DNA from: Bryobacteraceae bacterium
GTDB lineage: Bacteria; Acidobacteriota; Terriglobia; Bryobacterales; Bryobacteraceae
Direction: 5' to 3'
NCBI GenBank assembly: GCA_026002875.1
Contig: BPGE01000001.1
Location: 3,286,001-3,350,000 of the forward strand
Length of the DNA: 64,000 nucleotides
In this document: one piece after another, positions 1 to 64,000 of the stretch
How positions within the stretch are numbered: position 1 is the stretch's first letter
Layout of the letters: every line of letters begins with the position of its first letter
Notes under the pieces: generated by a model
What the model was told of the DNA's origin: nothing
Seen by the model: only the letters and a program-made list of their open reading frames with translations
Databases searched by the model: none
Position numbers and translations under genes: made by a program

Positions 1-54
1 ATCAGCAACCTGGTCCAGGAAGTCGACAAGCAACTGGCCGCGCGCAACGCCTGA
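1..54 (+). CDS. C-terminal end of an unidentified protein (partial), possibly HscB
   Basis: Only the last 17 codons are present (ISNLVQEVDKQLAARNA, then TGA). The gene enters from the left edge of the window. The short helical tail cannot be assigned by itself. Because the next two genes are hscA and iscX, a co-chaperone HscB or another isc-operon protein is the natural guess, but this rests on context alone. Confidence 0.45.
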   Translation: MSNLVQEVDKQLAARNA

Positions 55-75
55 CGGCGCGATCCACCCACTCCC

Positions 76-1929
76 ATGAGCACGTTTCAGATTGATTTCT
101 CCTCGGTGCAGAAGCGCCGGATCATCGGCATCGATCTCGGCACGACGAACTCGCTGGCCGCCTTCATGGATCTCACGGGACCGGAGATCATCCCCGGTCC
201 GGACGGGAGCCGCATGGTGCCGAGCATCGTGAGCCTGGCCGCGGACGGCTCGTTCGTCGTGGGCGAAGCCGCGCGGCGCCTGCTGATCGATGCGCCCGAG
301 CGCACGGTGTATTCGGTGAAGCGGCTGATGGGCCGCGGCCGCGAAGACGTGGCCGAGGAGGTGAAGCTGTTCCCCTTCCGCATCGCGGAGGGCAGCGAGC
401 AGGTGATCCGGCTGGCGCTGGGCGACCGCACGTTCACGCCGCCGGAGATCTCGGCTCAGATCCTCAAGGAACTGAAGCGGCGCGCAGAGCAATACCTGGG
501 CGAGGAGATCACGCAGGCTGTCATCACCGTGCCCGCGTATTTCAACGACGCGCAGAGGCAGGCCACGCGCGACGCGGGCCGCATCGCCGGCCTCGAGGTG
601 CTGCGGCTGGTGAACGAGCCGACGGCGGCTTCGCTGGCCTACGGCCTTGACAAGCGCAAGGAAGGCATCGTCGCCGTCTACGACCTGGGAGGCGGGACGT
701 TCGACATCTCGATCCTGCGCCTGCACGAGGGCATCTTCGAAGTTCTGGCCACCAACGGCGACACGCACCTGGGCGGAGACGACATCGACAACCGCCTGCT
801 GGCGATTGCGCTCGAAGACATCGCCAGCGAATGGGGCGAAGACCTTTCGCACAACGGCGAAGCGGTGCAGACGATCCGCCAGGCGGTGATCCGCGCCAAG
901 GAAGAGCTCTCCTTCCAGCCCGCCACGGTGATCGACATCGAATACCACGGCCGCCGCTACCAGCGCGAGCTGAAGCGCGAGCTGTTCGAGAACCTGATCC
1001 GCGACATCGTGGACCGCACGCTGGGTCCGTGCCGGCAGGCGATGCGCGACGCCGGGCTGGAGCCGGAGCAGATCGACGAGGTCGTGCTGGTGGGCGGCTC
1101 GACGCGCATCCCGATGGTGCGCCGCGCCGTGGAGGCGCTGTTCAAGGCGAAGCCGCACACGGAGCTCAACCCTGACGAAGTGGTGGCGCTCGGCGCGGCG
1201 GTGCAGGCGGCGATTCTCTCGGGCGACGTGCAGGACAAGCTGCTGCTCGACGTGACGCCTCTTTCGCTCGGCATCGAGACGATGGGCGGCGTGGTGAGCA
1301 AGCTGATCCACCGCAACTCGACGATTCCGGCTTCAGCGACGGAAGTGTTCACGACGAGCGTGGACGGGCAGCGGAACGTGCTGATCCACGTCGTGCAGGG
1401 CGAGCGCGAGCTGGTGAAGGACTGCCGGTCGCTGGCGCGATTCGACCTGAAGGACATCGAGCCGATGCCCGCCGGCATGGCGCGCATCGAGGTGCGGTTC
1501 CTGATCGACGCCAACGGCATCCTGAACGTGACGGCGCGCGATCTGCGCAGCGGCAAGGAGCAGAGCATCGAGGTGAAGCCGAGCTACGGGCTGACTGAAG
1601 AGCAGGTCGAGGCGATGATCCGCGAGTCGTACGAGAAAGCGGAAGAGGACCTGCGCGAGCGGCAGGTGCGCGAGGCGCGCGTGGAAGCCGACAACATTCT
1701 GGCGGCGGTGGAGAAGGCGCGGATGAGCGACGCCTGGCTCGAGCTGACCGACGAGGAGCGCGCCGCCGTGGACGCCGCGATCAACGAGCTTCAGGTGGTC
1801 TATCACTCGAACGACCATCACCTGATCCGCGACCGCATCGAGAAGCTGGACGCGGCCACGCGCCGGCTGGCCGAGAATCTCATGAATACGGCCGTGCGGC
1901 AGGCGCTGAAGGGCACCAAGATCGAATAG
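76..1929 (+). CDS. hscA: Hsp70-type chaperone HscA for Fe-S cluster assembly
   Basis: 617 residues, close to the usual HscA length (~616) and shorter than typical DnaK. The N-terminal ATPase domain has the phosphate-1 motif [10 protein letters not shown] (about residues 17-26), the phosphate-2 motif [11 protein letters not shown] (about 206-216) and the adenosine motif [12 protein letters not shown] (about 336-347). The linker [13 protein letters not shown] leads into the substrate-binding domain and a helical lid. In the family, HscA with HscB promotes cluster transfer from the scaffold IscU in the cytosol. The assignment to HscA rather than DnaK comes from close similarity around the phosphate-2 motif and from the iscX gene 11 bp downstream. 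The ATG at 76 has no obvious Shine-Dalgarno sequence. Confidence 0.9.
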
Positions 1930-1940
1930 GAGACGCCGCC

Positions 1941-2147
1941 ATGACGTGGAACGACTTTGAAGACATCGGCATCGCGCTGTACGAGGCGCATCCGGACATC
2001 GACCCGCTCACGGTGCGCTTCACCGACCTGCACCGCATGGTGACCGAGCTGGAGGACTTCGAAGACGACCCGATGGCGTCGAACGAGGCCAAGCTCGAAG
2101 CGATCCAGATGGCCTGGTACGAAGAGTGGAAGGACAACCAGGAGTGA
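1941..2147 (+). CDS. iscX: Fe-S assembly protein IscX
   Basis: 68 residues, the normal IscX size. It has the family hallmarks: W/F-x-D near the N-terminus, IALYEAHPDIDPLTVRFTDL, LEDFEDDPMASNE and a C-terminal W-x-E acidic end. IscX is a small acidic cytosolic protein that binds IscS and modulates iron-dependent cluster assembly. It is preceded by AGGAG about 8 nt before the ATG and lies 11 bp after hscA, so the two are almost certainly co-transcribed. Its stop is one base from the convergent gene on the other strand. Confidence 0.9.
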   Translation: MTWNDFEDIGIALYEAHPDIDPLTVRFTDLHRMVTELEDFEDDPMASNEAKLEAIQMAWYEEWKDNQE

Positions 2148-2148
2148 A

Positions 2149-3873
2149 TCAGCGGCGCGCCGCCATGCGCGCCGGGACCGCCTGAGCAAGCTTTGAAGCG
2201 AGCCGCGCAGCATCGGCCGATGCGGCATCGAGGACTTCCGCATCGTGCCAGCCCCAGCGGCGGCGGACTTCTTCCACAAGCTTCGGCCGCACCACCCAAA
2301 CCATCGGCGCCGGCAGGGCGCTGACCGCATCGAGCGCCGGACCCCAGCCTTCGCCGCGCAGTTCCATCGGACCGACTTCATCGACGAAAACAACATCCGC
2401 GGCAGAGAGGCGGCCATCGGAGAGAGCCCTGAGGCCGGCGGCGATTGTTTCATTCCGGAAGCGGTAGCAGCGGCCTGAATCGGGCGGCTCGCTGAAATCC
2501 CGCTCGGCCAGAGGAAGCCGCTCGCCGGCGCCGAGGATCAGCAGGTCGAAGCGCGTGCGGCGGCCGTCTTCGAAGTAGCCGGGCGAAAGGATGCCGGCGA
2601 CGCGCAGGCCTTCCGCCTCGAGCAGGCGGGCCGCTGTTTCGAGCAGCGTGGTTTTGCCTGCGCCCTTCGCGCCTGTGAGCAGGATGCGAAGCGGGCGCGG
2701 GCGCTCGCGCTCGAACTGCTGCTGCCAGAGATCGGCGCGGTCGAGCAGTTCCGAGACGGCGCGGCGCGGGTGGCGCCAGAGGGCGGGCAGATCGCGCAGG
2801 GAGGCGATGAAGTCGGGCAGCGCCTGGAAGGCGGCTTCAAGCGCCTGCCGTGCAGGAGCGAGGCGGCCGCGGCTGAGCCGCTGGATCCACGGGGCCCGCT
2901 TCAGTTCCATGCCGACAGCGGAAAACATCACGACGACGAACACGGCGCGCACGATCATCCCGGCGCCGGCCTGCAGGCCATCGACCCAGCTGCTGCCGCT
3001 GCCAAGCGCGCCGAGCACGAGTCCCGAGAGGAGCAGGACGGCAGTGAGTTCAATCCACAACCGCGGCTTCGCAAGCCGGCGCATGCCGCGGCGGTAACGC
3101 CAGGCGACGAGAGCCACCGCGGCCAGCAGGGGTGCACCTCCGGCGAGGAGACCGGCGCGGCTGATCCACCAGAGGCCGAGCACCAGCGACGCAGCGAGAA
3201 CAGGCAGGGCGGCGGGATGGCCCGGCTCGGCCTCAATCGGGAGAGCGGCGGCAGCCGCAGCGGACCGGCTGAGTTCAGCCGCGCCGTTTTCGCGCCGCTG
3301 GCGGCCGAGCCACCAGCCTGCCGCGCCCGCGGCTGCGCCCAGCGCGGCCTGCACGGCCAGCAGGCCGAGCACGACTTCTCTGGGGCCGAGCGACTGCCAG
3401 CCCGTGGCGCGGGCGGCGAAGCGAACGACTCCCTCGTAGAGCGCGACGACGTTCAGCCCGTAGGTGATCAGCAGCGAGAGGATCTTCTGCGCCAGAGTCC
3501 AGGAGACGGCCAGCGCGCCGCCGATGAGGCAGCCCGGGAGGCCGCGGCCCAAGGCGCGCACGGCGAAGAACAGGATGACGCCTTCGGTGAAGATGCCGAC
3601 CATGGGCCCGAGGATGATGGCGCTGGGCGAGATGGACTTCATCAGCGCGGCGATCAGCGCGGCGCGCCAGACCAGGCCCGGCGCGGGCCATCGCTGAAGG
3701 GCCGTGGTCATCAGCAGCACGCCGGTGGCGGCCAGCATCGTGCCGGCGAAGGGGATGCGGAGATTGTGCAGCAGGCTGCCGGCGGTGATTTCCAGAGCGG
3801 CCCACAGGCTGCCAAGCGCGGCCGCGCGCGACCACAGGCGCGCCTGCTCAGAGGCGGAAGCGGAGTTTGACAT
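2149..3873 (-). CDS. Membrane protein fused to a THEP1-type nucleoside-triphosphatase (candidate ECF-like transporter)
   Basis: 574 residues in three parts. Residues 15-190 are about six hydrophobic segments resembling an ECF S-component or similar vitamin/metal permease. Residues 220-320 hold three or four more segments, followed by a basic, helical cytosolic stretch (about 321-390) reminiscent of an EcfT coupling region. Residues 395-574 are a P-loop NTPase of the THEP1 (DUF265) type, with Walker A GAKGAGKTT (401-409) and Walker B VVFVDEVGPMEL (494-505). The Walker motifs are plain; the S- and T-like readings are inference from hydropathy. It overlaps the end of the upstream TonB-dependent receptor gene by 26 bp, so the two form an operon and probably act in the same uptake route. 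No separate EcfA ATPase genes are nearby. Confidence 0.75.
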   Translation of the reverse strand: MSNSASASEQARLWSRAAALGSLWAALEITAGSLLHNLRIPFAGTMLAATGVLLMTTALQRWPAPGLVWRAALIAALMKSISPSAIILGPMVGIFTEGVILFFAVRALGRGLPGCLIGGALAVSWTLAQKILSLLITYGLNVVALYEGVVRFAARATGWQSLGPREVVLGLLAVQAALGAAAGAAGWWLGRQRRENGAAELSRSAAAAAALPIEAEPGHPAALPVLAASLVLGLWWISRAGLLAGGAPLLAAVALVAWRYRRGMRRLAKPRLWIELTAVLLLSGLVLGALGSGSSWVDGLQAGAGMIVRAVFVVVMFSAVGMELKRAPWIQRLSRGRLAPARQALEAAFQALPDFIASLRDLPALWRHPRRAVSELLDRADLWQQQFERERPRPLRILLTGAKGAGKTTLLETAARLLEAEGLRVAGILSPGYFEDGRRTRFDLLILGAGERLPLAERDFSEPPDSGRCYRFRNETIAAGLRALSDGRLSAADVVFVDEVGPMELRGEGWGPALDAVSALPAPMVWVVRPKLVEEVRRRWGWHDAEVLDAASADAARLASKLAQAVPARMAARR

Positions 3874-6088
3874 ACAGCATGCGCCCCGCTTCAGGATAGC
3901 CTTCGGAAACGAAGTAGAAGCGGTCTCCGGCGTTGTTGACGCCGGCCGTGAGATCGGCCTTCGGATGCAGGCGGATCAGCGCGCCGAAGCCGGGAACGGC
4001 AAAGCCGGGGACGCGGCCCGTGCGGCCGGCGTCGTTCTGGAAGACGCGCCCGGTCTCCGACTGCAGGCTGGCCTGGAGGCTGAGCCGCGGCCAGGGCGTG
4101 TAGCTCATGCGCGCCGTGCCGCTGTGGCGCGGCACGTCGACGAGAATCACGTTGCCGCCGGAGAGGAACTTGCGGTCGATGTAGGTGTAATTGGCGTCCC
4201 AGGCCAGCCCGCGGGCGGCCGTGCCGCGCAGGGAGACCTCGCCGCCGCGGTGGCGGGCGCCGCCGAGATTGCGCAACTGCCAGAGGTTCGGCTGGAGGAA
4301 GAAGCGCTGCGCGAGGCCGCCGATTTCGCTCCAGAACAGGGAGACGTCGGCGAGCACGGAGCGACCGAACAGGCGCGACGCGCCGGTCTCCCAGTGCGCC
4401 ACGGATTCGGCGCCGAGATCGGGATTCGGGACCGCAAGGCCGAGCCGGTAAGAGTAGCGGTCCTTCATGGTGGGCAGGCGCGTCTTGCGCGCCAAAGTGA
4501 AGCGGACTCTGGTGGAGGCGCCGAGGGTATGGAACAGGCCGGCCTGGCCATTGATTGCAGTCAGCGAATTGAGCGGGAAGGGCGAGATCTGGTTGTTCTG
4601 GAAGTCCATCGCATTGAGGGCGCTCAGGCGGTCCGCGCTGAAGCCAAGCACGGCCGAGGTGCGCTCGGCCAGCAGCACGGTGTCCTGCAATCCGACGGAC
4701 ATGGAGCGGTCGCGGAAGCTGCGCCACGGCTGGCCGAGGTTGCGCTCGCGGTGCGTGTCGTCCTTGTAGAAGAGCGAGCCGTGGAGCGTGTGGCGGCGCC
4801 CGGCGCGCGTAGAATACTGCGCGATGCCGCCCCACGAATCATCGTCGAAGTAGCTGTCGAAGGAGCTGGAACGGGTCTGCGTCAAGTAGCGCGCGTCGTC
4901 GAAGGAGCGCAGCAGGTTGTCGAATTTGTCGAAGAAGAGGCGCGCCGTCCAGGTATCGGACGAGCGGGCGCGGCCACGCGCGGAGAAGTAAAAGCTCTCC
5001 TTGTCCCACATGGGCCAGCGCCAGTAGCGGACGCGGACGGCCGGGTCCGTGCCCGCATACGGAGGCTGTTCCTTGTCGCCCCAGTGGCGGTAGTAGGAGA
5101 AAACGTATTGCGAACTGGAATCAGGCGTCCAGGCGGCGCGCAGGCGCAGATCGATGTCTTCGAAACGGGCGTTGAGACGGTCGCCGGGGGGCTGGGCGGG
5201 CGCGGGGCGGAACGAGCCGGGCAGGGGGAACGTCTCGGCGGAGAGGCGGGAGAAGCCGCCGTGGAGCCAGCCTTTTTCCCAGCGGCTGCCGAGGTTGAGC
5301 CAGGAATCGAGCTGACCGCCGGAGGCGAAGCCGTGGCCGCCATCGGCGCCGAAGCGCGATTCGGGCTCTTTGGAGACGATGTTGATTGCGCCGCCGAAGG
5401 CGTTGGGACCGTACAGGGGCGACGTGAAGCCCTTGGCCACCTGGATCTCCTGCACGCCGCTGGTGACGAAGCGGTCCAGATCCACATAGCCGTCGTAAGG
5501 GATGTAGACCGGGATGCCGTCGATGTAGAGCGGCGTCTGGCGGACGTCGAAGCCACGGACGAAGACAGCGCGCTCGTTGCGGGCGCCGATGCGCTGGATG
5601 GTGACGCCGGGCAGGCTTTCGAGCGCAGAGGAGAGCGTGGGCTGGTTCCAGTCCCGCCAGGAGGGTTCGTCCTGCACCATGGCGACGGGGACCTGAAGAC
5701 CGGGGGCTGTGACATCGATGCCCATCCGGCCGAGGCGGAATGCGCCGTCCGGGCGCTGCCGCTCCTGCTGTTCGATTTCCTGGCGCAGGCGCGCTGCGTA
5801 TTGACGGAGGCTGGCGGCGTCGGCGGGGTCGGGCACGGAGCCGGTTTCCAGCGCGCGGGAGAGAGAGATTTCGCGATGGAGGAAGCGCAACTCGGCGGCC
5901 ACGGCCTCGAGTTCGCGGCCGCTGACAGGACCTTCCGGACCAAGCCGCTGCTGGATCGACTGGAGGGCAGTGAGCCACTGCACGGGGGAAGGAGCGGTCT
6001 GGGCAGAGGCAGGAGAGGCGAGACTGGCGAGGCAGAAGAAGAGCGGAGCGAGCTTGTCTCGTTTCCTAGACATTGACTTGTTTAGCAT
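3848..6088 (-). CDS. TonB-dependent outer-membrane receptor
   Basis: About 746 residues. There is a signal peptide (LAPLFFCLASLASPASAQ), a helical insert of about 100 residues, then a plug domain (about 130-240) with LSSALESLPGVTIQRIGARNE and IYIDGIPVYIP-type strands, and a 22-strand-barrel-type region ending in aromatic YVKLRFRL. No carboxypeptidase-regulatory domain is present, unlike the large receptor at 30.9-34.5 kb. The substrate is not evident. Its stop overlaps the start of the membrane-NTPase fusion gene, suggesting outer- and inner-membrane steps of one transport system. The ATG at 6088 or the ATG five codons later (6073) could be used; neither has a good Shine-Dalgarno sequence. 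Confidence 0.88.
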   Translation of the reverse strand: MLNKSMSRKRDKLAPLFFCLASLASPASAQTAPSPVQWLTALQSIQQRLGPEGPVSGRELEAVAAELRFLHREISLSRALETGSVPDPADAASLRQYAARLRQEIEQQERQRPDGAFRLGRMGIDVTAPGLQVPVAMVQDEPSWRDWNQPTLSSALESLPGVTIQRIGARNERAVFVRGFDVRQTPLYIDGIPVYIPYDGYVDLDRFVTSGVQEIQVAKGFTSPLYGPNAFGGAINIVSKEPESRFGADGGHGFASGGQLDSWLNLGSRWEKGWLHGGFSRLSAETFPLPGSFRPAPAQPPGDRLNARFEDIDLRLRAAWTPDSSSQYVFSYYRHWGDKEQPPYAGTDPAVRVRYWRWPMWDKESFYFSARGRARSSDTWTARLFFDKFDNLLRSFDDARYLTQTRSSSFDSYFDDDSWGGIAQYSTRAGRRHTLHGSLFYKDDTHRERNLGQPWRSFRDRSMSVGLQDTVLLAERTSAVLGFSADRLSALNAMDFQNNQISPFPLNSLTAINGQAGLFHTLGASTRVRFTLARKTRLPTMKDRYSYRLGLAVPNPDLGAESVAHWETGASRLFGRSVLADVSLFWSEIGGLAQRFFLQPNLWQLRNLGGARHRGGEVSLRGTAARGLAWDANYTYIDRKFLSGGNVILVDVPRHSGTARMSYTPWPRLSLQASLQSETGRVFQNDAGRTGRVPGFAVPGFGALIRLHPKADLTAGVNNAGDRFYFVSEGYPEAGRMLYVKLRFRL

Positions 6089-6162
6089 ATCATCGGAGAG
6101 GAGCAGTCCTGGTTCGGTTCGCCGGGCGGCGCCGGCGAGGCGAGGCGAGGGAAAGGAGGGCC

Positions 6163-7278
6163 ATGGAAGAGATCCGCGTCCGGCTGGCGGAGGTTCGCGC
6201 TGCGCGCGGCATCAGCGCGGCGGAACTGGCGCGGCGGGCCGGGGTGAGCCGGCAGACGGTGTACGCGATCGAGAGCGGCTCGTTCATCCCGAACACAGCG
6301 GTGGCGCTGCGGATGGCCAGCGCGCTGGACGTCCCGGTGGAGCGGTTGTTTTCCCTCGGCGGAGAGGATGAAGCGCCAGCGCCGCGGCTGCGCCGGGCGG
6401 TGATGATCGCGGGCCAGCCCCGGCTGGGAGCGCCAGTGCGGATGGCGCGGTGCGCTTCCGGGTGGGTGTGCGCGCCGTGCCGGGTGCAGGGCTATTTTCT
6501 GGCGCAGAGCGACGGGCGGATTGCGAGGCTGCTGGGCGGGGCGCGGGTGGAAGTGGAGATGGCGTGCCCGGAGAGCGGCGAGAAGACCGTGGCGGTGGCG
6601 GGCTGCGATCCGGCGCTGGGACTGCTGGCTTCAGCAGCACAGACGGCGGGCGGGACGCAGGTGCTGCTGGCGCCGGTGTCGAGCCGCAAGGCGATGGAGC
6701 TGCTGAAGCGGGGAAAGGTGCGGGTGGCGGGCGTGCATCTGAAAGACCCGGCCACGGGGGAGTGGAACCTGCCGCAATTGCGGCGCGCGCTGCCGGGCGA
6801 GGATCTGGCGGTGGCGACTTTCGCCCGGTGGGAAGAGGGGCTGGTGGTGGCGCGGGGCAATCCGCTGCGGCTGCGGCGGGTGGAAGATCTGGCGCGGCCC
6901 GGGGTGCGGTTCATCAACCGCGAGGAGGGAACCGGGAGCCGGGCATTGCTGGAACGGGAACTGCGCCGCGCAGGGCTGCGGGGCGATCAGATCCATGGAT
7001 ATGAACGGATCGCCGAAGGGCATCTGCCGGCGGCGGCGGCGGTGGCTCGCGGGGAGGCCGATTGCTGCGTGGCGGTATCGTCGGCGGCGCGGGCGTTCGG
7101 GCTGGATCTTGTTCCGCTGGACGAGGAGCGGTTCGACCTGGCGGCGCGGCGCGAGGATCTGCATCTGCCCGCGGTGCGCGCGCTGTTCGACGTGCTGACG
7201 ACGGCCGTGTTCCGGCAATGGCTGGAAGCGGCGGCGGGATATGACGTCTCGGCGACGGGGAAGACGCAAACCCCGTGA
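6163..7278 (+). CDS. HTH transcriptional regulator with periplasmic-binding-protein-like (molybdate-type) domain
   Basis: 371 residues from the ATG at 6163, chosen because AAAGGAGG lies five bases upstream; an in-frame extension to 6073 lacks this. Residues 5-58 are an XRE-type helix-turn-helix (ELARRAGVSRQTVYAIESGSF). The rest resembles the PBP_like substrate-binding domain found in some MoeA relatives and molybdate/tungstate regulators (VAGCDPALGLLA, RFINREEGTGSRALLE, GEADCCVAV). Such proteins are expected to sense an oxyanion or cofactor in the cytosol. The gene is divergent from the TonB receptor/NTPase-fusion operon with 74 bp between starts, so control of that operon is likely but inferred. 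Confidence 0.8.
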   Translation: MEEIRVRLAEVRAARGISAAELARRAGVSRQTVYAIESGSFIPNTAVALRMASALDVPVERLFSLGGEDEAPAPRLRRAVMIAGQPRLGAPVRMARCASGWVCAPCRVQGYFLAQSDGRIARLLGGARVEVEMACPESGEKTVAVAGCDPALGLLASAAQTAGGTQVLLAPVSSRKAMELLKRGKVRVAGVHLKDPATGEWNLPQLRRALPGEDLAVATFARWEEGLVVARGNPLRLRRVEDLARPGVRFINREEGTGSRALLERELRRAGLRGDQIHGYERIAEGHLPAAAAVARGEADCCVAVSSAARAFGLDLVPLDEERFDLAARREDLHLPAVRALFDVLTTAVFRQWLEAAAGYDVSATGKTQTP

Positions 7279-7385
7279 GAAATCAGGCGTTCTGACCGCT
7301 TGTTCCGGGCCGTTTCTTCGTTTACCCTGATGAGGGCATCCGCAGGGCTGCCGGCCGGATGCCCGCACTGGAGGATTGACCTGCG

Positions 7386-8351
7386 ATGAGCAAGAGGTGG
7401 ATTGGGGCGCTGGTGGTGGCCGCATGCATGGCGGCGTGGGGCCAGGCGCCGCAGAAGCGGCGCGTGGCGGTGCTCAACTTCGACTACGGCACGGTGCGCA
7501 GCGGGGTGGCTGCGATTTTCGGCACGGACGTGGACGTCGGCACAGGCATCAGCGACATGCTGGTGGAAGAGCTGATCAAGGGCGGCGCGTATTCGGTGAT
7601 CGAGCGCAAGGCTCTGGACAGGCTGCTGGCCGAGCAGAATTTCTCGAACAGCGACCGGGCGGATCCGGCGTCGGCTGCGCGGATCGGACGGCTGCTGGGC
7701 GTGGACGCGATCATCGTCGGCTCGATCACGCAGTTCGGCCGGGACGACCGGCAGGTGGGACTGGGCGGCTTCGGGCGCAGCATGAGCAAGTACGGCCTGG
7801 GCGGGACGAGCGTGCGGAGCGCGAAGGCGGTGGTGGCGGTGACGGCGCGGCTGGTGGATGTGGAAACGGGCGAGATTCTCGCCGTGGCGACGGGCGACGG
7901 CGAATCGAAGCGCAGCGGCACGTCGCTGCTGGGGGCGGGCGGCAGCGGCGGCTCGGCCGGGGGCGGCGTGATGGACATGCGGAGCACGAATTTCGCCAAC
8001 ACGATTCTGGGCGAGGCGACGCGGCACGCCGTGGACGAGCTGGCGAAGTCGCTGACGGCGAATGCAACGCGCATCCAGCCCAAGGTGCGGCCTGTGGAAG
8101 GACTGGTGGCCGATGTCAGCGGCAACACGCTGGTGATCAACGTGGGGACGCGGGCGGGCGTGCGGCCGGGGATGACGCTGACGGTGAAGAGAGCGGGGCG
8201 GGAGATCAAGGATCCGGCGACGGGGCGCGTGATCCGCAGAGTGGAGGACACGCTGGGCACGCTGACGATCACGGAAGCGGACGAGGAATCGGCGGTGGGT
8301 ACATTCACCGGCGCGACGCCGCCGAAGGTCGGCGACACGGTGAAGAACTGA
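7386..8351 (+). CDS. CsgG-family outer-membrane/periplasmic protein
   Basis: 321 residues. An N-terminal signal peptide (about 1-21) precedes a CsgG/TolB-N-like domain: RVAVLNFDYG, then GTGISDMLVEELIKGGAYSVIERK and RIGRLLGVDAIIVGSITQFG. A Gly/Ser-rich stretch around 180-200 divides the domain. The C-terminal 90 residues form a beta-rich module (VSGNTLVINVGTRAGVRPGMTLTVKR). CsgG makes the curli secretion pore in E. coli, but many acidobacterial CsgG-domain proteins have no curli genes nearby, and none are seen here. GGAGG lies upstream of the ATG. The kinase gene follows after 37 bp, probably in the same transcript. Confidence 0.82.
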   Translation: MSKRWIGALVVAACMAAWGQAPQKRRVAVLNFDYGTVRSGVAAIFGTDVDVGTGISDMLVEELIKGGAYSVIERKALDRLLAEQNFSNSDRADPASAARIGRLLGVDAIIVGSITQFGRDDRQVGLGGFGRSMSKYGLGGTSVRSAKAVVAVTARLVDVETGEILAVATGDGESKRSGTSLLGAGGSGGSAGGGVMDMRSTNFANTILGEATRHAVDELAKSLTANATRIQPKVRPVEGLVADVSGNTLVINVGTRAGVRPGMTLTVKRAGREIKDPATGRVIRRVEDTLGTLTITEADEESAVGTFTGATPPKVGDTVKN

Positions 8352-8388
8352 GCGCCCCCTGGGCGGCTCGGGCGAAGGAGGAGGAGCG

Positions 8389-10068
8389 ATGGCATATCAG
8401 CCTGGGGACAGGATCGGCGATTACGAAGTGCTGGCCGTGCTGGGCGCGGGCGGCATGGGGAAGGTGTACAAGGTCCGCAACGTGATCTCGGACCGGGTGG
8501 AGGCGATGAAGGTGCTGCTGCCGAACCTGGCGGAGCAGCCGGAGCTGGGCGAACGGTTCGTGCGCGAGATCAAGCTGCAGGCGACGCTGAACCATCCGAA
8601 CATCGCCGCGCTGCACACGGCGCTGCACTTTGAAAACCAGCTGCTGATGCTGATGGAGTTCGTCGACGGCATCACGCTGGACGAGCTGGTGCGCGGGGGA
8701 CCGCTGCGGCTGGACGAAGCGATCCACTACATTGCGCAGGTGTGCGACGCGCTGGCTTACGCGCACGGGAAGGGCATCATCCACCGCGACCTGAAACCGT
8801 CGAACATGATGCTGACGCCGGACGGGGTGGTGAAGCTGCTGGACTTCGGAATTGCGAAGTTCGCGCAGGACCGGTCGATGACGAAGACGGGGTTCCTGGT
8901 GGGGTCGCTGCCGTACATCTCGCCGGAGCAGATCGAGGGTCTGCCGGACATTGATGCGCGGACGGACATTTATTCGCTGGGCATCACGCTGTATCAACTG
9001 GTGACGGGGCGGGTGCCGTTCGAGGCGGACAGCGAGTACTCGCTGATGCGGAAGCACCTGCAGGAGGCGCCGGTGCCTCCGGTGCAGGTGATGCCGGACG
9101 TGCCGCAGGAGCTGAACGAAATCATCCTGACGGCGATCGAGAAGGACCGCAACCGGCGGTTCCAGAGCGCGGCGGCGATGGGCGCGGCGCTGCGGAGCCT
9201 GGGAGCGAGCCTCGGATTGGCGACAGCGGGGCCGGGGATGGCGGCTGCCGCCGCGCCCGCGTCCGCCGGAGGCTGGAGCGCCGCGCCGCCGACGCCGGAG
9301 CAGGCGTGGGGCGCGCCGCCGGTGCCGGAGCCGCGCAAGCACTCGAACCGGGCTCTGTATGTCCTGATCGGCTCGCTGGCGACGATCGCGGTTTTGGTGG
9401 TGGCAGCGATGCAGCTGCCGCGCTTCTTCGGAACGCGGGCAGGCGCACCGTCGGCGGTGGAAACCGCAGCGCCCGCGCCGGAAGCGCAACCCGCGCAGCA
9501 GCCGGAGCCTGTTGCTGAACCGCAGAGCCAGCCGCCGGCGATGGCGGTTGAGCCGGCTCCATCCGCGCCGGCGGCAGCGCCGGAGCGGCTGGAGGCAACG
9601 CCGGCGAGCACGGCGCCTGCGCGTTCCACGCCTGCCGCAACCGCGAGTCCGGCGCGGCGTATGGAAAGCGCGCCTGCGGCGCCGCAGCGTTCTGCAGCGG
9701 CAGCGCCCGCCGTGCAGGAAACGCCGCCTGTTCCGGCACAGCCCTCGTCCCAGCCTCCGCCGCAGGCGCAGCCCGCGGCTGCGGCGCCCGCGTCCGACGA
9801 GCGCGAGCTGAGCGAGCTGCGGGAGCGGCTGATGCTGCTGGGCGCGCGCGTGAACGCGGCGCAGGCGAGCCTGAACCGGCTGAAGCAGGAGCAGGCGCGG
9901 ATGGGGTTGGGGCTGCGGGGCGACATCGCCGCGGCGGCGCAGCGCATGGAGTTTTACATGGACGAGGCGGAGGGGGCGATCAAGCGCGGCGACGCGGCGG
10001 CGGCGAAACGGCACCTGGAGAACGCGGACCGCGAGACCGCGCGGCTGGAGAAGTTCCTGGGCCGCTGA
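8389..10068 (+). CDS. Membrane-anchored Ser/Thr protein kinase
   Basis: 559 residues. The Hanks-type kinase domain (about 8-275) has all key elements: glycine loop LGAGGMGKVYKV, AMKVLL lysine, catalytic HRDLKPSNMML, LLDFGIAKF and LPYISPEQ. It should therefore be catalytically competent. A Pro/Ala-rich linker and a single transmembrane segment (about 325-345, YVLIGSLATIAVLVVAAM) follow. The outer part is a long Ala/Pro/Gln-rich region (about 350-465) and a terminal helical coiled coil (about 467-559). GGAGGAG precedes the ATG. Together with the csgG-like gene upstream it may link an envelope state to phosphorylation, but targets cannot be read from the sequence. Confidence 0.92.
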   Translation: MAYQPGDRIGDYEVLAVLGAGGMGKVYKVRNVISDRVEAMKVLLPNLAEQPELGERFVREIKLQATLNHPNIAALHTALHFENQLLMLMEFVDGITLDELVRGGPLRLDEAIHYIAQVCDALAYAHGKGIIHRDLKPSNMMLTPDGVVKLLDFGIAKFAQDRSMTKTGFLVGSLPYISPEQIEGLPDIDARTDIYSLGITLYQLVTGRVPFEADSEYSLMRKHLQEAPVPPVQVMPDVPQELNEIILTAIEKDRNRRFQSAAAMGAALRSLGASLGLATAGPGMAAAAAPASAGGWSAAPPTPEQAWGAPPVPEPRKHSNRALYVLIGSLATIAVLVVAAMQLPRFFGTRAGAPSAVETAAPAPEAQPAQQPEPVAEPQSQPPAMAVEPAPSAPAAAPERLEATPASTAPARSTPAATASPARRMESAPAAPQRSAAAAPAVQETPPVPAQPSSQPPPQAQPAAAAPASDERELSELRERLMLLGARVNAAQASLNRLKQEQARMGLGLRGDIAAAAQRMEFYMDEAEGAIKRGDAAAAKRHLENADRETARLEKFLGR

Positions 10069-10074
10069 TCTGTT

Positions 10075-11208
10075 TCAAACAAGAATGGCGAAGGTTGTTT
10101 CAGCGCGCTCGACGCGTCGGTACTCGGTGTCGCGCTCGACCGGCTCGCGTCCGGCCATGCGGATGAGGTGCAGCAGCTCGCTGCGGCGCATGCCCTGGCT
10201 GGTGGTGGCGCCGGCGTCGTGGTAGATGCGCTCTTCAACGACCGTGCCGTCGATGTCGTCGGCGCCGAAGCGCTGGGCGATCTGGGCGATCTTCGGCGTC
10301 ATCATGATCCAGTAGGCCTTGATGTGGGGGATGTTGTCGAGCAGGAGCCGCGCGACGGCGATGTTCTTGAGGTCGGCGAATCCGGTGGTCTTCGGCAGGT
10401 GCTCGAGCGGCGTGTTGTCGGGGTGGAAGGCCAGGGGGATGTAGGTGACGAAGCCGCCGGTTTCATCCTGCAGGGCGCGCAGGCGGAGGAGGTGGTCGAC
10501 GCGGTCCTCTTCGGTTTCGATGTGGCCGTAGAGCATGGTGCAGTTCGAGCGGATGCCCATGCGGTGGGCGAGGCGGGCGACTTCGAGCCATTCATTGCCG
10601 TCGATCTTGTGATCGCAGATGATGCGGCGGACGCGCTCGGAGAAGATCTCGGCGCCGCCGCCGGGCATGGAGTCGAGGCCGGCATCGCGGAGGCGGCGGA
10701 GAACTTCCTCGAGCGGGATGCGGAAGCGGCGGGACAGGTAGGCGACCTCGACCATCGTGAAAGCCTTGAGATGGATCTGCGGGAAGCGCTGCTTGATGCC
10801 GCGCAGCATCTCGCAATACCAGTCGAGGGTGAGCTCGGGGTGGAGGCCGCCGACGATGTGGAGCTCGGTGATGCCTTCGGCGGCGCCCTGCGCGGCGCGG
10901 GCCCAGACGTCTTCGAGCGACATGGTGTAGGCCTTCGGGTCTTTGGCCTTCTTGCCGAAGGCGCAGAGCTTGCAGGAAGCCACGCAGACGTCGGTGGGAT
11001 TGATGTGGCGGTTGACGTTGAAATAGGTGACGTTGCCGTGCATGCGCTCGCGGACGAGGTTGGCCATGTAGCCGATGGCGAGCAGATCGTGCGAGCGATA
11101 GAGCAGCAGGCCGTCTTCGAAATCGAGCCGCTGCTGGTTGCGCACTTTCTCAAGCACGGGCAGCAGGCGCGTGTCGTCGAAGACAGGAGTGGCAGGCAGA
11201 GTCGTCAT
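10075..11208 (-). CDS. mqnE: Aminofutalosine synthase MqnE (radical SAM)
   Basis: 377 residues from the ATG at 11208 (MTTLPATPVFDD). The radical-SAM cluster motif is CVASCKLC (CX3CX2C), followed by HIVGGLHPELTLDWYCEML, MPGGGAEIF and CTMLYGHIETEEDRVDHL, which are typical of the MqnE/MqnC/CofH group. MqnE joins S-adenosylmethionine with 3-[(1-carboxyvinyl)oxy]benzoate to form aminofutalosine in the futalosine menaquinone pathway. It begins 7 bp after the prenyltransferase gene upstream, which suits a menaquinone operon. An in-frame extension upstream to 11448 runs into that gene and is not used. Confidence 0.92.
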   Translation of the reverse strand: MTTLPATPVFDDTRLLPVLEKVRNQQRLDFEDGLLLYRSHDLLAIGYMANLVRERMHGNVTYFNVNRHINPTDVCVASCKLCAFGKKAKDPKAYTMSLEDVWARAAQGAAEGITELHIVGGLHPELTLDWYCEMLRGIKQRFPQIHLKAFTMVEVAYLSRRFRIPLEEVLRRLRDAGLDSMPGGGAEIFSERVRRIICDHKIDGNEWLEVARLAHRMGIRSNCTMLYGHIETEEDRVDHLLRLRALQDETGGFVTYIPLAFHPDNTPLEHLPKTTGFADLKNIAVARLLLDNIPHIKAYWIMMTPKIAQIAQRFGADDIDGTVVEERIYHDAGATTSQGMRRSELLHLIRMAGREPVERDTEYRRVERAETTFAILV

Positions 11209-11215
11209 CGTCGGT

Positions 11216-12136
11216 TCAAGCTCCCAGAGGCCGGAGAAGGATGTCGGCAGCCCAGAAACCCAAGAATAGCACCCCGATCCAGCCGTTGACGGTAAAGAAG
11301 GCGGCGTCGACGCGGGACAGGTCGTCCGCGCGGACGAGGCGGTGTTCCCAGAGAAGAAGCAGCGCCGTGACGGCGAGGCCGGTCCAGGCGGCGAAGCCCA
11401 CGGCGAATGAGCGGGCCAGAAGGACGAGGGCGGCGAGCATGAGGACATGGAAAAGCCGCGCCGCGTGCAGGGCTCGGGCGATGCCCAGGCGCGCGGGGAG
11501 GCTGAAGAGCCCCTCGCGGCGGTCGAATTCGAAATCCTGGCAGGAGTAGATGACGTCGAAGCCGGCGGTCCAGAGCGTGACGGCGAGCGTGAGCCAGAGG
11601 ATGCGCGGATCCAGAGAGCCGGTCATGGCGATCCATGCGGCGGCAGGAGCGATGCCGAGCGAGAAGCCGAGGACGAGATGCGAGAGCGACGTGAAGCGCT
11701 TGGTCCAGGAGTAGAAGAAGACGACGCCCAGCGCCAGCGGCGAGAGCAGGAGGCAGAGGCGGTTGAGCTGCGCGGCGGAAAGGACGAACAGCAGCGAACA
11801 GACGATGGTGAAGCTCCAGGCGAAGCTGCGCGAGAGAAGTCCGGCGGGCAGGTGGCGGTTGCGGGTGCGGGGATTGCGGGCGTCGATTTCGGCGTCGAGG
11901 ATGCGGTTGAAGGCCATGGCGGCGGAGCGGGCGGTGACCATGCAGGCGAGGATCCAGCCGAGTTTCGGCCAGAGCAGGGGGGCGGGCATGGCGGTTTCGC
12001 GCCAGGCGAGCAACGCGGAGGCGAGAGCGAAGGGCAGCGCGAAGACGGAGTGCTCGAAGCGGATCATCTCCAGCGTGAGCGTGAAGCGGCGCCAGAGACG
12101 GCTCAGGGGATGCGAGACAGGGGCTGCCGTGTGCAT
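11216..12136 (-). CDS. UbiA-family prenyltransferase (MqnP-like)
   Basis: 306 residues with about eight or nine membrane segments. Both Asp-rich UbiA motifs are visible: NRILDAEIDARNPRTRNRHLP and YSCQDFEFDRREGLFSLP. UbiA enzymes attach a polyprenyl chain to an aromatic acid in the membrane. The immediate downstream partner is mqnE, so attachment to the naphthoate intermediate of the futalosine pathway is the likely job. Start choice is uncertain: ATG at 12136, or ATG at 12160, only 8 bp from the divergent DUF192 gene. Confidence 0.85.
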   Translation of the reverse strand: MHTAAPVSHPLSRLWRRFTLTLEMIRFEHSVFALPFALASALLAWRETAMPAPLLWPKLGWILACMVTARSAAMAFNRILDAEIDARNPRTRNRHLPAGLLSRSFAWSFTIVCSLLFVLSAAQLNRLCLLLSPLALGVVFFYSWTKRFTSLSHLVLGFSLGIAPAAAWIAMTGSLDPRILWLTLAVTLWTAGFDVIYSCQDFEFDRREGLFSLPARLGIARALHAARLFHVLMLAALVLLARSFAVGFAAWTGLAVTALLLLWEHRLVRADDLSRVDAAFFTVNGWIGVLFLGFWAADILLRPLGA

Positions 12137-12168
12137 GGGCGGCGGCGATTCATCTACCATTTTAGGAG

Positions 12169-12627
12169 ATGCGCGCTCTGTCTCCCCTGGTGCCGATTCT
12201 GCTGGCAGGGCTGTGCGCCTGCGGAAGCGGCGAGAGGGCCATGCGGGTGGAGGAATACAACACGGTGCCGGTGCGGCTTCCAAGCGGAAAGATCCTCCGC
12301 GCCGAGCAACTGGTGCAGCCGGAGGAGATTGCGCGCGGGATGATGTTCCGCGAGGATTTGGCGGAAGACCGGGGGATGCTGTTTTATCACGCCAAGCCGG
12401 GCTTCTACTCGTATTGGATGTACCAGGTGAGAGTGCCGCTCGACATCATCTGGATGGACGCGGGGAAGAAGGTGGTGCAGGTGGTGCATCAGGCGCCGCC
12501 GTGCCCGGGTCCGGAGGAGAAGTGTCCGGCGTACGGGGGGAACTTCGAGGCGAAATACGTGCTGGAAGTGCGGGCGGGCGTGGCGAAGGCCAACGGGGTG
12601 CGGCCGGGCGCGCAGATCGAGTTCTGA
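12169..12627 (+). CDS. DUF192 family secreted protein
   Basis: 152 residues. A hydrophobic N-terminus with cysteines at its end ([11 protein letters not shown]) suggests export and perhaps lipidation, although the lipobox is imperfect. The DUF192 core is clear: [38 protein letters not shown] and [16 protein letters not shown]. The biochemical role of this family is not established. AGGAG directly abuts the ATG, an unusually short spacing. It lies 22 bp before larB. Confidence 0.82.
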
Positions 12628-12649
12628 TCTTCACGACATCGAGGCAGGC

Positions 12650-13396
12650 ATGGACAAAGACCAATTGAGGAGTCTTCTGGAACAGGTGCGCGAGGGCGCA
12701 GTGGACGTGGATCAGGCGCTGGAAAGGCTGAGGCACATGCCTTTCGAGAGGCTTGGCTACGCGACGATCGACCACCACCGGGCGATCCGCGTCGGGATGC
12801 CGGAGGTGATCTTCGGCAAGGGCAAGACGGTGGAGCAGACGGTGGGCATCGCCACGAAGCTGCTGGAGCGGGCGTCGAACGTGCTGGTGACGCGGACGAC
12901 GAAGGAGGCGTACGAAGCGCTGCGGACGAGCTTCCCCGAGGCGGAGTACTTCCCGCTGTCCGGTGCGCTGCGGGTGTGGAGGGACCGCACGCCGAGGGGC
13001 AAGGGCAAGCTGCTGGTGGTGAGCGCCGGAACGACGGACCTGCCGGTGGCGGAAGAGGCGGTGGTGACAGCCGAGATCATGGGCAACGAAGTGCTGCAGG
13101 TGCACGACGTGGGCGTGGCGGGCATCCACCGGCTGCTGGGCAACTATGACAAGCTGACCGAGGCGCGGGTGATCGTGGTGTGCGCGGGCATGGAAGGGGC
13201 GCTGCCGAGCGCAGTCGGCGGGATGGTGAGCTGCCCGGTGATCGCCGTGCCGACGAGCGTGGGCTACGGGGCGAGCTTCCACGGGCTGGCAGCGCTGCTG
13301 GGGATGCTGAACAGCTGCGCGAGCAACGTGAGCGTGGTCAATATCGACAACGGGTTTGGCGGCGGCTATGTCGCCAGCCTGATCAACCGCCTCTAG
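12650..13396 (+). CDS. larB: Nickel-pincer nucleotide cofactor carboxylase LarB
   Basis: 248 residues, the normal LarB size. The C-terminal half has the AIR-carboxylase-like fold signatures: [48 protein letters not shown] and [24 protein letters not shown]. LarB carboxylates and hydrolyses nicotinic acid adenine dinucleotide, the first step of the nickel-pincer cofactor used by lactate racemase LarA and its relatives. LarC and LarE, needed for the later steps, are not in this window. Confidence 0.9.
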
Positions 13397-13405
13397 GGCG
13401 CCGTC

Positions 13406-13792
13406 TCAGACGGCGGCAGCCTTGAGGACGCCCGCCTTGAGGGGCTCGGCGAACACATAGATGCCGAAGAGGGGCTTCTGTTCGCCGCGCCCCCACCGGT
13501 TCACCTTCCACTCTGCGCGGAGATATTTGACGTTCGGATGATTGCGAAGGTCGAGAACGCGCGAGTAGACGCCGCAATAGAACTTCTGGGGGAAGGCCAG
13601 GAGCGGCTTCTGCATCCACTGCACGCCATCCTCGGACCCGTTGATGCAGAGGTCGAGGCTTTCCTGTTCGACAATGCGGTGAATGCCCAGGGTCACGGTG
13701 AGCAGGCCGCCTGCAGCGGCGCCCAGTTCCAGGGCGGGGCCATTGCCATTCTCGCGGATTTCCAATTCAGGTACGAGAAATGCTGGCAGCAT
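13406..13792 (-). CDS. Hypothetical protein
   Basis: 128 residues, not recognised. It is beta-rich in appearance with conserved-looking aromatic strings (FYCGVYSRVLDLRNHPNVKYLRAEWKVNRWGRGEQ) and no signal peptide or membrane segment. It lies 63 bp downstream of the aminotransferase gene on the same strand, the last gene of that series, and converges with larB 9 bp away. Codon use matches its neighbours, so it is probably a real gene. Confidence 0.6.
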   Translation of the reverse strand: MLPAFLVPELEIRENGNGPALELGAAAGGLLTVTLGIHRIVEQESLDLCINGSEDGVQWMQKPLLAFPQKFYCGVYSRVLDLRNHPNVKYLRAEWKVNRWGRGEQKPLFGIYVFAEPLKAGVLKAAAV

Positions 13793-13855
13793 CGGAATTT
13801 CCTCGAAACCGGTTTCGAATGGCCTCGGTTGGCGCCCCGGTTTGAGGCCGGGACG

Positions 13856-15034
13856 TCACAGGTTGCGGAGCCCGTCACACAATAGTCGGCCCGCTTCTTC
13901 CAGCGTCTCATATTTCTTGCAAAAACAGAAGCGGATCCACGGGGCGCCGCCGGCTTTTTCGTGGAAGAAGCTGCTGCCGGGAACGGCGGCGACGCGCAGG
14001 TGTTCCACCATGCGGCGGCAGAGGGCGTCTCCGTCCTGAAATCCGGCTGGCCGGATGTCGGCCATGACGTAATAGGCGCCTTCCGGCGCCCGGCAGGCGA
14101 GGCCGGCCTTTTCGAGCGCCTGCAGAAGGATGCGCCGGCGTTCGGAGTAGGACGATTTCAATCCGGCGAAATACGCGTCCGGCAGCGCGAGCGCCTCCGC
14201 GACGGCGTACTGCAGCGGGGCGGGAGCGCCGACGGTGAGGAAGTCATGCACCTTGCGGATGGAGGCCGTGATCTCCGGCGGCGCCACGACCCAGCCGACG
14301 CGCCAGCCGGTGACGGAGTAGGTCTTGGAGGCGGAGCTGACGGTGATGGTGCGGTCCCGCATCCACGGAAGGGCGGCCATGGGGACGTGCACCGCGCCGC
14401 CGTAAGTGATGTGCTCGTAAATCTCGTCGGTGATGCAGAGGGAATTGAATTCCAGACAGAGCCCGGAGATCTGCATCAATTCATCGGCCGTGAAGACTCT
14501 TCCCGTCGGATTATGCGGGTTGTTGAGGATGATTGCCTTTGTTGTGGGAGAAAAAGCGGCTCTGAGTTCCTCGAGGTCGAAATTCCAGTCCGGGGGATGC
14601 AGGCGGACGTAGCGGCGGCGGGCGGAGCAGAGGTCGGCGTCGGGACCGTAATTTTCGTAAAACGGCTCGAACAGGATCACTTCGTCATCGGGATCCGCGG
14701 TGGCGAGCAGCGAAGCGATCATGCCCTCGGTGGAGCCGCAGACGACGGTGATTTCCGCGTCCGGATCCACTTCCATGCCGTAGAACCGGCGGTACGATTC
14801 AGCAATGGCGCGGCGGAGCGGGGCGGCGCCCCAGGTGACGGCGTACTGGTTGCGGTCGTCGGCGATGGCGCGGGCGGCGGCGAGCTTGAGCTCTTCCGGA
14901 GCGGGAAAGTCCGGGAAGCCCTGGGCGAGGTTGACGGCGCCGTGCTGCAGGGCGAGGCGGGTCATCTCGCGGATGACGCTTTCGGTGAATCCGGCGGCGC
15001 GGGCGGCGCGGAAGCGGTCAGCGTTTTCGGGCAC
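13856..15034 (-). CDS. PLP-dependent aminotransferase (class I/II)
   Basis: 392 residues from a GTG at 15034, chosen because AAAGGAG lies 9 bases upstream. The fold-type I signatures are VNLAQGFPDFPAPEELK near the N-terminus, NNPHNPTGRVF, ITDEIYEHITYGG and the PLP-lysine motif SSASKTYSVTGWRVGW. The sequence is nearest to the kynurenine-oxoglutarate/methionine aminotransferase group (YbdL-like), but the substrate cannot be fixed. Its start overlaps the end of the lytic transglycosylase gene by 17 bp, so translation is probably coupled. Confidence 0.87.
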   Translation of the reverse strand: MPENADRFRAARAAGFTESVIREMTRLALQHGAVNLAQGFPDFPAPEELKLAAARAIADDRNQYAVTWGAAPLRRAIAESYRRFYGMEVDPDAEITVVCGSTEGMIASLLATADPDDEVILFEPFYENYGPDADLCSARRRYVRLHPPDWNFDLEELRAAFSPTTKAIILNNPHNPTGRVFTADELMQISGLCLEFNSLCITDEIYEHITYGGAVHVPMAALPWMRDRTITVSSASKTYSVTGWRVGWVVAPPEITASIRKVHDFLTVGAPAPLQYAVAEALALPDAYFAGLKSSYSERRRILLQALEKAGLACRAPEGAYYVMADIRPAGFQDGDALCRRMVEHLRVAAVPGSSFFHEKAGGAPWIRFCFCKKYETLEEAGRLLCDGLRNL

Positions 15035-17285
15035 CGGGCGCGGCTCCTTTCCTGGCAGGTTTCTTGGGGGCGCCGGTTCTGGAGGGCGCGGGCTTTTTCG
15101 CCGCAGATTTGGCAGCCGCCGCAGCCCGCGCGGGAGGGGCGGCGGCATCCGAGCCGGAAGGCGCGGAGGCGGAGCGCGGCTGGGGCGCGCGGACTTCAGA
15201 ACCGTACAGCCAGCGGTAGAACTCGAGATTGCGCAGGATGATCTGCACATAATCGCGCGTCTGCAGGAGCGGAATGGTTTCGACAAATTCCGAGGGCTCG
15301 CGGAAATCGCCCCACTCTTTCCAGATGGGGATGCGCGTAGGGCCGGCGTTGTAGGCGGCCAGCGCCTGCTCGACGCTGCCGCCGCGAAGCTCGATCTGGC
15401 GGGCAAGGTAGTAGGCGCCCAGAGCCAGGTTCGTGGAGGGATTGTGGAGGGATTTCCGGGTCACCGGCCCCATCTTCAGGCGCCGGGCGAGCTCCCTGCC
15501 GGTGGCGGGCATGACCTGCATGAGCCCGATGGCGCCGGCGGAGGAGACGGCGTCTTTGTCAAATTCGGATTCCTGGCGGATGAGCGCAGCCATGAGCAGC
15601 GGATCGAGTCCGTGCTTCTGCGCTTCCCTGCGGATCGCGTCGCGGTAGGGAAAAGGAAAGGCGAGCTGCCAGAATCTTTTCGGCGCAGCTTCGCGCGGGA
15701 GCCACAGGTAGTCCGGCGCCGCGCCGCGGATGTAGCGGACGGAAACGCCCCACGCGCCGCGGCGGGCTGCGATTTCGGCGGCTTCCATGGCGAGGGCGTA
15801 GCGGCCGGCGGCGCCGTTGCGCGCGCCGAAGCGCAGCTCGATTTCCGCCCAGTTTTCCTGAGCGGCGGCGGCGAGAACGCGCGCCCGCTGAATGCGCCAC
15901 CGGGCCTCTTCGTCCGGCTCGAAATCGGCTTTCCGCGGGCGCTGGGGCCACTGGATGGAGGAGAGGAACTGGCGGACCGCAGAGGCAGAGCCGGCGCCGT
16001 CCGCAGCCGGCTGCGGGCGCGAAGCGGCCAGAACGGCGTAATAAAAATTCGGGAATCGGGACTGGATTTCAGAAAAATACGCCTGCGCTTCGGCGGAATT
16101 TCCTCTTTCCTCAGAAAGCCGGCCCAGATAATAGAGCGCTGCGCCGGCGCGGTCCGAGGCGGGAAACCTGCGGACGTGCTCTTTCAGGAGGGGCTCCGCC
16201 TCGTCCCTGTGATCCAGCCAGGCGCGCCAGGCGACTCTCCAGTGGCAGCCGGCCGCGGCGGGAGCCTGGGGAAACTGGTCCGCGCAGGCGCGGAACAGAG
16301 GCAGATAGGAGGCGGATTCATTGCGGACGAGGAAGTGGTTGCCCGCCTGGATCAACGCCTGCAGGGTCCATTCGGATGACGGAGCGCGCCGGCGAGCCTG
16401 CTCGACCGCAGAAAGCATCGCCGCGGGGTCGTCGAGGCGGCGGTGGCAAAGGACGATGAAGTACAGGCGGCGGGCGTCGGTTTCCGGATCCGAGGGGCGG
16501 AGGGCGAGCAGGGCGGCGAGGGCTTCGCGGGTCTTGCGTTCCTCGAACAGAGTCTCGGCGGCGCCGACCTGCGCCAGTTCGCGGACGGCAGGGCTGGCGG
16601 CGGAGGCGGCCAAGGCGAGCCACTCCGCGCGCGCCTGTGCGTGACGGCCAGCCCGGGCAAGCCGGCGGGCGCGCTCGACGCGCAGTTCTTCGGGCGGGGG
16701 CGGCAGAGACGCGCGGGCGGCAAGGGCGGCAAGCGCCTTCGACGCCTCTTCGGCTGCGGCGGAGGCGGGATGCAGGCACCAGACCTGCTGGTAGAGGGCG
16801 GCGGCCTGAGGGAGGCTGTTGAGCTGCTCGCGGGCGCGGGCGAGGAGGAGCAGCGGCCGGGGCTCGGCTCCGGGAGAGGGGGAATTGCGCTCAAGGAGAG
16901 CGAGTGCATCGCCCGGGCGTCCAGCCTGGAGGAGCGACTCGGCGCCGAGAAGGGCGGCGCGGGCGGCGATGGAGGAGGGGAAGCGGGTGCGCCAGACGGG
17001 GTCGAGCGCGGCGGCGGCTTCCTCGTGGCGCCGCTGCGCGGCGAGCGCCTGGGCGCGCCAGAAGGCGATGAAATCGGCGATCAGCGGATAGCGCGGGGCG
17101 AGCGCGGCGAGCCGCTCCGCGGCCCCCGGCTCCCCCCGGGCGGCAGCGGCCGCGGCCGAGGCGAGTTCGCCGCCTGCCGCGGCGGCGCTTTCCGGGGCAG
17201 GCTGGGCGGGCAGCAGGCAGCAGAGAACCGCCGCCTCAAGCCAGAGGACCCGGATAATCCGGCCCGAGAAGGGTCGCATCGTCAT
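15018..17285 (-). CDS. Soluble lytic murein transglycosylase (Slt70-like)
   Basis: 755 residues. A signal peptide (about 1-28) is followed by about 500 residues of Ala-rich helical repeats (the superhelical U/L region of Slt), then the catalytic domain (about 565-710). The catalytic Glu is in ALIRQESEFDKDAVSSAGAIG, followed by LMQVMPATGRELARRL and ALAAYNAGPTRIPIW. These periplasmic enzymes cleave peptidoglycan glycan strands to 1,6-anhydro ends. The C-terminal 50 residues are a Lys/Ala/Pro-rich tail (KKPARKGAAPGARKR), probably unstructured. It overlaps the upstream coiled-coil gene by 50 bp and the downstream aminotransferase gene by 17 bp. Confidence 0.9.
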   Translation of the reverse strand: MTMRPFSGRIIRVLWLEAAVLCCLLPAQPAPESAAAAGGELASAAAAAARGEPGAAERLAALAPRYPLIADFIAFWRAQALAAQRRHEEAAAALDPVWRTRFPSSIAARAALLGAESLLQAGRPGDALALLERNSPSPGAEPRPLLLLARAREQLNSLPQAAALYQQVWCLHPASAAAEEASKALAALAARASLPPPPEELRVERARRLARAGRHAQARAEWLALAASAASPAVRELAQVGAAETLFEERKTREALAALLALRPSDPETDARRLYFIVLCHRRLDDPAAMLSAVEQARRRAPSSEWTLQALIQAGNHFLVRNESASYLPLFRACADQFPQAPAAAGCHWRVAWRAWLDHRDEAEPLLKEHVRRFPASDRAGAALYYLGRLSEERGNSAEAQAYFSEIQSRFPNFYYAVLAASRPQPAADGAGSASAVRQFLSSIQWPQRPRKADFEPDEEARWRIQRARVLAAAAQENWAEIELRFGARNGAAGRYALAMEAAEIAARRGAWGVSVRYIRGAAPDYLWLPREAAPKRFWQLAFPFPYRDAIRREAQKHGLDPLLMAALIRQESEFDKDAVSSAGAIGLMQVMPATGRELARRLKMGPVTRKSLHNPSTNLALGAYYLARQIELRGGSVEQALAAYNAGPTRIPIWKEWGDFREPSEFVETIPLLQTRDYVQIILRNLEFYRWLYGSEVRAPQPRSASAPSGSDAAAPPARAAAAAKSAAKKPAPSRTGAPKKPARKGAAPGARKR

Positions 17286-18378
17286 TGGCCAGCGTCCGGA
17301 GAATTTCCAGATGGAGATAGTCGATCATCGACGGAACACGGAAAAATTCATGCCGGAACTGGGCGCGGCTCCGGTCGATTTCATCTTTCAGGATGGCATA
17401 AATATTGCGGACTTCCCTGCCCTCCCTGACCTTTTTCGCGTGATAGAGCCGGATTTCGGCGACGCGGACGCGGGCGAAGCGCTGGGCCTTGGCGTGGAGC
17501 TCCTGCTCCTCGCGGGGCAGGGCCGACCACTCCGGGGCCTCGGGCGCCGCGGCGGCGGCGGCTGGAGCGGGCACGGGAGCGGAGGGCAGGATGGGGATGA
17601 CCGGCGCGCGGTCTGGCGACGCGGCGCCGGAGGACTGCAAGGCTTCGAGCGCCGGACCGGCGAGAGCCGTGATTACCTCGAGGAGGTTCAGGTCAACGGG
17701 ATCGTCGCCGCTTTCGACATACAGAACGGCGGAGACCCGCCGGGCGCCATCGCGTCCCACCGAGATGACGGGGAGGAGGCAGACCCGTTTTTCCTCGTCG
17801 CCGTCGAGGGCTTCGCTGAACTCGAGGCCGAGTTCGCCGGGGGAGGCAAGGCTGATGACGGCATCGAGAGTCTGCACCACGTTCTGGAAGGCCGGGGCAT
17901 GGTCGAGCGAGGCAGGCAGCTGCGGGATCTTGTGCAATTCGAAGCCCGGAGCGGCGCGGTGATCCTCGTATCGGACCTTGCCGCCGCTGATGCTGAACAG
18001 CACGGCGCGCGGGGCAAACTCGAGAGCGCCGTCGAGCAGCGCAGCGGCCCAATCGGCGGCCTTTTCGGCGTGGGCGAGGCGGCGGGCGATCTGATTCAGT
18101 TTTTCGCCGAGCGCGCGGGCCGAGTCGGAGGCGGCCCTGGCGAGCTCCTGCTCGAGGCGGCGCTCGACGCGCGATTCCAGCTCGCGGGCGAAGGCCTCGC
18201 GGAAAGCCTCGAAGCGCTCCTCGAGGGCGCGGCTGAGGTGCTCCTGCCAGCCGCGCTCGAGCAGTTCCTGGACGGACTCGACGTGCAGCTGCCAGGCCGC
18301 GGCGATCTGCTCCTCGGCCGTGCGCTTTTCACGCTCAAACAAATCGAGGCCTTCCTGTTGCGGCATTGCGGGTTCCAT
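17236..18378 (-). CDS. Hypothetical coiled-coil protein with a GAF-like middle
   Basis: 380 residues from the ATG at 18378 (MEPAMPQQEGLDLF). Residues 10-120 are a long charged helical region rich in Glu/Arg/Ala, probably a coiled coil. A region of about 120-255 looks like a GAF-type sensor (APRAVLFSISGGKVRYEDH, VCLLPVISVGRDGARRVSAVLYVES). A Pro/Ala linker and a helical tail (FARVRVAEIRLYHAKKVREGR) end the protein; that tail recurs in uncharacterised acidobacterial proteins. No enzyme motif is seen. It lies in the series between the AsmA-like gene (44 bp upstream) and the transglycosylase (50-bp overlap). Confidence 0.7.
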   Translation of the reverse strand: MEPAMPQQEGLDLFEREKRTAEEQIAAAWQLHVESVQELLERGWQEHLSRALEERFEAFREAFARELESRVERRLEQELARAASDSARALGEKLNQIARRLAHAEKAADWAAALLDGALEFAPRAVLFSISGGKVRYEDHRAAPGFELHKIPQLPASLDHAPAFQNVVQTLDAVISLASPGELGLEFSEALDGDEEKRVCLLPVISVGRDGARRVSAVLYVESGDDPVDLNLLEVITALAGPALEALQSSGAASPDRAPVIPILPSAPVPAPAAAAAAPEAPEWSALPREEQELHAKAQRFARVRVAEIRLYHAKKVREGREVRNIYAILKDEIDRSRAQFRHEFFRVPSMIDYLHLEILRTLANDDATLLGPDYPGPLA

Positions 18379-18422
18379 AGAGTCGCTCGAAACAGCCTGC
18401 TGAAGTGCAGTGTATCGCGGCC

Positions 18423-20792
18423 TCAGCGTCCGGCGCGCGCGGCGGAGGGCGGCCAGAGGGCGCCTTCCCACTGAAGGCCGGCGGCGGGGAATTCGGCGCG
18501 GAGGGCGCCGTCGGGCGCCGCGGCGCCGCGGCCGGTGAAGAACTGGCCGTCCATCCAGAAGCTGATTTCAGGCAGACGCCAGGGCTGCTGCGGGCGCGCG
18601 CCGTCGTACTGGAGGGAGACATGCAGCTGGCGCAGAGTTCCCGTTTGAGGGAGGCGGAGAAGAGGCGTGGTGATCTCCGCCCAACCGCGGGTTTTCCCGG
18701 CGAGCTCCGCGCCCAGCGTGGAGGAGGAGGCTTCGAGTTCGGCATCGAGGACAGCCTGGCCAACCGGGAACCCGGAAACGGCTGCGCGCACGCGGTACAG
18801 GGGCTCTTCACGCCAGAGATCGGCTGCTGCCGCGCCGGAGATGGCCGCGCCTTTCCAGCGCGCGCCGAGACGGGAGACGACGACGCGCGACGCGCGCCAG
18901 TGGAACTGCGCCTCGAAATCTTCGAATTCCTGCTGCCCGAGCGTGAAGCGCCCGGCCTGGAGGGCGCCGGCGATGTCCAGCTGACGGAGCCAAGGGGGCA
19001 TGGCGGCGCGGCGGCGGAGGGTTCTGTCAAGCAGGCTGCGGCGCGGCGGCAGCGCGCGGCGCAGGACGGATTCCAGATCCGCGCCCGAGAGCGCGTCCGC
19101 AACGAGGGAGAGTGACAGAGGCGGCTTTGCCGAGGGTTCGAAGCGGACGCTGGCCTGGACGAGCGCGGAGCCCAGAGAAATCCGGGCCTGGCGGAGGCGC
19201 CACGCGGGACCGGCGGGCTCGAACACGGCTTCTCGGAGGAGGACCGGGGCGGGAAGCCACGGAATCGCGCAGCGGGCGCTGGTAAGGGATGCCTGGCCGT
19301 TCCAGGCAGAGGCGGCGGAGCCTCCCTCCGGCGGAGACTCTCGCACCATTGCGAGGCGGCCGCGCCATTGGCCGGCGGCGCAGTGTTCGAGAAAAGGAAC
19401 GCCGTTGAGGGGAGCGAGCGCGGCGAGCGCGCCGTTGAGTTCGGCGATTTCCATCCCCTGGGTTCTGACGTCAAAGGCCAGGCGCCCGGCGGCCCAATCC
19501 CAGGAGCCGGAGACCTGCGCCTGGGACCGGGCGGGAGTGGTGATGCGGGCCGATTCCAGCACCAGCAGGCCGCCGTCGAGCCGGAGCGACGCATCCGCCG
19601 CTGCAACAGCCGGGCCGCCATCGAATTTCAGCTGCACGGCCGGGGCCTGGAGCTGGCCTCTGGGAGGCTGGCCGGTTGCGAACGAGGCGGAGCCGGAGAC
19701 GGGGCCTTCGATGAGAAGAGCGGGGGGCGGCGCCATGCCGAGACGTCGGGACAGGTCGAGGAGCCCCTCCGCAGGGATCTGTTCGAAGACCAGTTCCGCT
19801 TCCCAGCCGGGCGCGGTGAGCAGCCGCCTGCCTTCGAGGCGGATGCCGAGCGGGAGCGCCTGGCGGCCGCGCGGAGGCGGGGCGGAGGCGAGGGAGAGAG
19901 TCTGCCTGTCGAGATCGAGTTTGCCCTGAAAAGGGAGCTGAATGCTGGCCGAACGGAAATCGAAAAATGTCTGTCTGTCGAGATCCTGCATCTCCAAAGT
20001 GCCGCGCAATTCGAGTCCGTCGAAGGGGCCGTCAAGAAACGCACGGGCTACGAAACGACCCTGGAGGCCCAGATCCCGGCCGGTGAGAAGAACCAGAAGT
20101 TCGGAGACGGCGCTGCGCTCGAGGTCGACATCGACGGCGAACCGGCCGCCGGCAGGGCCGGGGATCCAGCGGCCTGAGCCCCTGAAGCGTCCGAAGCCCT
20201 GCTCGGCCCGGTCCGTGCGGGCTGGCGAGGCCTCGTAGCGCCACTGGAGCTCTTCGCCCGGCCGGGAAGGCGGACGGAGGTCGAGATCGACGGCGTTCAG
20301 ATAATAAACGGATTTCGTGGCGCCAGTCCTGAAATTGATTCGGCTTTGCCGGAGAATGATTTCAGGAACGGGGCTGGCGGAAGCGGAAAAAGAGAAGGCT
20401 TTCTGGAGAAAAACGGCGACGTTGAAGCCAGCCTGTTCATCGCGGGCGACGTTCAGGCTGGCGCCCGTCAGCTGGACGGCGCTCACTTCGACAGCGCCGC
20501 GCAGGAGCGGACCGAGGCGGAGCGGCGCGCGCAATTCGTCGGCGTAGGCGAACGGCTCGAGGCCGAAGGCGGGATCCTCGGCGATGACGAGGTTCTCCGC
20601 GAGCAGCGCGGGGACGGGCAGAAGCGCGCAGCGGACGTTGGCGAGCTCGACGGGGCGGCCGAGGGAGCGGGAGAGGGCCGCGCGCAGGGGCGCGGCGAGC
20701 GCCGGCATGTCGAAGAACGGCAACAGGAGGGCTGCGGCCAGCAGGAGGAGCCCTGCCAGAACGGCGAGACGGAAACGGCGGGCGGAGATCAT
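18423..20792 (-). CDS. AsmA-like envelope protein
   Basis: 789 residues from the ATG at 20792. One N-terminal membrane anchor (about 5-25, LAVLAGLLLLAAALLLPF) precedes an AsmA-type start (LRAALSRSLGRPVELANVRCALLPVPALLAENLVI). Long beta-rich repeats follow and end near QFFTGRGAAAPDGALRAEFPAAGLQW. AsmA/YhdP-like proteins are thought to bridge the envelope in lipid transport. The start codon overlaps the mocA stop (ATGA), so the gene is translationally coupled to the xdhC-mocA pair, an unexpected partnership. Confidence 0.78.
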   Translation of the reverse strand: MISARRFRLAVLAGLLLLAAALLLPFFDMPALAAPLRAALSRSLGRPVELANVRCALLPVPALLAENLVIAEDPAFGLEPFAYADELRAPLRLGPLLRGAVEVSAVQLTGASLNVARDEQAGFNVAVFLQKAFSFSASASPVPEIILRQSRINFRTGATKSVYYLNAVDLDLRPPSRPGEELQWRYEASPARTDRAEQGFGRFRGSGRWIPGPAGGRFAVDVDLERSAVSELLVLLTGRDLGLQGRFVARAFLDGPFDGLELRGTLEMQDLDRQTFFDFRSASIQLPFQGKLDLDRQTLSLASAPPPRGRQALPLGIRLEGRRLLTAPGWEAELVFEQIPAEGLLDLSRRLGMAPPPALLIEGPVSGSASFATGQPPRGQLQAPAVQLKFDGGPAVAAADASLRLDGGLLVLESARITTPARSQAQVSGSWDWAAGRLAFDVRTQGMEIAELNGALAALAPLNGVPFLEHCAAGQWRGRLAMVRESPPEGGSAASAWNGQASLTSARCAIPWLPAPVLLREAVFEPAGPAWRLRQARISLGSALVQASVRFEPSAKPPLSLSLVADALSGADLESVLRRALPPRRSLLDRTLRRRAAMPPWLRQLDIAGALQAGRFTLGQQEFEDFEAQFHWRASRVVVSRLGARWKGAAISGAAAADLWREEPLYRVRAAVSGFPVGQAVLDAELEASSSTLGAELAGKTRGWAEITTPLLRLPQTGTLRQLHVSLQYDGARPQQPWRLPEISFWMDGQFFTGRGAAAPDGALRAEFPAAGLQWEGALWPPSAARAGR

Positions 20793-21382
20793 CCGAGCCG
20801 GCCCTCCGCAAGCGCCTGGTAGGTTTCGGGGGTGTCGACATCCAGCAGCACGAACGGGTCGTCGACGGAGATGAACCGGCGGCGGCAATTTCGGATCAGG
20901 TCTCTGGCGGACTGGTCCGGGGAAAGGGAGAGAAAGCGCGCGGCCATGGCGGCTGCGGCGAGCACCGGATGGCCGTGGAGGCCGTTGCGCTCAGGCTGGA
21001 CGAAGTCGGCGGTTCGGGGGTCAAAGCCGGCGAGGAGAGCGGCGAGGGTTTCCGGACGCACCCCGGGAGAATCGGCGGGCGTGAAGAAGAACGCATCGTC
21101 CGCGGAGCCGAGGGCGCGGAGCCCGCACTGCAGCGAGCCGAGCTGGCCGGATTCCGGCGCGGGGTTGAGGACGAGGAGGGCTTGGCCGGCCCTGCGGAGA
21201 CGGGAAGCGATGAACGAGGCGTCGTGGCCGAGGACGCAGATCACGCGGGCGCCGAGGGAAGAGTAGAGGGCGATCTGGCGGTCGAGAAAGGTCTCGCCCT
21301 CGTATTCAAGCAGGGCCTTGGGCCTGCCCATGCGGGACGACGCGCCCGCGGCGAGAAGGATGGCGCTCAGGCGGAGAGTCAC
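20789..21382 (-). CDS. Molybdenum cofactor cytidylyl/nucleotidyltransferase, MocA-like
   Basis: 197 residues from a GTG at 21382 whose bases overlap the xdhC stop (GTGA). The nucleotidyltransferase signature AILLAAGASSRMGRPKALL is at the N-terminus. VCVLGH, SGQLGSLQCGL, FFFTPADSPGVRPETL and GHPVLAAA follow, as in MocA/MobA-like NTP transferases. MocA converts molybdopterin-Mo to the cytosine dinucleotide form used by xanthine-dehydrogenase-type enzymes. No such hydroxylase is in the window. Confidence 0.87.
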   Translation of the reverse strand: MTLRLSAILLAAGASSRMGRPKALLEYEGETFLDRQIALYSSLGARVICVLGHDASFIASRLRRAGQALLVLNPAPESGQLGSLQCGLRALGSADDAFFFTPADSPGVRPETLAALLAGFDPRTADFVQPERNGLHGHPVLAAAAMAARFLSLSPDQSARDLIRNCRRRFISVDDPFVLLDVDTPETYQALAEGRLG

Positions 21383-22215
21383 TGCGAGGCCGCCGCGGGA
21401 GAGCCCGCGCCGAGGACGCTGAGGGAGAGCGCGCGCCAGCCGGAGGCCGCCTTGCGCCGCACGGCGATCATTTCTGCCGCCACGCTGACGGCGATTTCTT
21501 CCGGCGTGACGGCGCCAATGTCGAGGCCCATAGGGGCGTGCACGCGCTCGAAGAGTTCCGGCGCCAGACCTTCTTTCTGGAGCTCCTTGACGACGTTGAT
21601 CACCTTGCGGCGGCTGCCGATCATGGCGATGTAGCCAGCCTGGGTGGCGACGGCCCAGCGGAGAACGCGCATGTCGTCGCGGTGGCCGCGGGTGACGATG
21701 ATCAGATAACAGGAGGGATGGATGTCGAGTTTGGGAAAAATGTCTTCGTAATTTCCCGCGAAGATTTCGTCGGCTTCGGGGAAGCGCTCGCGGTTGGCGT
21801 AGGATTCGCGGTCGTCGATGACAGCGACGGAGAAGCCGAGCAGGGAGCAGAGCTTCGAGAGGCTTCTGGAGATATGGCCGGCGCCGAAGATGAAGGCGCG
21901 CGGCTGCGGCTCGACGGGTTCGATGTAGATATCCAACTGGCCTCCGCAGATGAGCCCGTTGTCGTAGGCGGCGTCTTCGGCGAGCGAGAAGGAGAGGATG
22001 CGTGGCCTGCCCGACTCCATCACTTCCCGGGCAGCCTGCCAGACTTCGGCTTCGACGCAACCGCCGCCGATGGTGCCGGCGATGGAGCCGTCGTCGCGGA
22101 TCACCATTTTGGCGCCGGGGAAGCTGGGGATGGAGCCGTTGACTTTGATGATGGTGGCCAGAGCGGACTTCCTGCCAGCGCGCCGGAGGCGGACGATCTC
22201 CTCGAACAGGTCCAT
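21379..22215 (-). CDS. XdhC-family molybdenum cofactor insertion/maturation protein
   Basis: 278 residues from the ATG at 22215. The N-terminal XdhC domain has RAGRKSALATIIKVNGSIP and GSIAGTIGGGCVEAEVWQ. The C-terminal Rossmann domain has AFIFGAGHISRSLSKL and YIAMIGSRRKVINVV. XdhC proteins bind sulfurated Mo cofactor and help load it into xanthine dehydrogenase-like enzymes in the cytosol. The gene leads a minus-strand series beginning 86 bp from the divergent HAD gene and is overlapped by mocA. Confidence 0.9.
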   Translation of the reverse strand: MDLFEEIVRLRRAGRKSALATIIKVNGSIPSFPGAKMVIRDDGSIAGTIGGGCVEAEVWQAAREVMESGRPRILSFSLAEDAAYDNGLICGGQLDIYIEPVEPQPRAFIFGAGHISRSLSKLCSLLGFSVAVIDDRESYANRERFPEADEIFAGNYEDIFPKLDIHPSCYLIIVTRGHRDDMRVLRWAVATQAGYIAMIGSRRKVINVVKELQKEGLAPELFERVHAPMGLDIGAVTPEEIAVSVAAEMIAVRRKAASGWRALSLSVLGAGSPAAASQ

Positions 22216-22301
22216 CGCCTTCCTATTGTATCCGCGCCCGCGGAACGGACCTGCCGCAAGGACAGCAGAACGCAGCGGCGGAGCGGCCGCAGAAGGGCGG
22301 G

Positions 22302-22997
22302 ATGGTATCATGGCGGCGAATGCAGAACACGCTGGCGGTAGCGCCGGGACTGGCGCTGCTGTTCGACATGGACGGGGTGCTGATCGAATCGACGGCCATT
22401 CACACGAAAGCGTGGGAGGAATATCTGGCGCGGCACGGGATTCCCTCGGCGGGGGTGATGGAGAAGATGCTGGGCAAGCGCAACGATCAGATCGTGCGCG
22501 TGCTGTGGGGACCGGAGATTACGGAAGACGAAGTTTACCGGCATGGAGCCGACAAGGAACGGCTGTACCGGGAGATGATGGCGCCGGTGTTCGAGGAGCA
22601 TGTCGTGCCGGGCGTGGTCGAGTTTGTGCGCGAGGCGCGGCGGCAGGGGGTTCCGTGCGCGCTGGCGACGAATGCGGAGCCCGCCAACGTGGATTTCGTG
22701 CTGGACAGGACCGGGCTGCGGGAGTGCTTCCAGACGATCGTGGACGGGCATCAGGTGCACCGCCCGAAGCCGGATCCGGAGGTGTATCTGACGGCGGCGG
22801 AGCGGCTGGGAGTCGAGCCGCACAACTGCGTGATCTTCGAGGATTCGCCCGGGGGGCTGCAGGCGGCGCGCGCCGCCGGAGGGCGGGTGGTGGCGGTGCT
22901 GACGACGCTGAAAGAAGCCCCTGAGGCGGAGCTGGCGATCCGCGATTTCCACGACCCGTTGTTGATGCCATGGATCTCCCGGCAGACACCCCGCTGA
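22302..22997 (+). CDS. HAD-superfamily phosphatase / beta-phosphoglucomutase-like
   Basis: 231 residues. All four HAD motifs are visible: LFDMDGVLIES (motif I nucleophile Asp), LATNAEP (motif II), HRPKPDPEVYL (motif III Lys) and VIFEDSPGG (motif IV). The cap between motifs I and II is helical, as in beta-phosphoglucomutase and related sugar phosphatases. The substrate is not predictable. ATG at 22302 has AGAAGG upstream; ATG at 22320 (MQNTLAV) is also possible. Its end overlaps the next gene by 28 bp. Confidence 0.85.
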   Translation: MVSWRRMQNTLAVAPGLALLFDMDGVLIESTAIHTKAWEEYLARHGIPSAGVMEKMLGKRNDQIVRVLWGPEITEDEVYRHGADKERLYREMMAPVFEEHVVPGVVEFVREARRQGVPCALATNAEPANVDFVLDRTGLRECFQTIVDGHQVHRPKPDPEVYLTAAERLGVEPHNCVIFEDSPGGLQAARAAGGRVVAVLTTLKEAPEAELAIRDFHDPLLMPWISRQTPR

Positions 22998-24424
22998 CGG
23001 CGACGGCGCTGGCGACGGCGGCCGTTTCTGTGGCTTTGGCCTCGCTGGTCTGGTGGCGGCGGCTGGCGCGGCTGGATCAGCTGCGGCGGCAGGTGGCGGC
23101 AATCCGTCATCTGAGCCGGGAGGTCGTGCATGCGCCCGATGCGGCGGGCGCGGGGGCGCGAATCGAAGAAGGGCTGCGGCGGATCCTGGGCAATCCCACG
23201 ATCCGGGCGGCAATGTCTCTGCCGGGCGACGGGATGCAGAACGGAGAGCTGCCGCGGAATCCGATGAAATTTCCGCTGATGCCGGACCATCCGGAAAAAG
23301 GCGCGCTGCTGATCTGGGCGGAGACGGGGCTGGAACTGCACCTGGAACTGCGGGAGGCGCTGGCGGATCTGGCGCTGCACGCGGCCATCGCGCTGGAGAT
23401 GCGGGAGCAGCGGCACCTGAAGGAGCAGGTAGCGCGGGGCGAGCAGCTGGCCGCGGCCAGCCTGCTGATGTCCGGCATCGCGCGCGAGCTGAGGCCGCTG
23501 CTGGAAAGGCTGCTGGAAGAAGGGCGCCGCGCAGGACTGGGCGGACTGGCCGGGGATGCGGAATCCGCGCTGGAGCTGGTGGACCGGCTGGCCGCGCTGG
23601 GCCAGCGGGACATGGCGCGGCCGGCGGTGTTCGACCTGATCGCCGCGGCGCGCGAGCTGTGCAGCTTCAGGCGGCACGCGTGGCGTCTGATGCAGCTGGA
23701 AGTGAAAACGGCTTTTCCCGAAGAGGCGATGCCCGTCCGCGCGCCGCGCGGCTTGGTGGAAGAGGCGCTGCTGGGTCTGCTGGTGACGGCGGAGCAGGCG
23801 CAACAGGGTCTGGCCGAGCCGCGCATGGAAATCAACGCAGCCGCGCGGGCGGGCCATGCGGTGCTGGCGCTGGCCTTTCCGGCGCCCGCAGACGCCGCGG
23901 CGTGGACGGCGGACAGCGTGGCGGCGTCCCGCAGCCTGCTGGAGGGCTGCGGCGGGCAATTTCACGAGCAGCGCACAGGCGGGGAGATCCGGTACGAAAT
24001 CCGATTTCCGCTGCACCAGGCGGCGCCGCCGCAGGACGCGCAGCGGCGGCGTCCGGCGCCCGAGAAGCCGATGACGGTGCTTCTGGTGCATCCCGAGCCG
24101 GAGACGCTGCGCCCGCTGATCGCCGCCCTGGCCGAGCGGGGCCACCGCGTGGTGCCGGCATCGGACGCGGTGCAGGCGCTGGAGATGGCAGCGCGGCTGC
24201 GCTTCGACGCGGCGTTCGTTTCGCCGCTGGTGAGGGACCTGGAATGGACGGAGATCGCCGCACGGCTCAGGGCGCATGTACCCGTCACCGGGTGGCTGGC
24301 GACGGCGTCGCGGCCCGGGCCTCCCGGGGTTCCTTCGCTCCCGCTGCAGCCGAGTTCGCATTCCCTGGAGGACCTGCCGGCGCTGCTGGAAGGAACCGGC
24401 GGGGCTCCGCCGCCATCCATCTGA
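22970..24424 (+). CDS. Degenerate histidine-kinase-like protein with a degenerate receiver domain
   Basis: 484 residues. One N-terminal membrane segment (about 10-30) is followed by a helical region and a segment resembling a histidine-kinase dimerisation helix, LLMSGIARELRPLLERL (about 166-182). There Arg172 stands where the phospho-accepting His would be (usual G-x-A-H-E). The following ATPase-like region lacks a recognisable N-box Asn and glycine boxes. Residues 368-450 resemble a receiver domain (TVLLVHPEPETLRPLIAAL, FDAAFVSPL), but the acidic pair is H-P and the phospho-acceptor position is Ser (about 418). It is probably a non-catalytic scaffold or sensor. The gene overlaps the HAD gene by 28 bp. 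Confidence 0.65.
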   Translation: MDLPADTPLTATALATAAVSVALASLVWWRRLARLDQLRRQVAAIRHLSREVVHAPDAAGAGARIEEGLRRILGNPTIRAAMSLPGDGMQNGELPRNPMKFPLMPDHPEKGALLIWAETGLELHLELREALADLALHAAIALEMREQRHLKEQVARGEQLAAASLLMSGIARELRPLLERLLEEGRRAGLGGLAGDAESALELVDRLAALGQRDMARPAVFDLIAAARELCSFRRHAWRLMQLEVKTAFPEEAMPVRAPRGLVEEALLGLLVTAEQAQQGLAEPRMEINAAARAGHAVLALAFPAPADAAAWTADSVAASRSLLEGCGGQFHEQRTGGEIRYEIRFPLHQAAPPQDAQRRRPAPEKPMTVLLVHPEPETLRPLIAALAERGHRVVPASDAVQALEMAARLRFDAAFVSPLVRDLEWTEIAARLRAHVPVTGWLATASRPGPPGVPSLPLQPSSHSLEDLPALLEGTGGAPPPSI

Positions 24425-24441
24425 GAGTGAGGACGAATGCA

Positions 24442-24945
24442 ATGACAGGCTTCCTTGTCCGGTGCGCCGCCCTGCTGGCCGTTCTGGGGATGGTTCCCGC
24501 CGCGGCTCAGGCGCCAAAGAAATACACGGGGCCGCGCCCGCCCAAGGCGGACGTGCCCTACCTGCTGCACGCAACGAAGCTGATCGAGACCGAGAAGAGC
24601 GAGGCGACGGAGACGAAGACGAAAGAGGGGACGCTGTATAGCGTGCCCGGCGCCGAGAGTCCGGTGAAGACTCCGGTGCCTGAGCCCATCTTCCTGTTCC
24701 GCTCGGAGAAGATCAACCCGGACTCGCTGGCGCTGTACCGGATGACGCCCCGCGGAGGAAGCCGGACGCTGCTTTTCCCCGAACAGGGACGGCGGCGGAG
24801 AGACGGGCCCAAGCCGGTTTTCATGCTGGTGACGCCGCTGGAGCCGGGGCTGTTCCGGATCGAGGTGAACGAGCCGCTGGAGGATGGCGAATACTGCCTG
24901 TCGCCGGACGGCTCGAACGACGTCTTCTGCTTCAGCGAGTACTGA
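24442..24945 (+). CDS. Hypothetical secreted protein
   Basis: 167 residues, starting at an ATG 17 bp after the previous stop with GAGAGTGAGG upstream. A signal peptide (CAALLAVLGMVPAAAQA) is followed by a basic/Pro stretch (KKYTGPRPPKADVPYLLHA) and a beta-rich domain that ends EPLEDGEYCLSPDGSNDVFCFSEY, with two cysteines likely to be paired. No domain was recognised. It probably works in the periplasm and may be co-transcribed with the kinase-like gene before it. Confidence 0.7.
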   Translation: MTGFLVRCAALLAVLGMVPAAAQAPKKYTGPRPPKADVPYLLHATKLIETEKSEATETKTKEGTLYSVPGAESPVKTPVPEPIFLFRSEKINPDSLALYRMTPRGGSRTLLFPEQGRRRRDGPKPVFMLVTPLEPGLFRIEVNEPLEDGEYCLSPDGSNDVFCFSEY

Positions 24946-24976
24946 AGACGGGCCGGGGCGGCCTTACAATGGAGCC

Positions 24977-27130
24977 TTGCATCCACTGATCGGCATTGTT
25001 GGCGGCGCCGTGCTGACGCTGGCGGCAGCGTTGGGGCTGGGCCGCGCGGCCTGGCGCGGCGCCCCGCACTGGACGCTGCAGCTGGCGTCCGGATCGGCGC
25101 TGCTGGGCACGGCGCTGTTCTTCCTGCTGTGGCTGCACTGGGGTCATGCGGCGGTGATCCTGCCGCTGTGCGTGGCGGCGGCGCTCCTGTTCCGCGGCCT
25201 GAAGCGGCCTGAGGGCTCCGGGTTGCCGTTCTGGCTGGCCGCGCCGGCAGCGGCGTTCGGGATCTACTACCTGATTCACGCGCTGGCGCCGGAGATCCAG
25301 CCGGACGCCGCGGGCTACCATCTGGGCCAGGTGGCGGACTGGGCGCGGCAGCACGGAATGAGCCGGCGGATCGGGTTTTACGAAATGCTGCCGCTGGGGC
25401 TGGAAACGCTGTTTTATCCGGCGTTTCTTCTGGGGGGACACAGCGCGGCGAAGCTGGTGCATTTCGGGTTTTTTCTGGCGACCATTCCGCTCATTTCCTG
25501 GGTTGGACGGCGGCTGGGCCTGCATCCATACGCCGCTTTTTCCGCCGCCGGGCTGTATTTTCTGACGCCCGTGGCAGGAATTTCCGGATCCTGCGCCTAC
25601 AATGACGCGGCGGCAGTCTTCTTTCCGCTGGCGGCTTTCGGAGCGCTTCTGGCGGCGGGCGAGGCGGGCGCGGCCGTCTTCCACGCGGGGCTGGCGGCAG
25701 GTTTCGCCTACGCTGTCAAACCGACGGGCGCCGTGGCGGCGGCGGGCGCGCTGGCGTGGGCGGCGTGGCGGAGCGGGCGGCGCGGAGCGGTGCTGTGCGC
25801 TGCGGGCATTCTTCTGTGCGCCGGACCCTGGCTGGGGCGCAACGCCCTGCTCACGGGGAATCCGCTGGCGCCGCTGGGCAACAGGATTTTTCCGAACGAC
25901 TTTTTCCATGCATCGAGCGAAGAGGCGCTGTCCCGGAATCTTTCGAGCTATGGCGGGGTGACGGCACGGCAGGCGATTCATGCGCTGGCGATCGGGGGCG
26001 AGCGGCTTCAGGGGCTGATCGGTCCGGCGCTGTTCGTGCTGCCGTTCAGTCTGCCGGCCATGCGGACTGCAAGGGGGCGGGCGCTTCTGGCGGCTGCGCT
26101 GCTGATGCTGCTGCCGTGGACGCGGAACATCGGGGCGCGGTTCCTGATGCCGGCTCTGCCTTTCCTGTTTCTGGCGCTGGCTTCGGCCATTCCATGGCGG
26201 GCGATGGCGGGGCTGCTGTTTCTTCAGGCGGTCCTGTGCTCGCCCTGGGTTGTCGAACGCTATGCGGGAGAGCATGCGTGGCGGCTGCGCGGGTGGCCCT
26301 GGCGGGCGGCTCTGAGGCTGGAGCCGGAGGCCGAATACCTGCGCCGGAATCTGTACGAATACCCGTTTACCGAAAAGGTCCGCGAGCTGACAGGAGGCAG
26401 CCGGATCATCGACTTCTACGGGCTGCCGTATGCGTACCTGAACAGCGTTCCGCTGGGACCGCACGCGCCGGCCGCGTTCGACAACGCGGCGATGGCGCTG
26501 CAGAACGGGTTCACGGAGACGCCGGACCGGATGGCAGTTCTGCGGGCGGAGCCCGGCGGGCGGTTCATCCGGGGCGTGCGGCTGCGGCTGGAGAAGGACT
26601 GGCCGGGGATGTGGTCCGTGGAAGAGGTGAAACTGGAGTGGCGGGGGCGGCCGATTGCGGTGTCTCCGCGCTGGCTGCTGGATGCGCATCCGAATCCCGG
26701 CGACGCGTGGCTGGCGCTGGACCGCAATCCGGCCACGCGCTGGTACACGTGGGACGATTCGCGGGCGGGGGCGTTCTGGGAAGTGGCCTTCACGAGACCG
26801 CGCCCGGTGGATGCGGTGGTCTTCTCCGTTCCTGATGCGCAGCCGCAGCCGCCGGTGTCCGTGCTGGTTCTCAATGCGGCCGGGCGGTGGGAGAACGTCA
26901 AGCCGGCGCCCGAGCGGGTGCTGATCCGGCAGCGGCAGTGGCGCAGGGAACCGGTGCTGCATCTGTACGCTCTGGGAATCCGGTGGATTGCGGCGCCGGT
27001 GGACGATCTGAGCTACGCCGTGCTGGGACGCTCGCTGCGGGACCGGCCGGCGAGCTGGGGAGTGAAGCCAGTCCTGATCGAACGGGGGATCGGGCTGTTC
27101 CGGATCGAACCGCCGAGGCGTTCACCGTGA
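24977..27130 (+). CDS. Membrane glycosyltransferase-like protein (PMT/ArnT type) with C-terminal F5/8-like domain
   Basis: 717 residues from a TTG at 24977 (GGAG two bases upstream); an ATG at 24884 would overlap the previous gene and gives an unlikely N-terminus. About 12 hydrophobic segments cover residues 5-420. An early acidic-aromatic loop (APEIQPDAAGYHLGQVADWARQHG) resembles the catalytic loop of GT39/GT83-like enzymes that use lipid-linked sugar donors. The C-terminal soluble part (about 560-717) contains WLALDRNPATRWYTWDDSRAG followed by strands, resembling a discoidin (F5/8 C) carbohydrate-binding fold. The end overlaps the convergent ypdA-like gene by 9 bp. Confidence 0.7.
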   Translation: MHPLIGIVGGAVLTLAAALGLGRAAWRGAPHWTLQLASGSALLGTALFFLLWLHWGHAAVILPLCVAAALLFRGLKRPEGSGLPFWLAAPAAAFGIYYLIHALAPEIQPDAAGYHLGQVADWARQHGMSRRIGFYEMLPLGLETLFYPAFLLGGHSAAKLVHFGFFLATIPLISWVGRRLGLHPYAAFSAAGLYFLTPVAGISGSCAYNDAAAVFFPLAAFGALLAAGEAGAAVFHAGLAAGFAYAVKPTGAVAAAGALAWAAWRSGRRGAVLCAAGILLCAGPWLGRNALLTGNPLAPLGNRIFPNDFFHASSEEALSRNLSSYGGVTARQAIHALAIGGERLQGLIGPALFVLPFSLPAMRTARGRALLAAALLMLLPWTRNIGARFLMPALPFLFLALASAIPWRAMAGLLFLQAVLCSPWVVERYAGEHAWRLRGWPWRAALRLEPEAEYLRRNLYEYPFTEKVRELTGGSRIIDFYGLPYAYLNSVPLGPHAPAAFDNAAMALQNGFTETPDRMAVLRAEPGGRFIRGVRLRLEKDWPGMWSVEEVKLEWRGRPIAVSPRWLLDAHPNPGDAWLALDRNPATRWYTWDDSRAGAFWEVAFTRPRPVDAVVFSVPDAQPQPPVSVLVLNAAGRWENVKPAPERVLIRQRQWRREPVLHLYALGIRWIAAPVDDLSYAVLGRSLRDRPASWGVKPVLIERGIGLFRIEPPRRSP

Positions 27131-28120
27131 GAGGCGCCGGGTGATGGCTTCCGCGATCTGCGCGCCGTGGAAGCGGCCGTTCTCGATGAAGATTTCGTTG
27201 GTGTGCATGCCGGCCACGAGGACGCCCGCAAGGTAGACGCCTGGCCGCTCGCTCTCGAGGGTCTCGGGATCGACCCTGGGGCGCTGGCTGGCGGGATCGA
27301 ACACGATGCCGTGACGGGAGAGGAACTCCGTGTCGGGATGATATCCGGTGAGGGCGAAGACGAAGTCATTCGGGATGGTCACCGGCCCGTCCGGCGTCCG
27401 GAGATCGACGCTTTCCTCGCGGATTTCCGTGACGACTGTGGAAAAATAGGCCGTGATTTCTCCGTTTTTGATGCGGTTTTCGATATCGGGCCGGATCCAG
27501 TATTTGATGCTGTCCGAGAGCTTTTCGCGGCGATGGACGAGGGTCACCCGGGCGCCGGCCCGGTAGAGCTCGAGGGCGGCGATCGCGGCGGAATTTTTCC
27601 CGCCGATGACGAGCACGTCCTGATCGAAATAGGGATGCGGCTCTTTGTAATAGTGGGAGACTTTCGGCAGATCCTCGCCGGGGACATTCAAGAGATTCGG
27701 CCGGTCGTAGTATCCGGTGGCGAGAATCACGAAGCGGCACCGGTAGAGGTTCTCGCGCCCGAAGCGGTCCCGGGTTCTTACCGTGAAGCCGCCCGGCGCG
27801 CCTTCGAAGGAGAGCACGGGCTCGTACTGGCGGACGTCAAGCCCGTAGTGCTGAGCGACGCGGCGGTAATATTTGAGCGCCTCCACGCGGACGGGTTTTT
27901 CGCCGAGGCTCGTCATCGGAATGCCGCCGATCTCGAGCAGCTCCGGCGTGGTGAAGAAGGTCATCTGCGTGGGGTAGTGGTAGAGCGAGTTGGTCAGGCA
28001 GCCTTTGTCGAACAGGCGCGCCGAGAGACCGCGCTTCTTCAGCTCGATGCCGCAGGCGAGACCCGTAGGACCGGCGCCGACGATGATGGCATCGAACAGC
28101 TCTGCGTCCGGGAGCGTCAT
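27122..28120 (-). CDS. ypdA: YpdA-family FAD/NAD(P) disulfide reductase
   Basis: 332 residues. The N-terminal FAD motif is IIVGAGPTGLACGIELKKRG. FDKGCLTNSLYHYPTQMTFFTTPELLEIGG is characteristic of the YpdA/Bdr group, and the NAD(P) motif is VLVIGGKNSAAIAALELYRAGA. The C-terminal part is YLAGVLVAGMHTNEIFIENGRFHG. In Firmicutes YpdA reduces oxidised bacillithiol. Its presence here suggests bacillithiol or a similar thiol, but no bsh gene is in the window. It overlaps alaS by 4 nt (ATGA) and is probably co-translated. Confidence 0.88.
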   Translation of the reverse strand: MTLPDAELFDAIIVGAGPTGLACGIELKKRGLSARLFDKGCLTNSLYHYPTQMTFFTTPELLEIGGIPMTSLGEKPVRVEALKYYRRVAQHYGLDVRQYEPVLSFEGAPGGFTVRTRDRFGRENLYRCRFVILATGYYDRPNLLNVPGEDLPKVSHYYKEPHPYFDQDVLVIGGKNSAAIAALELYRAGARVTLVHRREKLSDSIKYWIRPDIENRIKNGEITAYFSTVVTEIREESVDLRTPDGPVTIPNDFVFALTGYHPDTEFLSRHGIVFDPASQRPRVDPETLESERPGVYLAGVLVAGMHTNEIFIENGRFHGAQIAEAITRRLSR

Positions 28121-30762
28121 GCCAGCATCTGCTCGACCGATGGATAGACCGCCGCGAGGGCGCCGGGCAGCGCACTGGCATCCTTGCCGCCCGCTTCGGC
28201 GAGGTCGGGACGACCGCCGCCGCGTCCGCCGAGCGCCTGCGCCACCTGGCCGACGAGCTTGCCGGCGTGAACTTTCGCTGTCAGGTCTTTGGTGACGGCG
28301 CAGACGAGCGCGACCTGGCCATTGTCAGGAGAGGCGAGGAGGATGACGGCGCTCTTCCATTTGTTGCGGAGAGCGTCGGCGAGGTTGCGCATCTGGGCGC
28401 GGTCGAGGGAGTCGACGCGGGCGGAGAGGACCTTGACGCCGCGGATCTCGCGCGCCTGCGATTCGAGCTCGGAGGCGGCGGCGCGGGCGGCCTTTTCCTT
28501 GAGAGCCTCGATCTGCCGTTCGAGCGCCTTCTGCTGGGCGAGGAGCTTCTCGATCTGGTCGAGAAGCTCGTGCTCCGAGGTGCGGAGCAGTGTGGCAGCC
28601 TGCTGCACGGCAGCAGTGGTGCGCTGGAATTTCTCGAGGGCTCCTGCGCCGGTCAACGCCTCGACGCGGCGGACGCCGGAGGCGATGGATCCTTCCGAGA
28701 CGACTTTGAGCAGCCCGATTTCGCCGGCGTGGCGGACGTGGGTGCCGCCGCACAGCTCGCGGCTGAAATCGCCAACGCTGACAACGCGGACGCGATCGCC
28801 GTATTTTTCGCCGAACAGCGCCATGGCGCCGGTTTCGAGCGCCTTCTCGAGCTCCATCTGCTGGACGCTGACGGGCATGTCCCGGAGGATGGCTTCGTTG
28901 GCGAGGCGTTCGATTTCGGCCAGCTCTTCCGGCGAAACCGGGGCGTAGTGCGTGAAATCGAAGCGCAGACGCGCCGGCTCCACGACGCTGCCAGCCTGCT
29001 TGACATGAGCGCCGAGGACGTTGCGGAGGGCGGCATGGAGCAGATGGGTGCCCGTGTGATTGCGCATGGTGGCGCGGCGAGCGTTTTCATCGACGGCAGC
29101 CTCGACGGCATCGCCGACGCGGAGCTTCCGGAGGGCGCGCGCCTTGTGGACATGCAGACCGGGAACGGGGCGGTAGCAGGAGGCGATTTCGGCGATCACG
29201 TCGCCGGTTTCGGAATCTCTGAGCCAACCTGTGTCGCCGATCTGGCCGCCCGACTCGGCGTAGAAGGGAGTGCGGTCGAGCACGATTTCGCACTCCATGC
29301 CGGCGTCGATTTCGCGGACGGAGTTCTGATCGACGATGAGGGCGAGGACTTCGCAGGGCTTGACGGACAGGTGGTCGTAGCCGAGGAACTGCGTTGCGCC
29401 GGCATCAGCTGCCTGCTGGTAGACGGGAGCGATCTGGGCTTTTTCGGCGCCCTTCCAGCTGGCGCGGGCGCGCTCGCGCTGGCGCTGCATGGCCTCTTCG
29501 AAACCGGCCATGTCGATCGTCAAGCCGAGCTCGCGGGCCATGTCGAGCTGTTCATCGAGCGCCATGCCGTAGGTGTCGTAGAGCTTGAACGCGGCAGCGC
29601 CGGGCAGGACGCCTCCGGCGGCGGAGCGGGCTTCATCGTGAAAGACGCGCTCGGCGATCTGGAAGGTGGAGGCGTAGCGCTTCTCCTCGTCGAGCACGAT
29701 GCGGGCGACGCGGGGGACGCTCTCGAGCAGTTCGGGATAGGCGGGCTTCATCCACTCGGCCACGAAGCCGGTGAGCTGATAGAGGAAGGGCTCGGCGGCG
29801 CCGATGCGGCGGGCGTTGCGCATGGCGCGGCGCATGATCTTGCGCAGGACGTAGCCGCGGCCTTCGTTGGAGGGGACGACGCCGTCGTGGATGAGGAAGG
29901 CGGCGGCGCGGGCGTGATCGGCGCAGATGCGGAGGACGACGTTGGTCTTTTCGTCTTCTCCGTAGGAGACCTTCAGGAGGCGGCCGGCTTCTTCGACGAT
30001 GGGGAACAGCAGGTCGCACTCGAAGTTGGAGAGCTTGCCCTGCAGGATGGCCGCAACGCGCTCGAGGCCGAGGCCCGTGTCGATGGAGGGCCTGGGCAGA
30101 GGCGTGAGGCGGCCCTCGGCGTCGCGGTCGAACTGCATGAAGACGAGGTTCCAGATTTCGACGAAGCGGCCGCCGGCGTCATCGGGGAACTGCTCGTGTT
30201 CGCGGCCGGGCGCGGCGGCTTCCGGGCCGAGGTCGTAGTGAATTTCCGAGCATGGGCCGCACGGGCCGGTTTCGCCCATCTGCCAGAAGTTGTCTTTTTC
30301 GCCGAGGCGGAAAATGCGGTCTTTGGGGACGCCGGCGACTTTCTGCCAGAGTTCTTCAGCTTCGTCGTCCTCGCGGAAGACGGTGATGTAGAGGCGGTCC
30401 TTGGGCAATCCGAAGCCTTTGGTCACCAGCTCCCAGGCGTAGCCGATGGCTTCGGCCTTGAAATAGTCGCCGAAGCTGAAATTGCCCATCATTTCGAAAA
30501 ATGTATGATGGCGGCGGGTGTAGCCGACATTTTCGAGATCGTTGTGTTTTCCGCCCGCGCGGACGCATTTCTGGGCCGTTGTGGCGCGCGTGTAGTCGCG
30601 TTTTTCGAGCCCCAGGAAGACGTCCTTGAACTGGTTCATGCCGGCGTTGGTGAACAGGAGAGTGGGGTCGTTGGCGGGAACCAGAGAGGAGGAGCGGACG
30701 ACGCGGTGGCCGCGCTCGGCGAAGAAATCGAGGAACTTCTGTCGGATCTCGTGACCGGTCAC
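28117..30762 (-). CDS. alaS: Alanyl-tRNA synthetase
   Basis: 881 residues, a full-length AlaRS. The catalytic domain starts MTGHEIRQKFLDFFAERGHRVV and has LLFTNAGMNQFKDVFLG and HHTFFEMMGNFSFGDYFK. The editing domain has the zinc-site motifs HTGTHLLHAAL and CGGTHV. The C-terminal coiled coil and C-Ala domain end near GGGRPDLAEAGGKD. It charges tRNA-Ala in the cytosol. The gene is the first of a two-gene unit with ypdA. Confidence 0.97.
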   Translation of the reverse strand: MTGHEIRQKFLDFFAERGHRVVRSSSLVPANDPTLLFTNAGMNQFKDVFLGLEKRDYTRATTAQKCVRAGGKHNDLENVGYTRRHHTFFEMMGNFSFGDYFKAEAIGYAWELVTKGFGLPKDRLYITVFREDDEAEELWQKVAGVPKDRIFRLGEKDNFWQMGETGPCGPCSEIHYDLGPEAAAPGREHEQFPDDAGGRFVEIWNLVFMQFDRDAEGRLTPLPRPSIDTGLGLERVAAILQGKLSNFECDLLFPIVEEAGRLLKVSYGEDEKTNVVLRICADHARAAAFLIHDGVVPSNEGRGYVLRKIMRRAMRNARRIGAAEPFLYQLTGFVAEWMKPAYPELLESVPRVARIVLDEEKRYASTFQIAERVFHDEARSAAGGVLPGAAAFKLYDTYGMALDEQLDMARELGLTIDMAGFEEAMQRQRERARASWKGAEKAQIAPVYQQAADAGATQFLGYDHLSVKPCEVLALIVDQNSVREIDAGMECEIVLDRTPFYAESGGQIGDTGWLRDSETGDVIAEIASCYRPVPGLHVHKARALRKLRVGDAVEAAVDENARRATMRNHTGTHLLHAALRNVLGAHVKQAGSVVEPARLRFDFTHYAPVSPEELAEIERLANEAILRDMPVSVQQMELEKALETGAMALFGEKYGDRVRVVSVGDFSRELCGGTHVRHAGEIGLLKVVSEGSIASGVRRVEALTGAGALEKFQRTTAAVQQAATLLRTSEHELLDQIEKLLAQQKALERQIEALKEKAARAAASELESQAREIRGVKVLSARVDSLDRAQMRNLADALRNKWKSAVILLASPDNGQVALVCAVTKDLTAKVHAGKLVGQVAQALGGRGGGRPDLAEAGGKDASALPGALAAVYPSVEQMLA

Positions 30763-30821
30763 ATTCTTATTGTGGCACAGGGGTTCCGCGCGCCCTCAGG
30801 CCGCGGGCTCCAGAAAGCGGA

Positions 30822-30850
30822 ACGGGCGGAGCCGGTCCGGCTCCGCCCGT
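30822..30850 (-). terminator. Hairpin terminator downstream of the large TonB receptor gene
   Basis: A perfect 14-bp inverted repeat (arm ACGGGCGGAGCCGG) separated by a single T lies 25 bp after the receptor stop. The tight centre would open to a short loop. The T-run on the minus strand is weak (a few interrupted Ts). The position between alaS and the receptor supports a transcription-end role. Confidence 0.6.
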
Positions 30851-30874
30851 CAGCAGATCAGGATGCAGGCCTGA

Positions 30875-33800
30875 TCAGAACTCGTACCGCAGCGCGAACT
30901 GCATGACGCGCGGCAGAGTGAGGGTGTCGGTGTACCGGCCGAACGAGCCGATGTCGCCGAGGCTGATGTTGGCCGACAGCGGGTCGAACCGGGTGGAGTT
31001 GGTGACGTTGAAGACCTCCCAGCGGAACTGGAGGCTGTGCTGCTCGGTGATATGGAAGCGCTTCATCAGGCCGGCGTCGATGTTGAAGTTGCCATCGCCG
31101 CGGATGATGTTGCGGCTCCCCGCCTGGCCGGGCAACGTGTAGTCGAACGCGTTGACCGCCCTTGACGGATCCTGGAAGATGTTGGCGCCGGAGCGGCCGC
31201 CCGGAGGCGCCGGAGCGTTCTTGTTTGTGCCGTCTTCAAACCGGCCGACGGGCGTGGCGTAGCCGGTGATGTTCCAGTTGGTGGGCCAGAAGCGGCCATT
31301 GCCTGCGGACGTCGGCAGACCGGAGGAGACGCGGAAGAGGCCGCTCAGCTGCCAGCCGCCGAAGACGAGATCCATGGCGCGGTTCTGGTTCATCCACTTC
31401 ATGCCGCGCCCGAAGGGGAGGTTGTAGACCCAGTTGGCGTTGGCCTGGTGGCGGCTGTCGTAATCGGAGACAGCGCGGAACTGGCGCCGGTTGAAGGCGT
31501 TGATGATGACGCCCTGGGTGGCGGTGGAGATTTCCGGCGTCGAGGCCATGTCGATGGACTTCGACAGGGTGTAGTTCAGTTCGATCTGGTCGCCGTTGCG
31601 CCACCGCTTGCGGGTGGTCAGCTGGAAGGCGTGGTAGTTGCCGAAGCCGATGGAACGGAGCGTACGCAGGTAGCTGTACTGGCGGTTGAAGAGGGTGTAG
31701 GGGCCCGTCTTCGCGCAGCCGGGGTAGCAGAAGACGTCGGCCAGATAAAGCGCATAGGTGTAGTCAGGGGCGTTCTCGGCGTAGCTTTCGTACATGGCCT
31801 GCGTGGCGGTCAGACCGCCGCCGGCAGCGCCCGGGAACATGTTTTCCCAGAAGGGAATGCGGGGCACCTGGGAGGTGGGCGTGTTGGCTTTGGCCAGCAG
31901 GGCGAGCTGCGTCGCCGCCTCGAAGTACCGCATGCCCGAGGAAGGATCGCGCAGGTTGGTGGGCATGGCGATGTCCTCGCTGGTGAGCGAGCGGCGGGAG
32001 AGGCGGCCCACATAAGCGGTCTGCACGAACCAGCCGCCCCGGAACTCGCGCGAAACGGCGAAGTTCATGTTCATGGTGTATGGGAACTTCAGCTGGTCGT
32101 CCTGGCTGTTGATGATGGCGAAGGCGTTGGGCGCCGTGGCGGGGAAGCCGCCCGGAGGCGCGGGCAACAGAAGGCCCTCGGGAATCGTGGTGAAGTTGAC
32201 GAAGCGCGGAGCCGTGGCCAGCGAAAGGCGAGCCGACGGGTTCGTCAACTGGGTGGTCAGGCCCAGCGCAGAGTTGTCATAGTTGACCAGAAGGCCGGAA
32301 CCCATGGCGTCGTAGTACATGCCGAAGCCGGCGCGAACCGAGGTCTGCTGATCCGGCGACCAGGCGATGGCGACGCGCGGGGCGAAGTTCTTCTTGTGGA
32401 AGGGATAGATGTCGCGGCCGCCGGGCTGCTCCTTGAGGATGTAACGGACCGGCTTGACCTGATCCTGCGACAGGCCCTGGTCGGCGAGGCGGACGCGGTC
32501 GTTGAACCACTCGTTGAGCGGCTGTTCGGAAACGGTCTGGAAGCCGTCGCGCTCGTAGACCGGCGGCATCAGAGACCAGCGGATACCGTAGGTGATGGTG
32601 AGCTGAGGCAGGACGCGCCAGGTGTCCATGGCGTACATTTCGTACTCTTCGCCGTGGAAGTTGCGGATCACCGGAGTGCCGACCGGGAAGACGGAGCCGT
32701 CCTTGTTGTACACGTAACGGGCGTTGCCCTGGCTGACGATGCCCAGAACCGCCATGGCGGCGTCGCGCCAGGAGATGCGGAACGTGGAGAGCATGTCCGG
32801 GAAAGGCGTATTCAGAGCCGAACCGCTGCCGGTGAGCCAGCTGGAGTTGGCGCTGGCGTCGGGGAAGGAGTTGGAGTAGTTGATGCGGTTATTGCGGATG
32901 AGGCGGGTCTGGAAGCCGAACTTCATCTCGTGCCTCCGCTTCGTCCAGCTGAAGTCGTTGCTGAACGTGTGGACAGGCGTGCGGCGGATAAACGGCCGGT
33001 TGGTGCCGCGAATCGTGCTGAGGGTGCGGAAGGAGACGTAGGGCTCGAGCAGGATGCCGGTGTTCTCAAAGCTCACGCGGGTGATGCCGTAACGGAAGAC
33101 GTTGACCATTGTCGGCGAGAGAACGCTGTTGAGGCCGAAGGCGAGGCCCTTGCTGTTCTCCAGACGCGTGTTGTTGGGCGGCAGACCGGGGAACTGGGGC
33201 GCGTCGCGGAGGACATCGTCCTGAAGGTTGCCGCGGACGAACATCTGGTGCTTGTTGGAGCGGTCGATGTACCAGTCGAGGCGGCTGATCCAGGTGTGCC
33301 AGTCCAGAGTGACCGGAGCGTTGAAGCGGAAGCCGGAGGTGTTCAGACCGTCGCCGGCGGTGCCTTCGTTCGGGAGCGGATACTGCCGCAAGACAGCGAG
33401 GGCGTTCTGGCTGGGGCCGATGCCAAGCGGGTCGACGCGGGTGGCGAGCTCCTGAGGCGTGACCGTAGCGATGGTGCGGTCCGTGCGGACGTACTTCAGG
33501 ATGCCGTTGCGCATGTCAGCGGTGGGAACCGTGCGGAGAATGCTGTCTTCGCGGCGGTCCTTGCGGCCTTCATAGTTGCCGAAGATGAAGAGGCGGTTTT
33601 TGATGATGGGACCGCCGATAGCGGCGCCGTAGATGTTGCGGTTCAGCTTCTGCAGCGGGACACCGCGGGGGAACTGCTCGCTGACGGCGGAGTTGTTGAA
33701 GAAGCTGTTGGCGTTGGTGGCCTTGTTGCGGAGGAAGTGATAGACCGCGCCATGGACCTCGTTGGTGCCGCTCTTGGTGACGAGGGCGATCTGGGCGCCG

Positions 33801-34486
33801 GAGCTGCGGCCCATGTCGGCGTTGGCGTTGGTCGTCACCACGCGGAACTCCTGGACGGAGTCGAGCGTGACGCGCAGGACGCTGGTGAAGGGATCGCGGT
33901 TCTGCTGGTCGTTGACGTCGACGCCGTCGAGGGTGACGTTGGCCTGATCGCTCTTGCCGCCGTTGACGTTGCCGCCGCGGTAGCTGTTGGGCAGGTTGTC
34001 GCCGGCGTAGGTGACGCCGGGCTGGAGGGCGAGAAGACCGACGACGTTGCGCGCCTCGAAGGGCAGCTGAAGAATCGGCTTGGTGCCGAAGGCGTTGCCC
34101 ACGGTGGCGTCGACCGTATTGATTTGAGTGGCTTCGGCGGAAACCGAAACCGTCTCGGACACGGCGCCGAGTTCCAGCCTGACGGGAACCGTAGCGGGCG
34201 TGTTCACGAGCAGTCTCAGGTTGTCCACAGCCGCCGTGGCAAAGCCCGATGCGGAGACGGTGAGACGGTAGTTGCCCGGGACGATCTGCGGAAACAGGTA
34301 GACGCCGTTGGCATCGGTGGTCGTTTCACGCTTCGTGCCAGTGTCCAGGTTGAGTGCTTCCACCTTGGCGCCAGCCACCACCGCGCCTGACGGATCTGTG
34401 ACCGTGCCCGACAGCTGCGTCAGGCTCTGGGCGAGACCGAGGATGGAAAGGGTGCTCAAGAAAAGAATGGTCAGAGTTTGTTTCAC
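30875..34486 (-). CDS. Large TonB-dependent receptor with N-terminal carboxypeptidase-regulatory domain
   Basis: 1,203 residues from a GTG at 34486 with GAGGTG upstream. A signal peptide (1-19) leads to a carboxypeptidase-regulatory-like beta sandwich (about 22-105: LSGTVTDPSGAVVAGAKVEALN, YLFPQIVPGNYRLTVSASGF). A plug domain (about 110-260: RNVVGLLALQPGV, VTLDGVDVNDQQN, ADMGRSSGAQIALVTKSGTN) and a very long barrel end in FALRYEF. This OAR-type architecture is abundant in Acidobacteriota and usually linked to uptake of oligosaccharides or other large solutes. It is a single-gene transcription unit with its own promoter and terminator. Confidence 0.92.
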   Translation of the reverse strand: MKQTLTILFLSTLSILGLAQSLTQLSGTVTDPSGAVVAGAKVEALNLDTGTKRETTTDANGVYLFPQIVPGNYRLTVSASGFATAAVDNLRLLVNTPATVPVRLELGAVSETVSVSAEATQINTVDATVGNAFGTKPILQLPFEARNVVGLLALQPGVTYAGDNLPNSYRGGNVNGGKSDQANVTLDGVDVNDQQNRDPFTSVLRVTLDSVQEFRVVTTNANADMGRSSGAQIALVTKSGTNEVHGAVYHFLRNKATNANSFFNNSAVSEQFPRGVPLQKLNRNIYGAAIGGPIIKNRLFIFGNYEGRKDRREDSILRTVPTADMRNGILKYVRTDRTIATVTPQELATRVDPLGIGPSQNALAVLRQYPLPNEGTAGDGLNTSGFRFNAPVTLDWHTWISRLDWYIDRSNKHQMFVRGNLQDDVLRDAPQFPGLPPNNTRLENSKGLAFGLNSVLSPTMVNVFRYGITRVSFENTGILLEPYVSFRTLSTIRGTNRPFIRRTPVHTFSNDFSWTKRRHEMKFGFQTRLIRNNRINYSNSFPDASANSSWLTGSGSALNTPFPDMLSTFRISWRDAAMAVLGIVSQGNARYVYNKDGSVFPVGTPVIRNFHGEEYEMYAMDTWRVLPQLTITYGIRWSLMPPVYERDGFQTVSEQPLNEWFNDRVRLADQGLSQDQVKPVRYILKEQPGGRDIYPFHKKNFAPRVAIAWSPDQQTSVRAGFGMYYDAMGSGLLVNYDNSALGLTTQLTNPSARLSLATAPRFVNFTTIPEGLLLPAPPGGFPATAPNAFAIINSQDDQLKFPYTMNMNFAVSREFRGGWFVQTAYVGRLSRRSLTSEDIAMPTNLRDPSSGMRYFEAATQLALLAKANTPTSQVPRIPFWENMFPGAAGGGLTATQAMYESYAENAPDYTYALYLADVFCYPGCAKTGPYTLFNRQYSYLRTLRSIGFGNYHAFQLTTRKRWRNGDQIELNYTLSKSIDMASTPEISTATQGVIINAFNRRQFRAVSDYDSRHQANANWVYNLPFGRGMKWMNQNRAMDLVFGGWQLSGLFRVSSGLPTSAGNGRFWPTNWNITGYATPVGRFEDGTNKNAPAPPGGRSGANIFQDPSRAVNAFDYTLPGQAGSRNIIRGDGNFNIDAGLMKRFHITEQHSLQFRWEVFNVTNSTRFDPLSANISLGDIGSFGRYTDTLTLPRVMQFALRYEF

Positions 34487-34542
34487 GCTTGCACCTCGTC
34501 AGTTGGGTTGGACAATCGAGGTCACACTTGCCGATGCTGCCA

Positions 34543-34557
34543 CGTCTGACACAGACG
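34543..34557 (-). other. Small hairpin in the 5' untranslated region of the TonB receptor gene
   Basis: A perfect inverted repeat of CGTCTG and CAGACG with a 3-nt loop lies 57 bp upstream of the GTG start, inside the roughly 130-nt leader implied by the promoter at 34625-34654. A regulatory role is possible but not shown. Confidence 0.35.
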
Positions 34558-34624
34558 CCCAGCCGACGTTACCCCTGCCGCTGGTTGAGGGTTGAACGAA
34601 CCGAAACACAGCGGAGTGGTGACG

Positions 34625-34654
34625 AGTGTAACAAGTTTCTTATTCGGAGGTCAA
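34625..34654 (-). promoter_or_regulatory. Sigma70-type promoter for the large TonB receptor gene
   Basis: On the minus strand TTGACC (-35) and TACACT (-10) are separated by 18 bp in a locally AT-rich stretch of otherwise GC-rich DNA. They lie about 140 bp before the GTG start, implying a long leader. Confidence 0.5.
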
Positions 34655-34738
34655 GGCCGATTAATACTTCCAGAAGGCACTGGGATTTCACGGCCGCGCA
34701 CGGGAGCGCGGGGGGAAGCGCGGGCGCGGCGGGCGGCA

Positions 34739-35437
34739 TCAATAGTTGCGGACCGCTGAGATCTCTGCCAGGATGCGCTCGACGGCGGCCGAGGGATCCT
34801 CCGCCCGGGTGACCTCGCGTCCGATGACGAGGTAGTCGGCGCCGGCAGCGAGGGCTTCCGATGGCGTGGCGACGCGCTTCTGATCGTGGGCGGCCGAGCC
34901 GGCGCTGCGCACGCCCGGGGTGACGAGGAGCCGTTCCGGCCCGGCGAGCTCGCGCAGCGGGCGGGCCTCCCGGGGCGAGCAGACGAATCCGTGAGCGCCG
35001 GCTTCGATGCCGCGGGCAGTCAGCCAGAGGACGTGTTCCGCGGGAGTGCGTCCGGTGACGCCGGTGTCTTCGAGGTCGCGCTGATCGAAACTGGTGAGCA
35101 CCGTCACAGCGAGGATCTTCGTTTCCGAGCCCTTCACGGCCTCGGCGGCGGCGCGGATGACCTGCGGGACGCAATGCACGGTGAGCAGGCTGACGCCGAG
35201 CCCGGCAGCGCGCGCGGCCGCCCGTCTGACGGTCTCGCCGATGTCATACATTTTGAGGTCCAGGAAGACACGCTTGCCGGCGGCGATGAGTTCGCGGACG
35301 ACGGCGGGGCCTTCGGCGGTGAAGAGCTCGAGTCCGACTTTGTAGAAGCCGACGAGGCCGCCGCACTGTTCGACGAGGCGCATGGCTTCGGCGCGCGTAT
35401 CGACGTCGAGAGCGATGATGAGCGGGTTGGGGCTCAT
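34739..35437 (-). CDS. pyrF: Orotidine 5'-phosphate decarboxylase
   Basis: 232 residues. The N-terminal LIIALDVDTRAEAMRLVEQ strand, the catalytic FLDLKMYDIGETVRRA (Asp-x-Lys-x-x-Asp), LLTVHCVPQVIRAA and the phosphate loop VTPGVRSAG identify OMP decarboxylase, the last step of UMP synthesis. The ATG overlaps the selD stop by 4 nt (ATGA), so the two genes are translationally coupled. Confidence 0.94.
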   Translation of the reverse strand: MSPNPLIIALDVDTRAEAMRLVEQCGGLVGFYKVGLELFTAEGPAVVRELIAAGKRVFLDLKMYDIGETVRRAAARAAGLGVSLLTVHCVPQVIRAAAEAVKGSETKILAVTVLTSFDQRDLEDTGVTGRTPAEHVLWLTARGIEAGAHGFVCSPREARPLRELAGPERLLVTPGVRSAGSAAHDQKRVATPSEALAAGADYLVIGREVTRAEDPSAAVERILAEISAVRNY

Positions 35438-36414
35438 AAGATGACGATGGGCTTTTCGGCCCGCTCGATCACCCGGCCGATGATGCGGCCCTGGGCCCGG
35501 GCGGGATCAACGGAGAGGAGCAGTCCGCCGGAGGTCTGAGGATCGTAGAGCAGAGCTTCGATTTCAGGAGGCAGTTCGCGGCGGAATTCGACGGCGCAGG
35601 AGGCGAATTCACGGTTATTTTTGAGTCCGCCAGGGATGGCGCCCTGGGCGGCGTATTCGAGTGCGCCGGGGAGGAACTCGAGCTGCGCGGCGTCGATTTC
35701 GAGCGTGACGCCGGAGGCCAGCGCCATCTCGCGGGCGTGGCCGATGAGGCCAAATCCGGTGATGTCGGTGCAGCCGCGAGCTTCGCCCTCGAACCGGTTG
35801 AGGCGGCACATGGATTGAACAGCGGCCTCGACATGCGCGGGATCGGCGATGCCCCGCTTGAGCGCCGTGCCGATGACGCCCGTGCCAAGAGGCTTGGTGA
35901 GCACGAGCGCATCGCCAGGACGCGCGCCGGCATTGGTCCAGATCTTTTCGGGATGGACGAGGCCGGTAACGGCGTAGCCGAATTTCATCTCGTCGTCGTT
36001 CACCGAGTGACCGCCGACAACCACGCAGCCCGCCTCGATCATCGTCTCGGCGCCGCCCCGGAGGATCTCTTCGAGGTCCTGCAAATCGCCTTTGGCCGGG
36101 TAGCAGAGAATCGACAATGCGGTCAGCGGGCGCCCGCCCATGGCATAGACGTCGGAGAGGGAATTCGCGGCCGCGATGCGGCCGAAGATGAAAGGATCGT
36201 CGACAATCGGCGTGAAGAAATCCACGGTCTGCACGAGGGCGCACTCCGGGCTTAGCCGGTAGACGCCTGCGTCATCGCAGGTATCGAAGCCGACGAGGAC
36301 GTTTTCATCGCGGAGGCGCGGGATGCGCGGCAGAACCGTGTCCAAAACCTTTGGACTCAGCTTGGACGCTCAACCCGCAGCCTTGACATGAGCGGTGAGC
36401 TTCTTGTCTGACAC
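35434..36414 (-). CDS. selD: Selenide, water dikinase (selenophosphate synthetase) with selenocysteine at the active site
   Basis: 326 residues when the TGA at 36370-36372 is read as selenocysteine. The N-terminus from a GTG at 36414 (GGAAGGAG upstream) reads KKLTAHVKAAG-U-ASKLSPKVL. U15 and K18 match the catalytic Cys17 and Lys20 of E. coli SelD. The rest follows in frame: ENVLVGFDTCDDAGVYRL, QTVDFFTPIVDDPFIFG, AAANSLSDVYAMGG, VVGGHSVNDDEMKFGYAVTG and YDPQTSGGLL. A conventional gene call would begin at an internal TTG (36345) and lose the catalytic residue. SelD makes selenophosphate from ATP and selenide for selenocysteine and selenouridine synthesis. selA, selB and selC are not in this window. 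Confidence 0.93.
36336..36360 (-). promoter_or_regulatory. Bacterial SECIS-like hairpin in selD
   Basis: On the selD mRNA a hairpin begins 13 nt after the UGA: a perfect 7-bp stem (GUCCAAA with UUUGGAC, 36340-36356), loop GGU starting with G, and a lower stem CUG/CGG beyond one A-A mismatch (36336-36360). Distance to the apical loop (about 20 nt) and the G at the loop start fit known bacterial SECIS elements recognised by SelB. Confidence 0.8.
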
Positions 36415-36452
36415 CGCTTACATCGCTCCTTCCTCTGTAGTATGCTGCCCGC

Positions 36453-38018
36453 ATGAACCGCCGCACGTTTGTTTCCGCAACCGCTGCAGCCCTGCTGGCG
36501 CCTCGTTCCAGCCGCGCGGCCGAAGGCTCGGCCACGGTGCTTCTGAAAGAACAGATTGGCACAATCAGCCCGCTCGTGCACGGCCATTTCGTCGAGCACC
36601 TGGGCGGCGTCGTGTACGACGGCATCTGGGTGGGGGAAAAATCGAAGATTCCCAACATTGCGGGCATCCGCAAGGCGCTGATCGATGATCTGAAGCGGAT
36701 CCACGCGCCGCTGTTCCGCTGGCCGGGAGGCTGTTTTGCGGACAGCTACGACTGGCGCGACGGCGTCGGTCCGCGGGAGAAGCGTCCGAAGAGGCTGAAT
36801 TTCTGGGCCGGCTCAGGGATGCTGCAGAAGCTGGACAGCCATCCGGCGAAGTACGAGCCGAACGAGTTCGGGACGAACGAATTCATGCGTTTCGTGCAGG
36901 AAGTGGGGGCGAAGCCTTACCTGGCGGCGAATCTGCGCGGCATGACAGCGCGGGAATTCAACGACTGGGTGGATTACTGCAACGCGCCGCTGGGCTCGAC
37001 GACGTGGAGCCAGGTGCGGGGGACGCCGCCGTTCAACGTCGAGTTCTGGGGCATCGGCAACGAGAGCTGGGGCTGCGGCGGGGACTTCCGTCCGGAAGAG
37101 TACTCGGTGGAGTTCCGGCGGTTCACGTCGTGGGTGCCCGGTTTCGGGGTGCCGCTGAAGTTCATTCCGGCAGGACCGAACGGAGGCGACCTGAACTGGA
37201 CGCGCGGCTTTTTCGAGTCGCTGGTGCGGAAGAGCCCCGGGCTGCTGCGGAGAGTGTGGGGCTGGGCGCTGCACTACTATTGCGGCACGACGGGCGGACC
37301 GGTGGAGTTCACGACAGAGGAGTATTACGAGCTGCTGGCGCGCGCGGTGCGCATGGAGCAGCTGATCCGCGACCACTGGGCGATCATGGGCGAATACGAC
37401 CGCGAACACCGGGTGAAGTTCGCGATCGACGAATGGGGCGCGTGGCACAAGGCGGGCAGCGAGGTGGCGCCGCATCACCTGTTCGGGCAGATCGGAACGA
37501 TGCGCGACGCGGTGATCGCCGGACTGACGCTGGACATCTTCCACCGGCACGCGGACAAGGTGGCGATGACGTGCGTGGCGCAGCTGGTCAACTGCATCCA
37601 CAGCCTGTTCATTGCGCACGAGGACAAGATGCTGCGGACGCCGAACTACCACGTGTTCGACCTGTACAAGGCGCATCAGAACGGGATGGCGGTGCGGACG
37701 GTGTTCGGCGCGCCGATGTCGGGCAAGGCGCCGCGGCTGGACGGTTCGGCTTCGGTCCACGAAAAAGACAACCGCCTGGTGGTGACATGCACGCACGCCG
37801 ATGCCGCCGAGCCGCTGGCGGTGGAACTGCGCCTGGAGGGCGGAGCGGCGAAGTCGGCGCGGGGACAGGTGCTGGCGGGCGCGCCGCGCGACCACAACAC
37901 GTTCGAGCAGCCCGAGCGGGTGAAGCCGCGCGAACTGGCGGTGGCGGTGCGGCAGGGGCGGCTCGTCTTCGAATTGCCTCCGTGTTCGGCGGCGGCGCTT
38001 GAAGTGACGCTCGGCTGA
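36453..38018 (+). CDS. Alpha-L-arabinofuranosidase (GH51)
   Basis: 521 residues with a twin-arginine-like export signal (MNRRTFVSATAAALLAP). The GH51 signatures are clear: HGHFVEHLGGVVYDGIWVG, LFRWPGGCFADSYDW, the acid/base Glu in EFWGIGNESWGCGG and the probable nucleophile Glu in FAIDEWGAWH. A C-terminal beta domain follows (VEFTTEEYYELL through LPPCSAAALEVTLG). The enzyme removes arabinofuranosyl side groups from plant arabinoxylan or arabinan, probably in the periplasm. Its start lies 38 bp from the divergent selD start. Confidence 0.92.
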   Translation: MNRRTFVSATAAALLAPRSSRAAEGSATVLLKEQIGTISPLVHGHFVEHLGGVVYDGIWVGEKSKIPNIAGIRKALIDDLKRIHAPLFRWPGGCFADSYDWRDGVGPREKRPKRLNFWAGSGMLQKLDSHPAKYEPNEFGTNEFMRFVQEVGAKPYLAANLRGMTAREFNDWVDYCNAPLGSTTWSQVRGTPPFNVEFWGIGNESWGCGGDFRPEEYSVEFRRFTSWVPGFGVPLKFIPAGPNGGDLNWTRGFFESLVRKSPGLLRRVWGWALHYYCGTTGGPVEFTTEEYYELLARAVRMEQLIRDHWAIMGEYDREHRVKFAIDEWGAWHKAGSEVAPHHLFGQIGTMRDAVIAGLTLDIFHRHADKVAMTCVAQLVNCIHSLFIAHEDKMLRTPNYHVFDLYKAHQNGMAVRTVFGAPMSGKAPRLDGSASVHEKDNRLVVTCTHADAAEPLAVELRLEGGAAKSARGQVLAGAPRDHNTFEQPERVKPRELAVAVRQGRLVFELPPCSAAALEVTLG

Positions 38019-38111
38019 CAGACCGCCCGGGGAGGAATTCAGCGCGAAACGGGCTACTCTGCGGAGTTCCGGGCGCGGCGGGAAGGGTCTCCGGCCCGAG
38101 ATTTCGGACCC

Positions 38112-38140
38112 TTGACTCCGGCACCGCGTTTGAACATATT
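38112..38140 (+). promoter_or_regulatory. Sigma70-type promoter for the lipoprotein gene
   Basis: TTGACT (38112-38117) and CATATT (38135-38140) are separated by exactly 17 bp and lie 20 bp before the ATG at 38160, with AGAGGAGG in between. This is one of the best matches to a housekeeping promoter in the window. Confidence 0.65.
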
Positions 38141-38159
38141 TCGCAGAGGAGGTTATTGC

Positions 38160-39017
38160 ATGCGGCGATTGTGGCGCTGTGTGATTCCCGTTGCGGCGGC
38201 GGTGGCGGTGATGACCGGCGGCGGATGCGGCACCTCGAAAGGCCCTGCTCCTCCGAAGCCGGGCACACCGCCATTTTTCTGGGCGGCGGCAAGAACGGCC
38301 TATCAGAAGGGCGATTTTCAGGCGGCGATCAAGAATCTGAACAGCATCATCGCCACCGAGAACGAATTCACGCGCCGGGCCCAGATCTGGCAGCTCGTGC
38401 TGGACTCCGGCATGGCCCGCGGGGAAATGGAGTGGGCCGACATCCTGGACGAGGGCCGGCCCGCGGCGAAAGCACGGGAGATTGATTTCCGGCGGCTGGC
38501 CAACGAGGCGCGCACTTTGGCCGGGCAGAGCGCGATGCGTTTCGCCGACACGGGGCACAAACTGATGCCCAATCTGACAGAGGACGAGATTGTTCTGCCT
38601 TTCACGTTCCCCGATGTCAACCGCAACAGGCCGGTTGAAGTGGAGCGGATCCTGAAGGGCATTCTTCCGCTGCCGGCCGAAGTCGAGAGGCTCCACAGCC
38701 TGATGATGCGCCGGGGCGTGGCGCTGAGCGTCATCACTCTGGCCGACCCCGGAGGAGACTTCGAGAAGGCGAAGGCTCTGTTCGAGCAGCCGGAACCGAA
38801 GGTGAAGCGCGAGCAGTTTCTCCTGTTCACGGCCACGCAGTTTACGGAGCTGTCGCAGCTGTTTGCGCCGAAAAAACTGGATCGCGCCGCGCGGATGAAA
38901 CTTTTCCTCGATGAAGCCAAAGAGGCGCTGGCGCCTGTGCCAAAGTCGCCGGAGCGGGAAAAACTGCAGAAGAAAATCGCGGAATACGAAAAGAAAATAC
39001 CGAAGATTCCCGGCTGA
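38160..39017 (+). CDS. Hypothetical lipoprotein with TPR-like helical region
   Basis: 285 residues from the ATG at 38160, supported by AGAGGAGG 7 bases upstream. The signal ends in VMTGGGCGTSKG, a plausible lipobox with Cys as the first mature residue. The following PFFWAAARTAYQKGDFQAAIKNLNSIIA is a TPR-like helical hairpin, and the remainder is helical with a Lys-rich end (KLQKKIAEYEKKIPKIPG). It is probably anchored in the envelope. The specific function is not recognised. Confidence 0.75.
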   Translation: MRRLWRCVIPVAAAVAVMTGGGCGTSKGPAPPKPGTPPFFWAAARTAYQKGDFQAAIKNLNSIIATENEFTRRAQIWQLVLDSGMARGEMEWADILDEGRPAAKAREIDFRRLANEARTLAGQSAMRFADTGHKLMPNLTEDEIVLPFTFPDVNRNRPVEVERILKGILPLPAEVERLHSLMMRRGVALSVITLADPGGDFEKAKALFEQPEPKVKREQFLLFTATQFTELSQLFAPKKLDRAARMKLFLDEAKEALAPVPKSPEREKLQKKIAEYEKKIPKIPG

Positions 39018-39224
39018 TCAGACGGGAAAACGGCGGGCCGCAGCAGGCTGGTTCGGCGTATTTCGCAACGGTGCTGCAACGCCGCATCCGCCGATTCCGC
39101 TCCTGAGGCTGTTTTTCGGGAAATCGTGTGTTTGAGGCATGCGCGTGGGGCCGCCTCCCCCGTATTTGCGTTTCAGACAGGGGCCGCAAGGAGACCGCTG
39201 GCGCACGCTCTCCATGCGAACACA
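39018..39224. other. Gene-free stretch before the hairpin repeat array
   Basis: About 200 bp of GC-rich DNA between the lipoprotein stop and the first repeat. I see no ORF with a credible start, no promoter and no clear terminator here. Confidence 0.5.
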
Positions 39225-40066
39225 GTTGGGATGCAGCCCTCGCGCAAGCGCGAGGGGAAATCCGAAGGAGAGGGCGCGGTGGGGCACGGTTGGGATGCAG
39301 CCCTCGCGCAAGCGCGAGGGGAAGCCCGGGAGGGGGCGCGGGCGGCACGGTTGGGATGCAGCCCTCGCGCAAGCGCGAGGGCAAGCCCGGGAGAGGGCGC
39401 GGGCGGCACGGTTGGGATGCAGCCCTCGCGCAAGCGCGAGGGGAAATCCGGAGGAAAGGGCGCGGGCGGCACGGTTGGGATGCAGCCCTCGCGCAAGCGC
39501 GAGGGGAAATCCGGAGGAGAGGGCGCGGGCGGCACGGTTGGGATGCAGCCCTCGCACAAGCGCGAGGGGAAGCCCGGGAGGGGGCGCGGGCGGCACGGTT
39601 GGGATGCAGCCCTCGCGCAAGCGCGAGGGGAAGCCCGGGAGGGGGCGCGGGCGGCACGGTTGGGATGCAGCCCTCGCGCAAGCGCGAGGGGAAGCCCGGG
39701 AGGGGGCGCGGGCGGCACGGTTGGGATGCAGCCCTCGCGCAAGCGCGAGGGGAAGCCCGGGAGGGGGCGCGGGCGCCACGGTTGGGATGCAGCCCTCGCG
39801 CAAGCGCGAGGGGAAGCCCGGGAGAGGGCGCGGGCGCCACGGTTGGGATGCAGCCCTCGCGCAAGCGCGAGGGGAAGCCCGGGAGAGGGCGCGGGCGGCA
39901 CGGTTGGGATGCAGCCCTCGCGCAAGCGCGAGGGGAAGCCCGGGAGGGGGCGCGGGCGGCACGGTTGGGATGCAGCCCTCGCGCAAGCGCGAGGGGAAAT
40001 CCGGAGGAGAGGGCGCGGGCGGCACGGTTGGGATGCAGCCCTCGCGCAGACGCGAGGGGAAATCCG
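39225..40066. repeat. Tandem array of 14 hairpin-bearing repeats (61/63-bp period)
   Basis: Fourteen copies start with GTTGGGATGCAG at 39225, 39289, 39350, 39411, 39474, 39537, 39598, 39659, 39720, 39781, 39842, 39903, 39964 and 40027. Each contains the palindrome CCCTCGCGCAAGCGCGAGGG, able to form a 9-bp stem. Two linker types occur: one with GAAGCCCGGGAG (61-bp period) and one with GAAATCCGGAGGA (63-bp period). Copies differ by a few bases; copy 6 (CGCACAAG) and copy 14 (CGCAGACG) carry palindrome mutations. All six frames are open through most of the array because the unit lacks stop codons, so long ORFs here are not evidence of coding. It is not CRISPR-like, as there are no unique spacers. 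Confidence 0.95.
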
Positions 40067-40160
40067 TTTGGAAGGGGCGTTCGGGTTCCTTCGGCGGACT
40101 GCTTCCCTGCCCTGTGCTGCTAGCCGTTCGAGCCGCCGCGCCTTCAAGCGCGGCGGCCCT

Positions 40161-41084
40161 TCACATTTTCGGGGCGTAGTAGCCGCGCCGTGCGCGGACG
40201 AACAGGTCCTTGCGGCCGCGCACTCGTAGTTCGACGGGGTGGAAGCGGCCGTCCGTGACGAGCGGATCCGGGCGGTACAGGATGCTGTACTGCGAGCGCA
40301 GCTCGTTGGCGATGTTCTCGAAGTCCTGCGTGAGATCTTCGGCCTTGAAGGGGAAGAAGGCGCGGCCTCCGGTTTCGCGGGCGTAATACTTCAGCACCTT
40401 GTCGCCGTCGGTCTCCACCCGGCTGATGTTGGTCGAGATCGCATAGATCACCGTCTCGGCGCGGTAGGCCATTTCCAGCGCCTGGTCGCGGGTGAAGCGC
40501 GAGGAGTTGTCCTCGCCGTCGCCGATGATGATGACTGCGCGGCGGTATTTGTAGCGGGGCTGGTCGAGCATCAGGTGATCCCGGCAGGCCAGGTAGATGG
40601 CCTCGTACATCGCGGTGCCGCCGCCGGGGCGCAGGTCGCGCAGCTTCTTCACAAGCAGCTCCGTGTCATCGGTCAGAGGCTGCACGAGCTCGGGCTCGGT
40701 ATGGAACGAGTAAATGAGCGCCTTGTCCACGCCGCGCCGGATGACGCGCTGGAGAAACTCGCCCGCGGCCTCCAGCTCGAATCGGAAGCGGTCGCGGATC
40801 GAATTGCTCACATCGATGAGCAGAGCGATGCGCAGCGGCAGGTCGGACTCGGACGAAAACTCGATGATGTTCTGGCGGCGCTTGTTCTCGATCAGGTCGA
40901 AATCGTCGCGTGTCAGGTTGTTGACAAAGCGGCCGCGGCGGTCGGTAACAGTGAACAGCAGGTTGACGCGCGTCACTTCGAGCTTGATGGTCTCGTCGGT
41001 TTCCTGCGGCGGCTGTGCGAAAGCGGCGGACCGCATGGCAGGCGCGCCGAGAGCCAGGCACGGAAGGAAGGAGCGTCGCTTCAT
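40161..41084 (-). CDS. VWFA-related domain protein, secreted
   Basis: 307 residues from the ATG at 41084; the preceding GTG at 41087 is also possible. A Tat-like/Sec signal (MKRRSFLPCLALGAPAMRSAAFA) is followed by a short beta region (LLFTVTDRRGRFVNNLTRDDFDLIENKRRQ) and a von Willebrand A domain. The metal-site motif is DVSNS (about 91-95), with a matching GGGTAMYEA and IGDGEDNSS. This layout is the acidobacterial 'VWFA-related' protein family of unknown task, presumably metal-dependent ligand binding in the periplasm. It follows the rluD-like gene with a one-base stop/start overlap. Confidence 0.87.
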   Translation of the reverse strand: MKRRSFLPCLALGAPAMRSAAFAQPPQETDETIKLEVTRVNLLFTVTDRRGRFVNNLTRDDFDLIENKRRQNIIEFSSESDLPLRIALLIDVSNSIRDRFRFELEAAGEFLQRVIRRGVDKALIYSFHTEPELVQPLTDDTELLVKKLRDLRPGGGTAMYEAIYLACRDHLMLDQPRYKYRRAVIIIGDGEDNSSRFTRDQALEMAYRAETVIYAISTNISRVETDGDKVLKYYARETGGRAFFPFKAEDLTQDFENIANELRSQYSILYRPDPLVTDGRFHPVELRVRGRKDLFVRARRGYYAPKM

Positions 41085-42016
41085 CACCCACTTTCATTAT
41101 CCGCACAGGCGAGTTGCGCTTTCCACCTGAGCAGTTCCTGAGGCAGAGGCGCCTCGATGAGGACGCGCTCGCCGGTGGCAGGAGAGGTGAAGCCGATGCG
41201 CCACGCGTGCAGCCAGGGGCGGCCGAGGGGCTCGATGCCCGCGGGACGCGCCGCCGCCCCGTAGAGCGTGTCACCCGCGACGGGATGGCCGATGGAAGCC
41301 AAGTGGACGCGGATCTGGTGGGTGCGTCCGGTGCGGATGCGGACTTCGAGAAGCGTGAAGCGGCCCAGCCTTTCAAGAACACGGTATTCCGTCAGGGCTG
41401 CGCGGCCGCGGCCGGTGCGGGCTGTCATGCGCGTGCGGCGCACGGGGTCGCGTTCAATGGGCCGGTCGATCACGCCCTGCGGGGGCTCGACGCGTCCTTC
41501 GGCGAGTGCAAGGTAGATTTTCTCGACCGTGCGCGAGGCGAACTGCTGCGCGAGGCTGCGGTGGGCGGCCTCCGTGCGCGCGACGAGGATCGCGCCGCTG
41601 GTGCCTTTGTCGAGGCGGTGAACGATGCCGGGGCGCAGTGCGTCTCCGCTTTCCGAGAGCCGTCCATAGCGGTGGAGCAGCGCGTTGACCAGCGTGCCGG
41701 AAGAGCGTCCCGCGCCGGCGTGCACGACCAGCCCGGCGGGCTTGTTCACCGCCACGACGGCTTCGTCCTCGTAGAGGATCTCCAGCGGAATCTCTTCGGA
41801 AAACGCTCGCAGGGGCGGAGGCTCGGCCGGCTCGACCTCGATCCGCTCACCCGCGCGCACCTTCCACGAGGGCTTGCGCGGCGAGCCGGCGGCGCGGACG
41901 CGGCCTTCGGCGATCCACGCCTGGATGCGTGCGCGGCTGTGTCCGGGCATCCGCGCGCCGAGGAAGTGGTCGAGCCGCTGACCCGCGTCTTCCGGCGCAA
42001 CCGTGAACTCGATCAC
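41084..42016 (-). CDS. RluD-family 23S rRNA pseudouridine synthase
   Basis: 310 residues. An S4 RNA-binding domain (about 12-75) precedes the RluA-type catalytic domain. The catalytic Asp motif is GIVHRLDKGTSGAILVA, with VNKPAGLVVHAG before it and RTGRTHQIRVHLASIGHPVAGDTLYG after. RluD modifies helix 69 of 23S rRNA; the exact site cannot be told from sequence alone. Confidence 0.92.
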   Translation of the reverse strand: MIEFTVAPEDAGQRLDHFLGARMPGHSRARIQAWIAEGRVRAAGSPRKPSWKVRAGERIEVEPAEPPPLRAFSEEIPLEILYEDEAVVAVNKPAGLVVHAGAGRSSGTLVNALLHRYGRLSESGDALRPGIVHRLDKGTSGAILVARTEAAHRSLAQQFASRTVEKIYLALAEGRVEPPQGVIDRPIERDPVRRTRMTARTGRGRAALTEYRVLERLGRFTLLEVRIRTGRTHQIRVHLASIGHPVAGDTLYGAAARPAGIEPLGRPWLHAWRIGFTSPATGERVLIEAPLPQELLRWKAQLACADNESG

Positions 42017-42071
42017 ACCTCCAGCCTACAAAGATTGGCGCGCGCGGCCGCAGCCGGGGCACAATCAGGGC

Positions 42072-43456
42072 ATGGCACAGCGCGCCGCCTGGCTGGGGAT
42101 CGCAGTTCTGGCCGTGGTGTCGAGGCTCTGCTACCTGGACGTGGTCTGGGTGGAGGAGGGCTATCCGCTCGCGGCCGCCGCGGAGATGCTGCGGGGCAAA
42201 GCGCTGTTCCGCGACATCTGGTTCGACAAGCCGCCGCTGTTCCCGCTGCTGTATCTGATGACAGGCGCGCAGGCGGGCTGGCCGCTGCGGCTGTTCGGAG
42301 CGGCGTTTGTCGTGCTGGCGGCGTGGACGGCGGCGCGGGCGGCGCGCGCGTTTGGCGGCGGGGACACGGAACAGCTGTGGGCGGCGGGGCTGACGGCGTT
42401 CGGATTCACCTTCTACGTGCACTCGGCCGTGCTGGCGCTGACGCCGGACCTTCTGGCCGTGCCGCTGCAATTCGCCGCTGTGGGCGCGGCGGCTGCAGGG
42501 AGCCCGTTTGCGGCGGGACTGCTGTGCGGCGCGGCTCTGTGCCTGAACGTGAAAGCGGTGTTTTTCCTCGCCGCGTGCCTGCTGTGGCAATGGAGGGCGC
42601 CGCTGCGGCTGATGGGCGGTTTCGCTCTGCCTCTTCTCGCATGCGCCGCGTGGCTGGCGGGGAGCGGTGCGCTGACTGCGTGCTGGGAGCAGGTCTGGCT
42701 GTGGGGCGCCGCGTATGCGCGGGAGCCGCTGACGGATCAGCCGTGGCTGGAGTTCGCGCGCCGCACGCTGAACTGGGCGGGATTCCACGCGGCGCTGGCT
42801 GCGGCGGCGGCGCTCGCCCTGTGGCGCGGAAGGGACTGGCGCATGGGCGGCTGGCTGCTGGTGGCGCTGGCCGCGGTGGCGCTGGGGATGCGCTTCTTTC
42901 CCCGCTATTATTTCCACCTGCTTCCTCCGCTGGCGCTGCTGGCGGCGCGGGGTTTTGCGCTTCTGCCCCGGCGCCGGGCTCTGGCGCTGGCGTTGCTGCT
43001 GCTGGTTCCGGCGGCGCGGTTCGGCCCGCGGTATCTGGCGGTGGCGCGGGGCGAGCCGTGGACGGACCTGGCGATGTTCGAGAGCTCGAAGCAGGCGGCG
43101 CAGGCGCTGCGGACGATGAACCGCGCGGGGGAGACGCTGCTCGTGTGGGGGTACCGCCCGGAGTTGTACGTGCTGAGCGGAATGCCGGCGGGGACGCGGT
43201 TCCTGGACTCGCAGCCGCTGACCGGGGTGCTGGCGGACCGGCATCTGACTTCGAGCCGGGCGTCGCTGCCGGAGTGGGCGGAGCGGAACCGGCGCGAGCT
43301 GCTCAGCGGTGCGCAGCCGGAGTGGATTGCCGACGGACTGGGACCGTACAACGTCAGCCTGGGCGTGGAGAGGTTGCTGCCCGGCTGGATGACCGGGTAT
43401 TCGCTGGCTGCCGAACTGCCCGGCTACAGGATTTACCGCAAGAGCGGCGGCGCCCG

Positions 43457-43460
<4 letters not shown>
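42072..43460 (+). CDS. Membrane glycosyltransferase family 39-like protein
   Basis: 462 residues from the ATG at 42072. About ten hydrophobic segments are visible. Early loops [20 protein letters not shown] and [18 protein letters not shown] match the acidic/aromatic loops of PMT/ArnT-like enzymes that take sugar from a polyprenyl carrier. A soluble C-terminal part (about 340-462) carries no catalytic motif I can name. The acceptor is unknown. Its stop overlaps the convergent ABC ATPase gene by 4 bp. Confidence 0.75.
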
Positions 43461-44206
<746 letters not shown>

Positions 44207-44241
44207 ACCTTTATTGTCTCACTCCGCTCTCCGGCGCCCGG

Positions 44242-45663
44242 TCAGCTTTCCAGCTTCCCCGGCGCTTTGTTGTCGATTTTCACCCTGGCGCGGTTTTTCA
44301 GGGTCCGGATCGCCTTGTAGCTGCCCGTGACGATTTCGTCGCCCTCTTTGAGTCCGTCGAGCACTTCGATGTCGGTGGCGCCGGTGATGCCGGTTTTCAC
44401 TTCCCGGAACTCGGCCACGCCGTTGCGGACGACAAAGACGCCCTGCAGCTCCTCTTTCAGCTTCTTCTGTCTCTCTGGATCGGCGTTGCCGGCGGCCTGG
44501 ACGTTACCGGATTTCGTGTCGTCCTCGAGGTCGCCGCGCTGACGGACGGTGAGCGCCTGGATGGGGATGGACAGCGCTTTCTCGCGGGTGGCGGTGACGA
44601 TCTTGGCCGTGCAGCTGAGACCCGGACGAGCCTCATCGGGGGGGTTGTCGAGCGCGATGACCACCTTGAAATCCTTGGCTTCCTGGCTGGAGATGGCGCT
44701 CTGGCTGGCGGCGAGGCCGCTGGAACGGAGGATGGCGGTGTTGCCGATTTCGATGACCCGCCCCTTGAAGACGCGGTTCGGCATGGCGTCGATGGTGACA
44801 TCGGCCACCTGGCCGAGCTTCACGTTGACGATGTCGGTTTCATCGACCTTGACTTCCGCCGTGATGACGCTCATGTCAGCGATGGTCATGATGAGCGAGG
44901 CGGCGGAGTTCTGCACGCCGGGCACGACGGTTTCGCCAACGCGCACGGGAAGATTGGTGACAATGCCGTCGATGGGAGAGATGGCGCTGTGCTTGTGAAG
45001 GACGTCGGCGACGCGGTCAACGGCCGCCCGCGCCTGGGCGACGCGGCGCTGGGCGGCGGCAAGCTGGGCCGCGGTCTGTTCGCGCTGAGCCTTCATCTGC
45101 GACAGCCGGGCCTCGGCCTCGCGGAGGGCGGCGGCCAGGGCTTCGTACTGCGACTTTTTGGCATCGAATTCCTGCTTGGCCACCAGCTTGTCCTGGAAGA
45201 GCTGGGCGGCGCGGTCGTAGTCGAGCTTGGCGCGCTCGAGTTCGGCGCGGGCGCGGTCGACGCCTGCGGCGGCAGTGCGCAGATTCTCGTCCATGGCGCG
45301 CAGTCCCGCTTCGGCGGCAGCCGACTCGGCCAGAGCCGAGTTCAGGGCGGCCTGCTGAGCCTGCAGATCGGCCTGCGCCTGGACGGATTCAAGCTTGGCC
45401 AGCACCTGATTTTTCCGGACGCGGTCGCCTTCCTTGACGTAGATCTCGGTGATGCGGCCCATGACGTTGGCCCCGATATTGACGTAATTGCGGGGCTTGA
45501 TCTCGCCGGAGGCCGTCACCAGGCTGACGAGATCCTGCCGGACGGCGCGCCCGGTCTGGACTGTGACGACGCCGTTCTGGCTGATCTTGACCTTGGCGAA
45601 GATCCCGCCTCCGATGAGGAGGACAAGGCCGGCGCCGATCATCCATTTCCACTTCCGTTTCAC
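44242..45663 (-). CDS. Periplasmic membrane-fusion protein (MacA/HlyD type)
   Basis: 473 residues from a GTG at 45663 with AGGAG 8 bases upstream. One N-terminal membrane anchor (about 7-25) is followed by the lipoyl half-motif region (VTASGEIKPRNYVNIGANVMGRITEIYVKEGDRVRK). A long alpha-helical hairpin (about 85-200) precedes the second lipoyl half (SAISPIDGIVTNLPVRVGETVVPG), a beta barrel and a membrane-proximal domain. It links an inner-membrane ABC transporter to an outer-membrane partner. It is probably co-transcribed with the ATPase downstream. Confidence 0.9.
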   Translation of the reverse strand: MKRKWKWMIGAGLVLLIGGGIFAKVKISQNGVVTVQTGRAVRQDLVSLVTASGEIKPRNYVNIGANVMGRITEIYVKEGDRVRKNQVLAKLESVQAQADLQAQQAALNSALAESAAAEAGLRAMDENLRTAAAGVDRARAELERAKLDYDRAAQLFQDKLVAKQEFDAKKSQYEALAAALREAEARLSQMKAQREQTAAQLAAAQRRVAQARAAVDRVADVLHKHSAISPIDGIVTNLPVRVGETVVPGVQNSAASLIMTIADMSVITAEVKVDETDIVNVKLGQVADVTIDAMPNRVFKGRVIEIGNTAILRSSGLAASQSAISSQEAKDFKVVIALDNPPDEARPGLSCTAKIVTATREKALSIPIQALTVRQRGDLEDDTKSGNVQAAGNADPERQKKLKEELQGVFVVRNGVAEFREVKTGITGATDIEVLDGLKEGDEIVTGSYKAIRTLKNRARVKIDNKAPGKLES

Positions 45664-45897
45664 AGCGATACTCCTGTCTGATAAAGACGCGGGCCGGCAG
45701 GGGTTTGTTCTCTAAAGTTGCACGAATTCTTTGAGCCGGCTGATGGTGCGCCGCCGAAGGGCGGCGGTCAGGTCGTTCATTTTTATTTTAGCGGGCAGAT
45801 GGCAGGGCCACGTCGAGGCGTCCGGAGGCGCGGCGCACCCGGGGATGGCCCGAGCTGGCAACTCAGGCTAAAGCCCGAGGCCTGTTGCGCCGATGGG

Positions 45898-47625
<1,728 letters not shown>

Positions 47626-47653
47626 CCCCTGGCTACTGGACTTGGAGTGAACT

Positions 47654-48319
47654 ATGGCGAAGATTCGGATCCTACTGGCGGATGATCACACGCTGTTCAG
47701 GCAGGGCGTCCGCCAACTGATCTCGTCCGAACCGGACATGGAGGTGGTCGGCGAAGCCTCCAATGGGGGCGATGCGGTCGAAAAGGCGGCCGAGTTGCGC
47801 CCTGATGTGGTTCTGATGGACATCGGCATGCCGGGCCTGAGCAGCTTCGAAGCCACGCGCCAGATCAAGAAAAATCGCCCTGACACAAAGGTCCTCATCC
47901 TGACCATGTACGACGACGAGGACTATCTGGTCGAGGGCATGGAGGTCGGCGCCAACGGCTATGTTCTGAAAGACAGCCCGTCCAATCAGCTCACCGGGGC
48001 GATCCGCGACGTCTGCCGCGGCGGCAGCTATCTGAGCCCGCGCATGCTGTCCCAGCTCGTCGACGATTTCCGGACCCGGATCAAATCCGCCAACCGCCTG
48101 CCCCGCTTCGCCACCCTTACGACCCGCGAGCGGGAAGTGCTGAAACTGCTGGCCGAAGGGAATTCCGTCAAAGAGATCGCCTGCGACCTGAACCTGAGCG
48201 TCAAGACCGTGGAAGCTCACAAGTTCAATCTGATGCGCAAACTGGACATTCACAACAAGGCTCAGCTAGTCCAGTACGCCATCCAGAAAAAGATCATAAA
48301 AATTCCCAATCTGGCCTGA
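47654..48319 (+). CDS. LuxR/NarL-family response regulator
   Basis: 221 residues. The receiver domain (1-125) has RILLADDHTLFRQGVRQLI, phospho-Asp in PDVVLMDIGMPG and Lys in YVLKDSPSNQLTGAI. The LuxR-type HTH (about 150-210) has LTTREREVLKLLAEGNSVKEIACDLNLSVKTVEAHK. It is the cognate partner of the histidine kinase encoded just before it. A strong terminator lies 87 bp after the stop. Confidence 0.95.
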   Translation: MAKIRILLADDHTLFRQGVRQLISSEPDMEVVGEASNGGDAVEKAAELRPDVVLMDIGMPGLSSFEATRQIKKNRPDTKVLILTMYDDEDYLVEGMEVGANGYVLKDSPSNQLTGAIRDVCRGGSYLSPRMLSQLVDDFRTRIKSANRLPRFATLTTREREVLKLLAEGNSVKEIACDLNLSVKTVEAHKFNLMRKLDIHNKAQLVQYAIQKKIIKIPNLA

Positions 48320-48405
48320 ACGCTCCTGACCATATTCGAGGGTTGCTCTCTCTCCTGCGGGCGTCCTCTGTCATCGGCATTCGATGCCCCACACGCACCT
48401 TCCTG

Positions 48406-48439
48406 CGGGCCCGTCCCTGCGACGGGCCCGATTTTTTTT
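48406..48439 (+). terminator. Rho-independent terminator of the two-component operon
   Basis: A perfect 10-bp stem (CGGGCCCGTC / GACGGGCCCG) with loop CCTGC is followed by one A and eight Ts (48432-48439). It ends the histidine kinase-response regulator transcript. Confidence 0.9.
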
Positions 48440-48734
48440 GGCCTCCATCGCCGGTTCAGCCGCTCGCCGCGCTCGGGTGGTTCTCGCGCGTGCCGGGATT
48501 CGCTGATGGTCCGCCGGAACCAGAACAGATCCGACGGGGGTCCGCCCGTCGACCGCCGGCCCATACGACGCTTCTGGCGGAATCGCATCACGGTCTGGCA
48601 GAAACTCCGGCACGCGCTGAACCTGCAAAGCCTCCACCACCTGCGTCCCTGTGACGTGCCCATTCTTCGCCCCACGTCCGGCTCGGATGCCGCGGGCCGC
48701 CCCCGCGCGGCTGATCGAACATTCCAGGAGCCCT
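48440..48734. other. Gene-poor stretch with a decayed gene remnant
   Basis: Between the terminator and the 145-bp repeats there is no credible intact gene. Part of it (48578-48642) resembles the 3' end of the peptidase gene further right. The remainder is GC-rich with short frames only. Confidence 0.6.
48578..48642 (-). pseudogene. Decayed duplicate of the 3' end of the DmpA-type peptidase gene
   Basis: An ungapped alignment of about 65 bases with 49363-49427 is roughly 80% identical by eye. On the minus strand it reads VEALQVQRVPEFLPDRDAIP, against VEALPVQRVLEILRDRKAIP at the C-terminus of the intact peptidase. No upstream homologous coding part is seen, so it is a fragment, not a gene. Confidence 0.6.
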
Positions 48735-49208
48735 CATGACCCTCCGGGACATCAGCATCATTGAAAATCGCGGCGCCCTACGGCGGGTTCTGTGCCGCGA
48801 ACGAAGGCGGCGTCAGCCGCCGAAAGTGAGCGGTTCCCTCGCGGCCCCACAACCCAACGGAGATTTTCGAGGGAGACTCCATGACCCTCCGGGACATCAG
48901 CATCATTGAAAATCGCGGCGCCCTACGGCGGGTTCTGTGCCGCGAACGAAGGCGGCGTCAGCCGCCGAAAGTGAGCGGTTCCCTCGCGGCCCCACAACCC
49001 AACGGAGATTATCGAGGGAGACTCCATGACCCTCCGGGACATCAGCATCATTGAAAATCGCGGCGCTCTACGGCGGGTTCTGTGCCGCGAACGAAGGCGG
49101 CGTCAGCCGCCGAAAGTGAGCGGTTCCCTCGCGGCCCCACAACCCAACGGAGATTTTGGAGGGAGACTCCATGACCCTCCGGGACATCAGCATCATTGAA
49201 AATCGCGG
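48735..49208. repeat. 145-bp tandem repeats, three full copies and one partial
   Basis: Copies begin at the ATG of CATGACCCTCCGGGACATCA at 48736, 48881, 49026 and 49171, an exact 145-bp period; the last diverges after about 38 bp. Copies differ by only a few bases, so duplication is recent. Each junction has GAGGGAG five bases before an ATG followed by codons for MTLRDISIIENRG, like a repeated translation start, but no repeat carries a full gene. Each unit also holds nested inverted repeats: outer GCCGCGA/TCGCGGC and inner GGCGGC/GCCGCC. Confidence 0.92.
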
Positions 49209-49358
49209 CGGAGTACGGCTGGAAGGCGGTCGCTTTCGGGCGCTTCGCGCCTTTGTCTGCGGCACGGATCCCGCCGCAGGGCGCAGCAATTCTCATCCAT
49301 GCTGGTGTCCCGGAAGTCGATCGCGGCGCCCCGGCAGGGGCGTGCCGGCCACGGACGC

Positions 49359-50423
49359 TCACGGAATGGCTTTGCGGTCTCGCAGAATCTCAAGCACGCG
49401 CTGTACCGGCAGCGCCTCCACACGGCGGCCGTTGCCCTCCATCGTGCGTGCGCGGAACAGGGAGTTGTAGACCGCCTCCTCGGTGGCTTCGATGACCGCT
49501 TCGAATAGCGGCGACATGGCGTCGTTTGGCAGCAGCCGTTCCTGCCGCCGGGCTGTGCTGAACGCGATGGCGTAGTCCCCGCTGCCGTTGGAGCCGGCCG
49601 CGCCGGTGCGTCCGAGGCCAAGCGCGCTGCGCGCGGCCATGCGTTTCAGGTTGCGCGCATCCACGGGGGCATCGGTGGCGATGACGACGATCACGCTCCC
49701 GTCTTTGGATTCTGTCCCGCTGGCGCGCAACAGTCTGCCGACAGGCACGCCGAGAATGTGCAGATCGCCGCCATAGTTGGTCTGTACGAGCACGCCGACC
49801 GTCCATTCACCGGCCCTGCGGCTCGACGTGCCGATGCCGCCCTTCCATCCGAACGCCACCGTGCCCGTTCCCGCGCCGACGGCCCCTTCCTCGACAGGGC
49901 CTTCACGGGCTTCCCGAATCGCCGCAAACACTTCGCGCCTGCCGACGTGCCGACCGCGGATGTCGTTCAGCCACCCGTCGTTGGTTTCGGCAACAAGCGG
50001 GTTGATGCTGCGGACCTGCTCATTGCCGGGGAGTGACAGCATGTAGTCGAGCAGGGCATCCGCAACGCGCGGAACGTTGAGCGTGGAGGTCAACAGAATC
50101 GGGGTTTCGATTTCACCGAGCTCGTCCACCTGCGTCGAGCCCATCAGCTTGCCAAAGCCGTTGAAGACGAATACCGCGCAGGGGACTTTGTCGCGGAACA
50201 GGCTGCCTCCGTGCGGAAGCACCGCCGTGACGCCGGTGCGCACAGACTCCCCCTGGATGAGGGTCGCATGGCCGACCCGCACGCCCGGAACGTCCGTGAT
50301 GGCGTTCCAACGTCCGCGCGCAAGCCGCCCCGGCGCGAGTCCCAGATCCCGGGCCCGGGGCGCTGATGGCTGAGCGGAGATCGCGAGACAGCAGCAAAAG
50401 AAGAGGACAAGCCACGACCGCAT
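49359..50423 (-). CDS. P1-family peptidase (DmpA-type aminopeptidase, S58)
   Basis: 354 residues with a signal peptide (about 1-17). The DmpA-family signatures are ITDVPGVRVGHATLIQGESVRTGVTAVLP, GEIETPILLTSTLNVPRVADALL, LVAETNDGWLNDIRG, GAVGAGTGTVAFGWKGGIGTSSR and GSNGSGDYAIAFSTA. The last is probably the region of the self-cleavage site and nucleophile. These enzymes autoprocess and remove N-terminal residues from peptides, often D-amino-acid or beta-peptide substrates. It is likely periplasmic. Its 3' end is partly duplicated at 48578-48642. Confidence 0.88.
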   Translation of the reverse strand: MRSWLVLFFCCCLAISAQPSAPRARDLGLAPGRLARGRWNAITDVPGVRVGHATLIQGESVRTGVTAVLPHGGSLFRDKVPCAVFVFNGFGKLMGSTQVDELGEIETPILLTSTLNVPRVADALLDYMLSLPGNEQVRSINPLVAETNDGWLNDIRGRHVGRREVFAAIREAREGPVEEGAVGAGTGTVAFGWKGGIGTSSRRAGEWTVGVLVQTNYGGDLHILGVPVGRLLRASGTESKDGSVIVVIATDAPVDARNLKRMAARSALGLGRTGAAGSNGSGDYAIAFSTARRQERLLPNDAMSPLFEAVIEATEEAVYNSLFRARTMEGNGRRVEALPVQRVLEILRDRKAIP

Positions 50424-50468
50424 GGCTTCACATTACCGCGGCCGCGGCGCGCCCTCGGCGGCGGGCTG

Positions 50469-50675
50469 TCACTGGACGCGGACGACGTTTTCCGCCTGAA
50501 GACCCTTAGGCCCTGTCTTCACTTCGAACTCGACTTCCATCCCCTCGTCCAGGGTGCGATAGCCCTGCATCTGGATGGCCGAGAAATGCACAAAGACGTC
50601 TTCGCCCGTGCTCCTCTGAATAAAGCCGTAACCCTTGGCGGCGTTGAACCACTTCACAACACCTTTTTCTCTCAC
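50469..50675 (-). CDS. Cold-shock domain protein
   Basis: 68 residues from a GTG at 50675 with AGGAG 8 bases upstream; a longer frame upstream has an unlikely N-terminus. The RNA-binding motifs are [14 protein letters not shown] (RNP1) and DVFVHFSAI (RNP2). It is a cytosolic single-strand nucleic-acid binder of the CspA family. Between this gene and the IS element there is no other gene; the region downstream of the promoter side is interrupted by the IS insertion 109 bp away. Confidence 0.93.
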
Positions 50676-50787
50676 AACCGCAGCTCCTGACGAAATTCTC
50701 GATGCCCGGGCGTACACACCACACTCCCAGCCTGCCAGCAAAGAAGGGGGATTGAATTTCAGCAAGACCGGAACAGGTGCGGCCTAG

Positions 50788-52107
50788 CAGGTCGCTGAAA
50801 AAACGCCCGCGCGGAGCCGAAAATTGTTCTGTTTTTCGATTTCCGCCCAAGAGGAAGCCCTGGGAACGGATCGCCCCCCTGCCCACTCGCCTTCCAGCGG
50901 CCATTGGAAGGCCGCCGGAAGGCTGTTTCCGCGCTCCTCAGGCAGTCGCCGCCGCCATCAGGTTCCTCATCCTCACCAGATTGTATGCGGCTGCCGCCAG
51001 CGTGAACAGCCATCCCACCTTCTCCCGCCCCCTCAGCTTCACCTTCCTCAGCCCCGCCACCACCTTCGCCCATCCGAAGAACTCCTCCACCAGCTTCCGC
51101 CTCCTCTGGCTCATCCAGTAGCCTTCATGCCGCGTCGTCCTCCCATCCACCGCGCTGCGCCGTCCGCTCACGTTCTGCGCCACATGCGGCGTCACGTTCA
51201 GATCCTTCATCTGCTCCACAAACTCCCGCGTGTCGTACCCCTTGTCTCCGGCCAGCGTCACCCGCTTCGTCCCTCCCGGAATCTCCCGCGCCATCTCCAC
51301 CGCCGCTTCCCGCTCCGCCCGCCCGTAGGCTTTCGTCACCCGCACGTTCACGATCAGCCCGTGCCGGTTCTCTCCCAGCACGTGTCCCAGATAGCTCAGC
51401 TTCGCCTCCGCCGTCTGACTCTTCCGCCACAGCCGCGCCTCCGGATCCGTCACCGACTCGTGCGTCTCATTCGACCGCTGCTGCCCCCGGAAGTCCACTT
51501 CCCGATTCCGCCCACCCTGTTTCGGTTCGTCCTCATCCGACTTCTCCTGTTTCGGCCGGAAGCTCTTCTGGCTCGCCCACGCCTCCACCATCGTCCCGTC
51601 CACCGAAAAATGCTCGCTCGACATCAGCCCCTGCTGCTTCGCCTGCCGCACGATCTCGCCAAAGAACTGCCGCGCTACGTCCCCTTCCAGCAGCCGGTCC
51701 CGGTTCTTCGTGAACACCGTCGCGTGCCAGACCTCCTCGCTCATCCCCAGACCCACGAACCACCGGAACAGCAGGTTGTAGCGCAGCTGCTCGACCAGCA
51801 TCCTCTCGCTCCGGATTGTGTACAGCAGCATCAGCAACTGCGCCCGCAGCAGCCGCTCCGGCGCGATCGACGGCCGCCCCACTTCTCCGTAAATCTCATC
51901 GAAGGTGTCGTCCAGCCTCTGCAGCGCCTCGTCCACCATCGCCCGGATCGGCCGCAGCGGGTGATCGGCCGGCACCAGATCCTCCAGGCTCGCGTACAGG
52001 AACATCTCTTGCTGCTGACGGTCTTCTCCTCTCATGGCGTCCCTATGCCAGTAAAGACGCATCAAACAATTCCGAGGTGTCTTGTTCCGGAGTTTTTCAG
52101 CGACCTG
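50788..52107 (-). mobile_element. IS5-family insertion sequence (1,320 bp), intact
   Basis: Perfect 15-bp terminal inverted repeats (CAGGTCGCTGAAAAA at 50788-50802 and its complement at 52093-52107) flank one transposase gene. The 4-bp direct repeat CTAG (50784-50787 and 52108-52111) is the target duplication, as expected for the IS5 family. Removing the element joins GAACAGGTGCGGC-CTAG-GGCACGCAACCTGTTC, an imperfect palindrome, so the element landed in the centre of an inverted repeat. Confidence 0.93.
50938..52065 (-). CDS. IS5-family transposase (DDE)
   Basis: 375 residues, apparently full length. The DDE residues are likely in FSVDGTMVEAWAS, LAGDKGYDTREF and KLVEEFFGWAKVVAGLRK; the N-terminal half has PADHPLRPIRAMVDEALQRL and a helical DUF772-type region. 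The start at 52065 (MMRLYWHRDAM) or the ATG at 52035 (MRGEDRQQQ) could be used. It is the sole gene of the IS and cuts and pastes the element. Confidence 0.95.
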   Translation of the reverse strand: MMRLYWHRDAMRGEDRQQQEMFLYASLEDLVPADHPLRPIRAMVDEALQRLDDTFDEIYGEVGRPSIAPERLLRAQLLMLLYTIRSERMLVEQLRYNLLFRWFVGLGMSEEVWHATVFTKNRDRLLEGDVARQFFGEIVRQAKQQGLMSSEHFSVDGTMVEAWASQKSFRPKQEKSDEDEPKQGGRNREVDFRGQQRSNETHESVTDPEARLWRKSQTAEAKLSYLGHVLGENRHGLIVNVRVTKAYGRAEREAAVEMAREIPGGTKRVTLAGDKGYDTREFVEQMKDLNVTPHVAQNVSGRRSAVDGRTTRHEGYWMSQRRRKLVEEFFGWAKVVAGLRKVKLRGREKVGWLFTLAAAAYNLVRMRNLMAAATA

Positions 52108-52250
52108 CTAGGGCACGCAACCTGTTCTAATGGACTCTGGAATGGCGGTGAAGGGTGCAAGATTCTTTGCCCGACGGGCCATCTGACGGGGGGTGTTGCG
52201 CGGGAGACAGATGCCAGAATGGCAGCAAACTCTTTCTGGAAGGCAAAACG

Positions 52251-53027
52251 ATGCCTGTTGATGAAAATCTCAGCAGTCCTGTTGCTGTGTTGCGTGAAAA
52301 TCGTGTTACACGCATTGTGCTGAATGACCCTGGGAAACGGAACCGGCTCACACCCGGGATGGCCTCCGCACTGGCAGAGGTACTGTTCGAGGCTGCTGAC
52401 GACCCGGGCGTCGGATCAGTGCTGCTCGAACAACGCGGGGAGGTGTTCTGTTCGGGTTTCGACTTCGAAGCGCTTGCGCTGGCCGGGGATCCCGAACCAT
52501 TCCGGCGGCTGTTCAGCCTGCGGCAGAAGCTTCGGAAACCGGCTGTGGCAGCAGTGCACGGCGCCTGCGCAGGCGCTGGAATCGGACTCCTTTTACAGTG
52601 CCACTATGTGCTGGCGGCTCAGGGAACGAAATTCGCGGTGACGGACATCCACTCTGCATGCTGGCCCGTTCTTTACTACGGCGCCCTCTGCGCCGCCATG
52701 GGTCCGCGGCGAGCCTGCGAACTCTCACTGACAGGAAGGGTCTTCTCCGCCGCGGATGCCCTGTCTTACGGGCTGGTTCAGGAGCTTGTGCCGGAGTTTG
52801 AACTGGAGGACCGGGCGCTGCAGATGGCAGCCGGGCTTGCCTCCCTCAGCCCGGCGGCGGTCGCCGCGGGGCTGGAATTTGCGGCGGGTTTTTTTCCAGG
52901 AAGCGCGGAAAATCATGCGGCGGAGCGGTTCCGTGAAGCAACCTGCTCGCCTGATTTCCGCGAGGCTTTGGCCGCAGCGAGCGGACGCCGCAGGCCGGAA
53001 TGGCCCTCCCTGCGGGGAAATGCATGA
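52251..53027 (+). CDS. Enoyl-CoA hydratase/isomerase-like protein
   Basis: 258 residues from the ATG at 52251 (GGAAGG 7 bases upstream). The crotonase fold shows RIVLNDPGKRNRLTPGMASAL, VFCSGFDFEAL, AVHGACAGAGIGLLLQCHYVLA and a C-terminal helix region. Of the two hydratase catalytic Glu residues, the second is present (ACELSLTG) but the first appears to be Asp in VTDIHSACWP. Reaction and substrate are therefore uncertain; hydratase, isomerase or another crotonase activity is possible. Confidence 0.85.
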   Translation: MPVDENLSSPVAVLRENRVTRIVLNDPGKRNRLTPGMASALAEVLFEAADDPGVGSVLLEQRGEVFCSGFDFEALALAGDPEPFRRLFSLRQKLRKPAVAAVHGACAGAGIGLLLQCHYVLAAQGTKFAVTDIHSACWPVLYYGALCAAMGPRRACELSLTGRVFSAADALSYGLVQELVPEFELEDRALQMAAGLASLSPAAVAAGLEFAAGFFPGSAENHAAERFREATCSPDFREALAAASGRRRPEWPSLRGNA

Positions 53028-53032
53028 AAAAA

Positions 53033-53054
53033 GGCGCGGGCCGGGGCCCGCGCC
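53033..53054. terminator. Bidirectional-looking hairpin terminator
   Basis: Stem GGCGCGGGCC / GGCCCGCGCC (about 9-10 bp) lies between two convergent genes. On the minus strand it is followed by a run of six Ts (from the A-run just before 53033), so it is a good terminator for the DUF4397 gene. On the plus strand the T-run is missing. Confidence 0.75.
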
Positions 53055-53076
53055 TGAGGGAAGAATGGAATGAACG

Positions 53077-53763
53077 TTAGTTGCGGTCGGGCAGCAGAAT
53101 GAGGTCGAAGGGAGCGCCGCCGCCCTTGTTGTCCACCGCGATGATCGTGCGGATCATGCCGCCCCACGTCACAAGACGATGGCTGTCAATCGCGATCGTC
53201 TTCGTGCCGGCAACCGCAACGCGGGCCTGATACATGCCGATGGGCACGGAAAGATATCCGGACGCCGCGTTGAACGGGACGTTGGTCAGCACGGGCTGCT
53301 TGCCGGTCAGCGTCTCGAAGGGGGTGGTCACATAGACGTCCACCGCCGGAGCGCCAGGAGCGGTGTGGGCCACGCGGAACTTGACCCGGCCCTCTTCAGG
53401 AGCGCTGTTGTCGTCTTCGAGCAGCTTCACATCGAAGCCCGGCGTCTTGCCCGCGCCCGCATAGCCGACGGCGATCGCCGTGTAGTCCCTGCCAGCCTGA
53501 ACAGGCACGCTGAGCTGCTTCACCACGGTGTTCGTGCCCGTCACCTTGATCTCGACGTTGTAAGTACCGGCCGGGAGGCTCAGATACTCGGAATACTCAC
53601 GGAAGGGCAAGTTCTCGAGCACCATGGCCCCGTTCACATAAATGTCCACAGCAGGAGCGTCAGGCGAGGCGTGCACAATGCGCACACGCGCGCCGGAGCC
53701 CTGCGCCATCGCCATACCAGCAACCGCCAGCACGGTTGCGCACACCAACAGCAGTCGTTTCAT
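53077..53763 (-). CDS. DUF4397 domain protein, secreted
   Basis: 228 residues with a signal peptide (MKRLLLVCATVLAVAGMAMA). Two DUF4397 repeats are visible: VRIVHASPDAPAVDIYVNGAMVLENLPF and FRVAHTAPGAPAVDVYVTTPFETLTG. The domain is a beta sandwich with no known reaction and is common in secreted bacterial proteins. AGAGGAG lies upstream of the ATG. It forms a single-gene unit. Confidence 0.9.
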   Translation of the reverse strand: MKRLLLVCATVLAVAGMAMAQGSGARVRIVHASPDAPAVDIYVNGAMVLENLPFREYSEYLSLPAGTYNVEIKVTGTNTVVKQLSVPVQAGRDYTAIAVGYAGAGKTPGFDVKLLEDDNSAPEEGRVKFRVAHTAPGAPAVDVYVTTPFETLTGKQPVLTNVPFNAASGYLSVPIGMYQARVAVAGTKTIAIDSHRLVTWGGMIRTIIAVDNKGGGAPFDLILLPDRN

Positions 53764-53858
53764 CGCTACTCCTCTGACTTTCGTGGGAATTCGCTAACCG
53801 GAATCTGTGAAAGATCCGCTAACACTGCACTAGGTGCATGGAGAAGGCCGATAGATGC

Positions 53859-53879
53859 AAAAAATCCGCACGGGATTTT
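53859..53879 (-). terminator. Terminator of the small TonB receptor gene
   Basis: On the minus strand AAAATCC and GGATTTT form a 7-bp stem with loop CGTGC, followed by two more Ts. It begins a few bases after the receptor stop at 53885. Confidence 0.6.
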
Positions 53880-53884
53880 CCTCT

Positions 53885-55765
53885 TTAATTCAACCGCCAG
53901 CGCAAGCCCAGGCGCCACAGGCGGGGGCTGGCCAGAAGGGGCGCGGGGCTGAAGCCCGCGACGACGCGACGGTTGGCGGCGTTTTCGACCGCCGCGTGCG
54001 CCTCCACGGAGTCTGCCAGACGATAGCGGGCTGTCGCCTGCCAGACTCCAAAGCCGGGAAGCAGGAACAGATTGCGGTCGTCTTCGAATTGCGCCGTGGA
54101 AGCACGGAAACCCGCCGTTAGCGAAGTCCGCGCATTTTGCCAGCCGGTCAGGAATGAGCCCTGATGGCGCGGCGTCTGCGGGATCCGCTCTCCCGCATCG
54201 AAGCGCGCGTCGGCCAACAGCCACGCGGCTTCGGCGAACACGGCGCCGCGCCTCCATCGCGCCGTGGCTTCCGCGCCCCGCACGCGCGCCCCGCCGGCGT
54301 TGTCACGCTGGCGCGTGATCAGTTGCGGCGTGACGCTGCGCGTCACGTTCGTGATCAGCCCGCCGAGGCGGTTGTGAAACGCCGTCACGCTGATCCTCCA
54401 CGGACCGGAAGTGAAATCGCCGCCCGCTTCCACGCCCCGCAGCGACTCCGGCCGCAAGGCAGGGTTTGCCAGCGTCACGGAGTTGCCGACGCGGAATTCG
54501 CGATAGAGCTCGTTCAGAGTGGGGGCGCGGAGCGCACGGTAGGCGGAGATGCGGGCGCGCCACTTTTCCCCGCCCGCTGCCGCGCCGCCGTTCGGCATCC
54601 AGAAAGCGGCGCCGCTGCCTGGATCATGACGCCGCAGACCGCCGAAGAAGCGCAGGGGCCCCGCGGCGGACGAACCCTGAATGAACAGGCCGTGCTGTGT
54701 CTGCGCGCCGCCTCCCGTGCGCGAGCCGGCCGGATACAGCGTTTCGCGGGATTCGCCCCATGTTCGCACCGCGTCGCCTCCCGCTGTCAGGCTCCACCGT
54801 GCGCCAGCCCGCTGCCACAGCGCTGCGGCGCCCGTCGCGTCCGAAGGCACGCTCTGGCGCGACGTGAGCCGTTCGCTCTGCCGTCCGGCGCCGATGGAGC
54901 TGAACGCGGCCCGGTACTCCTCGCGCGAGTGATAGGCGAGGACGTTCACCGCGCCTGCGCCCGCCTGCTGCCACCAGTTGGCTGCCAGCGTGCCGGCGCC
55001 GGTCGAATTGCGCGTGAGCGTGGTTCCATTGGCGCGCTCCTCGGCCAGCGCATCGGCGCGCAGGAACAGGCGCCTTGTTCCGTCGTTGTACGAAGCGCGC
55101 AGCGCGCCGGAAGAGAAACGCACGCCCGCCCGCTCGTCCACCGGCCCGCGCGCCTCCTCCGGGACGATGAAAAACCCGTCCGTGTGCAGGGCGCGCAGGC
55201 TGGCACCGGCGCCCCAGTGTTTCGGGACTCCCGATTCGGCGCCGGCGGAAAGCTGATGCGTTCCTGCGTTGCCGCCTTCGTAGCCGAGCCACGCAGCGCG
55301 CGCACGCGGCTCGCGGCTGAACAGGGCGATCGTTCCGCCCATGGCTTTGTCGCCGAAGACGCTCAGCGGCGCGCCGCGCGTCACCTCGATGCGCTCGATC
55401 AGTTCCGGATCGAGCCGCGTCCAGTAAATCCATCCGCCGAACGGGCTGTTGGCGGGCGCGCCGTCCCACAACAGCAGCGTGCGGCTGGCGCCTGTCGAGC
55501 CCAGCCCGCGCAGGCTGATGCCCTGGGTTGTAGGATTGGCCGCCAGCGATGACGTACGGCGGAAGAGAGTGAAGCCCGGCACCATGCGCAGCCGGTCGTC
55601 CAGATTGACGCCGGGCAGCTGCGAGATGCGCGGCGCGTCCATTAGCGTGACGTGGGCGGGCGCTTCCGCCGAGACCGCGGCGGTGACGGTGATCGACGTC
55701 TCAACCGGCGCCGCGGCGGGCGGACTCGCCGGTTGCCCAGTGGCCAGGAGACACAATGCGGGCAT
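53885..55765 (-). CDS. TonB-dependent receptor, BtuB/vitamin-type size
   Basis: 626 residues from the ATG at 55765 (MPALCLLATGQPA), with a short signal peptide. The plug domain has QLPGVNLDDRLRMVPGFTLFRRTSS, LRGLGSTGASRTLLLWDGAPANSPFGGWIYW and IERIEVTRGAPLSVFGDKAMGGTIALFS. The barrel has typical alternating strands and ends LRWRLN. The size fits vitamin B12 or siderophore-type receptors; the ligand is not evident. Its start overlaps the end of the upstream DUF58 gene by 65 bp, an unusually deep overlap. Confidence 0.87.
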   Translation of the reverse strand: MPALCLLATGQPASPPAAAPVETSITVTAAVSAEAPAHVTLMDAPRISQLPGVNLDDRLRMVPGFTLFRRTSSLAANPTTQGISLRGLGSTGASRTLLLWDGAPANSPFGGWIYWTRLDPELIERIEVTRGAPLSVFGDKAMGGTIALFSREPRARAAWLGYEGGNAGTHQLSAGAESGVPKHWGAGASLRALHTDGFFIVPEEARGPVDERAGVRFSSGALRASYNDGTRRLFLRADALAEERANGTTLTRNSTGAGTLAANWWQQAGAGAVNVLAYHSREEYRAAFSSIGAGRQSERLTSRQSVPSDATGAAALWQRAGARWSLTAGGDAVRTWGESRETLYPAGSRTGGGAQTQHGLFIQGSSAAGPLRFFGGLRRHDPGSGAAFWMPNGGAAAGGEKWRARISAYRALRAPTLNELYREFRVGNSVTLANPALRPESLRGVEAGGDFTSGPWRISVTAFHNRLGGLITNVTRSVTPQLITRQRDNAGGARVRGAEATARWRRGAVFAEAAWLLADARFDAGERIPQTPRHQGSFLTGWQNARTSLTAGFRASTAQFEDDRNLFLLPGFGVWQATARYRLADSVEAHAAVENAANRRVVAGFSPAPLLASPRLWRLGLRWRLN

Positions 55766-56807
55766 CCACCCAGCCGCTTTCTTCCAGGCGCGCGGGCGAT
55801 GCGCTGAACACCACGGTGACCGTCGGCTCATCCAGGGGACGCAGGGAGGCGGCGCGGCGGCGGGGCTCGACCAGCGCCAAATATTTTAGGATAGCGTAGA
55901 CGTCGTTTTCCACCGGCACGAGCGTCTCCCAGTTCTGCGAACGGAACCGGATGCGCGCCCCGCGCTGCGCCATCCGCCAGGCGAGATAGGCGCAACACTC
56001 GACCGCGCGCTCGAACCACTCGCGGTGCTCTTCGCCGGCTTCCAGATCGAGCACCAGCGTGATGAGATGCTCCTGTTCGCGCGCGAACTCGCGGACCAGC
56101 AGCTCTCCCGTGTGCGCCGTGGCGCGCCAGTCGACGTGGCGCGCGCTTTCGAATGGAATGTAGGGGCGGATGCGGTAAAAATCCTGGCCGAGTCCGCGGA
56201 ACAGGGTCTCGGCGTCGCCATGCACCTCCGCCAGCAGCAGCTCGAAGCCGGGCTGCGGCTCGATGGAAGGATACACGAGCACGTCCTGCTTCATCGTCAC
56301 GCGGGCGCGCCGCTCGGCGAAGCCAAAGGGAAACGCCGTGGAGAACAGGAAGCTGTCCTCGGCATGCACGCCGCGCCGCGGGAAGCGCGCCTCCACGGTG
56401 GTTTCCACGGCGGCGCCGCCGGGGATGACAGGAAAATACAGGTCCGCGGCAAAGACTTCCGTTCCCGCGCCGGCAAGGCGGATCGAGAACGACGGCATCC
56501 GCTTTTTCATGTTGCAGAGAACGAGCCGCGCCGGCACGCGCTGCCGCGCGCAGACATGCTCGGGCAGGTGGATCTCGAGCTCGAGGCCGGCGATTCCGAT
56601 GCGGCTGATGAAGCTGCTCACCAGCAGAACGGAGAGCATGGCGGCCAGCAGCAGAAAGAGGAGGTTGTTGCCGGACGCGAAACCCGCGCCGCCCACCAGC
56701 AATGCCGCGGAGAGGAACAGCAGGCCGCGCGTGGTGATGCGCTCGCGCACGCGGTGCTCGAGCCACCGCCGCAAGCCAGCGCCCGAATCCCGCCACCAGT
56801 CCATCAT
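55701..56807 (-). CDS. DUF58 domain protein
   Basis: 368 residues with two N-terminal membrane segments (about 27-70). The DUF58 motif is YIPFESARHVDWRATAHTGELLVREFAREQE (about 225-255). DUF58 proteins usually sit beside MoxR ATPases and VWA or transglutaminase proteins; none of these are next to it here. The first two codons are both ATG, so the start could be 56807 or 56804. Confidence 0.87.
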   Translation of the reverse strand: MMDWWRDSGAGLRRWLEHRVRERITTRGLLFLSAALLVGGAGFASGNNLLFLLLAAMLSVLLVSSFISRIGIAGLELEIHLPEHVCARQRVPARLVLCNMKKRMPSFSIRLAGAGTEVFAADLYFPVIPGGAAVETTVEARFPRRGVHAEDSFLFSTAFPFGFAERRARVTMKQDVLVYPSIEPQPGFELLLAEVHGDAETLFRGLGQDFYRIRPYIPFESARHVDWRATAHTGELLVREFAREQEHLITLVLDLEAGEEHREWFERAVECCAYLAWRMAQRGARIRFRSQNWETLVPVENDVYAILKYLALVEPRRRAASLRPLDEPTVTVVFSASPARLEESGWVDARIVSPGHWATGESARRGAG

Positions 56808-56844
56808 GCGGCTGCCCTCATTCTGTCATAATGGCCGTTTCTTT

Positions 56845-58191
56845 ATGCCTGCAGAACCCGCCCAGCCCGTGCGCCTGCTGCGCTCGCTCGGCCTGTTCCA
56901 GCTCATCGTGATGGGCGTCATCATGGTGCAGCCTACGGCGCCGATGCCGCCCTTCGGCGCCATCAGCGCCGGGGCCAACGGCCACGTGGTTACGGCCGTG
57001 CTCATCGCCATGTTCGCGATGATGCTGACCGCGCTGAGCTACGGGCGCATGGCGCGGGCGTACCCGGCGGCGGGCAGCGCCTACACCTACGTCGCCCGCG
57101 AGCTGCACCCCGCGCTCGGCTATTTCACCGGCTGGAGCATGCTGCTCGACTACATGGTGAACCCGCTGATCTGCGTCATCTGGTGTTCGAAGGCGCTGAT
57201 GGGACTGTTCCCGGGCACGCCGTTCTGGATGTGGGCAAGCGCGTTCGCCCTGCTGTTCACGGGCCTCAATCTGCGGCGCATCACCGCAACGGCGCGCACA
57301 AACGAATTTCTGACAGCCGTGATGGGCGTAGTCATCCTCTGGACCCTCGGCGCCTGCGTCCGCTATCTGATGCAGCTGCCTGATCTCGACGCACAGCGTT
57401 TCATCACCCCCTTTTACGATCCGGAGCGGTTTTCGTGGAGGTCGCTTTCGAACGGCGCATCGATCGCCGTGCTCACCTATATCGGCTATGACGGCATCGC
57501 CACGCTGTCAGAGGAAGCCAAAGATCCGCGACGCAACATCCTGCGGGCGATGGTGGCGACGTGCTTCATCATCGGCGTTTTGTCCGCCGTGGAAGTCTAC
57601 GCTGCACAGCTGGTCTGGCCCGCCGCCGAACCGTACCCCGACCCGGATACTGCGTATCTGGCCATCGCCCGCCGCGCGGGAGGCGAGATTCTGTTTCAAA
57701 CACTTTCGTGGACTCTTGTTGTGGCCACCATCGGCTCCGCCTCGGGGGCGCTGCTGGCGGGAGCGCGGCTGCTGTATGGCATGGGGCGCGACAACGCCAT
57801 TCCGAAGTCCTTCTTCGGCTACCTGCACCCGAAGACGCGCGTGCCGAGCCGCAACGTGATGTTCATGGGCGCGCTGGCTCTTCTCGGCGCGTTCGCGATC
57901 TCTTATCAGACGGGCGCCGAGCTGCTGAACTTCGGCGCGCTGATCGGCTTCATGGGCGTCAACGTGTCGAGCCTGGTGCACTACTACATCCGCGAACGCG
58001 ACCGGCACTGGACGCATCTGGTGGCGCCGGCGGCGGGCTTCCTCGTCTGTCTCTACCTGTGGCTCAGCCTGAGCTGGATCGCCAAGATCGCCGGCTTCGC
58101 GTGGCTGGCTTTCGGCGTGGCCTACGGCGCCTGGAAGACCGGCGGCTTCAAGCGCGACATCATCCGCTTCGAGATTCCTTCCGACGAATGA
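56845..58191 (+). CDS. APC-superfamily amino acid permease
   Basis: 448 residues from the ATG at 56845; longer in-frame extensions read into the DUF58 gene and are not used. About 12 membrane segments are visible. FGAISAGANGHVVTAVLIAMFAMMLTALSYGRMARAYPAAGSAYTYV is the APC signature of TM1-2. A mid region IAVLTYIGYDGIATLSEEAKDPRRNILRAM is typical of TM6. It is probably an importer or exchanger of an amino acid or amine in the inner membrane; the substrate is unknown. Confidence 0.9.
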   Translation: MPAEPAQPVRLLRSLGLFQLIVMGVIMVQPTAPMPPFGAISAGANGHVVTAVLIAMFAMMLTALSYGRMARAYPAAGSAYTYVARELHPALGYFTGWSMLLDYMVNPLICVIWCSKALMGLFPGTPFWMWASAFALLFTGLNLRRITATARTNEFLTAVMGVVILWTLGACVRYLMQLPDLDAQRFITPFYDPERFSWRSLSNGASIAVLTYIGYDGIATLSEEAKDPRRNILRAMVATCFIIGVLSAVEVYAAQLVWPAAEPYPDPDTAYLAIARRAGGEILFQTLSWTLVVATIGSASGALLAGARLLYGMGRDNAIPKSFFGYLHPKTRVPSRNVMFMGALALLGAFAISYQTGAELLNFGALIGFMGVNVSSLVHYYIRERDRHWTHLVAPAAGFLVCLYLWLSLSWIAKIAGFAWLAFGVAYGAWKTGGFKRDIIRFEIPSDE

Positions 58192-58244
58192 CCGGCGCGG
58201 CAGGGCCTCCGGGCCGGCCTTGCTAGACTGGGAGATTCACGGAA

Positions 58245-59267
58245 ATGCTGGATTCCACGCTATCGGACATCGAAGCGCGCGCGCTGTCCGCGATCGAGAA
58301 CGCAGCGGACGCCGCGGCGCTGGAACAGGCCCGCGTCGAGTTCCTGGGACGCAAGGGGGCTCTCGCGCAGATCGGCAAGGATCTCGGCAAGCTTTCTCCT
58401 GAAGAGCGCGCACGGATCGGCAAGCTGCTGAACTCTGTCAAGCAGACGATCGAGCAGCGGTTCGAGACGAAGAAGACGTGGTTCGAAGAGCAGGCCCTGC
58501 GCGCGCGGCTGGACGCCGAGTGGCTCGACGTCACGCTGCCCGCGCCCGGAACGCGGCCTGGTTCGCTGCATCCGCTGACTCAGATCCAGAAGGAGCTGGA
58601 AGACCTGTTCACGAGCCTCGGATTCGCCGTCGTGGACGGGCCGGAAGTGGAAACCGAGTGGCACAACTTCGACGCGTTGAACATCCCGCCGGCGCATCCG
58701 GCGCGTGATGCCCAGGACACATTCTGGCTGGAAAACGGGCACCTCCTGCGCACGCATACCTCGCCCGTTCAGGTGCGCGCCATGGAGCGGTTCGGCGCGC
58801 CGCTGCGCATCATCGCGCCCGGGCGCGTGTTCCGCAACGAGGAAGTGGACGCGAGCCACGAGCATACGTTCTACCAGCTGGAAGGCATGATGGTCGACCG
58901 CGACGTCAGCATCGGCCACATGCTGTACTTCATGAAGACGCTGCTCGAGGCGATCTTCCGCCGCGAAGTGACCGTGCGTCTGCGTCCTGGCTTCTTCCCG
59001 TTCGTCGAGCCGGGCTTCGAGCTGGACATTCAATGCCTGCTGTGCGGCGGCGCGGGCTGCCCGGTATGCAAGCAGAGCGGCTGGGTGGAACTTCTGCCCT
59101 GCGGGCTGGTGCATCCGAACGTGCTGCGCGCGGGCGGCATTGATCCGCTCGAGTGGAACGGCTTCGCTTTCGGGCTCGGACTGACGCGGCTTGTCATGAT
59201 GCGCTACGCCATTGATGACATCCGGCTGCTCCAGTCGGGCGACCTGCGATTTCTCCAGCAATTCTAG
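58245..59267 (+). CDS. pheS: Phenylalanyl-tRNA synthetase alpha subunit
   Basis: 340 residues. An N-terminal coiled coil (about 5-90) leads to the class II core, with motif 2 GRVFRNEEVDASHEHTFYQLEGMM and motif 3 NGFAFGLGLTRLVMM. Zinc-type cysteines (CLLCGGAGCPVC) lie in between. It makes the catalytic subunit of the (alpha-beta)2 enzyme and is followed 12 bp later by pheT. Confidence 0.97.
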   Translation: MLDSTLSDIEARALSAIENAADAAALEQARVEFLGRKGALAQIGKDLGKLSPEERARIGKLLNSVKQTIEQRFETKKTWFEEQALRARLDAEWLDVTLPAPGTRPGSLHPLTQIQKELEDLFTSLGFAVVDGPEVETEWHNFDALNIPPAHPARDAQDTFWLENGHLLRTHTSPVQVRAMERFGAPLRIIAPGRVFRNEEVDASHEHTFYQLEGMMVDRDVSIGHMLYFMKTLLEAIFRREVTVRLRPGFFPFVEPGFELDIQCLLCGGAGCPVCKQSGWVELLPCGLVHPNVLRAGGIDPLEWNGFAFGLGLTRLVMMRYAIDDIRLLQSGDLRFLQQF

Positions 59268-59279
59268 AGGTGACCGGCA

Positions 59280-61625
59280 GTGAAGTTCTCCTGCAACTGG
59301 CTGCGCGAGCTGGTGCCCGGGCTGGATCTCCATCCCCGGGATCTGGCGCGGCTCATCACGATGAAGACCGCCGAATGCGAAGGCGTCGAGCCGTACGCGC
59401 CCTGGCTGGAAGCCGTGGTGGCTGCGCGCGTTCTCTCCATCGAGCCGATGGAAGGCTCGCAGAACGTCAAGGCTCTGGTCGATGCCGGACCTGAATATGG
59501 CCGGCGGACCGTCGTATGCGGCGCGCCGAATTGCCGCGCGGGACTGCTCACGGCGTTCGTGCCTCCCGGAGTGACCGTCGCAGGCGGAAAACACGTCCGG
59601 TCGGTTGTGATTCAGGGCGTCGAGAGCCAGGGCATGCTCGCCTCCGGCGCCGAGCTCGGACTGAACCGCGACAACGCGGGCATCCTGGAGCTGGAAGGCG
59701 CCGAGCCGGGCGCGCCCCTGCCAGGCTGCCCGGTGGACCACGTCATCGAAGTGGACAACAAGAGCCTCACGCACCGTCCCGATCTGTGGGGCCATCTGGG
59801 CATGGCGCGCGAGGTGGCGGCCATCACTTCGCTCAGGCTTGCCGATCCCGTTCGCGAGGGCCTCATTCCTGATGGCGAGCCGGCGTGGCGCGTGGACATC
59901 CGGGACTTCGACCTGTGTCCGCGGTACTCGGCGCTGGTCTTCGAGAACGTGACGGTAGGGCCATCGCCGCTGTGGCTGCAGGCAAGGCTGGAAGCGCTCG
60001 GCCTGAACCCGATCTCCAATATCGTCGACGTGACGAACTACGTCATGGCCGAGCTCGCCGAGCCCATGCACGCCTTCGACGCGGATCTGCTGCATGGCAA
60101 CACGATCATCGTGCGCCGGGCTGAAGACGGCGAAGAGTTCGCCGCGCTGAACGGCGAGAGCTACCGCCTCTCGCCCGCAAATCTTGTCATCGCCGACGGG
60201 AAGGGCGCTGTCGCACTGGCTGGCGTCATCGGCGGGGCTGGCTCGGCAATCCGCGAATCGACCACCCGGATCGTGCTCGAGAGCGCCAACTTCGAGCCCT
60301 CCAGCATCCGCCGCACCTCCGCGGCGCTGAAGCTGCGCACTGATGCTTCCATGCGCTTTGAAAAAGCGCAGGACCCGGTGAACACCGTGCGCGCGCTCGC
60401 GCGCGCCGTCGAGCTGTTCCGCATCGTTTCCCCCGGCATCCGGCTTGTCGGCGGGCTGGTGGATTCGTGGCGCAAGGCGCCGCCGCCGCCCCCCATCGAG
60501 CTCGACATGGAATGGCTCGAGCGCCGTCTTGGGCGTTCCATTGGGAAAGAAGAGGTCCGGCGCATTCTCGAATCGCTCTCCTTCGGTGTCGAGGAGCGGC
60601 GGGCGGGAGTATTTCAGGTGGCCGTCCCCTCCTGGCGCGCCACCAAGGACGTGTCGATCCGGGAGGATCTGCTCGAAGAAGTCGGGCGCATGGTCGGCTA
60701 CGACACCGTTCCTCCCGCAGCGCCGCTGATGCCTGTGCGCCGCCCGTGGGTGAACGAGGAGCGGCTGTTCCACCACGCCGTGCGGCAGATGGCCGCCGCG
60801 CAGGGCTTCACCGAGGTCTCCAACTATTCGTTCATCAGCGAAGAAATGGCCGCACGGTTCGGCTTTGCGCCCGGGGATCACCTGCGCGTGTCGAACCCGA
60901 TCTCCAGCGAGCAGACGCTGATGCGCCTGAGCCTGCTGCCGGGCGTGCACAAGAACATTTGCGACAATGCCCGCTTTTACGACGAGTTCCGCCTGTTCGA
61001 GATCGGCAACGAGATCCACAAGCGGGAAGGCAGGGAACTGCCGCGCGAGGTTCCGCATCTGATGGCGGCCGTCTTTACGCGCGGCGGCGGGCGGGAAGCC
61101 CTGTTCGAACTGAAGCGCCTGGCGGAATGCCTGATGCCGGGCTGCGAGACCCGGCCAGCCGAGGCGCGCGCCTATGAACATCCGGCGCGGACGGGGGAAA
61201 TCGTCTGGCGCGGCGCGGTGTTGGGACGGCTGTTCGAACTGCATCCGCGTTTTGTCGAAAACGGCCGCGCCGCGGTTCTGGATCTCGACCTGGCGGAGAT
61301 GTTCGCCCTCGGGCCGCTGCCGAAGAAATACACGCCGCTGCGGCGGTTCCCTGAAAGCGAGTTCGACCTGTCCGTGGTGGCGGGCCTGCGCGTCCACTGC
61401 GCCGAGCTGGCCGCGCGCATCCGCGATGCCGCCGGCGCGCTGTGCGAACGGGTGCAGTATCTGTACTCGTACCAGGGCAAGCCGCTGCCGGAGGACCGGC
61501 AAAGCCTGACGTTCCGGGTGACGCTGGCAGCGCCGGATCATACCCTGACGAGCGAGGAAGTCGCGGGAGTGCGCGGCCGCATCATCGGCGCTCTGGAAGC
61601 GGCTGGTTTCGCGATCCGGCAATAA
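59280..61625 (+). CDS. pheT: Phenylalanyl-tRNA synthetase beta subunit
   Basis: 781 residues from a GTG at 59280 with AGAGGTG upstream. An EMAP-like tRNA-binding domain (about 40-150: VVCGAPNCRAGLLTAFVPPGV, SQGMLASGAELGL) is followed by the B3/B4 editing domain, the B5 domain and the catalytic-like core (RVSNPISSEQTLMRLSLLPGVHKN). A C-terminal anticodon-binding domain of the FDX-ACB type (about 690-781) ends the protein. It is the tRNA-recognition and editing subunit. Confidence 0.96.
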   Translation: MKFSCNWLRELVPGLDLHPRDLARLITMKTAECEGVEPYAPWLEAVVAARVLSIEPMEGSQNVKALVDAGPEYGRRTVVCGAPNCRAGLLTAFVPPGVTVAGGKHVRSVVIQGVESQGMLASGAELGLNRDNAGILELEGAEPGAPLPGCPVDHVIEVDNKSLTHRPDLWGHLGMAREVAAITSLRLADPVREGLIPDGEPAWRVDIRDFDLCPRYSALVFENVTVGPSPLWLQARLEALGLNPISNIVDVTNYVMAELAEPMHAFDADLLHGNTIIVRRAEDGEEFAALNGESYRLSPANLVIADGKGAVALAGVIGGAGSAIRESTTRIVLESANFEPSSIRRTSAALKLRTDASMRFEKAQDPVNTVRALARAVELFRIVSPGIRLVGGLVDSWRKAPPPPPIELDMEWLERRLGRSIGKEEVRRILESLSFGVEERRAGVFQVAVPSWRATKDVSIREDLLEEVGRMVGYDTVPPAAPLMPVRRPWVNEERLFHHAVRQMAAAQGFTEVSNYSFISEEMAARFGFAPGDHLRVSNPISSEQTLMRLSLLPGVHKNICDNARFYDEFRLFEIGNEIHKREGRELPREVPHLMAAVFTRGGGREALFELKRLAECLMPGCETRPAEARAYEHPARTGEIVWRGAVLGRLFELHPRFVENGRAAVLDLDLAEMFALGPLPKKYTPLRRFPESEFDLSVVAGLRVHCAELAARIRDAAGALCERVQYLYSYQGKPLPEDRQSLTFRVTLAAPDHTLTSEEVAGVRGRIIGALEAAGFAIRQ

Positions 61626-61720
61626 CAGGCCCCGGAGCTTCCGGCAAACTGACAGGCGCGGGCAGGGCGCTCTTCCGCACGCGCTTCCGGAAGACATCCG
61701 GACCCGCCCGGGCAATGAAA

Positions 61721-61758
61721 CGGGGGAGCGGAACGTCAGCGGAGATTCCGCTCCCCCG
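61721..61758. terminator. Hairpin between pheT and the small unknown gene
   Basis: A 13-bp perfect stem (CGGGGGAGCGGAA / TTCCGCTCCCCCG) with a 12-nt loop lies about 95 bp after the pheT stop, between two convergent genes. No long T-run follows on either strand, so it is probably a weak or Rho-assisted terminator. Confidence 0.55.
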
Positions 61759-61783
61759 GCGACGGTCAGGCTACTGGCAGAAC

Positions 61784-62176
61784 TCAGAAGCTCCGCACGA
61801 CGACATTGGTCTTCCGTCTGATTTTCGCCCCGGTGTAGAGATTGTGCAGCGTCAGCAGGCCGTACACCTCATCGGTGCCCCAGTCTTCGTCCAGCAGGCT
61901 CACTCCGACAGTGACGTCGAAGGTCACCTTTTCCCGCGCCGCGGGCGTGGCGTCGGGGAATACCTTGGTCGAGTAGCTGAACAGGAAGTCGTCCGGGTTG
62001 AGCCACATTCCGAGATCCTCGCCCCACAGGGAGCAATGCAGAATGAATTTCAACCCTTCCTTCATCTCATTCATTTCGTATGCGGTGAAAACCACCTCGC
62101 ACGTCACCACGCATCGCGCCAGCTTTTTTGCTGAATCGACAGTGATGTTCAATCGCGGGCTGACTACACTGGCCAT
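61784..62176 (-). CDS. Hypothetical small protein
   Basis: 130 residues from the ATG at 62176 with AAGGAG 9 bases upstream; a longer frame upstream is not credible. The sequence is beta-rich and hydrophilic with acidic/aromatic strands (HCSLWGEDLGMWLNPDDFLFSY, SLLDEDWGTDEVYGLLTLHN). It has no signal peptide, membrane segment or motif I recognise. It may be a phage-tail-like or immunity-like beta sandwich, but that is a guess. It is a single gene with an AT-rich upstream region containing a candidate promoter. Confidence 0.65.
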   Translation of the reverse strand: MASVVSPRLNITVDSAKKLARCVVTCEVVFTAYEMNEMKEGLKFILHCSLWGEDLGMWLNPDDFLFSYSTKVFPDATPAAREKVTFDVTVGVSLLDEDWGTDEVYGLLTLHNLYTGAKIRRKTNVVVRSF

Positions 62177-62559
62177 GTTGGATTTCTCCTTGAGACCGCG
62201 CATGCCCGCCGCCTGGCCCGGGCGCGCCTCGATGCGGCGCCAGCCGGGACGCCAGCCAGCAGCGGAAATGACGCTCCTCCGTTGCGGGAGCCCGCCTTGC
62301 CCCTCGCGGGCCTCCCGGTTGTCACGCGGTACGCGCTTTGATCCCAGCGCTCCGAAAATCCGTCTGGGGTATTTGTAGTCGATTTGCGCTTCCGATTGCA
62401 AAGAAAATAGTCCCTGATTTTTTGCTGGAACTTTAGTTTTCCCGCATAGGAAGAACATCCCTGATTCGGATTCCCCGTCTGTTCTCCGGTCTTCCTGTCC
62501 GGAGCGCCGGGTGCGGGCGGAAGGGCGGCCGAATGAGCGGGACGCGGAAAAGGAGTATT
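62177..62559. other. Intergenic region, AT-rich in its centre
   Basis: About 380 bp without a gene separate two divergent units. Around 62360-62460 the sequence is much more AT-rich than average. On the minus strand TTGCAA (62396-62401) and TACAAA (62372-62377), 18 bp apart, could be a promoter for the 130-residue gene. No repeat was found. Confidence 0.5.
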
Positions 62560-64000
62560 GTGTTCCTGTCCCCTCGATCAGCCATGACGAGAAGAGCTTT
62601 ATTGTCTGGCGCCGCCGCCGGAGCGCTGGCGCGGTTGCAAGCATCGCAGGCGGAGGGCCGCGCCGGAGAATTCTCGCGCCGCTACACGCTGACGCTGGAG
62701 CGGGTGTTGCGCGGCGGGCCGCCCCGCTACTCGAAAGACATGGTGCTGGCGGATGCTATCCCGCGGCATGTCCGCCGCTTCACCGAGTTCAGCGGCGATG
62801 TCAGCGGCCGCTGGCTGGAGGCGCTGGCGGCGGTTTCGGCGGACCGCAGGGAGAACTATGAGCGGTTGCATGAATGGCTGCCGGAACTGCTGACGGCCCA
62901 GCGCAGGGAAGGCTACTTCGGGGACAGTTTCGGTGCGCAGGGACTGCGGCGCGAGGACATGGCCCTGCTGTGGGGAAACGGGCGGCTGCTGCTGGGATTG
63001 GTGGAGCATTTCCGGCTGACGCGCGATGGACGGACTCTCGCTGCGGCTCGGCGGCTCGGGGATTTCCTCCTTCGCATCGCACCGCAGATGAATTCCGCGG
63101 AAGTGCGGAGACAGTTCTCTGAGGGCGCGTTTGCCATGGGTTACATCTGCTGGACGCAGATGATCGAGGGGCTGACGGCGCTGCACGGAGCAACCCGGCA
63201 CGGGCCCTATCTGCGCCTGGCGCGCGAGATCGCCTCGCAGATCGAACGCAGACCCGGCGAGCACGCACACGGCTACCTCGCCTCCGTTCGCGGAGTGGCA
63301 GACCTCTTCGAGGCCAGCCGCGAGCCGGCGCTGCTGGCTCAGGCCGAGGCCGCATGGCAGGAGGTGGTAGACAGCGGCAATGTGTTCGTGGCCGGGACCA
63401 TTCCTGAAGCCTGGAAGCCAAAGGCCGTACGCACGGAAGGATGCGCCGGGGCCGACTGGCTCCGGCTGAGCCTGCAGTTGTGGCGGCTGACCGGGAAGCT
63501 GAAGTACCTCGAGTCGGCCGAGCGGACGCTGTTCAACGAGTTCGCGATGAACCAGTTTTCGACCGGCGACTTCGGCCATCGCGCGCTGGCCGCCACCGGC
63601 GTGCGCGCCGGAGCCACGGAGGCGCAGGGCGGCGCGTCGGCGCGCGCCTGGTGGTGCTGCACGCTCCACGGGCTCCGCGCTTTTCCCGATGTTTTGCGCC
63701 ACGTGTGGCGCGACAACGGAGAATCGCTCTGCTACGACCTGCCGCTGGAGGGAGAAGCGCAGGTGCGCGGGTTGAGACTGCGCGCCTCTTCAGCTCTTCA
63801 GGAGGACGGCTCAATCCAGATCGATGTGGCGGCGGCGGATGGCCGGAGGATGGCGCTTGCCGTCAGGCTGCCGGGGTGGGCTTCTCGGGTGGACATTCAC
63901 GCCGGGGCTGGAGAGGCGGAGATCACGCTTCGCGACGGCTGGTATCGCATTGCAAGATCCTGGCAGGCGGGAGACCGCATCCAGCTGCGTTACGCAATGA
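62560..64000 (+). CDS. GH127-like exported glycosidase (DUF1680; putative beta-L-arabinofuranosidase), partial
   Basis: At least 470 residues; the gene runs off the right end of the window. The GTG at 62560 has AAAAGGAG four bases upstream; ATG at 62584 (MTRRALLSGAAAG) is the other choice and gives a cleaner Tat-like signal. The body is helical (EWLPELLTAQRREGYFGD, DMALLWGNGRLLLGLVEHF). It has RTEGCAGADWLRLSLQLWRLTGKLKYLESAERTLFNEF and WWCCTLHG, which resemble the conserved Glu and Cys-Cys zinc/nucleophile region of GH127. The C-terminal part is beta-rich (RRMALAVRLPGWAS). It would act in the periplasm on arabinose-containing glycans and complements the GH51 enzyme at 36.5 kb. Confidence 0.72.
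   Translation, partial: MFLSPRSAMTRRALLSGAAAGALARLQASQAEGRAGEFSRRYTLTLERVLRGGPPRYSKDMVLADAIPRHVRRFTEFSGDVSGRWLEALAAVSADRRENYERLHEWLPELLTAQRREGYFGDSFGAQGLRREDMALLWGNGRLLLGLVEHFRLTRDGRTLAAARRLGDFLLRIAPQMNSAEVRRQFSEGAFAMGYICWTQMIEGLTALHGATRHGPYLRLAREIASQIERRPGEHAHGYLASVRGVADLFEASREPALLAQAEAAWQEVVDSGNVFVAGTIPEAWKPKAVRTEGCAGADWLRLSLQLWRLTGKLKYLESAERTLFNEFAMNQFSTGDFGHRALAATGVRAGATEAQGGASARAWWCCTLHGLRAFPDVLRHVWRDNGESLCYDLPLEGEAQVRGLRLRASSALQEDGSIQIDVAAADGRRMALAVRLPGWASRVDIHAGAGEAEITLRDGWYRIARSWQAGDRIQLRYAM

Follow-up and report, generated by a model that had tools for sequence, protein, structure and literature searches.

A selenophosphate synthetase gene with an in-frame UGA, most probably decoded as selenocysteine, in a Bryobacteraceae bacterium

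We describe a selD gene from a Bryobacteraceae bacterium that almost certainly encodes a selenophosphate synthetase with selenocysteine (Sec) at its catalytic residue, the in-frame UGA presumably being decoded via a hairpin located downstream. The window we analysed is 64,000 nucleotides long and corresponds to bases 3286001-3350000 of the genome, which consists of a single contig of 4,863,736 bases; its relevant features are collected in Table 1. According to the sequence and the six-frame lists, the selD frame of the minus strand runs from a GTG at 36414 through VSDKKLTAHVKAAG-TGA-ASKLSPKVL to a stop TGA at 35436..35434. The read-through product reaches 361 bits with TIGR00476 against a cut-off of 125, covering profile positions 1-310 of 311, and SelD is single in the genome, as the other four of the five TIGR00476 matches stay below that cut-off. 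When the product is aligned with the solved structures 3u0o and 2yye, the UGA falls on Cys17 and the following lysine on Lys20, i.e., the UxxK arrangement is kept. We take Cys17 and Lys20 of E. coli SelD (3u0o) to be the catalytic residues. The UxxK motif is also given for selenoprotein SelD in PMC13188914. The initial annotation of this DNA had given exact coordinates for the gene and had recognised both the catalytic position and the lysine. The Shine-Dalgarno sequence that it reported before the GTG was found as well; at 11 nt after GGAG, the spacing is rather long. The GTG start is shared by all five genus members compared. Just 5' of it, at 36418-36423 of the window, there is an in-frame NTG-TAA start-stop pair, present in 5/5 genus members (ATG, TTG, ATG, GTG, GTG), which may be due to chance (about one in four by our own estimate).

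Table 1. Features of the selD-pyrF region (window coordinates)
Feature	Position	Strand	Details
selD, selenide water dikinase (selenophosphate synthetase)	35434..36414	-	326 residues when the UGA is translated as Sec; TIGR00476 and structure alignment
GTG start of selD	36412..36414	-	AGGAAGGAG upstream at 36434..36426
in-frame UGA of selD, predicted Sec	36370..36372	-	codon 15; opposite Cys17 of E. coli SelD (3u0o) in the alignment
bSECIS-like hairpin GUCCAAA-GGU-UUUGGAC	36340..36356	-	7-bp perfect stem, 3-nt loop
pyrF, orotidine-5'-phosphate decarboxylase	34739..35437	-	NF001273, 257 bits, cut-off 193

The UGA is not peculiar to this genome. Among 81 SelD genes (that of the window and 80 named loci, the best 80 of 185 matches), the codon at the catalytic position is TGA in 69, TGC in 11 and TGT in one, and the same N-terminus is kept around the TGA in the selD genes of the relatives. 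The best named match among these 80 loci came from an uncultured Bryobacteraceae bacterium (91% identity in SelD). SelD matches also turned up in 172 plasmid records, every one below 60% identity, and these were left aside. A whole-genome set of 61, composed of 60 relatives and the window genome and sharing some genomes with the locus set, contained a SelD protein match at E 0.001 in 59 genomes, weak matches to related proteins included; at the 30 SelD loci whose codons were read, including that of the window, we counted 25 TGA, four TGC and one TGT. A SelD tree built without the N-terminus has five Sec/Cys changes among the 81 genes. This tree is unrooted, with 35 of its 78 inner branches poorly supported, and gain and loss of Sec are therefore not separated on it. 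The single locus with TGT (L115) retains an intact hairpin and appears to have lost Sec recently. Two minor observations belong to these comparisons. Locus L050 (contig DYJN01000039), titled Arcobacter sp., groups with Bryobacteraceae in both SelD and pyrF and is probably a misnamed MAG. Family f3, from the same order, includes 16 genomes (G038, G040-G052, G055 and G056) with SelD-like matches within stop-free frames of 749-832 codons, which are probably the published oxidoreductase-SelD fusions.

The hairpin that follows the UGA had been described in the initial annotation as a perfect 7-bp stem, 13 nt past the UGA, with a loop beginning with G, and this is what we found: it begins at 14 nt, and its loop lies 20 nt from the UGA. 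The published rule for bacterial SECIS elements places the apical loop 16-37 nt from the UGA, with a G as one of its first two bases (PMC13188914), so that the distance of 20 nt and the loop GGU agree with it. As in the consensus of that source, the selD hairpin is a stem-loop just past the UGA with a small loop and an early G; its particulars are the 7-bp stem, the 3-nt loop and a sequence common to the relatives compared. In all 69 UGA selD genes, the first or second base of the loop is a G. Of the 54 distinct TGA rows, 27 lack the seventh, innermost pair and have a five-base loop. The first six pairs are intact in 69/69 TGA genes vs. 3/12 Cys genes (Fisher 8e-10, kinship ignored), or in 11/11 vs. 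3/12 when only distinct hairpins are counted (p 0.0003). A kinship-corrected pairs test of UGA loss against hairpin loss yielded five independent pairs, 2-4 of them concordant (mean 3.4) and none opposite, with a median p of 0.25; the contrast between TGA and Cys genes is thus not significant once kinship is corrected for.

Some covariation is seen in the stem. Changes on both sides occur at 2/7 pairs, in 26 cells, a count that none of 500 shuffles equalled, and the covariation score is 0.190 against 0.116 in the shuffled alignments, again with 0/500 shuffles as high. Altogether, three of five covariation measures lie above every shuffle, and two (the number of pairs changed on both sides and of further pair types) were equalled by shuffles. 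Four of the seven pairs do not vary at all among UGA selD genes and therefore say nothing about covariation. As for folding, the initial annotation was right about the stem, and the energy turned out to be only modestly better than that of shuffles: z = -2.07 for 24 nt (9/200 shuffles as good), -1.77 for 36 nt (10/200) and only -0.24 for 65 nt (78/200). On its own, the folding energy is weak evidence.

One might object that the hairpin is a mere by-product of protein constraint on the peptide SPKVLD, with no SECIS involved. The stem does lie within coding sequence, and the invariance of its four pairs would suit such an explanation. The six pairs that persist in three Cys forms would suit it too, as would the fact that the Cys forms, taken together, pair more often than shuffles do (70.2% of cells paired; 2/500 shuffles as high), although this last result is expected under recent Sec loss and protein constraint alike. 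However, when the synonymous encodings of SPKVLD are weighted by the codon use of the window, only 0.036% of them preserve all of the first six pairs (the figure for SPAALD is 0.5%). Moreover, TGA lineages keep the stem over SPKVLD, SPKLLD and SPAALD, with changed pairs, so that even the different peptide SPAALD retains it. In the 69 TGA genes, variation at third codon positions is low inside the hairpin (0.161) and high past it (0.571), and nine of the 12 Cys forms lack the six intact pairs. Keeping all this in mind, we consider protein constraint as the sole cause of the hairpin very unlikely.

The next alternative is that the TGA is an ordinary stop, the real selD beginning at TTG 36345 and the frame upstream being a remnant or a pseudogene, or resulting from a sequencing error. 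It draws on translation table 11, under which the frame opens at this TTG and gives 303 aa. Such a start, however, sits inside the hairpin and costs the protein its catalytic residue and lysine. The ten codons 5' of the TGA evolve as protein does: across the 69 genes, their mean pairwise differences are 0.115, 0.130 and 0.535 at codon positions 1, 2 and 3, a mostly third-position variation by which we judge them to be under purifying selection. Third positions vary before and after the hairpin and little inside it, which is how a translated N-terminus with an RNA element behind it would look. Besides, this position carries TGA in 69 of the 81 genes and a Cys codon in the remaining 12, and a sequencing error would not recur in independent assemblies. 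We regard the ordinary stop as extremely improbable and continue with the Sec reading. When the window is scanned for coding potential, the selD TGA comes eighth among 406 in downstream score, so the scan by itself does not single it out. As to the truncation that automatic annotation had been expected to cause, it does arise from a plain table 11 reading, but RefSeq and GenBank do annotate a substantial number of selenoproteins (PMC13188914).

The Sec reading agrees with the gene content of the genome. Both selA (500 bits) and selB (354 bits) score over their curated cut-offs, and tRNA-Sec (selC) scores 75.5 bits vs. a gathering score of 47, with ARAGORN also calling a tRNA-SeC with anticodon tca. 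A second match of the tRNA-Sec model, at 49.6 bits barely over the gathering score, is a tRNA-Ser according to ARAGORN. The initial annotation had implied Sec decoding of UGA in this organism, which these genes support. It had also named two findings that would speak against its reading, namely missing selA, selB and selC genes or relatives with a different N-terminus. Neither came to light, because all three genes are present and the TGA is conserved together with its N-terminus. Among the 61 genomes, selA passes the cut-off in 55. Four of the five genomes with Cys-SelD (G006, G012, G018 and G024) have selA over the cut-off, G034 being the one without, so the loss of Sec in SelD need not mean the loss of selA. 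An exception of another kind is G021, an assembly of 1030 contigs rated 96% complete and 7% contaminated, which has a UGA selD and no selA over the cut-off.

We looked for further selenoproteins in four families (SelD, Fdh-alpha, AhpC-TSA and Rdx) out of the more than 110 in print (PMC13188914), so the selenoproteome given here is incomplete. A PF00578 search of five genus members revealed a peroxiredoxin with one in-frame TGA in each of them, in line with the initial annotation, which had pointed to homology spanning a TGA as a way to find other UGA genes. In the window's genome, this second predicted selenoprotein lies at G000:C1:1792619 (L150:820), and the idea that SelD is the sole selenoprotein is thereby ruled out. 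The motif FTGGU is found in 5/5 genus members. The family assignment is based on Pfam PF00578 (117 bits vs. a cut-off of 26), the protein being below every NCBIfam cut-off; by eye, its start resembles a signal peptide. In all five, UACCA-GGC-UGGUA stands 3' of the UGA with 23 nt from UGA to loop. It forms a hairpin in the 22-nt fold and also in the best 47-nt fold for four of the five; the fifth is the window's own genome, in which a different structure comes out best at this length. A further UGA peroxiredoxin, with an SPGU motif, occurs in genus members G001 and G002 (L155 and L156), and the PF00578 search lists no match of this type for the window's genome (G000), G003 or G004.

We did not find the usual formate dehydrogenase selenoprotein: none of the 15 Fdh-alpha HMM matches in the genome contains a stop codon. 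The best of them (541 bits, below the cut-off of 666) has NPRLCMASAAGGY in frame; two NapA nitrate reductase models give it a higher score, which is again below their cut-offs. No match was obtained for MnmH (selenouridine) in the genome or for SelW-like Rdx in the five genomes. A covariance model of the selD hairpin gave ten matches, only selD itself being strong. In the next one (E 0.136), the TGA is not in frame and a longer open frame lies at the site, and one more of the remaining eight was inspected (L148). With both UGA genes at hand, the notion that the selD UGA is read as a residue other than Sec, through general stop suppression or a UGA-reassigned code, can practically be discounted: nothing but the open frame favours it, UGA also terminates genes in this genome (selD itself, for example), the replacement in relatives is Cys in 12/12 cases, selA, selB and tRNA-Sec are present, and the selD and peroxiredoxin UGAs are both at known redox positions.

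The Sec reading implies the following scenario, in which the binding of the hairpin by SelB, the insertion of Sec and its role in catalysis are taken over from known biology. SelA would charge tRNA-Sec (anticodon UCA) with Sec, using selenophosphate as the source, and SelB, bound to the hairpin starting 14 nt past the UGA, would bring the Sec-tRNA to codon 15. Without this delivery, the ribosome would end after 14 residues. The finished SelD would then make the selenophosphate needed for its own synthesis and for that of at least one other predicted selenoprotein, the peroxiredoxin.

Sec-SelD, its hairpin and the use of Sec in Acidobacteria are already in print, and the gene described here is a further example. 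Sec forms made up 19% of the SelD genes detected in a set of 223 genomes (PMC4561486). Conversion of Sec to Cys in SelD and SECIS-like structures after Cys codons are reported in PMC1794560, which for Acidobacteria gives three selenoprotein families, four selenoproteins and no selenouridine trait; PMC12013277 mentions three known selenoprotein genes in the acidobacterium Occallatibacter riparius. Our literature search on a Solibacter selenoprotein SelD found nothing. Given these reports of Sec-SelD, of Sec/Cys conversion and of acidobacterial selenoproteins, we consider the present case sound but of a known type. It is like the Sec-containing bacterial SelD of TIGR00476 in its Sec site (UxxK), family and machinery, and nothing essential sets it apart; even its position directly 5' of pyrF is shared with 49 of the 80 relatives. 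Sec decoding is likewise common to this genome and to the published Acidobacteria (PMC1794560, PMC12013277), and MnmH was likewise not detected here; Fdh-alpha matches with a stop are lacking in this genome. What is added is a well-documented lineage whose selenium-activating enzyme relies on the very compound that it produces, and the roughly five Sec/Cys switches among the 81 SelD genes are possible natural controls for the requirements of the SECIS hairpin.

Finally, we would like to comment on pyrF. Its start codon and the selD stop codon overlap in an ATGA (35437..35434), and it is the single pyrF match in each of the five genus members (G000-G004), adjoining selD in all of them. The overlap claimed by the initial annotation is thus real, but the arrangement is not unusual in this group, contrary to what had been stated: pyrF lies at most 60 nt from the selD end in those 49 relatives (42 with TGA, seven with Cys) and does not in 29, and in two the contigs end too soon. 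An NTGA overlap with a next frame of more than 150 codons occurs in 46/80, one of them (L076) with a frame other than pyrF. The Shine-Dalgarno duplex energy of the window's pyrF is +0.4 kcal/mol (no match), compared to -6.3 for selD and a median of -2.6 for the 46 overlaps; 5/22 other gene starts of the window, mechanically called, also score above zero. A simple sigma-70 scan of 34600-36600 showed no site inside selD but none before it either, which makes it uninformative. Judging from the overlap and the Shine-Dalgarno energies, translational coupling of pyrF to selD is plausible. It is tempting to go further and suppose that selenium gates pyrimidine synthesis: given the ATGA overlap and the lack of a detectable Shine-Dalgarno sequence of its own, translation of the sole pyrF found in the genome may need ribosomes that have passed the selD UGA, though we think this rather unlikely. 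If it were true, selenium shortage would, through the stop at codon 15, lead to less PyrF as well as less SelD. Our literature search on a selD-pyrF operon gave one paper, on archaeal genetic tools. Since the selD-pyrF neighbourhood is widespread, it raises the question of whether UGA decoding early in an operon relays selenium status to an unrelated essential pathway.

Elsewhere in the window, a tandem array at 39221-40061 comprises 13.6 copies of a G+C-rich unit of 61 bp, and a unit sharing CACGGTTGGGATGCAGCC with it adjoins selB in L138:11189-11364.
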